A DNA stretch of 34,645 bases, taken from the NCBI GenBank assembly GCA_947571135.1, contig CANOWY010000014.1, positions 1-34,645 of the forward strand, written 5' to 3'. The notes under the pieces were generated by a model. It searched no databases and was not told the DNA's origin. It was given only the letters and a program-made list of their open reading frames with translations. Below, in pieces: positions 1-34,645 of this stretch (its first letter is position 1; each line of letters starts with the position of its first letter). This DNA comes from an uncultured Mycoplasmatota bacterium (lineage in GTDB: Bacteria; Bacillota_I; Bacilli_A; RF39; UBA660). The translations under genes and the position numbers were made by a program.

Positions 1-2
1 AA

Positions 3-1103
3 ATATGGGATTTAGGAGAATATGAAAGTCTAACAAGTATAGATGAAAGTAAAGTACATGAGATTCCGATTAAATTTGGACTTGAAAATACAAGTGATGA
101 GAATGCAGGAGAATGTACAACCCCAATGACGAGTGGTGCAACTGGAAACTGTAAGATTGGAGACTATATGACACCACCTGCATTCATAAGTATGGGAACG
201 AATGGTTTATGGGTAGGAAAGTTTGAGACAGGATACAAAGGAGCAACGAGTACGACTGCTGCTCAAGTAAATGCATCTGATTCAACTAAAATCCAAATCA
301 AACCGAATGTATATAGTTGGAGAAATATACAACTAGTAAATGCTCATCTAGCAAGTTACAATTACAAAAGAGAATTAGATAGTCATATGATGAAGAATAC
401 AGAGTGGGGAGCAGTTGCCTATTTACAACACTCAAAATATGGTTCTTCTACAAGTGTAAGAATTAACAACAATAGTGCCTATATAACTGGATATGCAGCA
501 AAAAATGAACCAACATGTGGATATACTGGAACAAATGAAAATTGTAATCGATATGAAAGTACAAATTTAGGTATAGATGGAACAAATACATATAATTACA
601 AGAATCCAACAAGTCAAGTAGCAAGTACAACTGGAAACTATACAGGAATCTATGACATGAGTGGAGGAGCATGGGAATACATGATGGGAGTTATGCTTGA
701 TTCTACGAATAGTGCTCCTCTATCAGGTAGAGATAGTGAAAATAATTCAGGATTTAATGGCCCTTATAGTGTCGGTGGCTCTTTAACAACTGGAATTGAT
801 TATCCCTCTACAAAATATTATGATAGTTATACCTATGATAGTTCTTCCAAAAATTTTAAAAGAAGAATTTTAGGAGATGCTACAAGTGAATTTGGGCCAT
901 TTGGTAATGTTATATATAGAAGTGAAACAAGGCAAACAAGTTTATGGTATATTGATGAGAGTTGGTTTGTTTACTCAGTGTATCCGTGGTTCAAGCGTGG
1001 AGGTAGTTTCTTTTATGGTCTTGGCGCAGGGGCCTTTAATTTTAGTCATGACATTGGACATGCTTACATAGCGTCTAGTTTTCGTATAGTTTTAGCAATA
1101 TGA
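3..1103 (+). CDS. Surface-type protein with FGE-like (C-type lectin fold) C-terminal domain, 5'-truncated by the window edge
   Basis: The reading frame is open from base 3, so the true start lies outside the window; the first internal ATG at 126 has no ribosome binding site. The visible part is rich in Ser, Thr, Asn, Gly and Tyr, as in exported proteins. Motifs typical of the formylglycine-generating-enzyme/sulfatase-modifying fold are visible: EWGAVAYLQHSKYG, YDMSGGAWEYMMG, and a C-terminal RGGSFFYGLGAGAFNF ending in SFRIVL. Proteins with this C-terminus are common in gut Bacillota, often behind a prepilin-like or signal-anchor N-terminus, which cannot be checked here. Catalytic activity is doubtful; a binding role is more likely. 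Around 960-1070 the GC content is visibly higher than in the rest of the gene. The stop overlaps the start of the downstream HTH gene (ATGA). Confidence 0.7.
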   Translation: MWDLGEYESLTSIDESKVHEIPIKFGLENTSDENAGECTTPMTSGATGNCKIGDYMTPPAFISMGTNGLWVGKFETGYKGATSTTAAQVNASDSTKIQIKPNVYSWRNIQLVNAHLASYNYKRELDSHMMKNTEWGAVAYLQHSKYGSSTSVRINNNSAYITGYAAKNEPTCGYTGTNENCNRYESTNLGIDGTNTYNYKNPTSQVASTTGNYTGIYDMSGGAWEYMMGVMLDSTNSAPLSGRDSENNSGFNGPYSVGGSLTTGIDYPSTKYYDSYTYDSSSKNFKRRILGDATSEFGPFGNVIYRSETRQTSLWYIDESWFVYSVYPWFKRGGSFFYGLGAGAFNFSHDIGHAYIASSFRIVLAI

Positions 1104-1294
1104 TAAAATTAAAAGAAATACGTAAATCCTGTAATATGACTCAAGAAAAACTAGCAAAACTACTTCAAATAACGCAACAACAATATTCTAGATATGAGAC
1201 TGACTCTAATAAAATTTCGTTGGAAATGTTTTTAAAAATAGTAGAGGTATGTAATTATGATATCAAACTTGTAAAGAGAGTTATAAAAAAGTAA
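1100..1294 (+). CDS. Minimal XRE-family helix-turn-helix protein
   Basis: This 64-residue protein is almost entirely one Cro/C1-type HTH domain: LKEIRKSCNMTQEKLAKLL forms helices 1-2, and ITQQQYSRYETDSN is the recognition segment with the typical S-R-Y/W-E ending. There is no effector or dimerisation domain beyond about residue 60. Its ATG overlaps the stop of the surface-protein gene by four bases, so translation is probably coupled. It may tune expression of the upstream surface-protein locus or act as a small antidote-type regulator; both are inference. A terminator hairpin overlaps its stop codon and closes the transcription unit. Confidence 0.8.
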   Translation: MIKLKEIRKSCNMTQEKLAKLLQITQQQYSRYETDSNKISLEMFLKIVEVCNYDIKLVKRVIKK

Positions 1295-1303
1295 CTCTTT
1301 TTT
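1277..1303 (+). terminator. Rho-independent terminator after the HTH gene
   Basis: Stem AGAGTTA (1277-1283) pairs with TAACTCT (1292-1298) across an A-rich loop and runs into a T tract ending at 1303. The HTH stop codon TAA (1292-1294) lies within the right arm. Confidence 0.7.
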
Positions 1304-1336
1304 CTTAATTCGACAAAATTTTCAAACTTTTTTCGT

Positions 1337-1355
1337 TATACTAAATTTGGTGAAG
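1337..1355 (+). promoter_or_regulatory. -10 element and ribosome binding site of sirA
   Basis: TATACT at 1337-1342 is followed six bases later by GGTGAAG (1349-1355) and the ATG at 1360. Only 17 bases separate the -10 element from the start codon, so the leader would be roughly 10 bases long. No convincing -35 box is present at the usual spacing. Confidence 0.5.
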
Positions 1356-1359
1356 TAAA

Positions 1360-1776
1360 ATGCGTTCATTCTATATTTTTAAAATCAAAGACGAATATGC
1401 AATTCTAACAAAAAATAATCCCTATCAATTATTTCGATTGCTAGATTTTATTTATAATTTAGATAAAGAAGATATTAGTCGTGGAATAGATTTGTTTTAC
1501 AAACTTGTAGAAAAATTAGATGGTAAATCTTTAGATATTCAATTATTTAAAAATTATCGTGAAAATTATTTTTATACAAAATTTAAAAATATTCATCAAG
1601 TAAATAATATTTATAAAAAAGAGGAATCAAAACTGACTATTCGTAATCATTATTTATTATTAGTAAGTACTATTATAAAACCTGTATTTTTAAATGATTT
1701 GAAAACGATAAACAATCTCTTTTTATGTGATTTTGAAAATAAAGATTACTTTTGGTTAGAAAAACTAGCAGTATAA
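1360..1776 (+). CDS. sirA: Sporulation inhibitor of replication, SirA-like
   Basis: SirA binds domain I of DnaA and blocks new rounds of replication as cells commit to sporulation. The protein is 138 residues, close to the roughly 148 of B. subtilis SirA. It shows the family pattern of an N-terminal FYIFKIKDEY strand, a middle IYNL/LFYKLVEKL helical part, and a C-terminal segment ending in LFLCDFENKDYFWL. There is no signal peptide or membrane segment, in keeping with a cytosolic DnaA partner. The strongest support is context: the next gene is yneF, exactly as in B. subtilis where sirA was named yneE. The gene fits with the germination operon nearby. Sequence similarity in this family is low, so the call rests partly on synteny. 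Confidence 0.8.
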   Translation: MRSFYIFKIKDEYAILTKNNPYQLFRLLDFIYNLDKEDISRGIDLFYKLVEKLDGKSLDIQLFKNYRENYFYTKFKNIHQVNNIYKKEESKLTIRNHYLLLVSTIIKPVFLNDLKTINNLFLCDFENKDYFWLEKLAV

Positions 1777-1833
1777 ACTTTACAAACGCATATATATTTT
1801 AGTAAAATAAAAAGTAGAAAAGGAGAAATGGAA

Positions 1834-2043
1834 ATGTTACATGACATTTTATTAATTTTAATTGGCCTAATAGTTGGCTTATTAGTCGGTTTTTTTGGAG
1901 CACGTTTTACAATGAAAAAGTTTATGCAAAAAAATCCTCCAATCAACGAAAAAATGATTGAAGCCATGATGAGTAGTATGGGAAGAAAGCCAAGTCAGAA
2001 ACAAGTAAATCAAGTAATGAAACAAATGAATAAGTTTATGTAA
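1834..2043 (+). CDS. yneF: YneF family (UPF0154) small membrane protein
   Basis: The protein has one N-terminal transmembrane helix (ILLILIGLIVGLLVGFFGA), then a basic segment, then the family signature KNPPINEKMIEAMMSSMG and KPSQKQVNQVMKQM. Length (69 residues) matches the family. The molecular function is unknown; it is presumably an inner-membrane protein with its C-terminus in the cytoplasm. An in-frame ATG six bases upstream (1828) sits only two bases from the AGGAG ribosome binding site, so the ATG at 1834, eight bases from GGAG, is the better start. It follows sirA by about 57 bases and may share its transcript. Confidence 0.92.
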   Translation: MLHDILLILIGLIVGLLVGFFGARFTMKKFMQKNPPINEKMIEAMMSSMGRKPSQKQVNQVMKQMNKFM

Positions 2044-2095
2044 TTATAAAAAGGTAATTAAAAATCACTTTTTTGACGTAAAGTAGCATAATAAT

Positions 2096-2124
2096 TTGAC
2101 TTGATTTGTAAAATAGAATATGGT
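2096..2124 (+). promoter_or_regulatory. Vegetative-type promoter for the membrane-anchored acidic protein
   Basis: TTGACT (2096-2101) and TATGGT (2119-2124) are separated by 17 bases. Transcription would begin near 2131, upstream of the RBS AAAGGTGG and the ATG at 2158. The promoter overlaps the longest possible reading frame (TTG at 2101), which argues for the ATG at 2158 as the true start. Confidence 0.65.
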
Positions 2125-2157
2125 ATCCTTAATTATAGAATAAAAGGTGGTGGGGAT

Positions 2158-3114
2158 ATGGAATTCCTATATAAACTTTACAGTAATAATTATTTTGGAA
2201 TTGGATTATTTATCGTAATTACTGTATTAGCGTTTTCATTTTTAGTAATTTTATTTTTTGGGAAAAGAGACGAAAAGGTAAGAAATGAAAAACGATTAGA
2301 AAATCATAAATCATTAGAACAGACAAAGATAGAAAAAATAGAAGAAAATAAAGAACCAGATTTAGAAATTGAAAAAATAGAACAAACTGCGATAGCGGAA
2401 GAACCAAAAGAAAAAACAGAGACTGTATCTTTAGAAAATAATGCGCCAATTTCATTTCATCTAGAGGAAGAAATAGCAAAGGAAAAAACAACAGAAACTC
2501 CTATTTTAGACGAGACACTAGAATATTTTGAAGAAACTCCTAAAGAAGAATTAGATCCTTTTGCTACTAGTAATATTGTTTTGAATACGGATTACATAAA
2601 TCAAAATAAACCAGATATTATTGCTAATGAATCAGAAATTCCTTTAAGATCTTCTGATATTTATAATTTAGATTCTATAATGAATGAGGAAGTTAATCCG
2701 ATACAAGAAGAATCAATTGATGATGTATTAAATAAATATGATGCCATTGAAGAAAGAATAATAGATAATTCTGCAAAAGAAGTAATACATGAACAAGAAT
2801 ATTATCCACAAGAGGAGCAAGAAATAAATATATTTGAGAGAAACGAAGATTCAGTAAAAAGAACATCGACACCATTTAGTTCTGTTTATTTAACAAAAGA
2901 AGAAGCAGATACGAAAGAAGAATTGGAAGAACAAAAAATAGTTACCCCAAATAAACCAGCATTTGAAATGCCGAAAAGAGTAGATTTACCAAAGAGAAAC
3001 TCTGGTGCTATTAATGAAAGTATTATATCTTCTATATATAGTGGCAATCAAGAGAATCATACAGATAATATTTTTAATAACTTTGAAGATGATACCTATA
3101 ATTTAAAAAAATAG
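2158..3114 (+). CDS. Membrane-anchored acidic protein of unknown function
   Basis: I do not recognise this family. Of 318 residues, about 10-38 form one strong transmembrane helix (YFGIGLFIVITVLAFSFLVI), followed by a basic stop-transfer stretch (GKRDEKVRNEKR). The remainder is highly charged, Glu/Lys-rich and low in complexity, probably a largely disordered cytoplasmic tail. Near the C-terminus a more conserved-looking island, FEMPKRVDLPKRNSGAINES, precedes an acidic end. The layout of one N-terminal anchor and a long acidic linker resembles scaffold or divisome adaptor proteins such as ZipA or EzrA-like anchors, but no homology is visible. The gene has its own promoter and is closed by a terminator overlapping its stop codon, so it is monocistronic. 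Confidence 0.75.
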   Translation: MEFLYKLYSNNYFGIGLFIVITVLAFSFLVILFFGKRDEKVRNEKRLENHKSLEQTKIEKIEENKEPDLEIEKIEQTAIAEEPKEKTETVSLENNAPISFHLEEEIAKEKTTETPILDETLEYFEETPKEELDPFATSNIVLNTDYINQNKPDIIANESEIPLRSSDIYNLDSIMNEEVNPIQEESIDDVLNKYDAIEERIIDNSAKEVIHEQEYYPQEEQEINIFERNEDSVKRTSTPFSSVYLTKEEADTKEELEEQKIVTPNKPAFEMPKRVDLPKRNSGAINESIISSIYSGNQENHTDNIFNNFEDDTYNLKK

Positions 3115-3139
3115 TTCATTTTTTTGAACTATTTTTTTT
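3105..3139. terminator. Bidirectional terminator between convergent genes
   Basis: AATAGTTCA (3110-3118) pairs perfectly with TGAACTATT (3125-3133) across a loop of six T. It is flanked by an A tract on the left and a T tract on the right, so it works in both directions. The stop codons of both convergent genes (TAG 3112-3114 on plus, TGA complement 3116-3118 on minus) lie inside the left arm. Confidence 0.85.
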
Positions 3140-4159
3140 ATATCGATATAACAAATAACCAAACAGTGTGGGAATTGTTATAAGAAAGACTACTGTTGTA
3201 CATATAGGGAAAATATAATAAATCATAAGTTCATTAGTATAATATTTTCCTATAAACATAAATGAAATAAAGAAACTTAAAATTATAAATAAAGCATGTA
3301 CAATACTTTTTCCTTTTTTAAAAAGCAATTCTTTCATCATTAAAGATGACATCGACAGATAAATAAAGACATCAAATATCCAAGAAAGTGCAACTATATT
3401 TTCTATTTTTTCAATAAAATCAAGTATTTTAATTTCTTTCAATATAATGTATTCTGGGAATCGATAAATACTAGCAAGTATCGGCCCTACAATTGCAATA
3501 ATTAAAAACATCTTGGCAATTAAAGTAAAACTTCCCAATAGATAAGAAGAGGTACTATTGCTTTTATTAGTAACTAACATAAGAATAGAAGGAGAAACAG
3601 AAAGCGTTGTATAATAAAATACAGATTTTATAAAATCAAATGTTGGAGTTACGAATAAAGGAGAGATATTTTCTAAACTGGCATATCCACATAATGCTCC
3701 CAACGAAAGAAGTGTTAACAAAAGAGAAATAGGAAATAAACAAGTAGCCACTCGAAATGTAGTCGTAGGGCCATTTTTGCTAATTCGAATTAAAAGTAGG
3801 GCAAGAGGAAGAGATATAAACCAAATAGGAGTTTTGATTAAAAAGAAAGATGCTGCAAATAATTGTATAAAGGTAAGTCCTTCACAAAGTAAAGTAAATG
3901 CATAAATAAAAAGAATGATTCTTAAAATTACACCTAATCCTTTCATTTCTTTTAATACATCACTTAATGTTTTTTCTCCCTTATATTTTTGAATTTTATT
4001 GATAAGAAAAATGAAAAATAATCCAATTAGAGATCCCAATAAAAAGGCTAAAATGCTATCTTGTTTGGAAAGTCCAGTGATAAGAGAAAAACCAATTCCT
4101 AAAAATAGTGAACGTGTTAAAAAATAATGAACTGAAAAATTTTCTAATTTGCTTGTCAT
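3116..4159 (-). CDS. gerKB: Spore germination receptor subunit B (GerAB/GerKB family permease)
   Basis: This is the APC-superfamily membrane subunit of a germinant receptor in the spore inner membrane, thought to bind the germinant. It has 347 residues, near the family's usual 360, with about ten hydrophobic segments, for example FLTRSLFLGIGFSLITG near the N-terminus, and a basic C-terminal tail (YRYKKNSSKK). It is the third gene of an A-C-B operon, the same order as B. subtilis gerK; its ATG overlaps the gerKC stop by four bases. The subunit lacks long soluble loops, as expected. It could equally be named gerAB; the choice of K follows gene order only, and the germinant cannot be told from sequence. 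Confidence 0.93.
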   Translation of the reverse strand: MTSKLENFSVHYFLTRSLFLGIGFSLITGLSKQDSILAFLLGSLIGLFFIFLINKIQKYKGEKTLSDVLKEMKGLGVILRIILFIYAFTLLCEGLTFIQLFAASFFLIKTPIWFISLPLALLLIRISKNGPTTTFRVATCLFPISLLLTLLSLGALCGYASLENISPLFVTPTFDFIKSVFYYTTLSVSPSILMLVTNKSNSTSSYLLGSFTLIAKMFLIIAIVGPILASIYRFPEYIILKEIKILDFIEKIENIVALSWIFDVFIYLSMSSLMMKELLFKKGKSIVHALFIILSFFISFMFIGKYYTNELMIYYIFPICTTVVFLITIPTLFGYLLYRYKKNSSKK

Positions 4160-5238
4160 TGTTCCACCTCAAATACTAAACCATTTCTATTTATAATTGC
4201 TTTTGCTTCGTATTCATAACTTAATAATTTAAAATCAACATCTTTTTTATTCTTTTGGTAATAAATTTGTTTGATTTTTAAAATATCACTATCATATTTT
4301 ATGGATTGTTTTATTACTTCTTCCATATCTTGTTTTAATTTTTCTTCTACCTTTTTTTGAATACTTTCGTAAGTCTCTATTTCTTTAAAATTCATTTTGC
4401 AATGATTTTCTACTATTCTTGTTTCTATTTCAGTTGAAATTTTGACTTTATTTTCGTCTATTTTAATTTCGGATTTAGGGTTATTAAAAGTTGTTAAAAT
4501 TATATCATTTTCTTCATCATTTGGGCAACTCACTGTAAAATGAATTTCTTTTGAATCTCCATTCATTACATTAAAGGTTGCCGATTCATCTTCCGATAAA
4601 AAGGTTTGCATATTGTATCCCTTAAATATGGCAAGAGGGCCAAGTTTTAAGATTCCATTTTTAATTTCGATAGAAGAAGCATAAGTATCTTTTCGAGGAT
4701 CAATAATATTGGTAACAAATTTTTCATAATTTAAATTTGCAGCAATGTTGTTGGCAAAAAGAAGACTATCGATTAATTTGGCAATGGCTGTACTTGCAAC
4801 TGGATTATTAGTATCTGTGTTGTTTATGATTTCAAAAGCCGAAGTATCTTTCGCAATTACTAAGTAGAAAATGTTACGTATATGATTATCACGGATTAAA
4901 AAGTCGATAATTTCTTTAACATGATTTCTAGCCACTTCTTCACTAATAACTAGTGTTTTTAAGTGTGCCAGATAAGGAACTTTCGCAATTTCTAAAGAGG
5001 CATCTGAAAATGCTTCCGAAAGAGAACTTCCACTTCCTTGTGTGACATATACTTTTGAGGCTTCTGGATTATCTTCTGGATTGATGGTATTTAATATTTC
5101 ATACGCTACTTCAAATTTATCATTTTCATAGTCTACAGAAATTCCTGAAACAATTGCCATATCGTTTAATTCAGTGTAATCATAACAACCACTTGTTAAA
5201 AATAACAGAGCAAGAAGGATAAGAATAGTTTTTTTCAT
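4156..5238 (-). CDS. gerKC: Spore germination receptor subunit C (Ger(x)C lipoprotein)
   Basis: A 360-residue lipoprotein. The signal peptide MKKTILILLALLFLTSGC gives a lipobox with the modified Cys at residue 18, immediately followed by YDYTELNDMAIVSGISVDYE, the family N-terminal motif. The middle region contains the conserved stretch LKTLVISEEVARNHVKEIIDFLIRD in shortened form, and the C-terminal domain is mixed alpha/beta (KVEEKLKQDMEEVIKQ). It sits on the outer face of the spore inner membrane with subunits A and B and is needed for receptor function. The start overlaps the gerKA stop by four bases, and its own stop overlaps gerKB, so translation of the three subunits is coupled. Confidence 0.94.
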   Translation of the reverse strand: MKKTILILLALLFLTSGCYDYTELNDMAIVSGISVDYENDKFEVAYEILNTINPEDNPEASKVYVTQGSGSSLSEAFSDASLEIAKVPYLAHLKTLVISEEVARNHVKEIIDFLIRDNHIRNIFYLVIAKDTSAFEIINNTDTNNPVASTAIAKLIDSLLFANNIAANLNYEKFVTNIIDPRKDTYASSIEIKNGILKLGPLAIFKGYNMQTFLSEDESATFNVMNGDSKEIHFTVSCPNDEENDIILTTFNNPKSEIKIDENKVKISTEIETRIVENHCKMNFKEIETYESIQKKVEEKLKQDMEEVIKQSIKYDSDILKIKQIYYQKNKKDVDFKLLSYEYEAKAIINRNGLVFEVEQ

Positions 5239-6671
5239 GATTCACCCACCTTTTTCTTAATTTGGTTTTTCTTCGCAAGTACTTTGCTTCTTTTGGTATC
5301 ATTGACATATTTTACTTTAAATAATGTTTTTTTAATATAAGTAAAATCAAAAGGAACAATTGGATAATAATATGGTTTTCCTGCTGAAGATACACTGGTA
5401 ATGTGGATTAAAAAGTAAATGAGTGCGAGTGCAATTCCATAAAGACCATACATAGCAGCAAGAATTAAAAAGACGAATCTAAAATACCGTATGGCATTGA
5501 TAACTTCAAGTTCTGTGAAAATTAAACTTGTGATAAAGGTAAATGCTATAATAATAATCATGATTGGACTTACAATTCCAGCAGAAACAGCGGCTTCTCC
5601 TAATACTAAAGCCCCAAGTATTGAAATGGCACTTCCATAACTACTTGGAAACCTTAAATCACTTTCCCTTAAAATTTCACAAACAATTACCATTACAATG
5701 GCTTCAATAATAGTAGGAAATGGTACGCCATCGTTTTGTCCAGCAAAATTTACAAGTAAACTTGTAGGGATTGTTTCCATATTATAATTCACAAGTGAAA
5801 TATAAATACCTGGAAGCATCATGGTAATAAAAAAACTAAAAAAACGTAAAACTTTCAAAAAGTTTACATTAACATTACGATTGTAATTGTCAACAACAGG
5901 ATTAATAAAGTCTGCAAAAAAAGAAGGAAGGATTAAGACAAAAGGGGACGTATCTACCATGACACAAACTTTTCCTTCTAAAAGTGCTGTTGCAATCACA
6001 TCTGGCCTTTCACTTTGGGAAATTGTAGGAAAAGGAGTTTTTTCATCTTCTGATAAAATATTGGCTATATTTCCAGCATCAATAATTCCATCTACATCGA
6101 TTTTATTTAATTTATCTTTAATAGAATTAACAATGGATTCATCTGTGATATCATCAAAATATAAAATTTGTACTTTGGTATTGGTTTTCCTTCCCATATT
6201 CAAATCATCACTTTTTAAGTGACTTGATTTAATACGACGTTTTAAAAGTCCTAAATTAATCTGAATATTTTCAGTAAAAGCATCACTAGGTCCATAAATG
6301 GATTTTTGTACCTCAGGTACACTTACACTACGATTAATGTCGGCTTTGGTTTCAAATCCTAAAATCTCTTTACTCGTTAAAACAATAGTAAAACCATTCG
6401 TTAAATAAAATTCAATTTGGTCAACTTCTTTTATTTTGACCGTATTAGGTCCTGGTATTATACTTTCGATATCATATTTTTTTACACCTTTTAAATTATT
6501 AATTGAAGTGAGTTGTTTCAAAATATAATCATTTACTTTGTCACTACCTGTAACACTTTCTAAATAGATAACATAAATATCTTTAAATTGCTTTGTTTTA
6601 ATTTTTTTGACAATAAAGTCTGTGTTTTTTTCAAATTCTTCTTGTAGTCTTTTTAAGATTTTCTCTTGCAT
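5235..6671 (-). CDS. gerKA: Spore germination receptor subunit A (GerAA/GerKA)
   Basis: The A subunit has a large N-terminal cytoplasmic domain (about residues 1-240) followed by about five to six membrane helices; the whole protein is 478 residues, normal for the family. Family landmarks include IIPGPNTVKIKEVDQIEF, KRRIKSSHLKSDDLNMG, the VMVDTSPFVLILPSFFADF segment before the first helix, and PFPTIIEAIVMVIVCEILRE. The tail is basic (KRSKVLAKKNQIKKK). An ATG four codons upstream (6683) lies over the ribosome binding site; the ATG at 6671, six bases from GGTGA, is preferred. A forespore sigma-G-like promoter directly precedes it. With gerKC and gerKB it should form one germinant receptor. Confidence 0.94.
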   Translation of the reverse strand: MQEKILKRLQEEFEKNTDFIVKKIKTKQFKDIYVIYLESVTGSDKVNDYILKQLTSINNLKGVKKYDIESIIPGPNTVKIKEVDQIEFYLTNGFTIVLTSKEILGFETKADINRSVSVPEVQKSIYGPSDAFTENIQINLGLLKRRIKSSHLKSDDLNMGRKTNTKVQILYFDDITDESIVNSIKDKLNKIDVDGIIDAGNIANILSEDEKTPFPTISQSERPDVIATALLEGKVCVMVDTSPFVLILPSFFADFINPVVDNYNRNVNVNFLKVLRFFSFFITMMLPGIYISLVNYNMETIPTSLLVNFAGQNDGVPFPTIIEAIVMVIVCEILRESDLRFPSSYGSAISILGALVLGEAAVSAGIVSPIMIIIIAFTFITSLIFTELEVINAIRYFRFVFLILAAMYGLYGIALALIYFLIHITSVSSAGKPYYYPIVPFDFTYIKKTLFKVKYVNDTKRSKVLAKKNQIKKKVGES

Positions 6672-6686
6672 ATATTTCACCATTTT

Positions 6687-6716
6687 TAGTATGAACGAAA
6701 AAAGAATTGGGTATAC
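6687..6716 (-). promoter_or_regulatory. Sigma-G-like promoter of the gerKA-KC-KB operon
   Basis: Read on the minus strand, GTATA (6716-6712) is followed by exactly 18 bases and CATACTA (6693-6687). This fits the B. subtilis sigma-G pattern (gHATR, 17-18 bases, CATxHTA) at every specified position. Germination receptor operons are known sigma-G targets. The -10 element ends only 15 bases before the gerKA ATG, so the transcript would start almost at the ribosome binding site GGTGA. Confidence 0.65.
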
Positions 6717-6736
6717 CTATATTTCTATTGTATAAT
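6707..6736 (+). promoter_or_regulatory. Promoter of rlmD
   Basis: TTGGGT (6707-6712) and a perfect TATAAT (6731-6736) are 18 bases apart. The -10 element ends 16 bases before the ATG at 6753, giving a leader of about 10 bases with GGTG as ribosome binding site. The promoter overlaps the -35 part of the divergent sigma-G-like promoter. Confidence 0.6.
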
Positions 6737-6752
6737 AAAATTGGTGTTAAAT

Positions 6753-7952
6753 ATGAACGACATAAAAATAGAAAAAATGGATCATCAAGGAAGAGGAATA
6801 GGGTATATAAATGGAAAAGTAACGTTTATAAAAAATGCTTTGCCTGGTGAAATTGTATTATGTAAAATAAAAAAAGAAACAAAAAAGTATAACATTGCAG
6901 AAGTAATAGAGCATAAGAAAAAATTGGAAAGTAGAGTAGAACCTTTTTGTCCTTATTTTTCTATTTGTGGGGGATGTGATTTAGAACACCTGACTTATTT
7001 AGAGACTTTAAACTATAAAAAAGAGAAAGTAGAAAATATTTTAAATAAAGAAAAAATAGAGTTTTCTAACTTAGAAGTTGTTGAGAATTCAAACCCTAAA
7101 AATTATCGTAATAAACTTTCTTTGAAAATAGAAAACAATAAAATTGGCTTTTATGAAGAAAGTAGTCATACTCTAATTGAAATAGAAGAGTGCCCTTTAG
7201 CAAAAGAAAGCATAAATACTTGTTTAAAAGAATTAAAGAATTTAACGATAAAGAATGGTTCCGTAACGATTCGTTCCAATTATAATGATGAAATATTGCT
7301 TATTTTAAAAACAAAAGAAGAAGTGAATTTTAAAAGAGAAGCGTTTCAAAAAAGCAAATTAGTAGGTGTCGTTTTAAACGATAAAACTATTTATAGAGAG
7401 AATTTCTTTTACGAACGAATGAATGGATATCTTTTTAAAGTAAGTTATGATGCTTTCTTTCAGGTAAATCCTTATATCACAACGAAAATGTTTCAATTAG
7501 TAAGAGAGAATATTCAAAAAAGTGAGATAGTACTCGATTTATATTCTGGAGTGGGAACGCTTGGAATCATTGCGAGTACAAATGCAAATAAAGTTTATAG
7601 CGTGGAAATTGTTAGGAATGCCATTTTAGATAACGTAGAAAATAAAAAATTAAACAAAAGGGAAAATATCTTTCCAATACTCGGAGATGCCTATAAAACT
7701 ATCCCTAAGATTAAAGAAACTTTTGATACGATTATAATTGACCCACCAAGAAGTGGACTTGCTAAATCTTCTTGTGAATTTATGCTAGAAAGTAATGCAA
7801 AAAAAATCATTTATATTTCTTGTAATCCTTTAACTCTTGCAAGAGATTTAAAAAAATTGATGACTATATATAAAATAAAAAAATTTTATATTTTAGATAT
7901 GTTTAGTTACACGCATCACGTTGAATGTGTATGCGTGATGACGAGGCGATAA
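6753..7952 (+). CDS. rlmD: 23S rRNA (uracil-C5)-methyltransferase RlmD/RlmCD
   Basis: It methylates C5 of uridine in 23S rRNA (U1939, and U747 in dual-specific Gram-positive enzymes) using SAM. Domains in order: an N-terminal TRAM RNA-binding domain (about residues 1-55), an iron-sulfur cluster motif CPYFSICGGC (Cys66, 72, 75) completed by Cys147 in ECPLA, and a Rossmann methyltransferase domain with DLYSGVGTLG (262-271), DPPR (330-333) and the catalytic Cys357 in YISCNPLTLARDL. The C-terminal HHVECVCVMTRR is the family end. All key residues are present, and 399 residues is the expected size. In-frame TTG (6741) and GTG (6744) codons lie just after the -10 box, so the ATG at 6753 is the start. 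It stands alone, divergent from the germination operon. Confidence 0.93.
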   Translation: MNDIKIEKMDHQGRGIGYINGKVTFIKNALPGEIVLCKIKKETKKYNIAEVIEHKKKLESRVEPFCPYFSICGGCDLEHLTYLETLNYKKEKVENILNKEKIEFSNLEVVENSNPKNYRNKLSLKIENNKIGFYEESSHTLIEIEECPLAKESINTCLKELKNLTIKNGSVTIRSNYNDEILLILKTKEEVNFKREAFQKSKLVGVVLNDKTIYRENFFYERMNGYLFKVSYDAFFQVNPYITTKMFQLVRENIQKSEIVLDLYSGVGTLGIIASTNANKVYSVEIVRNAILDNVENKKLNKRENIFPILGDAYKTIPKIKETFDTIIIDPPRSGLAKSSCEFMLESNAKKIIYISCNPLTLARDLKKLMTIYKIKKFYILDMFSYTHHVECVCVMTRR

Positions 7953-7990
7953 ACCCTTATAAATAAAGGGAAAATCAACTATTCAGTAGG

Positions 7991-8023
7991 GGTAAAAAAA
8001 TGGTAAAAAAACGATAAAAAAAT
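7991..8023 (+). repeat. Three tandem 11-bp repeats at the left edge of the accessory island
   Basis: GGTAAAAAAAT, GGTAAAAAAAC and GATAAAAAAAT stand head to tail directly after rlmD. About 60 bases further on, CATACCA (8086-8092) and TGGTATG (8100-8106) form a seven-base-pair hairpin without a T tract. The remainder of 7953-8164 shows nothing else. Tandem A-rich units of this kind are often found at the ends of integrated elements, so this may be an old attachment or junction site; that is inference. Confidence 0.5.
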
Positions 8024-8164
8024 GATATTTTTACTAATTTTTGAAAAAAATATTGTGGAGGTTGTCTGTGGAGAATATGTTTCATCATACCACCCTAACT
8101 GGTATGTGTTGAATACTTAAACTCTATTTTGAAAAAAATGAATTATAAAAGGAGATTAAATATT

Positions 8165-8797
8165 ATGAGTGATAAAAAATATTGGGATGAAACATATTAT
8201 ATGAATCTAAAGGAATCAGAACAAGATTTTTTTTAATGATATATGGATGATAAAATATAAAGATATTATTTGTAATATAAATAATAAAAATGCTATTGAT
8301 TTAGGATGTGGTTTGGGTCAAGATTCAATATGGTTATTTGAAAATGGATTTAATGTAACATCATGCGATTTTTCAAAAAAAGCAACAAATATGTTTAAAG
8401 AGATATATCATAATGCTAATATAATGAATTTTGATATTGTTGATGGTTTGCCATTTGAACCTAATTCCGTAGGATTAGTAAATGCAAATTTATCTCTTCA
8501 TTATTTTGATATGGAAAAGACAAAAGAAATATTTGATGAAATTTATGAAGTTCTTGAAAAGGGTGGTTTATTTATTGGAAGAATGAATTCTGATAAAAAT
8601 GCATATGTAACGATAATTATATAGAGATGGAAAAGGACTTTTACTATGACCCAATAAAAGAACAACATAAAAGACTATTTAATCAAGAACAATTTGATAT
8701 ATTAACAAAGCAGTGGAGTGTAGTTGTTTTAAATGAAGATGTAACTACTCGTAAAGGAAGAAAAAAATATACTTGGGAGTTTATTTTGCAAAAGTAA
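8165..8797 (+). pseudogene. Class I SAM-dependent methyltransferase, broken by two frameshifts
   Basis: An ATG at 8165 behind AAAAGGAG begins MSDKKYWDETYYMNLKESEQD. A run of eight T (8227-8234) then shifts the frame; with seven T it would continue as FFNDIWMIKYKDI. The central frame (to TAG at 8622-8624) carries the SAM-binding motif AIDLGCGLGQDSIWL, the acidic VTSCDFS strand and a NANLSLHYF motif IV. A second shift between about 8595 and 8624 restores the original frame, giving EKDFYYDPIKEQHKRLF through WEFILQK and the stop at 8795-8797. The whole is about 210 residues, normal for TehB/UbiE-like small-molecule methyltransferases; the substrate is unknown. Both shifts could be sequencing errors, but the second is not in a long homopolymer. 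Confidence 0.75.
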
Positions 8798-8856
8798 AAT
8801 GATGTGTGTAATTAAACAAATAAAAATATAAGAAAATAGAGAGGTTTGAAAATAAA

Positions 8857-9888
8857 ATGAAAAATGAATTAATAGAAGAAAATAAAACAGAATTAGTAAT
8901 ATATGAATCTCAAGATGGAAATATAAAATTAGATGTTAATTTAGAAAATGAAACAGTTTGGTTATCTTTAGTACAAATGACAAGATTATTTGGAAGAGAT
9001 AAATCGGTAATTTCTAGGCATATAAAAAATATATTTGCGGAAGAAGAATTAAATAGAGATGAGGTTGTTGCAAAAATTGCAACAACCACTAAACATGGTG
9101 CAATAGATGGTAAAATTCAAACTCATTTAGTAGATTATTATAATTTAGATGTAGTAATTAGTGTTGGCTATCGAGTTAAATCTTTAGAAGGCGTAAGATT
9201 TAGAAAATGGGCAACTGCGAGAATTAAGGAATATATTATTAAAGGGTATAGTATGGATGATGAACGTCTTAAAAGTCTCGGTGGTGGCAAATATTTTTAT
9301 GAACTTTTAAATCGTATTAAAGATATAAGATCAAGTGAAAAAGTGCTATATAGACAAGTTTTAGATTTGTATGCGACAGCCATTGATTATAATCCTAATG
9401 CTGAAGAAACAATAAAATTCTTTAAAATAGTTCAGAATAAGTTCCATTTCGCAGCACATGGCAATACCGCTGCAGAAGTAATTTATAATCGTGCCGACTC
9501 CAATAAACCTTTTATGGGGCTTACGAACTTTAAAGGCGAGTTGCCAAGCATTAATGATATAGAAATCGCTAAAAATTATCTAACAGAAGAAGAACTTTTA
9601 ATGTTAAATAATTTAGTTTCAGGGTATTTTGATTTTGCAGAATTTCAAGCAATGAAACATAAACCGATGAGAATGAAAGATTATATTAATCAGTTAGATA
9701 AAATACTAAATTCTTTAGATGCAAATGTTTTAAATGATGCTGGCAGTATTAGCCATAAGAAAGCAATAGAGAAAGCAAAATTAGAATATGAAAAATATCA
9801 AATAAAAGAACTTACTGCAATTGAAAAAGAATATTTAAATTCAATTAATAAAATCAATAAGATTGCTGATAAATTAAACAAGGACTAA
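8857..9888 (+). CDS. rhuM: RhuM family protein (virulence/defence-associated DNA-binding protein)
   Basis: This 343-residue protein matches the RhuM family along its full length. The N-terminal domain has ETVWLSLVQMTRLFGRDKSVISRHIKNIF, an HTH-like segment, followed by NLDVVISVGYRVKS, GVRFRKWATARIKEYIIKGY, RIKDIRSSEKVLYRQVLDLYA, and the C-terminal Fic/DOC-like region HFAAHGNTAAEVIYNRAD with PFMGLTNFKG. RhuM genes recur in pathogenicity and phage-defence islands and next to restriction systems; their biochemical role is not established. The conserved HFAAHG.TAAE stretch resembles the Fic-fold core but is not a canonical Fic motif. It lies between two decayed genes, so it may be the surviving member of a defence island. 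Confidence 0.92.
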   Translation: MKNELIEENKTELVIYESQDGNIKLDVNLENETVWLSLVQMTRLFGRDKSVISRHIKNIFAEEELNRDEVVAKIATTTKHGAIDGKIQTHLVDYYNLDVVISVGYRVKSLEGVRFRKWATARIKEYIIKGYSMDDERLKSLGGGKYFYELLNRIKDIRSSEKVLYRQVLDLYATAIDYNPNAEETIKFFKIVQNKFHFAAHGNTAAEVIYNRADSNKPFMGLTNFKGELPSINDIEIAKNYLTEEELLMLNNLVSGYFDFAEFQAMKHKPMRMKDYINQLDKILNSLDANVLNDAGSISHKKAIEKAKLEYEKYQIKELTAIEKEYLNSINKINKIADKLNKD

Positions 9889-10027
9889 TTATACATAATA
9901 AACATTGTACTTATTTTACTTGTATATTATGAAATAGTCAGTTATAAACAAACATGTCAAAGTAAACTATTCATAGTGCGCATTCAAGCCATGTAGAAAG
10001 TGTTGTAGTATTAGAAAGAGAGTAGTT

Positions 10028-10582
10028 ATGGAAAAAAAAGTATATCATGGGAGTCCAAGTGGTGATATTACAAAATTAATTCCTCATAAAAGCACTCACC
10101 AAAAAGAATGCATTTATGCAACAGATAATAAAGTGGTTGCCATGCTTTATATGGGAAATTGGAATGATTTAGATTTTCGTTTGTCCAGTGTTTCAGGCAA
10201 ACCAGAATTAGTAGAAAGAAGAAAAGGATTATTGAAGAAGATTTATGATAAACCTGGATATCTTTATGAACTTGATGGAAGAACATTCTCTCATTATGAT
10301 TATTTATGGTCTTTGGAAGTTATTTCTTTTGCAAAAGAATTAATACCATTAAATAAAACTTTCTATCCAAATGTTTTAAATGGAATTTTAGAAGAAGAAA
10401 AAAAAGAAAATATTGTAATTTTTAGATATCCAAATAGACCCAAAGGAATGCCAATTGATAACGCAGATTTAATTGATAAATTTGTAGAATTTGAAAACAG
10501 AGGTTTAAAAGGAGCAATCAAAGATTTATTAAAAGTGTACCCAGAATTAGCAATTAAAGTAGAGGAGAAAATAAAAAAATAA
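10028..10582 (+). CDS. Uncharacterised protein, possible ADP-ribosyltransferase-like fold
   Basis: This is a 184-residue cytosolic protein with no signal or membrane segment. The N-terminus KVYHGSPSGDITKLIPHKS, with CIYATDNKVVAMLYMG about 20 residues on, has the layout of small ADP-ribosyltransferase-fold proteins: strand, His-Gly, a loop, a strand with T/S, then an alanine-bearing helix. A candidate third element is the YLYELDGRTFSHYDYLWSLE region. The C-terminal third is helical and charged. No standard H-Y-E or R-S-E triad can be fixed from one sequence, so catalytic activity is unproven. It follows rhuM by 139 bases, with RBS AGAGAG before ATG, and precedes a dinD remnant, fitting an accessory or defence context. 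Alternative: an inert cousin of the fold. Confidence 0.55.
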   Translation: MEKKVYHGSPSGDITKLIPHKSTHQKECIYATDNKVVAMLYMGNWNDLDFRLSSVSGKPELVERRKGLLKKIYDKPGYLYELDGRTFSHYDYLWSLEVISFAKELIPLNKTFYPNVLNGILEEEKKENIVIFRYPNRPKGMPIDNADLIDKFVEFENRGLKGAIKDLLKVYPELAIKVEEKIKK

Positions 10583-10599
10583 ATTTATAAATTTAAAAG

Positions 10600-10855
10600 A
10601 ATGACAAAATAAAAAAGGAAATTGCAAATTTATTTAGAATTTTACAAACAGAACAGAAGTTCAAAAAAAGAGTAAAACAGAAAAGGAGGCAAATGAAGTT
10701 CATTATGAAGTTGGTAGTAAAATAAGAAACACAATAAAAGAACTAGGTAACACAATGCCTGAAGAATTACCTACTCCTGAAAAAAGTTTAAAAGAATTAG
10801 AAAAGACAAACAATCTGCTAAAAAGGAACTAATGGCAAAAAAGAATTTAGATTAA
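10600..10855 (+). pseudogene. C-terminal remnant of a DNA-damage-inducible protein D (DinD) gene
   Basis: Across three frames the translation gives EIANLFRILQTEQKFKK, then TEKEANEVHYEVGSKIRNTI with KELGNTMPEELPTPEKSLKEL, then SAKKELMAKKNLD before a stop at 10853-10855. This is the characteristic end of DinD proteins (A-NLFR-TQTE..., HYEVG--IR-TIKELG-TMPE-LPTP--S). The N-terminal two thirds are missing, and at least two frameshifts interrupt what remains, so no product is expected. The remnant fills most of the 390-base gap between the preceding gene and the two-component operon; the rest holds only the regulator's promoter. Confidence 0.7.
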
Positions 10856-10902
10856 AAGAAAAGGAAATGAAAAATAAGAGTTTATATTAAGAAAATTACT
10901 TC

Positions 10903-10930
10903 TTATATCTTACAACATTGTAAGATATAA
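10903..10930 (+). promoter_or_regulatory. Palindromic operator and -10 region of the two-component operon
   Basis: A perfect inverted repeat with 13-base arms and a 2-base centre spans 10903-10930. Its core CTTACA (10909-10914), four bases, TGTAAG (10919-10924) matches the TNACA-N4-TGTAA pattern described for BceR-like regulators. A -10 element TATACT lies at 10947-10952, with no good -35 box, as expected for an activator-dependent promoter. The GTG start follows 21 bases after the -10. The same core recurs before the ABC transporter genes. Confidence 0.7.
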
Positions 10931-10973
10931 CTTTTTGAATCTATGCTATACTAAATAGAAGTGGTGATAATAC

Positions 10974-11636
10974 GTGAAAAAAATCATGATTGTAGAAGAT
11001 GATAAAACAATTAAAAGTGAATTAAAAGAACTACTAGAAAATGCGGGTTATGAAACAAGCCTCCTTGAAGATTTTGAACATAGTTATGAAAATATTATGA
11101 ATGCCAATCCTGACTTAATTCTGTTAGATATCAATATTCCTTATATCAATGGAGAAGTTCTACTAAAAAAAATACGAGAAACGAAAAATACTCCTGTCAT
11201 TATGGTAACGAGTCGTGCATCAGATATTGACGAAGTGTTATCTATTTCTTACGGAGCAGACGACTTTATTACAAAACCATATAATCCAACCATTTTACTT
11301 TTACGTATTGGAGCAATTTTTAAACGAATGGAAAACACAAGTGACACGATTCACTACAAAGATCTAATTATCCATAAGCAAAAAGGAATGATTATAAAAG
11401 ACAAGGAAGAAATTATTTTAACAAAAAATGAAATGATTATCTTAAACTATTTATTAAATAACCAAAATAGAATAGTAACTCGTGATGAATTAATGACTGA
11501 CCTCTGGAACAACAATGAGTACATAAACGACAATGCTCTAACTGTAAACATAAGTAGACTAAGAAGCAAACTAAAAAGTATAGGACATGCCACTGCTATT
11601 GAAACAAGAAAGGGAATAGGGTATATATTAACATGA
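10974..11636 (+). CDS. OmpR-family response regulator, BceR/YxdJ type
   Basis: The receiver domain (about 1-115) has acidic residues in VEDD (8-10), the phospho-acceptor Asp52 in LILLDINIPY, Ser80 and Lys101 in DDFITKPYNP. The C-terminal winged-helix DNA-binding domain ends with TVNISRLRSKLKSIG and ETRKGIGYILT. At 220 residues it is full length. The start is GTG with a GTGGTGAT ribosome binding site; its stop overlaps the kinase start (ATGA). Together with the BceS-type kinase and BceAB-type transporter downstream, it should activate its own promoter and the transporter promoter through the shared CTTACA-N4-TGTAAG operator when a peptide antibiotic is handled by the transporter. Confidence 0.92.
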   Translation: MKKIMIVEDDKTIKSELKELLENAGYETSLLEDFEHSYENIMNANPDLILLDINIPYINGEVLLKKIRETKNTPVIMVTSRASDIDEVLSISYGADDFITKPYNPTILLLRIGAIFKRMENTSDTIHYKDLIIHKQKGMIIKDKEEIILTKNEMIILNYLLNNQNRIVTRDELMTDLWNNNEYINDNALTVNISRLRSKLKSIGHATAIETRKGIGYILT

Positions 11637-12652
11637 AATTTACAAGTTACTTAAAAGATAAAATATATGTGATTCTTTTATTTCTAGGCACATATGGTAT
11701 TGCGCTTTTATTCCTATTTGCTTTTAAAGTAGAAAAAAGTTTAATCATTGTCTTATCCCTTTTAAATTTTTTATTGATAATCTTATCTCTAACAATTGAT
11801 TTCTTTCGAAAACAAAAATTTTATACCCATTTATTAGAAAATATAAATAACTTAGACAAAGCATACCTTGTTTTAGAAACTATAGAAAAGCCCAACTTTT
11901 ACGAAGGAAAATTAATTACCCATGCACTTTACGAAATTAATAAATCAATGGCAGAAACAGTAAAAATATTGGAAACACAAACCGACGATTTTAAAGAATA
12001 CATCGAAATGTGGATTCACGAAGTAAAAATACCAATCGCCTCCCTTATTTTAATGACGCATAACCACAAAGAAAAATTTAACAAAAAAATGCTAGAGCAA
12101 ATGCATCGAATAGATACTTATGTAGAACAAGTCTTATATTATGTAAGAAGTGAAAATGCGGAACATGACTATTTAATTAAAGAAATCGAATTAAAAAATA
12201 TCATAAATAATGTTGCTTTAAAAAATAAAGATGAACTTCTTGAAAACAATATCGAATTTCAAGTTGAAAATGTAAACTTTTTAGTAAATACGGATGCCAA
12301 ATGGTTAGAATTTATTTTAAATCAAATTATAAACAATAGTATAAAATACAAAAAAGAAAATACATCTTCTTATATAAAGATAGAAGGAAGAGAAGAAAAA
12401 GACAAGATTTATTTAAGTATTTTAGACAATGGCATAGGTATATTAGAAAGTGACATCAAAAGAGTCTTTGAAAAAACGTATACAGGTACCAATGGAAGAA
12501 TAAAAACAAAATCCACAGGTATGGGTTTATATATCGCCAAGAATTTATGTATGAAATTAGGACACAGCATTGAAATCGATTCGAAAGAACAAGAATTTAC
12601 CAAAGTAATAATTAAATTCTCTAAAAACGAATTTTATAAAGTGGCTAAGTAA
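11633..12652 (+). CDS. Intramembrane-sensing histidine kinase, BceS/YxdK type
   Basis: Two N-terminal membrane helices (about 12-30 and 36-57) are joined by only a few residues, so there is no extracellular sensor domain; kinases of this class sense through their partner ABC transporter. The phospho-acceptor is His129 in EMWIHEVKIPIAS. The ATPase domain carries the N box around Asn235 (QIINNSIKYK), the G1 box DNGIGI (265-270) and G2 box STGMGLY (294-300). Length is 339 residues, typical for BceS. It overlaps the regulator gene by four bases and shares its promoter. Confidence 0.92.
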   Translation: MKFTSYLKDKIYVILLFLGTYGIALLFLFAFKVEKSLIIVLSLLNFLLIILSLTIDFFRKQKFYTHLLENINNLDKAYLVLETIEKPNFYEGKLITHALYEINKSMAETVKILETQTDDFKEYIEMWIHEVKIPIASLILMTHNHKEKFNKKMLEQMHRIDTYVEQVLYYVRSENAEHDYLIKEIELKNIINNVALKNKDELLENNIEFQVENVNFLVNTDAKWLEFILNQIINNSIKYKKENTSSYIKIEGREEKDKIYLSILDNGIGILESDIKRVFEKTYTGTNGRIKTKSTGMGLYIAKNLCMKLGHSIEIDSKEQEFTKVIIKFSKNEFYKVAK

Positions 12653-12653
12653 C

Positions 12654-12669
12654 CTTACAAAAATGTAAG
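12654..12669 (+). promoter_or_regulatory. Second BceR-like operator, upstream of the ABC transporter genes
   Basis: CTTACA (12654-12659), AAAA, TGTAAG (12664-12669) repeats the half-sites and four-base spacing of the operator before the response regulator. It starts two bases after the kinase stop codon. Candidate -10 elements are TATATT (12677-12682) and TAGAAT (12712-12717); the ribosome binding site GAAAGGAG precedes the ATG at 12743. The site allows the transporter to be induced separately from the sensor genes. Confidence 0.7.
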
Positions 12670-12742
12670 ATAGTGTTATATTAAACTTACGACAAACAAG
12701 TACTTTTCCTTTAGAATGAACAAGTGAAAGGAGAAATATTTT

Positions 12743-13510
12743 ATGGAAAATATTTTGAAAATAGAAAAAATAGAAAAATATTATGGAAGTCGCTCTTCTT
12801 TAACGAAAGCCATTGATAACATCTCTTTTGAAGTTGAAAAAGGAGAGTTTGTTGCCATTATGGGATCTTCTGGTTCAGGAAAAACAACCCTTTTAAATTG
12901 TATTTCGACAATTGATAAAGTAACCAGTGGTCACATTTTTGTTGGAGAGAGTGACATTACAAAATTAAAAGGAAATGCCCTAAATAAATTTAGAAGAGAA
13001 GAGTTAGGATTCATCTTTCAAGACTTTAACTTACTAGACACTTTAACGGCTTATGAAAATATTGCTCTTGCCTTAACCATTCAAAACGAACATATTTCAT
13101 CCATTGATAAAAAAATCAAGAAAGTGGCAAGCGACCTAGACATCGAAAGTGTCTTAAAAAAATACCCTTACCAAATGAGTGGAGGACAAAAGCAAAGGGT
13201 AGCAAGTGCTAGAGCAATTATCACCGACCCCAAACTCATTTTAGCAGATGAACCAACTGGGGCTTTGGACTCAAAATCGGCACGTATGTTACTAGAAAGA
13301 TTTAATTACTTAAACGAAAGTCTACAAGCAACCATTCTAATGGTTACTCACGATGCTTTCACAGCGTCTTATGCAACTCGTGTTATATTTATAAAAGATG
13401 GCAAAGTATTCAATGAAATCCGTAAAGGTAACGATTCAAGAAAAGAATTTTTTGATAAAATTATTGATGTCGTAACCCTTTTAGGTGGGGATTTAAACGA
13501 TGCTTTGTAA
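12743..13510 (+). CDS. ABC transporter ATPase, BceA/YxdL type (peptide antibiotic resistance)
   Basis: This 255-residue ATPase belongs to the MacB/LolD-like branch. It has Walker A GSSGSGKT (41-48), the Q-loop FIFQDFNLLDTLTAYENIALAL typical of the branch, the signature MSGGQKQR (145-152), Walker B LILADEPTGALD (165-176) and the switch His in VTHD. It pairs with the FtsX-like permease that follows; the start of the permease overlaps its last codons by 11 bases, so the two are co-translated. BceAB systems free lipid II-cycle intermediates from bacitracin-like or lantibiotic peptides and signal flux to the kinase. Confidence 0.93.
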   Translation: MENILKIEKIEKYYGSRSSLTKAIDNISFEVEKGEFVAIMGSSGSGKTTLLNCISTIDKVTSGHIFVGESDITKLKGNALNKFRREELGFIFQDFNLLDTLTAYENIALALTIQNEHISSIDKKIKKVASDLDIESVLKKYPYQMSGGQKQRVASARAIITDPKLILADEPTGALDSKSARMLLERFNYLNESLQATILMVTHDAFTASYATRVIFIKDGKVFNEIRKGNDSRKEFFDKIIDVVTLLGGDLNDAL

Positions 13511-15563
13511 ATTATCTTTAAAAAACATCAAGAAAAGCATTAAAGATTACGCCATCTATTTCTTTACACTCATTCTAGGAGTTGCCATATTTTATGTCTT
13601 TAATGCGATTGATTCCCAAACCGTTATGATGGATGTAACCTCATCAACAAGAGAAATCATAAAACTTATGACCAATATGTTATCAGGAGTCAGTGTCTTT
13701 GTTTCCTTTATTTTAGGTTTTTTAATTATTTATGCTTCTAGGTTTTTAATCAAAAGAAGAAACAAGGAATTTGGAATTTATTTAACCCTTGGTATGAGCA
13801 AACGAAAAATTGCCAGTGTTTTATTCTTTGAAACCTTATTTATAGGAATTATTTCTTTATTCGTAGGTTTATGCGTAGGTATTGTATTATCACAACTTAT
13901 GAGTTTATTAGTTGCCAATATGTTTGAAGCAAACTTAACCAAATTTACCTTTACTTTTTCAAGTAGCGCCTGTATAAAAACACTTATCTATTTTGGTATT
14001 ATGTATTTCCTTGTCATGATTTTTAATACGGTAAACGTAAATAGATGCAAATTAATTGATTTATTACATGGAAGCAAGAAAAGTGAAAAAGTAAGACTTA
14101 AAAATCCATTGATTTGTACAATCATCTTTATTGCTTCTTCTACTGTATTAGGATATGCTTACTACTTGGTTACAGGAGGAATAGCAGAGTTAACAGAAGC
14201 CACGCAAATATTCAAACCTATTATTATGGGAGCAATCTCTACATTCTTTCTTTTTTGGTCTTTATCTGGATTAATTTTAAGAATTGTAATGCACATGAAA
14301 AAAGTATACTACCATGGACTAAATACCTTTGTTGTTCGCCAAATCAGTAGTAAAATCAACACAACCGTAATGTCTATGACAGTAATTTGCCTTATGCTAT
14401 TCGTAACCATCTGTGTTTTGTCTTCCTCACTTTCCATTAAAAACTCCATGACTGCTAACTTAAAAACAATGGCTCCTGTCGATGTCCAATTTTATAAATA
14501 CTTGAATTTAACTGAAGAATCAGTAAAAAACTCATGGCGATTTACAGATAAAATGATAGAAGACTCTACCATTCCCTTAAGAGAAACACTAGCAAACTTA
14601 AACTTTGATGTAGATGCCTATTTAAAAGATATTGTAGAATTTAATCTTTATGGAACAGAAGAAATTAAAATAAAAGACACATTAGGAACATATTATGACG
14701 AATTAAAAACGAAATACCCGCTAATGAATTATGAAAATGAAGAAACATTTATCAAACTAAGCGACTACAACAAACTTGCTAAATTATTTTCACTAGAAGA
14801 ATATACATTAAACGAAAATGAATACATTTTGATTGCTGACTACAAAGAACTAGTGAGTATACGTTCTGTTGCATTAGAAAGAAATACAACGATAAACCTA
14901 TTAGGAAAAAATTATAGCCCTAAATATAAAGAAGTAAAAGATGGATTTATTTTTATGAATAGTACCCATGCCAACAGTGGAATCTTTATCATTCCAGATA
15001 ATGCAGTAAATGAATCCTTAAAAGTAGAAAGTATCTTAACCGCAAACTATAAAGGAACAGAAGAAGAAAAAGAAATCATCGAAAATCGCATAGCAATAGA
15101 TATGGAAAGTCATCCTTACAATGCAAAAACAAACCTTAGCGGAGCAACAAAAATTGCTCTTTATGAAGCAAGTATTGGTCTTGGTGCCATGGTAACATTC
15201 ATTGGTTTATACTTAGGAATTATTTTCTTGATTTCAAGTGCAGCCATTCTTGCACTAAAAGAACTATCAGAATCAACAGACAATAAAATGCGATTTGCTA
15301 TGCTAAGAAAAATAGGAACCGACGAGGCAATGCTAAATAAGGCTTTATTCTACCAAATTGCGATATTCTTCTTATTCCCACTTGTGATTGCAGGAATACA
15401 TTCCATCTTTGGTATCCAATTCTGTAACTTTCTTTTAGCAACATTCGGTAACGATAAATTACTTCCATCCATCATCATGACAGCCATTTTCTTAGGCTTA
15501 ATCTATGGAGGATATTTCCTAATTACTTATTTTGTAAGCAAAAACATCATAAAAGAAAAATAA
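13500..15563 (+). CDS. ABC transporter permease, BceB/YxdM type
   Basis: A 687-residue FtsX-superfamily permease. The first helix (DYAIYFFTLILGVAIFYVF) and the motif RRNKEFGIYLTLGMSKRKIA are family hallmarks. It shows about ten membrane helices with one large extracytoplasmic domain between helices VII and VIII (about residues 310-540), the region that sets peptide specificity in BceB proteins. The C-terminal domain repeats the FtsX pattern with MRFAMLRKIGTDEAML. There are no frameshifts, and the length fits the family. The extracytoplasmic domain is Glu/Lys-rich and not recognisable enough to name the antibiotic. Confidence 0.92.
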   Translation: MLCKLSLKNIKKSIKDYAIYFFTLILGVAIFYVFNAIDSQTVMMDVTSSTREIIKLMTNMLSGVSVFVSFILGFLIIYASRFLIKRRNKEFGIYLTLGMSKRKIASVLFFETLFIGIISLFVGLCVGIVLSQLMSLLVANMFEANLTKFTFTFSSSACIKTLIYFGIMYFLVMIFNTVNVNRCKLIDLLHGSKKSEKVRLKNPLICTIIFIASSTVLGYAYYLVTGGIAELTEATQIFKPIIMGAISTFFLFWSLSGLILRIVMHMKKVYYHGLNTFVVRQISSKINTTVMSMTVICLMLFVTICVLSSSLSIKNSMTANLKTMAPVDVQFYKYLNLTEESVKNSWRFTDKMIEDSTIPLRETLANLNFDVDAYLKDIVEFNLYGTEEIKIKDTLGTYYDELKTKYPLMNYENEETFIKLSDYNKLAKLFSLEEYTLNENEYILIADYKELVSIRSVALERNTTINLLGKNYSPKYKEVKDGFIFMNSTHANSGIFIIPDNAVNESLKVESILTANYKGTEEEKEIIENRIAIDMESHPYNAKTNLSGATKIALYEASIGLGAMVTFIGLYLGIIFLISSAAILALKELSESTDNKMRFAMLRKIGTDEAMLNKALFYQIAIFFLFPLVIAGIHSIFGIQFCNFLLATFGNDKLLPSIIMTAIFLGLIYGGYFLITYFVSKNIIKEK

Positions 15564-15605
15564 ATCTATGCTAAAATAAAAAAAGAATAGAAAAGAGTGG
15601 TAAAT

Positions 15606-16715
15606 ATGGCCTATGTAACAGCAATTAAATCATCCATTTTGATTTTTCCATTCATAGCCCTTATTTTTACCATTCCTTTTATTTTGCATGAATACCATAA
15701 ATATGGATCCATTCAGCCTTTTAAAACGTTAGTGGTGTATTCCTTTATTCTTTATATGATTACCATATATTTCTTAGTCATATTACCACTTCCTAATTTA
15801 GAGAGTGTAGTAGAAAAACCCAATATGATTCGTTTACTACCATTTGGATTTATAAAAGATATAATCCGCGAATCATCACTAATTATCACAAATCCAAGTA
15901 CCTATTTAAAAGCCTTAACAGAACCATGTTTTTATACCGTTATCTTTAATGTATTTATGACCATTCCTTTTGGAATGTACTTACGTTATTACTTTAAATG
16001 CAGTTTAAAAGAAACCTTTACTTTTAGTTTCTTATTAAGTCTATTTTTTGAACTAACCCAAATAACAGGTCTTTACTTTATCTACCCTCATCCTTATCGC
16101 GTCTTTGATGTGGATGACTTACTAACCAATACTTTAGGTGGACTCATTGGATATGGCATGATGGGAATTCTAGATAACTACCTACCAACGAGAACAGAAC
16201 TAGACGAAAAAGCAAGAAGAGTAGGAGAAGAAGTATCAGGACTTCGAAGAATAACCCTCTTTTTCTTAGATTTCTTTTTGTATATTTTTATTGGTATGTT
16301 AACAAATTTATTTTTAAAAGGTTACCATCCCTTTCTAATTGTTTTCTTACTTTATTATGGTATAATTCCATTACTAAATAAAAATGAAACACTAGGGGGA
16401 AGTTTCTTACATGTCAAAATAGAATATAAAAATGTACGATTCATCCGTTCTGTTTTTAGAAATTTATTTTTACTAATCTATTATTTTTTATTTCCGTTTT
16501 GGTCTCTTTTAGGAACATACCACTTAGTGAATCACTTAGAGGCCGATGCAAAAATTTCTATCTATTTTTATCTAGCAAGTTTAGTTATGATTGTCTTATT
16601 TTATCTTATTAATGGACTTATCATACTAACCAAAAAGAAACATTTTTATGACAAAATTTTAGGAAGTACTTATATAAGTACAACAAAGAAAGAGAGAGGA
16701 TATATTGAAGATTAA
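15606..16715 (+). CDS. VanZ-like membrane protein with C-terminal RDD-like domain
   Basis: Residues 1-190 follow the VanZ pattern: several helices, a polar MIRLLPFGFIKDIIRES stretch, FNVFMTIPFGMYLRYYF, and the signature FELTQITGLYFIYP with FDVDDLLTNTLGGLIGY. Residues 200-360 resemble an RDD domain (RRITLFFLDFFLYIFIG, then NETLGGSFLHVKIEYKN). VanZ gives low-level teicoplanin resistance in enterococci by an unknown mechanism; VanZ-RDD fusions are common in Bacillota. The GTG three codons upstream lies in the GAGTGG ribosome binding site, so ATG 15606 is chosen. It follows the permease by 42 bases; TGCTAAAAT may be an own -10 element. Position inside the cassette suggests a role in envelope defence. 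Confidence 0.82.
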   Translation: MAYVTAIKSSILIFPFIALIFTIPFILHEYHKYGSIQPFKTLVVYSFILYMITIYFLVILPLPNLESVVEKPNMIRLLPFGFIKDIIRESSLIITNPSTYLKALTEPCFYTVIFNVFMTIPFGMYLRYYFKCSLKETFTFSFLLSLFFELTQITGLYFIYPHPYRVFDVDDLLTNTLGGLIGYGMMGILDNYLPTRTELDEKARRVGEEVSGLRRITLFFLDFFLYIFIGMLTNLFLKGYHPFLIVFLLYYGIIPLLNKNETLGGSFLHVKIEYKNVRFIRSVFRNLFLLIYYFLFPFWSLLGTYHLVNHLEADAKISIYFYLASLVMIVLFYLINGLIILTKKKHFYDKILGSTYISTTKKERGYIED

Positions 16716-17043
16716 AGAAAACATACCTATTGTAATAGGAACAATACTATTAATTTTATTATGTGGAATGACTTATTATTTTACATTTCAGGAATACACT
16801 ATGTATTATGCCAAAATTGATAACACTAAAATGAATCTTGTAGAGGGAGATATGCAATATGAATACACCTTGACTGCTTACAAAGAAAATGGAGGTGCTA
16901 AAGAAATTAAATTTAAAACCTCAAGAGAACTAAAACAAGATGCTTATATTGAATTAAAATATATGATTGTTCGCGGAGTAGTAAGTTGGAAAGAAGTGTA
17001 TTACGAGGAATTAACAAACAAAGTTCAAGAAAAATATAAATAA
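16705..17043 (+). CDS. YxeA family (DUF1093) small exported protein
   Basis: This 112-residue protein has one N-terminal membrane or signal segment (IPIVIGTILLILLCGMTYYF) and an extracytoplasmic domain with the family pattern YYAKIDNT, YEYTLTAYKENGGAKEIKFKT, then LKYMIVRGVVSWKEV. The TTG start has AGAGAGGA at good spacing and overlaps the end of the VanZ-like gene by 11 bases, so the genes are co-translated. In B. subtilis, yxeA is the last gene of the yxdJKLM-yxeA operon, a two-component and ABC transporter locus induced by the human peptide LL-37. The same set of neighbours here supports the call. Its molecular role is unknown. Confidence 0.87.
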   Translation: MKIKENIPIVIGTILLILLCGMTYYFTFQEYTMYYAKIDNTKMNLVEGDMQYEYTLTAYKENGGAKEIKFKTSRELKQDAYIELKYMIVRGVVSWKEVYYEELTNKVQEKYK

Positions 17044-17054
17044 GTAGGTGAAGA

Positions 17055-17468
17055 ATGAAAAAGAAATTTATAATTGCTTTCTTAATGGGAATATTTCTAT
17101 TTATAGGAATAGAAACAACTTTTTACTTTATCAATAAACCTAAATATTTACTGCATTTACCCAATCTTGAAAAAATAAAAAGCATAGAGATAGAAAATAA
17201 GGAAATAGAAAATGTAGAAAAGAAACAAGAAATTTTAGATATACTAAATAGCGAGGAAAGAACTACAAAAATAGAAAGTATCCAAGATATTCCTGTAAAT
17301 ACAGAGGAAAAATTAAAAATTGATTTTCATTTTGTAGAAAAAGGAACCTCTACTTTGTTTCTATACAAAAGAAAGAATAACTTTTATATAGAACAGCCTT
17401 ACAATGGCATTTATAAAATAACGGAGAGGGAATACGAAAAAATAAAAAAATTTAGTTTAGAAGAATGA
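17055..17468 (+). CDS. DUF5301-like exported protein
   Basis: The 137-residue protein has an N-terminal signal or anchor helix (FIIAFLMGIFLFIGIETTFYF) with no lipobox. The rest resembles DUF5301 domains: IKSIEIENKE, then KKQEILDILNSEERTTKIESI, the strand EEKLKIDFHFVEKGTSTLFLY and the closing YIEQPYNGIYKITEREYEKI. Function is unknown. It starts 12 bases after yxeA with RBS AGGTGA and is probably the last gene of the peptide-response transcript. No hairpin clearly ends the operon; 17469-17528 holds the promoter region of the next gene. Confidence 0.75.
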   Translation: MKKKFIIAFLMGIFLFIGIETTFYFINKPKYLLHLPNLEKIKSIEIENKEIENVEKKQEILDILNSEERTTKIESIQDIPVNTEEKLKIDFHFVEKGTSTLFLYKRKNNFYIEQPYNGIYKITEREYEKIKKFSLEE

Positions 17469-17528
17469 CTTCTAAATTTTTTAAACTCATGTTATAGTTG
17501 TGTTAGATAAGAAATGGAAAGTGATTGT

Positions 17529-17990
17529 ATGAAAATAGAAGTTCCAACTATAAATGACTATGAACAAGTAAACGACTTAGCGTGCCAAGTCCATGAACTA
17601 CATGTTAGTTGGCGACCAGACCTATTTTTGCCGCCCAAAGAAGCCATAACAAAAGAAAGATTTGTAAGTTTAATGGAAGAAAAAAGTATATTTGTTGTTA
17701 AAATAGAAGATAAAATTGTAGGATATGTTACATTTTGTATTGTAGAAAAAGAAAATCTTATTCTGCGTTTTAGAAAACAATTGTCTATTGATGCCATGTG
17801 TGTAGATAATAAATATCGTGGGCAAGGAATAGGTTCATCCCTATTAGAATTCATAGAAAAATATGCCAAAGAAGCGAATTGCACAGATATTTATTTAACC
17901 GTGAATGAAGAAAATACAAATGCTATAAAAACCTATGAAAAATTTGGCATGAAAGTAAAAAATATTGCTTATTCAAAAGAAATAAAATAA
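17529..17990 (+). CDS. GNAT family N-acetyltransferase
   Basis: The 153-residue protein has the GNAT fold: motif A VDNKYRGQGIGSSLLEFIEKYAKE, with the acetyl-CoA loop R-G-Q-G-I-G at about 97-102, and motif B LTVNEENTNAIKTYEKFGM. The substrate cannot be told from the sequence; the N-terminus (DYEQVNDLACQVHELHVSWRPD) is like that of many small-molecule or protein acetyltransferases in Bacillota. An ATG at 17514 is in frame but overlaps the GGAAAGTGA ribosome binding site, so 17529 is preferred. TTATAGT near 17491 may be its -10 element. Confidence 0.88.
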   Translation: MKIEVPTINDYEQVNDLACQVHELHVSWRPDLFLPPKEAITKERFVSLMEEKSIFVVKIEDKIVGYVTFCIVEKENLILRFRKQLSIDAMCVDNKYRGQGIGSSLLEFIEKYAKEANCTDIYLTVNEENTNAIKTYEKFGMKVKNIAYSKEIK

Positions 17991-18023
17991 AGGAACTAAA
18001 AACAAAAAATAGATAAAAATTTT

Positions 18024-18056
18024 GTCGAACGATTTCTAGTTTAGAGTCGTTTTTTT
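18024..18056 (+). terminator. Rho-independent terminator after the GNAT gene (repeat copy 1)
   Basis: AACGATTTCTA pairs with TAGAGTCGTT across a GTT loop with one bulged T and one G-U pair, and is followed by a run of T. The same hairpin recurs at 18924-18951. Confidence 0.75.
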
Positions 18057-18096
18057 GTGCTAAACTATACTTTAAAAAAGACGAGGAGGCCTAAGG

Positions 18097-18621
18097 TTGA
18101 ATGAATTAATAGAAAAAAATATAAAAGTGGAAAGCATGATTTATGAAGCAAGAGGTTGCCAGGTTATGCTTGATTCGAATCTTGCCAAATTATATCAAGT
18201 GGAAACAAAAAGAATTAACGAAGCCGTAAAAAATAATCCTGATAAATTTCCAGAAAGGTTTTCTTGGAAATTAACGGAAGAAGAAAGCGATAATTTTTTG
18301 GTCTAAAATTTCGACCAAAAAATAGAAAGAAGAGGAGGGAGATTTAAAAATTCGCGAGTATTTACAGAACAAGGGATTGCTATGCTTGCTACTCTTTTAA
18401 AACCCTTAGACATTGAAAAATATAATCAACAATATAAGAATTTGCAAGTTTTTTATTCAAATACTTTTCATGACAGACACTTTATTTTGGATAGAAATAT
18501 CGTTTACCATTGTGGATCTAGTCTAAACCATGCGGGAAATAAAACATTTTCTATCAATATTTTAGAAGATGAGTTGTTAAAAGAGTCTTTAATTGCCAAC
18601 ATCAAAACGTTATTTATTTAA
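18097..18621 (+). pseudogene. ORF6N domain protein, copy 1: premature stop plus internal deletion
   Basis: ORF6N proteins are phage-type DNA-binding proteins related to the KilA-N/BRO group. The TTG start (RBS GGAGG, seven bases) opens NELIEKNIKVESMIYEARGCQVMLDSNLAKLY and WKLTEEESDNFLV, then hits TAA at 18304-18306. The same frame continues without interruption as NFDQKIERRGG...VFTEQGIAMLATLLK, so one nonsense mutation (likely from GAA) separates the halves. At ATLLK the sequence jumps directly to PLDIEKYNQQYKNLQVFY and the family C-terminus (IVYHCGSSLNHAG, FSINILEDELLKESLI). The roughly 119 residues present between these points in copy 2 are missing, consistent with deletion between TTTTAAAA repeats. 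Confidence 0.8.
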
Positions 18622-18669
18622 CAAATATTTTCTAGTTTTTGTTATAATGTTTTTAAAGGAGTAGAAAAA

Positions 18670-18909
18670 ATGAGAGAATTAAAAATAAAAGGAATCTATA
18701 AACATTATAGTGGGGATTTGTATATGGTAGAAGATATAATTTACCATAGTGAAACAGGAGAAAAAATGGTGGCTTATCGTGCCCTTTATGAAGATAATAA
18801 ACTTTGGTGTAGACCTTATGAAATGTTTTTAGAAGAAGTAAATAAAAATGGACAAAAATATAGATTTGAATTACAAGAAATAGAAAGTAAAAATGAACAT
18901 TATAAATAG
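18670..18909 (+). CDS. DUF1653 family protein
   Basis: This 79-residue cytosolic protein matches DUF1653: GIYKHYSGDLYMVEDIIYHSETGEKMVAYRALYEDNKLWCRPYEMFLEEV, covering almost its whole length. The fold is a small beta-barrel-like domain of unknown function, widespread in bacteria and phages. TATAAT (18643-18648) lies 21 bases before the ATG with RBS AAAGGAG between them. The gene sits between the two copies of the duplicated ORF6N block and is itself intact and single-copy. Confidence 0.9.
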   Translation: MRELKIKGIYKHYSGDLYMVEDIIYHSETGEKMVAYRALYEDNKLWCRPYEMFLEEVNKNGQKYRFELQEIESKNEHYK

Positions 18910-18923
18910 GGAATATTTTGTCG

Positions 18924-18951
18924 AACGATTTCTAGTTTAGAGTCGTTTTTT
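18924..18951 (+). terminator. Rho-independent terminator after DUF1653 (repeat copy 2)
   Basis: The same hairpin as at 18024-18056 (AACGATTTCTA, GTT loop, TAGAGTCGTT) is followed by T residues. The promoter region of the second ORF6N copy follows directly. Confidence 0.75.
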
Positions 18952-18989
18952 CTATGTTAAAATATCCTACAAAAAAGGAGGTCTAAGGT

Positions 18990-19871
18990 TTGAATGAATT
19001 AATAGAAAAAAATATAAATGTGGAAAGCATGATTTATGAAGTGAGAGGTAAACAAGTTATGTTAGATTCCGATTTAGCAAGACTTTATCAATGCGCAAAT
19101 GGTACAAAATCTATTAATTTAGCAGTAAAAAGACATATCAACCGTTTTCCGGAAAGATATATGTTTCAACTTACAGAACATGAACTATCTATTTTGCGGT
19201 TTCAAGTTGAAACCGCAAACATAAATAATAAAAGTCGCACGTTTCCTTATGTTTTTACAGAACAAGGTGTTGCTATGCTAGCCACCATTTTAAAAACAAG
19301 TGTTGCAGAAGAAATAAGTATAAAAATTATGGACGCTTTTGTTGCCATGCGTAAAAACATTTCTACCAATTTATTAGAACAAAAATATATTAATAATCAA
19401 GTCATGAAAAATACAGAAAACATAAAATTATTACAAGCGTCGTTTTCAAAATTTGAAGAGAAGAGAAAAGAAAAGCAAATGAAATCTATTTTAATGAGCA
19501 GATTTTTGATGCCTATTCCAAAATTATAGACATTATGAAAGAGTCACAAGAAGAACTAATAATCATTGATAGTTACGCCGATAAAACAGTATTAGATATG
19601 ATAAAAAATCTAGAATGTAAAGTAATTTTAATTACAAAGAAAACTTTTAAAACCATTAGACATTGAAAAATATAATCAACAATATAAGAATTTGCAAGTT
19701 TTTTATTCAAATACTTTTCATGACAGATACTTTATAATAGACGAAAATATCGTTTACCACTGCGGATCTAGTCTAAACCATGCAGGAAGTAAAACATTTT
19801 CTATCAATAGATTAGAAGATAAAATGATACAAGAACTATTAATGAATAATGTTAACAAATTATTTACATAA
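18990..19871 (+). pseudogene. ORF6N domain protein, copy 2: two compensating frameshifts
   Basis: The TTG start behind AGGAGG opens NELIEKNINVESMIYEVRGKQVMLDSDLARLYQ, then INLAVKRHINRFPERYMFQLTEHEL and FPYVFTEQGVAMLATILKTSVAEEISIKIMDAFVAMR, a complete ORF6N domain and start of the linker. The frame is lost in a GA-rich stretch around 19455-19490. The family sequence continues in another frame as IFDAYSKIIDIMKESQEELIIIDSYADKTVLD...KVILITK, and returns to the first frame at about 19644 with LLKPLDIEKYNQQYKNLQVFYSNTFHDRYFI through to TAA at 19869-19871. A truncated 179-residue product with an intact DNA-binding domain could still be made. Confidence 0.8.
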
Positions 19872-19930
19872 CAAAACACTTCTCTTTTTTGTTATATTTG
19901 CTATAATAAATTTAAGAAAGAGGTAAGAAT

Positions 19931-20266
19931 TTGAAAAAAATTGTTTTGTTCATGTTTATCAGTTTGTTTTTTTATGGTTGTAGTAGTGCTAATAAACCAT
20001 TTTATAAAGAAATTATGGAGAAGGAAGAATATACAATTATTGATGTTAGAACAGAAGAAGAATATAAAAGTGGTCATGTTAAGGGTGCCATAAATATTCC
20101 TTATGAAACCATAGATAAAAATGTAAATTTAGACAAAGAAAAGACAATTTTTGTTTATTGCAAAAGTGGTACAAGAAGCAAAATTGCCTATACAACCTTA
20201 AAAGATTTAGGATATACCGTTTATGATTTAGGTGGTTATGATAGTCTAGAGTTAGAGAAAGAATAA
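19931..20266 (+). CDS. Rhodanese-domain lipoprotein
   Basis: The signal peptide ends in the lipobox FFYGC (Cys17), so the protein is exported and lipid-anchored. The rhodanese domain follows: YTIIDVRTEEEYKSGHVKGAINIPYE, and the active-site loop VYCKSGTRSKIAYTTLKDLGY with the catalytic Cys. It probably handles sulfane sulfur or acts in thiol redox at the cell surface; the substrate is unknown. The TTG start has AAAGAGGT upstream and TATAAT at 19902-19907. At 111 residues it holds a single domain. The next small gene follows within four bases. Confidence 0.9.
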   Translation: MKKIVLFMFISLFFYGCSSANKPFYKEIMEKEEYTIIDVRTEEEYKSGHVKGAINIPYETIDKNVNLDKEKTIFVYCKSGTRSKIAYTTLKDLGYTVYDLGGYDSLELEKE

Positions 20267-20269
20267 AAT

Positions 20270-20431
20270 ATGAAAAGCGAATTTATTGCGATTGTTTTAT
20301 CATTTTTAGCATGTATTTGTTTCTTTGGCGTTTATTTTTTTCATCAAGAAATATTAAATTTAGCATTAGGATTGACTTGGCTTGTTATAGCAATAGGAAA
20401 TTATAGAAATTTTAAGAAAAATAGAAAGTAG
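20270..20431 (+). CDS. Small two-helix membrane protein
   Basis: A 53-residue reading frame (MKSEFIAIVLSFLACICFFG... to NYRNFKKNRK) lies between the rhodanese and DUF3795 genes, with gaps of three and seven bases. It has two hydrophobic segments (about 4-23 and 29-45) and a basic C-terminal tail. No family is recognised. A clear ribosome binding site is lacking (GAGAAAGAATAAAAT), so translation may depend on coupling to the upstream gene. Confidence 0.6.
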   Translation: MKSEFIAIVLSFLACICFFGVYFFHQEILNLALGLTWLVIAIGNYRNFKKNRK

Positions 20432-20438
20432 TGAAAGT

Positions 20439-20738
20439 ATGTTAGAATTACAAACCAAAAATGAAGTGGAATCTAGATGTGGAATTGAATGTTCGAAATG
20501 TCATTTTAAACAAGAAGAAAAAATATGCCAAGGTTGTTTAAACATCACGCAACCTTTTTGGGGAGAAGTTTGTCCTATTAAAAAATGCAGTGAAGATAAA
20601 ATGGTAAGTTGTTGTGGAGAATGTAGTGATTTTCCATGCGATTTATTAAAATCTTTTGCTTATGATAAAGAGCAAGGAGATGGTGGAGAAAGAATCGAAA
20701 ACTGCGCTCGTTGGTGTGGAAATAGGAAAAAGTTATGA
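20439..20738 (+). CDS. DUF3795 cysteine-rich protein
   Basis: The 99-residue protein carries 13 cysteines in the DUF3795 pattern: CGIECSKC, CQGCLN, W-GEVCPIKKC, then CCGECSDFPCDLLKSFAYD and GERIENCARWC. Such spacing suggests zinc or iron-sulfur binding; the function is unknown. Its stop overlaps the start of the YdcF-like gene (ATGA), so these two are co-translated, and the rhodanese gene upstream probably shares the transcript. Confidence 0.88.
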   Translation: MLELQTKNEVESRCGIECSKCHFKQEEKICQGCLNITQPFWGEVCPIKKCSEDKMVSCCGECSDFPCDLLKSFAYDKEQGDGGERIENCARWCGNRKKL

Positions 20739-21403
20739 AAAAGAAAGTATTAAAACTAACAAAATGTGTTTGTATTCTATGCCTCGTTTGTTTATGCTTT
20801 GTATTTTCTTTAAATTTTTATGTAAAAGGAAGTACTAAAAATCAAATTTTAAGTGAAGAGGAAGTTACTAAAATTGAAAATGTTAATGCAATTCTTGTGC
20901 TAGGAGCAGGAATATGGGGTGATAAACCAAGTCACATGTTAGAAGATCGATTATTGGAGGCTATTTCTTTATATAAAAAAGGTGTTTCTTCTAAAATCAT
21001 TATGAGCGGAGATCATGGAAGAAAAGAATATGATGAAGTAAACATTATGAAAGAATTTGCGATTCAAAATGGAATACCTTCCGAAGATATTTTTATGGAT
21101 CATGCTGGATTTTCTTCTTATGATAGTTTGTATCGAGCAAGAGAGATATTTGGAGTAAAAAAAGTACTAATAGTTACACAAAAATATCATTTATATCGTG
21201 CTCTATACATTGCCAATAAACTAGGGATTGAAGCCTACGGCATACCTTCTAATCCAAGGAAGTATGGAGGACAAACTAAAAGAGAACTTCGTGAAATACT
21301 AGCCAGAAACAAAGATTTTATTAAATGTATTCTAAAACCAAATCCTACTTATTTAGGTGAAACAATCCCGATAAGTGGAAGTGGGGATTTCACTAATGAT
21401 TAA
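20735..21403 (+). CDS. YdcF/SanA-like protein (DUF218)
   Basis: One N-terminal membrane anchor (CVCILCLVCLCFVFSLNFYV) precedes a DUF218 domain: AILVLGAGIWGDKPSHMLEDRLLEAISLYKKG, KIIMSGDHGRKEYDEVNIMKEFAI, then FSSYDSLYRAREIFGVKKVLIVTQKYHLYRALYIA. These match SanA, linked to envelope barrier function and vancomycin sensitivity at high temperature in enterobacteria; biochemical activity is unclear. It has 222 residues, with the bulk of the domain expected outside the membrane. It is the last gene of the rhodanese-DUF3795-ydcF group. A weak hairpin (ACGG/CCGT, 21459-21485) followed by T residues may end it; otherwise 21404-21566 shows nothing. Confidence 0.88.
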   Translation: MKKKVLKLTKCVCILCLVCLCFVFSLNFYVKGSTKNQILSEEEVTKIENVNAILVLGAGIWGDKPSHMLEDRLLEAISLYKKGVSSKIIMSGDHGRKEYDEVNIMKEFAIQNGIPSEDIFMDHAGFSSYDSLYRAREIFGVKKVLIVTQKYHLYRALYIANKLGIEAYGIPSNPRKYGGQTKRELREILARNKDFIKCILKPNPTYLGETIPISGSGDFTND

Positions 21404-21566
21404 AGAATTAAAATTATCGATACTATAACGATAGCAAAGCAAAACAACAATATAATGGACGGTGATTAACTGCATTAATATCCGTTTTTAGCATTAAAAC
21501 AAAATATATTGAATAAAAATAAAAAGAATGAAGAGAATAGAATACGCTAGAAATTCAAAATAAAAC

Positions 21567-21594
21567 CTTGCACATATAGATGCAAGATTTTTTT
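21567..21594. terminator. Terminator hairpin between the YdcF-like and ZIP genes
   Basis: CTTGCA (21567-21572) and TGCAAG (21581-21586) enclose an eight-base loop and are followed by a T tract on the plus strand. On the minus strand the hairpin directly follows the ZIP transporter stop codon, with a weaker T-rich tail, so it may serve both genes. Confidence 0.75.
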
Positions 21595-22399
21595 ATCCTA
21601 ATGCAATATCTAAAATCATCATAACGGAAAATCCGATTAATGTAAATAATGCCATTAAATCTTTCTTTTTATTGGTTTGACTCTCTGGTATTAATTCTTC
21701 TACTACAACATAAATCATGGCCCCTGCTGCAAATGCTAGTAAAAATGGAAGTAAAGTACGCATTTTCATGACTAAGATAGCCCCGATAATTCCTGCAATT
21801 GGTTCTACAATTCCACTAAGTTGTCCTAAAAAGAAGGCTTTATTACGACTCATTCCTTCACGGCGAAGTGGCATAGATACAGCAGTTCCTTCTGGAAAAT
21901 TTTGTAAACCAATTCCAAGTGCCAAAGTCCATGCAGCAGCAAGAGTAGCACCATCAAGTCCGTAAATAACAGAACCAAAAGCAACGCCAACGGCCATACC
22001 TTCTGGAATATTATGAAGTGTAATAGAACTAATTAACATAATGACTCGTTTAAAACTTACTTTTTTTTCTTCTTTCTTTGTGTTTCGTTTTTCATAAATA
22101 TCATATATTTTATCTCCAATAAAAAGTAATAATCCTCCACTAAAGAAACCAATAAAGGCGACAAGCCATGGAATTAATTCTAAATTTTCTGCCATCGTAA
22201 TCGAGGGCGCAATAAGCGAAAAAAACGAGGCGGCTATCATAACACCTGCAGCAAACCCTAGCATTCCGTCCATTAAGTTTTTATTAATACGTTTAAAAAA
22301 ATAGACTAAAGAAGCACCAATTGCTGTAACACTCCAAGTAAATAAAGTAGCAAGTCCTGCTTGGATAATAGGGTTTAAAGATAATATTTGTTCAATCAT
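21593..22399 (-). CDS. ZIP family divalent metal transporter
   Basis: The 268-residue membrane protein has eight predicted helices. The metal-binding motifs are intact: HNIPEGMAVGVAFG in helix IV (129-142) and QNFPEGTAVSMPLRREGMS in helix V (166 onwards), plus GQLSGIVEP in helix VI. A short charged loop (YEKRNTKKEEKKVS) lies between helices III and IV. ZIP proteins import zinc, iron or manganese; the GufA/ZupT-like branch fits best. An ATG 18 codons upstream (22453) is in frame, but GGGAGG lies seven bases before the ATG at 22399, which is therefore the start. The gene is monocistronic and divergent from the DUF5131 gene. Confidence 0.92.
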   Translation of the reverse strand: MIEQILSLNPIIQAGLATLFTWSVTAIGASLVYFFKRINKNLMDGMLGFAAGVMIAASFFSLIAPSITMAENLELIPWLVAFIGFFSGGLLLFIGDKIYDIYEKRNTKKEEKKVSFKRVIMLISSITLHNIPEGMAVGVAFGSVIYGLDGATLAAAWTLALGIGLQNFPEGTAVSMPLRREGMSRNKAFFLGQLSGIVEPIAGIIGAILVMKMRTLLPFLLAFAAGAMIYVVVEELIPESQTNKKKDLMALFTLIGFSVMMILDIALG

Positions 22400-22484
22400 A
22401 ATTTCCTCCCTTACTTTATAGACTATTCTACTAATAAAGAAATGGGTGGGCATTTGTGTTATAATTCTTATAGGAAGTGTTTTT

Positions 22485-23225
22485 ATGCAATGGAATCCAT
22501 GGCATGGTTGTCATAAATGTAGTCCTGGTTGCTTACATTGTTATGTATATTATTTAGATAAATTACGAAATAGAGATGCTAATATAGTAACAAAGTCCAA
22601 AACAAATTTTAATCTTCCTTTAAAAAAAGACAAACAAGGAAATTATAAAATAAAAGCAGGTAGTGAACTAGCAACGTGTTTTACGTCTGATTTTTTTCTA
22701 GAAGACGCAGATGCTTGGCGTAAAGAAGCATGGGAGATAATAAAAAAACGAAACGATGTTCAGTTTCTTATTCCAACCAAAAGAATAGAACGGTTTAATG
22801 AATGTATTCCTGAGGATTGGGAAGAGGGATATGACAATGTTACGATTGCCTTAACTTGTGAAAATCAAGAAAAAGCGGATAAGCGAATTCCACTATTTTT
22901 AAATTGTAAAATAAAACATCGCTATATTTTTGTGGCACCCATTTTAGAAGAGGTGGATTTAAGTAAGTATTTAAAGACTGATAAAATCGATTTGGTTTCT
23001 GTAAGTGGAGAATCTTACGAAAATGCTCGTGTTTGTGATTTTTCTTGGGTTGCTCATATCAAAGAAACTTGCGATAAGCATCAAGTTAAATTTGATTTTC
23101 ACCAAACAGGTTCAAATTTTAGAATGAATGGGAAAACCTATAAAATTAGTCATTTCAAAGAATACGAACAAGCAAAGAAAGGATTGCAAGTTTTAGAAAA
23201 ATCAAAAACAGAAGGAGAAAAATAA
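22485..23225 (+). CDS. DUF5131 / phage Gp37-Gp68 family protein
   Basis: The N-terminus MQWNPWHGCHKCSPGCLHCYV is the DUF5131 hallmark, with Cys spacing like a radical-SAM cluster site (C-x2-C-x3-C-x2-C). Further family motifs are CFTSDFFLEDADAWRKEAWEII, FLIPTKRIERF, VTIALTCENQEKADKRIPLFL, and the conserved VSGESYENARVCDFSWVAHIKETC. The family occurs in phages and mobile DNA; the reaction is unknown. An upstream GTG (22446) precedes the -10 element TATAAT (22460-22465), so the ATG at 22485, preceded by AGGAAGTG, is the start. The next gene begins three bases after its stop, with its ribosome binding site inside this gene's end. Confidence 0.88.
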   Translation: MQWNPWHGCHKCSPGCLHCYVYYLDKLRNRDANIVTKSKTNFNLPLKKDKQGNYKIKAGSELATCFTSDFFLEDADAWRKEAWEIIKKRNDVQFLIPTKRIERFNECIPEDWEEGYDNVTIALTCENQEKADKRIPLFLNCKIKHRYIFVAPILEEVDLSKYLKTDKIDLVSVSGESYENARVCDFSWVAHIKETCDKHQVKFDFHQTGSNFRMNGKTYKISHFKEYEQAKKGLQVLEKSKTEGEK

Positions 23226-23228
23226 AAA

Positions 23229-23930
23229 ATGAATAAATATATTACTTTAGAAAATGAATATTATGAAATAATATTGCCTGAAATATTAAAAGAATATGGA
23301 AAAGAAATACTAGAGTATTCTAAGAAAAAGTTTCAAGAATACTTGGATTTCTTTAAAGAAGAAAAGTATGGCAAGAAAATAAAAGGATCTTTTTTACTCA
23401 CTCGTGAAGATTTTATAAATAGAATAAAAGAAGTGGCACCAGATACCACGTCCCCATCTTTAAGTTGGGCGAAAGGATGTTTTTATGGTGGAGAGATACA
23501 AATGCTAATAGATGAAGACCCGTATGAAAGATTTAATAGTCTTGCACATGAAACATTTCATTTATTCTTTCAAAAATTTATTTATGAAAAAAATAATTGG
23601 GATAGGATAGTTTGGTTGGATGAGGCTCTTGCAGGAAATTTTGATGGATTAATAGAAACAAAAATAGCAAATGGTGAATTTAAAACCATAATTGAAAATT
23701 TAGTAAAAAATCCTGATTTACCCAAAATGTGTGATTTAGCATTTTGGAAAGGTAATGTAAAAACAGAAAAATATAATGGCTATGATTTATTTAAAGTGGT
23801 AGGGCGTTATTTAATCGAAACTAAAACCCAAAACGAACTATTTACTTATATCCATAATAAAGATCAAATTTTAAAAGATGGAGAAAAAATTTTAAAAGAA
23901 AGTTTAGAATATTTTAATATAAAAGTATAG
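23229..23930 (+). CDS. Putative cytoplasmic zinc metallopeptidase (HExxH, gluzincin-like)
   Basis: The 233-residue protein has no signal peptide. It carries HETFH (His107, Glu108, His111) within NSLAHETFHLFFQKF, and WLDEALAGNF with Glu132 some 20 residues on, the arrangement of gluzincins such as M1-like enzymes where the second motif gives the third zinc ligand. The region before it (SWAKGCFYGGEIQMLID) could form the edge strand. The substrate is unknown and the exact family is not recognised. It is co-transcribed with the DUF5131 gene (three-base gap), so it may process or regulate that protein. A terminator follows. Confidence 0.65.
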   Translation: MNKYITLENEYYEIILPEILKEYGKEILEYSKKKFQEYLDFFKEEKYGKKIKGSFLLTREDFINRIKEVAPDTTSPSLSWAKGCFYGGEIQMLIDEDPYERFNSLAHETFHLFFQKFIYEKNNWDRIVWLDEALAGNFDGLIETKIANGEFKTIIENLVKNPDLPKMCDLAFWKGNVKTEKYNGYDLFKVVGRYLIETKTQNELFTYIHNKDQILKDGEKILKESLEYFNIKV

Positions 23931-23960
23931 TATTTTTTAAGTAACTTTTTATAAGTTCTT

Positions 23961-24008
23961 AAATGTCGTTATAACCTTTATTTATAAGAGTTTACGACAT
24001 TTTTATTT
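23961..24008 (+). terminator. Long-loop terminator after the HExxH gene
   Basis: AAATGTCGT (23961-23969) pairs with ACGACATTT (23994-24002) across a 24-base loop, and is followed by TTATTTTA. The loop is unusually long for an intrinsic terminator. Confidence 0.55.
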
Positions 24009-24057
24009 TAGGAAGATATTCACATATATTTTTATAATTTCTTATATTTTTGCTTTC

Positions 24058-24083
24058 AAAAGTAGTAAATTGGTAGTAAAAAT
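24058..24083 (+). repeat. 26-bp direct repeat, left copy
   Basis: A 26-base unit beginning AAAAGTAGTAAATTGGTAG matches the copy at 24833-24858 with a single mismatch (TTG to TTA). The two copies flank the hairpin cluster and the WDGH-domain gene, 775 bases apart, as expected for the ends of a small inserted segment or paired attachment-like sites. Confidence 0.65.
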
Positions 24084-24122
24084 TTAAAATTTTTAAAGTA
24101 TTTTAAAGTATTAATTTAAAAA

Positions 24123-24227
24123 AATACTATGTAATGTTCATAGTATTGGTATATATCTTATAAGCGAGACTAGTTGCGGAGCAACTAAAGTCTTCGCCAT
24201 AATAAGGTATAGTATTACCCTTATTAT
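24123..24227 (+). other. Cluster of three hairpins in an otherwise empty 460-base gap
   Basis: Hairpin 1: AATACTATG/CATAGTATT, seven-base loop (24123-24147). Hairpin 2: GCGAGACT-AGTTGC, loop GGA, GCAACT-AA-AGTCTTCGC (24164-24197), 14 pairs with small bulges, and much richer in G and C than its surroundings. Hairpin 3: ATAATAAGG/CCTTATTAT (24199-24227). None is followed by a T tract. TAGTATT occurs in both hairpins 1 and 3. The array looks like a repetitive palindromic element or a structured RNA. The remaining parts of 23931-24391 hold a terminator, one direct repeat and AT-rich sequence. Confidence 0.5.
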
Positions 24228-24391
24228 GTAGCATGAAGCATGTAGCAAATGTTCTTTTATAATATAGAATTATGTTTTAATAATAGTTTATTTAATCTCT
24301 ATTCTTATTGCTAAATTTTAATAACCTTATTTCAATTAGTTTATAAAAATGATAAAATATTTACATATTTAAAAAAATTTAAGGAGACAAT

Positions 24392-24784
24392 ATGGATAAA
24401 ATTTTAGAATTAAATGAATTAATTAAAATTTATAATAAAATGGGTATTATATCTTCAAAAGATATTAGTGATGGTCATCATACATTTAGAGAACTTTATT
24501 TACAAAGACTTATAATGTTTTGTACAATTTGCAATAATTTTCCTAATTTATCTCGGAAATCAAAAAAACATTTTGATGAAGAACATGATCCAATGTTTAA
24601 TGGAGATTTTATTGCTGGTATAAATACGCCTGAAGGGGTTGCCTCATATCATATTAAATTAGAATACTGGGATTTATTTGATATACCAGAAATTGACAGA
24701 GCACCTAAATATGATAATTACACTCCAGATGATGTTATGAAAAGAATTTTATCATTATCTAAATCAAAAAGAAAAAAACTATAG
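24392..24784 (+). CDS. Phage-type WDGH-domain protein
   Basis: The 130-residue protein follows the pattern of phage proteins with DGYHTF-ELYEHR...MFDG-FI-GI-T--G--TYH---YWD....AP-WDGH: here SDGHHTFRELYLQRLIMFCTI, MFNGDFIAGINTPEGVASYHIKLEYWDLFDI and RAPKYDNYTPDDVMKRI. The naming WDGH motif is replaced by YDNY, a notable divergence. Function is unknown; the family is found in phage genomes and prophages. A strong AAGGAGA ribosome binding site precedes the ATG. No partner gene is nearby, and the 26-bp direct repeats on either side mark it as transferred DNA. Confidence 0.75.
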   Translation: MDKILELNELIKIYNKMGIISSKDISDGHHTFRELYLQRLIMFCTICNNFPNLSRKSKKHFDEEHDPMFNGDFIAGINTPEGVASYHIKLEYWDLFDIPEIDRAPKYDNYTPDDVMKRILSLSKSKRKKL

Positions 24785-24832
24785 AAGAACACATAATATT
24801 TAGACATTATCATTATAAAAATTTTAATTTTT

Positions 24833-24858
24833 AAAAGTAGTAAATTAGTAGTAAAAAT
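24833..24858 (+). repeat. 26-bp direct repeat, right copy
   Basis: This is the partner of 24058-24083, identical except for one base. It lies 48 bases after the WDGH-domain gene. The rest of 24785-25005 is AT-rich without visible features. Confidence 0.65.
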
Positions 24859-25005
24859 ACTTAAAGTTTTGTTTATATCTATTGAAATAAAGGCATATTA
24901 ATGATATTTAGTATTTTTAAACAAAAATATCACATAAAATAAAAAACAAACGAAAAAAGCCTATGAGATAACTAAAATATCCCACTAAATATCCCCAATG
25001 AAAAA

Positions 25006-25034
25006 TTGACAATATTGTAAAATTATTATAATAT
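25006..25034 (+). promoter_or_regulatory. Promoter of the repeat-containing SleB-like gene
   Basis: A consensus TTGACA (25006-25011) is followed after 17 bases by TAATAT (25029-25034); an overlapping TATAAT (25027-25032) gives 15 bases. The ATG at 25033 lies in this element, so translation must start further down at 25069 behind AAAGGGG. Confidence 0.7.
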
Positions 25035-25068
25035 GTATAAGTGCTTCAAAAGAAAGGGGTATTTTTTT

Positions 25069-27075
25069 ATGCAAATTAATAAATCTAAACAGAAAGCAAA
25101 TCGTATCATTAATATTATCATTTTATCTTTAAATGTTTTAAATAAAATATATAAACCAATGTTGGAAAATTTAGTTCAACAATATGGTGATTTAAAAAAG
25201 AATTCTAAAAATTTTAAAGATTCATTTCAAAAGAAAGAATACCAAAATGCTAAAATCAAAATCATAAGAGAAGTGCAAAATGTAGTAGGTTCTTCTAAAA
25301 AATTAGTAAACGAAGCGTTAAAAAACTTTACACTTGATGAATTAAACAATAGCAATATGTTAAGTGATGATGTAAAAGACTATATTCATAATCAAGTGGA
25401 AAAATTAGAAAAAAGAGAAATCATTTCTTATGAAACTTTAGAACCAGTTTTAATGAGTAATACTTCCAATAACTCCATAGCCTTACATTCCTCTTTAGAA
25501 AATAATGATTTTACTAAAGAAATAAATCATTCATCAGATAAGTCTGTGTTTTGGTCTACATTTTGTACATTTTTTGCTATCACGATTTTTTTGAATACTT
25601 GTGGGTTGTCTCGTGATTTAGTAGAAGAAATAAAAGATACATCTATAATAGAAGATCTGGAAGAATTTTTTACAGATTCCCATTTTTTAAATGAAATTTT
25701 GCAATCTAGTGTAACTGAAAAAGTAGAGCCAGAAAAAATAGAAGAAAGAACAGAAAGTATTGCCAAAGATTACAAAACCCAATTTAATGAAATATTAGCC
25801 CAAGAAAATATTTCTACGGAAGAAAAACTAGATAGAATTATTCATTCAGGAATTGCTAGTCCAACCAATATTTTTAATTTTATTTTTTCGCTAGAAGAAA
25901 TAAGTTTAGAAAAGAAAATAGATGTAATCTTGCATTCAGGAATTATAGGATATTCTAGTATTTTTAATTATATTATGGCTAGAGATGAAATTTCTTTAAT
26001 CGATAAAATGGAATCGATTGTTAATACTGATATTGCTACATTTGAAGAAAAATATGACTTTATCTCAAATAGAAAAGATTTAAATGTAAATCAAAAAATT
26101 TGGTATACTCTTTTAATTCCCGATACTTCTTTTGAAAAAACATATCAATATTTATACCTATTACCAGAAGTGAATGAAGAAGAAATTATAGAAAATACCA
26201 TTCGTGCAGATATCATTCCGTTTACAACTCTTTTTAATACAATCTTAAATCACAATACTTTAGATAATGAAGAATTGTCTTACTATATTGCAAGTTATAA
26301 TAACAATTATAATACTGTAACCTTAGAAGAAAAGTTTGCGTATGTACAAGAAATAAACCAATTTGATGAAACAGAAAAAGTAAATTGCATGTATAGAATA
26401 TTACCAAATGAAATGGCTGATCCACTAGAATATAAAGAAACTTTTCTTTTAAATTTTTTTAACATAACGTATGATGATTTTCTAGATTTATATAAAATAA
26501 GTGCCAAAGAGAAAACAGAAGAACAAAAAATGATTTTTAGTTTATTTGAAAAACTAAATGAAGAAAAAGAAAGATTTGTAATAGAAAACTATGATTTTGA
26601 GAATAAAGAGCAAATCAACACAACCATTGATATTATTACTGCTGAAGGTTGGGAAGATTATCGTGACTTATACGGGGTTTCTAATGTTCTGTTTAATCGT
26701 ATTACAGATTATAAATATGTTGCTTTCTATGGAATAAATCCTTATGATCAGGCCACTGCCGAAGATCAATTTGTAGTTTACCAAACAGGAGTATATCAAA
26801 ACAATTCTGCCTATAAGAGAGCACTTGGAAAACAAGCCTTCTTAGATATGTTTTCAAAAGGCTACAAAGGAATCGAAACAGATTGTTTGGAATTTAGATG
26901 GAATGGATCTTCTTTTCCTGGAGAGAAAATTGTAGCAAAAGGGAATATCTATGGTGGTCCTGTATTAAACGAAAATAGACCAAGAATTATCTATGAAAAT
27001 CTTTTAAAAGAGGAAGTAGAAGAAGTTACTCATTCTTATATTCCAAAAATGAAAATACTAAATATGACAAAATAA
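25069..27075 (+). CDS. Membrane-anchored protein with 30-residue repeats and SleB-like cell-wall-hydrolase domain
   Basis: Of 668 residues, 1-160 are helical and charged, probably coiled coil. A single membrane helix (about 161-179, FWSTFCTFFAITIFLNTCG) follows. From 239 to 388 there are five repeats of exactly 30 residues, each opening with F/Y-N/D/Q and containing EIS-EEK-D-I and HSGI-like motifs; two longer units (34 and 36 residues) continue to about 458. The C-terminal part (523 onwards) begins ITAEGWEDYRDLYGVSNVLFNRI, like the core of SleB/CwlJ-type hydrolases (GEA...NVILNR), with TGVYQNNSAYKRAL fitting the following segment. It would sit on the membrane with the hydrolase facing the wall. 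The gene has its own strong promoter and terminator. Confidence 0.72.
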   Translation: MQINKSKQKANRIINIIILSLNVLNKIYKPMLENLVQQYGDLKKNSKNFKDSFQKKEYQNAKIKIIREVQNVVGSSKKLVNEALKNFTLDELNNSNMLSDDVKDYIHNQVEKLEKREIISYETLEPVLMSNTSNNSIALHSSLENNDFTKEINHSSDKSVFWSTFCTFFAITIFLNTCGLSRDLVEEIKDTSIIEDLEEFFTDSHFLNEILQSSVTEKVEPEKIEERTESIAKDYKTQFNEILAQENISTEEKLDRIIHSGIASPTNIFNFIFSLEEISLEKKIDVILHSGIIGYSSIFNYIMARDEISLIDKMESIVNTDIATFEEKYDFISNRKDLNVNQKIWYTLLIPDTSFEKTYQYLYLLPEVNEEEIIENTIRADIIPFTTLFNTILNHNTLDNEELSYYIASYNNNYNTVTLEEKFAYVQEINQFDETEKVNCMYRILPNEMADPLEYKETFLLNFFNITYDDFLDLYKISAKEKTEEQKMIFSLFEKLNEEKERFVIENYDFENKEQINTTIDIITAEGWEDYRDLYGVSNVLFNRITDYKYVAFYGINPYDQATAEDQFVVYQTGVYQNNSAYKRALGKQAFLDMFSKGYKGIETDCLEFRWNGSSFPGEKIVAKGNIYGGPVLNENRPRIIYENLLKEEVEEVTHSYIPKMKILNMTK

Positions 27076-27096
27076 CAAATAAGCAAAAAATGATAA

Positions 27097-27133
27097 AAAT
27101 TCTTGTAAAAATATTTACAGGAATTTATTTTTA
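27097..27133 (+). terminator. Strong terminator after the SleB-like gene
   Basis: Thirteen-base arms (AAATTCTTGTAAA at 27097-27109 and TTTACAGGAATTT at 27114-27126) pair with one G-U across an AATA loop, then TATTTTTAG follows. The right arm overlaps a possible -35 box (TTACAG) and TAAAAT -10 (27137-27142) of the TetR gene. Confidence 0.8.
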
Positions 27134-27191
27134 GTTTAAAATGATAACAAGTGATATATAACGAATGTTGTTTATAGAAAGGAAACAGAGT

Positions 27192-27773
27192 ATGCCGCCC
27201 ATTCCAAAATTTAGTAAAGAAGATATTCTAAATTGTGCCTATGAGATTGTAAAAAAGGAAGGATTTGAAGGTTTGAATGCCAGAAAAATTGCGAAAGTTC
27301 TTGGTTGTTCTGTCCAACCAATCTTCCATAACTTTACAAGTATGGAAGAACTAAATAAAGAAGTACACCAATTAATTTATCATAAGTACCAAGAATATAT
27401 GCTTAGTGCTAAAGAAAAAGAAGATAATCCTTATAAACAAATGGGACTATCCTACATTAAATTTGCGAGTGACTATCCAGAATTTTTTAAAATACTTTTT
27501 ATGCAAAAAACAAACTTGAATGCCAATGATTTTGTAATGACAGACTCTATTGGAGAAGATGTAATAAAAACTGGACAAATGGTAACAGGATTATCTTACG
27601 AAGAGCAAAAAAAGTTTCATGTTAAAGTCTGGATTTTTACTCATGGTATTGCTTGTTTGGTGGCAACCAAAACAATTCAGTTTACTAAAGAAGAAATAGA
27701 AGAATTGCTTGCTAAATCAATTAAAGAAATGTTAATAGGATATAAAAAGGAGAAAAAGAATGAAGGAAAATGA
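27192..27773 (+). CDS. TetR/AcrR family regulator of the ABC-2 exporter
   Basis: The N-terminal TetR HTH is clear: FSKEDILNCAYEIVKKEGFEGLNARKIAKVLGCSVQPIFHNFTSMEEL (about 7-54), with the recognition helix CSVQPIFHNF. The ligand-binding domain is helical (NPYKQMGLSYIKFASDYPEFFKILFMQ) and resembles the TetR_C/WHG-type group. The protein has 193 residues. The ORF can be extended to a TTG at 27165, but the ATG at 27192 has AGAAAGGA upstream and gives the normal N-terminus. It lies directly before an exporter operon in the same direction and probably represses it. In 27774-27928 there is TATAAT (27777-27782 region) and a small palindrome ATACA-A-TGTAT that might be an operator. Confidence 0.88.
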   Translation: MPPIPKFSKEDILNCAYEIVKKEGFEGLNARKIAKVLGCSVQPIFHNFTSMEELNKEVHQLIYHKYQEYMLSAKEKEDNPYKQMGLSYIKFASDYPEFFKILFMQKTNLNANDFVMTDSIGEDVIKTGQMVTGLSYEEQKKFHVKVWIFTHGIACLVATKTIQFTKEEIEELLAKSIKEMLIGYKKEKKNEGK

Positions 27774-27928
27774 TTTATAATATACAATGTATTTCTTCTT
27801 TTACAGAATATGAAGAGAACTTTCAGGAAGGAATAATAAAAATAAGTATAAATCTGAAATAAATAGAAATATATTGTATGAAAATGAAGATTATGAATTA
27901 CCATTATAAGAAAGAAAAAGGTGAAAAA

Positions 27929-28867
27929 ATGAAAAATTGTATAGAAGTAAAAAACTTAGTAAAAGAGTATAAAGAAATACGGGCTATTGATGATTTAACC
28001 TTTGAAGTAAAAGAAGGAGAAATATTAGGATTATTAGGGCCAAATGGAAGCGGAAAATCAACAACAATAAATTGTATTTTATCTTTATTAAAATTTAGTC
28101 AAGGAAGTATCAAAATTTTTGGAGAAAAAATGGATGTAAATGCTTATGAGATTAAACGAAATATTGGAGTGGTTTTTCAAGATGTATCCGTATTTGAAGA
28201 ATTAAATGTCTATGATAATATTGATTATTTCTGTGGCTTATACATTAAAGATAAACAATTGCGTAAAACCTACATTGAAGATGCTCTTCATTTAGTAGGA
28301 CTAGAAAATTATAAAAAGTTTTATCCAAAACAATTATCAGGAGGATTACTGAGAAGACTTAACATTGCTTGTGGAATTGCCCATAAACCCAAACTCATTT
28401 TTTTAGACGAACCAACTGTTGCTGTAGACCCGCAAAGCCGTAATAACATTTTAGATGGCATTGAAAAGTTAAGGAGGTTTGGTGCCACTATTGTCTACAC
28501 TACTCACTACATGGAAGAAGTAGAAATTCTTTGTGATCGTGTTATTATTTTAGATAAGGGACATATCATCGCAAGTGGGACGTGTGATGAATTAAAACAT
28601 CTTGCCAATATCGAAGAAAAAGTAACCGTAGAAGGCATCGAATTGTCACAAAAAACGCTATCCAAAATAAAAGAATTTAAAAATATTGAGGAAGTAAATT
28701 ATGAAGAGAATATCCTTTTCATTACATATAAAAAAGGCAAAAACAATTTAAGTGAACTCATGGACTTTTTAAAAGAAAAGAAAGTTACCTATAACAAAAT
28801 ATTTTCGGAGCGTCCTACTTTAAATGATGTTTTCCTAGAACTTACAGGAAAGGAATTAAGAGACTAA
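27929..28867 (+). CDS. ABC-2 type exporter ATPase (DrrA/CcmA family)
   Basis: The 312-residue ATPase has Walker A GPNGSGKS (37-44), Q-loop VVFQDVSVFEELNVYDNI, signature LSGGLLRR (136-143), Walker B LIFLDEPTVAVDPQSR (156 onwards) and the His switch YTTHYMEE. The C-terminal 90 residues (HLANIEEKVTVEGIEL..., ending ERPTLNDVFLELTGKELRD) are the regulatory domain typical of drug and antibiotic exporters of the DrrA/NodI group. Upstream in-frame ATGs (from 27878) are weaker than 27929, which has AAAAAGGTG. Its stop shares a base with the permease start (TAATG). Confidence 0.93.
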   Translation: MKNCIEVKNLVKEYKEIRAIDDLTFEVKEGEILGLLGPNGSGKSTTINCILSLLKFSQGSIKIFGEKMDVNAYEIKRNIGVVFQDVSVFEELNVYDNIDYFCGLYIKDKQLRKTYIEDALHLVGLENYKKFYPKQLSGGLLRRLNIACGIAHKPKLIFLDEPTVAVDPQSRNNILDGIEKLRRFGATIVYTTHYMEEVEILCDRVIILDKGHIIASGTCDELKHLANIEEKVTVEGIELSQKTLSKIKEFKNIEEVNYEENILFITYKKGKNNLSELMDFLKEKKVTYNKIFSERPTLNDVFLELTGKELRD

Positions 28868-30057
28868 TGTTTTTTCATAATTTTAAATATACCTTAAAAA
28901 TACTTTTTAAAAGTAAAATGCTTATCTTTTGGACCTATGCTTTTCCTTTAATTTTAGGGACATTTTTCTATATGGCATTTTCTAATATTGAAAACAGTGA
29001 GAAATTAGAAGTTATTCCAATTGCTCTTGTAGAGACAGAAGAAGAAAATATCACCTATAAGGAAGTATTCAATGCGTTAAGCAAAGAAGGCGAAAATCAA
29101 TTGTTTACTACCCAATATGTAGAAGAAAAGGAAGCGAAAAATAAACTTTCTAAAAAAGAAATTTCTGGATATGTTGTGTTAGAAGAAACTCCTAAAATTG
29201 TTGTAAACCAAAGTGGAATTAATGAAACGATTTTAAAACTAGTGGTAGAAGAAGTAGAGGAAATGACTACCATTTTAAAAAATGTTGCCACCATAGAAAT
29301 ATCTAAAAAAATCACTACGGAAGAAGGAAGATATGGTGAGGAACAATTTGAAACTTGGTATACCGAAATCTATAAAAAAGTAATGGAAATTCAAAATGAG
29401 CAGGAAGTAAATATAAAAGATACTTCTAATGCAAATTTAAGTTACACTATGATTGAGTTTTACACTTTAATTGCTATGACTTGTTTGTATGGAGGAATTT
29501 TAGGAATGGTTGCTATAAATCAAAATATGCCGAATATGAGTAATAAAGGGAAACGTATTTCTATAAGTCCTTTATCGAAAGGAAAACTTATCTTGAGTAG
29601 TGTTTTTGCTAGTTACATTGTGCAGTTAATTGGTCTTTCTTTATTATTTCTGTACACCGTTTTTGTTTTGCATGTAGAGTATGGAACAAATTTGTCACTT
29701 ATTATTTTACTTGCACTTGTAGGTAGTTTATCAGGTTTGTCTTTGGGAATTTTTGTTGCTACCATTTTTAAAGTAAATGAAAATACCAAAACAGGCATTA
29801 TGATTTCTGTAACCATGTTTGGATGTTTCTTATCTGGAATGATGGGAATTACCATGAAATACATTGTCGATAAAAACATACCCCTACTTAATAAACTAAA
29901 TCCTGCTAGTATGATAACAGATGGATTTTATTCTTTATATTATTATAGTACACACGAGAGATTTTACTTTAATATTATAAGTCTTCTTGTATTTTCTGCT
30001 ATTTTAATTTTCTTTGCAATACTTTCTTTAAGGAGGCAAAAATATGACAGTATTTAA
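28867..30057 (+). CDS. ABC-2 family permease, first subunit
   Basis: This 396-residue membrane protein has the YhgE/DrrB-like ABC-2 layout: one N-terminal helix (LIFWTYAFPLILGTFFYMAF), a large extracytoplasmic domain of about 160 residues (ALVETEEENITYKEVFNAL... to IKDTSNANLSYT), then five helices from about 195 on, including LSGLSLGIFVATIF and MFGCFLSGMMGITMKYIV. The motif LLNKLNPASMITDGFYSLYYYS is typical of ABC-2 permeases. It overlaps the ATPase gene by one base and the second permease by 14. The exported substrate is unknown; drugs or peptides are likely. Confidence 0.9.
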   Translation: MFFHNFKYTLKILFKSKMLIFWTYAFPLILGTFFYMAFSNIENSEKLEVIPIALVETEEENITYKEVFNALSKEGENQLFTTQYVEEKEAKNKLSKKEISGYVVLEETPKIVVNQSGINETILKLVVEEVEEMTTILKNVATIEISKKITTEEGRYGEEQFETWYTEIYKKVMEIQNEQEVNIKDTSNANLSYTMIEFYTLIAMTCLYGGILGMVAINQNMPNMSNKGKRISISPLSKGKLILSSVFASYIVQLIGLSLLFLYTVFVLHVEYGTNLSLIILLALVGSLSGLSLGIFVATIFKVNENTKTGIMISVTMFGCFLSGMMGITMKYIVDKNIPLLNKLNPASMITDGFYSLYYYSTHERFYFNIISLLVFSAILIFFAILSLRRQKYDSI

Positions 30058-31192
30058 AGCATTTTTAAAGGTTTTAAATAAAAACAAAGCCATTGTTATA
30101 ATGTATACCGTTATTTTAATCTTCTTTGCTGGTTTCAATATGAAAACAAATGACAATAATACTACATTTACGGCAAGTAAACCAGATATTTTAATTGTTT
30201 GTGAAGATGAAATAACAGGTATTACAAAAAATTTAATAGAGTATATAAGTAAAAATAGCAACATAAAAGAAATAGAGAATGATGAAGAAAAAAGAAATGA
30301 CGCTCTTTTTTATCGCGATGTAAATTATATCGTTTATATTCCAAATGATTTTAGAAAACAATTTTTAAACCATCAAAATCCAGAAATAAAAATAAAAAGT
30401 ACAAAAGATTACCAAGCAAGTCTAGCCAATATGATGTTAGAACGTTTCCTAAATGTAGCAAATACTTACTTAGCATTTGATTTAGCAGAAGAAGAAATGC
30501 TAAACGCCATAAATGAAACACTAGAACAGGAAGTAAATGTAGAGGTAACTTCTAAATTAGATACAGATAGTTTAACAAAAGTCTCTTCTTATTATAACTT
30601 TACCAATTATTGTATTTTAGCGGGGGCTATTTACATTATTTGTTTAATTCTTTCTAGTTTTAAAAAGGAAAGTGTCTTAAAAAGAACAACGATTAGTAGC
30701 ATGGAGTATCAAAAGTACAATCGGATTTTACTCCTATCGAATAGTTTATTTGCTTTTGCTATGTGGTTCTTTTACGTTCTATTAAGTTATATTTTATTTA
30801 AAGAATCTATGTGGACATTACATGGAGCATTTTATATACTAAATTCTTTTGTCTTTTCTTTCTTTGCTTTAACTCTTGCTTTTTTCTTAGGAAATATTAT
30901 ATCAGATAAAAATGCTTTGAATGGAATTATCAATGTAATAGCATTGGGATCTAGTTTCTTGTGCGGTGCTTTTGTGCCACTAGAGTGGCTTCCTAAAACA
31001 GTATTAAATATCGCTCATATTTTGCCATCTTATTATTTTATTAAATCAAATGAAGTCTTAAAGACAGTGGAAGTATTTGATTTTGCTTCCTTAAAACCAA
31101 TCTATCTAAATATGATGATACTTCTCTTATTTGCTCTTGCTTTTATAATTGCTTCCATGATTATTACCAATAAGAAGAGGAAACTTGCATAA
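30044..31192 (+). CDS. ABC-2 family permease, second subunit
   Basis: The second permease (382 residues) has the same architecture as the first: N-terminal helix (IVIMYTVILIFFAGFNM), extracytoplasmic domain (ILIVCEDEITGITKNLIEYI, then NYIVYIPNDFRKQFL), and five C-terminal helices with LGSSFLCGAFVPLEWLPKTVLNIAHILPSYYFIKSNE, a standard ABC-2 end. It starts 14 bases before the first permease's stop behind AGGAGG. The pair would form a heterodimer with the DrrA-like ATPase. A weak hairpin (TTTAC/GTAAA) with A/T-rich tail just after the stop may terminate the operon. Confidence 0.9.
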   Translation: MTVFKAFLKVLNKNKAIVIMYTVILIFFAGFNMKTNDNNTTFTASKPDILIVCEDEITGITKNLIEYISKNSNIKEIENDEEKRNDALFYRDVNYIVYIPNDFRKQFLNHQNPEIKIKSTKDYQASLANMMLERFLNVANTYLAFDLAEEEMLNAINETLEQEVNVEVTSKLDTDSLTKVSSYYNFTNYCILAGAIYIICLILSSFKKESVLKRTTISSMEYQKYNRILLLSNSLFAFAMWFFYVLLSYILFKESMWTLHGAFYILNSFVFSFFALTLAFFLGNIISDKNALNGIINVIALGSSFLCGAFVPLEWLPKTVLNIAHILPSYYFIKSNEVLKTVEVFDFASLKPIYLNMMILLLFALAFIIASMIITNKKRKLA

Positions 31193-31303
31193 ATACTTTA
31201 CATGTGAGTAAAAAAATTTTAAAATAAAAAAATGAAAAAGAGGAATAGTATGAACGAAAAGATATAACATAATTATTTTTATTTAAATTTTAGAAGAGAA
31301 TAT

Positions 31304-31819
31304 TTGAATATATTGAAAGAAGTGCAAAGGAATAAAATCCAAGATAATGAGTATGAAAATGAATGGTATGAATCCTTTATTATGTATGTTCCTACGAAAG
31401 AAGAACAAATTTCTATTTTTGATAAAGGTTTATTTGAAACTTGTATCAACTATATTTCTTTATCAAAATCAAATATTATAGTACTTCCTAATAATTCTAT
31501 TGAACTTTTGGACTTAATTCTTGAAAATATACAATGTAATCCTTACCAAAAAAGTTTTTTAATGTCTTTACAGTATATTTTTCAAGATTATTTTGCTGCT
31601 TTGAAAAGGGGAGCCCCAATTCTTTTTTCGAGCGAAGAAGACATAAATCCTTCTTTTCAAGTTACTTTGGATTCGAACTATCAAATAACACAATTTGAAG
31701 CAATAAATATGAATTTAGTAGAACAAAATAAAATAATTCTGCGTATTTTAACTCTAGAAAAGAATAACCAAATTGGACCTGTTCCAAACGTAGAGTATAT
31801 TTATCGCAAAGATATTTAG
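31304..31819 (+). CDS. Unknown protein, probably 5'-damaged by an early stop codon
   Basis: I do not recognise this 171-residue protein. It is cytosolic, with mixed secondary structure (ESFIMYVPTKEEQISIFDKG, LPNNSIELLDLILENIQ, SLQYIFQDYFAALKRG, then FQVTLDSNYQITQFEAINM). The only start codon for the open frame is a TTG at 31304 with a weak AGAAGAGA site. Upstream in the same frame an ATG at 31250 has a good AGAGGAAT ribosome binding site, but it reads only five codons (MNEKI) before TAA at 31265-31267; the frame then stays open into the gene. The original start was therefore probably 31250, with one nonsense mutation at codon 6. The gene stands alone after the exporter operon. Confidence 0.6.
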   Translation: MNILKEVQRNKIQDNEYENEWYESFIMYVPTKEEQISIFDKGLFETCINYISLSKSNIIVLPNNSIELLDLILENIQCNPYQKSFLMSLQYIFQDYFAALKRGAPILFSSEEDINPSFQVTLDSNYQITQFEAINMNLVEQNKIILRILTLEKNNQIGPVPNVEYIYRKDI

Positions 31820-31973
31820 AAAACAAATTTTTTATTTGAAATTTTTTCCAGTGAATCAAAAAAACTTAATATTTAAAGATTTATGTTGTATAGTATATAT
31901 AGATAGTTATGTTAGTAAAAGAAAAATATTTTAATAAAATCAATGCAAACAAAAAAAGAAAGTAGGGTTAAAA

Positions 31974-32625
31974 ATGAATACAATAAAATCAATCGATTTA
32001 TGGACAGAACAGCATATTAACCATTATGAGTGTTTTAATGGAGCATTTGTGGATGGATTTGAAGAAGAAAAAATCCCTTTCGACGAATACAAAATTGTAA
32101 AGAATTGTAATTGTCTTATAGAGTATAACGATAAAAATATAAATATTAGCAATAAACACCATGCGATTGTATTTTATAAAGAAAAAAATCCTGTAAGACT
32201 TATGGTAGTGAATAAAGATACAGAAATCAATCATTGTATAGAAGTTGCACTAAACCAATATAGTGGGGGGGGCACTAAAAGATTTGTACCAAAGTTTAAA
32301 TATTCAATCTTCAGTTATTGATTTAAAAGAAACCCCAATTTTTAATCACGCTGACTTTAAAAATGAAATGGACGTTGGTTCTTGTGACCGTTGGAATCTT
32401 TTATATAGTATGTTAAAAGGAAGTTATACAGAAAGTGATACAAAGTATGGAAATTATGCAAGTGATAAGTATGAATTTAATCCAAATTTAGATATAAAGT
32501 ATGAACTTATAACAGACAATGAGAAATTTATAATTGAACACCATTGTGCTTTTATGAATGAAATCAAAACAAGAATTATTCCTATTCAAGATAATTCTAG
32601 TTTAACAGGTATCACAGAAAAATAA
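31974..32625 (+). pseudogene. Unknown protein split by a frameshift at a run of eight G (possible phase-variable gene)
   Basis: The first frame (31974-32321) reads MNTIKSIDLWTEQHINHYECF through IEVALNQYSGGG and then leaves its natural path, ending at 32321. The second frame begins at the G run and continues ALKDLYQSLNIQSSVIDLKE through ITEK at 32625. Removing one G from the eight at 32265-32272 joins them in frame as NQYSGG-ALKDLYQ, giving one protein of about 217 residues. No signal peptide or membrane helix is seen, and the family is not recognised. The ribosome binding site GTAGGG precedes the ATG. Either the gene is off-phase, broken, or miscalled in sequencing. Confidence 0.7.
32265..32272 (+). 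repeat. Homopolymer of eight G inside a coding region
   Basis: Eight consecutive G in a strongly AT-rich genome, exactly at the point where the coding frame changes. G/C tracts of this length are typical slipped-strand sites. Confidence 0.9.
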
Positions 32626-32636
32626 GAAGGTTGAAA

Positions 32637-33110
32637 ATGAAAAAATTTTTATTACTGAGTTTTATCTTACTTTTTCTGACTGGTTGTAGTAAAAAGGAAA
32701 ATGTATTAACAGGAAAAGATTTAATAAGACAAAATTGGATAGACCAAAAAGTAAAAGAAAATCATTTAAGTTTATATTACGAATTAGAAGATGGTACAAA
32801 ACTATATTCTTCTTTAAAACAAATAAAATATATAAATGATGAGGGAAAAGAAAAAGAACTGAAGAAAGAATTAAAATCCAAAAGGATTACTATGGAAGAT
32901 TTTGTGAAAAAAATGGAGGTTTATCGTGCTTCCAATGATGGAGGTTCGGTATACTTTGAAACAACAGAAAACCTTTCTAAAACAAAATTTTATCTTGCTT
33001 GGTGCAATAGTTTAGAAGGAAATGGTGGAATTAAAGATATTTTTATTGTAGAAGATAAAGAAAAAGTTTTAAAGTTCTGTGTTATTGAAAATGATGAGTA
33101 TTATGAGTGA
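32637..33110 (+). CDS. Lipoprotein of unknown function
   Basis: The start ATG (32637) lies six bases from AAGAAGG; a TTG two codons upstream is also possible. The signal peptide KFLLLSFILLFLTGC ends in a lipobox with Cys17, so the mature protein is lipid-anchored outside the membrane. The rest (about 140 residues) contains LSLYYELEDGTKLYSSLKQIKYIN, a charged helix, and GGSVYFETTENLSKTKFYLAWCNSLEGNGGIKDIFI, probably a compact beta-rich domain. It is not a family I can name. It starts 11 bases after the poly-G split gene and may share its transcript; a terminator follows immediately. Confidence 0.82.
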   Translation: MKKFLLLSFILLFLTGCSKKENVLTGKDLIRQNWIDQKVKENHLSLYYELEDGTKLYSSLKQIKYINDEGKEKELKKELKSKRITMEDFVKKMEVYRASNDGGSVYFETTENLSKTKFYLAWCNSLEGNGGIKDIFIVEDKEKVLKFCVIENDEYYE

Positions 33111-33112
33111 AT

Positions 33113-33139
33113 GTCATACAAAAATGTATGGCTTTTTTT
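33113..33139 (+). terminator. Rho-independent terminator after the lipoprotein gene
   Basis: GTCATACA (33113-33120) pairs with TGTATGGC (33125-33132), including a G-U pair, across AAAA, then seven T follow. Confidence 0.85.
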
Positions 33140-33227
33140 AATTGTAAAAATTGCTGATTTTAAAAAACTTTCATTAAAAAAAGGAAATCACAAATTTACG
33201 GGTAATATTATTATTGGGAGGAATTAA

Positions 33228-34088
33228 ATGAAACAAGATAAATTAGCAACCATTACAAATCTATTTGAGGGAAAAGAAGTTAGAAGTATTTGGGATAGTG
33301 AAAGAGAAGAATACTATTTTAGTGTAGTAGATGTTATTGGAATATTAACAAATAATACTTATCAAAAATCAAGAAATTATTGGAAATGGTTAAAAAATAA
33401 ATTAATTTTAGAAGGAAGTGAGTTGGTTAGTAATACTAACCAACTGAAAATGAAATCTAATAAAGATGGAAAGTTTTATAATACAGATACTTTAAATACG
33501 AAAGGCATATTAAGATTAATTGAGTCTGTACCTAGTCCAAAAGCAGAGCCATTTAAAATGTGGCTTGCAAAAGTAGGAAGTGAACGAATAGATGAAATCT
33601 TTGATCCAGAAGTTGCAATCACTCGTGCTGTAGAGTACTATCATAAATGTGGTTATGATGATAATTGGATTGAAGCCAGATTAAAAGGAATTTTAAATCG
33701 CCATAAACTAACTGATGTTTGGAAAGAGCAAGGTATTAAAGAACCTTACGAATATGCCATATTAACAAATGAAATTTATAGCGCTTGGGCAGGCATGACG
33801 GCAAGTGAATACAAAAAATTTAAAGGACTAAGAAAAGAGTCATTACGTGATAATATGACGGATTTGGAAATTCTACTTACAGATATTGGAGAAGTTACTA
33901 CAAGATGTCTTGCCAAAGAAAAACATTCGATTGGTTTTATGGAAAACAAAAGTATTGCTAAGACAGGTGGAGAAATTGCAAACGACACAAAATTAAATAT
34001 TGAAAGTAAATTAGGAAAAAATATTGTAACTAACCATAATAAATTAAATTATAAATATATAGAGGATAAAACAGGTATAAAAAAATAA
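33228..34088 (+). CDS. BRO-N domain protein (phage antirepressor-like)
   Basis: The 286-residue protein starts with a BRO-N type domain: FEGKEVRSIWDSEREEYYFSVVDVIGIL, RNYWKWLKNKL, FYNTDTLNTKGILRLIESVPSPKAEPFKMWLAKVGSERIDEIFDPE. The C-terminal half (ARLKGILNRHKLTDVWKEQGI, EYAILTNEIYSAWAGMTASEYKKFKGL, LTDIGEVTTRCLAKEK, IAKTGGEIANDTKLNIESKLGKNI) matches chromosomal homologues often labelled BRO family or antirepressor; it shares the TEIT.-GEIA-like end of damage-inducible D-type proteins. It likely binds DNA; target unknown. It has a strong GGGAGG ribosome binding site and stands alone between terminators or remnants. Confidence 0.85.
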   Translation: MKQDKLATITNLFEGKEVRSIWDSEREEYYFSVVDVIGILTNNTYQKSRNYWKWLKNKLILEGSELVSNTNQLKMKSNKDGKFYNTDTLNTKGILRLIESVPSPKAEPFKMWLAKVGSERIDEIFDPEVAITRAVEYYHKCGYDDNWIEARLKGILNRHKLTDVWKEQGIKEPYEYAILTNEIYSAWAGMTASEYKKFKGLRKESLRDNMTDLEILLTDIGEVTTRCLAKEKHSIGFMENKSIAKTGGEIANDTKLNIESKLGKNIVTNHNKLNYKYIEDKTGIKK

Positions 34089-34161
34089 AATTCTACTTAG
34101 AAGAGGTTTTCTTTATTTTTAAAAAAACTTATACTATTTTTAGAAAAGGAGAAAATTTTTT

Positions 34162-34433
34162 ATGGAACAAGAAAAAATAGGAAGACTTATTAGCCATCTT
34201 CGAAGAGAAAAAAAGTTAACACAAAAAGAACTTGCTACTTATTTAGGAGTAAGTGATAAATCTGTTTCCAAATGGGAAAGGGGACTATGACCTTACAAAT
34301 GACACAAAATAAAAAAATACAAGATTTGCTTTATTTTAAAGGGAAAATTGAAGAAACAAACATAATTGTAAAACGCGAAGAAAAAGCAAAAACTGATTAT
34401 AATTTAAGTATTATGGTATCAATAAACATATAA
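34162..34433 (+). pseudogene. Truncated XRE-family regulator remnant
   Basis: ATG 34162, behind AAAAGGAG and 26 bases after TATACT (34130-34135), opens a clean HTH: IGRLISHLRREKKLTQKELATYLGVSDKSVSKWERGL, then TGA at 34288-34290. In relatives the same sequence continues with PDISLL... and a helical region ending in EKIEETN. Here a second frame (34287-34433) shows LLYFKGKIEETNIIVKREEKAKTDYNLSIM, which resembles that later region. About 25-30 residues are missing between the two parts, so an internal deletion with frameshift is likely. The 42-residue HTH fragment may still be made. Confidence 0.65.
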
Positions 34434-34523
34434 AATAAGAAAAATGTCCTCTAATTGATACATATACTTAATAAAATACAAATAAAGTAAAAACTTATAA
34501 AAAATCGGTTATGAAATTAACAA

Positions 34524-34549
34524 AGGTATGTGAAAAATCATATCTTTTT
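34524..34549 (+). terminator. Terminator between the XRE remnant and the last gene
   Basis: AGGTATG (34524-34530) pairs with CATATCT (34539-34545), with one G-U, across TGAAAAAT, and is followed by TTTTT. Confidence 0.65.
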
Positions 34550-34578
34550 ATTTTGTGTAAAGAAAGTGAGGTAGATAT

Positions 34579-34645
34579 ATGAATTTAAACTATGGAATAT
34601 TTAGAAGTCAACCAATAAATACAATAAATGATTTAGCACAAATCG
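34579..34645 (+). CDS. Start of a probable MobV/Pre-type relaxase, truncated by the window edge
   Basis: Only 22 residues are visible: MNLNYGIFRSQPINTINDLAQI. N-termini of this form, followed by G-HN-RE-K, occur in plasmid recombination/mobilisation (MobV) proteins of Bacillota, where the region holds the relaxase start. The diagnostic HN-RE motif lies just beyond the window, so the call is tentative. GTGAGGT serves as ribosome binding site. If correct, a mobilisable element begins here. Confidence 0.4.
   Translation, partial: MNLNYGIFRSQPINTINDLAQI

Follow-up and report, generated by a model that had tools for sequence, protein, structure and literature searches.

The gene that starts at position 31974 of the window (the whole stretch of 34,645 nucleotides that was analysed) is interrupted by a run of eight guanines and is very probably a contingency locus that undergoes phase variation by slipped-strand mispairing, was assembled in the OFF state, and belongs to a genome-wide and genus-wide set of such tracts. 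Under this scenario, slipped-strand mispairing during replication would add or remove single Gs at 32265-32272, and the change in length would turn a protein of 216-217 aa ON (G7, G10) or, in the other length classes, OFF. The window tract would be a member of a set of 39 poly-G switches that also extends across the genus; these would act by shifting the reading frames of genes, including an approximately 21-copy, leader-anchored surface protein family assembled mostly OFF, and, at other tracts, by altering the distance between the -35 and -10 elements of promoters. If such slippage occurs in living cells, the switching would be reversible and might be of value to the fitness of these bacteria.

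The G8 tract and the split gene

The features of this region are as follows (all on the + strand):
31974..32321, +, window gene in the OFF state (G8), 115 aa: 97 conserved residues at the N-terminus and a tail that is out of frame
32265..32272, +, homopolymeric tract of eight Gs (GGGGGGGG), a candidate switch by slipped-strand mispairing
32263..32625, +, 3' part of the window gene in the other frame, 62-86% identical to homologues from sister species
32637..33110, +, lipoprotein gene, apparently in the same transcription unit as the window gene (LPAM_1 lipid attachment site, E 8e-4)
33113..33132, +, terminator-like hairpin with a T-run after the lipoprotein gene

The first-pass annotation placed a gene-splitting G8 run within 32255-32280, and we find it at 32265-32272: the frame that opens with the ATG at 31974 stops at 32321 after 115 aa, a second open frame spans 32263-32625, and homologues are intact at this point. 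The number of residues encoded after the tract depends on the length class, being 116 at G7 and G10, 15 at G8, and one at G6 and G9; that is, the frame is open at G7 and G10 and closed at G6, G8 and G9. The tract thus lies, as expected of a contingency locus, in a reading frame that other lengths (G7/G10) leave intact. The same annotation held that loss of one G restores a 217-residue protein. G7 indeed reopens the frame, but G10 does so as well, and the total product derived from the coordinates is 216 residues at G7 (217 codons including the stop) and 217 residues at G10; accordingly, the figure of 217 agrees with G10, or with G7 if the stop codon is included.

Homologues of the window gene were detected in four further genomes of the genus, so that the gene is present in 5 of the 22 genus genomes. 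Three of the four homologues consist of one uninterrupted ORF (213-219 aa) free of G runs; they can be aligned with the window gene to the left and right of the tract and show FDNKVL and similar residues opposite the serine, glycines and AL of the window sequence. In the fourth genome (G002), the gene is found on two contigs and the gap covers the tract site; judging from matching counts, L092 and L043 apparently lie in one and the same genome. Because intact, tract-free homologues of 213-219 aa exist in sister species, the window gene is real.

A scan of 84,980 species genomes identified 59 loci in uncultured gut Bacillota, including Candidatus Onthousia. Four of these homologues carry a G7 or G8 near residue 30, in frame in L062 (67% identity to the query) and out of frame in L086, L088 and L090 (58%, 58% and 49%, respectively), and other G8 runs are also present in the respective genomes. 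Runs of at least 7 number four in 32.7 kb of homologue sequence versus three in 378.8 kb of flanking sequence (P=0.001); the loci were collected by patterns unrelated to G runs, so this comparison of genes with flanks is independent of the window. None of the homologues examined has a tract at the position found in the window gene. Other members of the family are broken without a G tract, by an A8 frameshift (L082), a small deletion (L083), internal deletions (L094-L102) or in-frame stops (L060, L087, L093), which suggests that loss of the function of this gene is often tolerated or favoured.

Neither the intact 214-aa homologue L044 nor the window fragments gave a significant family match in Pfam, NCBIfam, PHROGs or PADLOC. 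The predicted structure is of good quality (pLDDT 89.8, pTM 0.88) and has no Foldseek match at E<=0.001 in PDB or BFVD (best Z 4.8); the weak matches to eL38, glyoxalase-like and NTF2-like folds were given no weight. The neighbourhood of the homologues is variable; a short-chain dehydrogenase is one of the two commonest neighbours (8 of 35 loci), along with a kinase-like protein that occurs equally often. Elsewhere in the genome, a G8 run splits a short-chain dehydrogenase gene and puts it out of frame (L021:7773-7780); its product is 52% identical to the dehydrogenase encoded directly upstream of homologue L048 and 42% identical to that of L045. The window protein and the short-chain dehydrogenase may work together, which we offer as a lead only. 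The product of the window gene (216-217 aa) is probably cytoplasmic; as to its role, the likeliest option, to which we attach little confidence, is a small accessory protein with a metabolic or modifying function that works with the dehydrogenase, and we would likewise only guess that it is switched to escape intermittent selection, for example, by phages or host factors.

The lipoprotein gene begins approximately 12 nt past the stop codon of the window gene. No terminator-like site was found between the two genes, and the sole one detected lies beyond the lipoprotein gene; given this arrangement, a polar effect of the OFF window gene on the lipoprotein gene is plausible.

The poly-G tracts of the genome and its relatives

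The genome that contains the window (1.45 Mb, 92.6% complete, 29% GC in the part read, draft of 62 contigs) harbours 39 distinct G/C runs of 8-10 (17 G8, 6 G9 and 16 G10; none longer), compared to 0.3-2.6 runs of at least 8 expected genome-wide under Markov models of order 1 to 4, so that the tracts are longer than chance allows for this composition, another property of contingency loci. The search for further G or C tracts that had been recommended for the window thus turned up many, both in reading frames and in promoter spacers. Contrary to the description of a G8 run as very rare in such AT-rich DNA, runs of this kind are not rare in this genome. Within the window itself, there are two overlapping G7 matches against 0.2 expected, a number reached in 4 of 100 shuffles. 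The counts of runs by length are 59 (length 5), 6 (6) and 3 (7) in 448 kb, and then 17, 6 and 16 (8, 9 and 10); the 448 kb were picked around tracts, with lengths 8-10 counted genome-wide and lengths 5-7 only in that part, and the excess at 8-10 survives tripling of the 5-7 counts.

The positions of the tracts are non-random, and four classes can be distinguished. Class A consists of approximately 21-23 copies of one leader in a surface protein family, with the tract located just after the ATG (double counting is possible for a few that are located at contig ends). The layout includes a ribosome-binding site, ATGAAAAAAGAAGAA..., CTCCCAACTTCAGGA..., the G tract, a membrane segment (KKILIGSIVGLLLVLGGITLYKTFALYEEKKEFNVLQGRIP or a variant), and extracellular parts that differ between the copies (L009, L010, L013-L020, L022, L024, L027, L029, L034-L036); one of these extracellular parts is an ALK/LTK glycine-rich domain (E 7e-32). 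Nearly all class A copies are in frame only at G9, and only two have G9, the others being G8 or G10; one third would be expected in frame at random lengths (P 0.007-0.013). The structural model of the L024 surface protein was too poor for use (pLDDT 35.7).

Class B includes six tracts (G8-G10) within the spacers of TTGACA-N16..19-TATAAT/TATAGT/TATGAT promoters, 32-47 nt ahead of a start codon; these six sister tracts place a homopolymer between the -35 and -10 elements, the arrangement of the fetA/porA type. Among the exact TTGACA-N14..21-TATAAT sites, 4 of 14 contain G9-G10 in the spacer, a fraction that is inflated by the choice of the sample around tracts. Class C comprises single genes, of which the window gene, the short-chain dehydrogenase and a DHH-type protein are out of frame and a CDP-alcohol phosphatidyltransferase is in frame; a tract is also present at the end of a glycosyltransferase-like gene. 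In class D, a G7-G10 tract precedes the stop codon by one or two codons in one protein family from three species (L032:9047 and 10169, L103, L115; 33-43% identity), and the member tested has no Pfam match.

Several other features of the window and of the tract regions were recorded. The ORF at 3-1103, cut by the contig start, is weakly FGE-sulfatase-like (E 3.5e-4, which fails the cut-off) and shares the motif MMKNTEWGAVAYL with the extracellular parts of a surface protein family of genome G011 (L112, L127); it is probably another member of such a tract-bearing surface family. The protein encoded at 8857-9888 matches the PADLOC candidate defence family PDC-S05 (3e-151), and that at 33228-34088 matches the candidate defence family PDC-S13 (6.5e-109) as well as BRO-N and phrog_15286. 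No further copies of two tract regions were found in viral contigs.

Every one of the 22 genus genomes contains G/C runs of this kind. Of 145 genomes sampled across the family, 105 gave one or more matches, some of them over 100 overlapping ones, and 40 gave none, so that the trait is patchy in the family. The G8 load is very uneven between genera of one family (G022-G164), ranging from 0 to approximately 190 overlapping matches per genome. Six relatives carry 2-60 tracts each, and 30 sampled loci fall into the same classes, with G10 being the commonest length; in the surface family of G008 and G018, it is the membrane segment, not the leader, that contains the tract. With many switch-like tracts both in the genome and in its relatives, the set has the scale of a multi-locus phasome (at least 10 loci). 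Paralogues can vary in tract length only: two surface-family copies of G008, L116 and L131, share identical flanks (68 nt upstream and 39 nt downstream of the tract) and carry G10 and G9, respectively, a pair that comes closest to observed slippage in our data. Two extreme runs, a 48-nt G run (G002:C10:10508-10555) and an interrupted long G run at a contig start (G168:C44:1-43), may be sequencing artefacts.

Alternative readings of the tract and the role of mismatch repair

The original suggestion of a candidate phase-variation switch gains strong, though indirect, support from the intact homologues, the 39 tracts, their switch-like sites, the genus-wide runs, the G7/G8 runs at another site in homologues of the window gene, and the G9/G10 copy pair. 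A decaying accessory gene could instead have gained a G by chance, in which case the frameshift would be fixed and no reversible switching would occur. Such decay is conceivable, given the sporadic occurrence of the gene in the genus and the several homologues that are truncated, deleted or frameshifted by means other than a G tract. However, a random frameshift makes no G8 in DNA of 29% GC, and there are 38 further tracts in the same length range at switch-like places; furthermore, the part of the gene past the shift remains 62-86% identical to the homologues, which argues that the gene has not decayed, and we consider a fixed frameshift unlikely. Runs recur at fixed sites among paralogues, within promoter spacers and across 22 separately assembled genomes, which makes it highly improbable that the split reflects a sequencing or assembly error, with G7 or G10 as the true length, even though the genome is a draft (62 contigs) in which several contig ends lie close to tracts of the repeated family; the tract itself would be real even with the length miscalled by one.

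Transcriptional slippage can arise at long homopolymers, and the frame downstream of the tract remains conserved; both facts would fit a slippery site for the polymerase or the ribosome, such that both proteins are produced from one DNA length. Programmed slippage of this kind leaves unexplained the promoter-spacer tracts, the spread of G8, G9 and G10 within one family, and the intact tract-free homologues, and we give it hardly any credence. Phase variation at the DNA level is the reading that we favour.

Both mutL and mutS are present in the genome, so there is no loss of mismatch repair that could account for a high rate of slippage, and this cause was ruled out. A G8 tract is located in the spacer of a TTGACA-N19-TATAGT promoter (L031:10537-10544; G000:C13:23536-23543), 32 nt upstream of co-directional genes that encode HD-like, yqeG-like and yqeH-like proteins, MutL and an ABC transporter. 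Conceivably, the poly-G set could be self-tuning: switching of the promoter upstream of mutL would create a reversible mutator state that sets the rate of all tracts, with few members of the surface family displayed at once. If so, phase variation at the promoter of the mutL gene run would switch mismatch repair itself. A conserved tract ahead of mutL was rejected because sister genomes with the identical gene order lack it; for this reason, the mutator idea remains speculative, and we regard it as quite unlikely.

Comparison with known phase-variable systems

The best-known on/off switches based on slippage at poly-G/C tracts are those of pathogens, for example, Campylobacter and Neisseria. 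Although the mechanism is already known, the literature searched contained no earlier multi-locus set from an uncultivated gut lineage and no paper on phase variation in the RF39 lineage. A 2025 review considers why multi-locus phase-variable genomes seem to be limited to pathogens a major open question and suggests that database bias underlies this apparent restriction (PMC11868660, section 8). Because the tracts described here are genus-wide and patchily distributed in a very large family, this question becomes testable on existing gut metagenome reads. The tracts also yield candidate surface and metabolic genes that are apparently switched in these bacteria, and serve as a warning that the annotation of metagenome assemblies may treat such switchable genes as pseudogenes.

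The closest parallels differ between the classes of tracts. Switching of C-terminal sequences by homopolymers has been reported in Helicobacter canadensis (PMC2823697); the class D tracts (L032, L103, L115), not the window gene, resemble this arrangement in that a homopolymer near the end of the frame changes the C-terminus, and differ from it in that the class D family has no Pfam match for the member tested. In Neisseria, fetA and porA are subject to transcriptional phase variation via a homopolymer between the -10 and -35 elements (PMC5320596). The sister tracts in promoters, as opposed to the window tract, similarly lie in sigma-70-type -35/-10 spacers, where the length of the homopolymer alters the spacing; unlike fetA and porA, they involve no fewer than six promoters close to the consensus in a single genome, all with poly-G and ahead of unrelated genes.

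The set as a whole is most readily compared with that of Campylobacter jejuni, which has AT-rich genomes with 12-29 G/C tracts of at least 7, switching rates of approximately 1 in 1000 divisions, and G10 as the commonest length in the assay (PMC4965091). The genome analysed here is likewise AT-rich and contains dozens of G/C tracts of at least 7, mostly in reading frames where a frameshift would set the ON or OFF state, and the lengths are mostly G8-G10, with G10 the commonest in the loci sampled from sister species. In contrast to C. jejuni, the present set belongs to another phylum, in an uncultivated gut Bacillota lineage; it further includes several tracts in promoter spacers and a family of approximately 21 copies that share one tract-bearing leader. 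A lineage that here shows no sign of pathogenicity possesses 39 G/C tracts of at least 8, more than the 12-29 of at least 7 reported for C. jejuni genomes.
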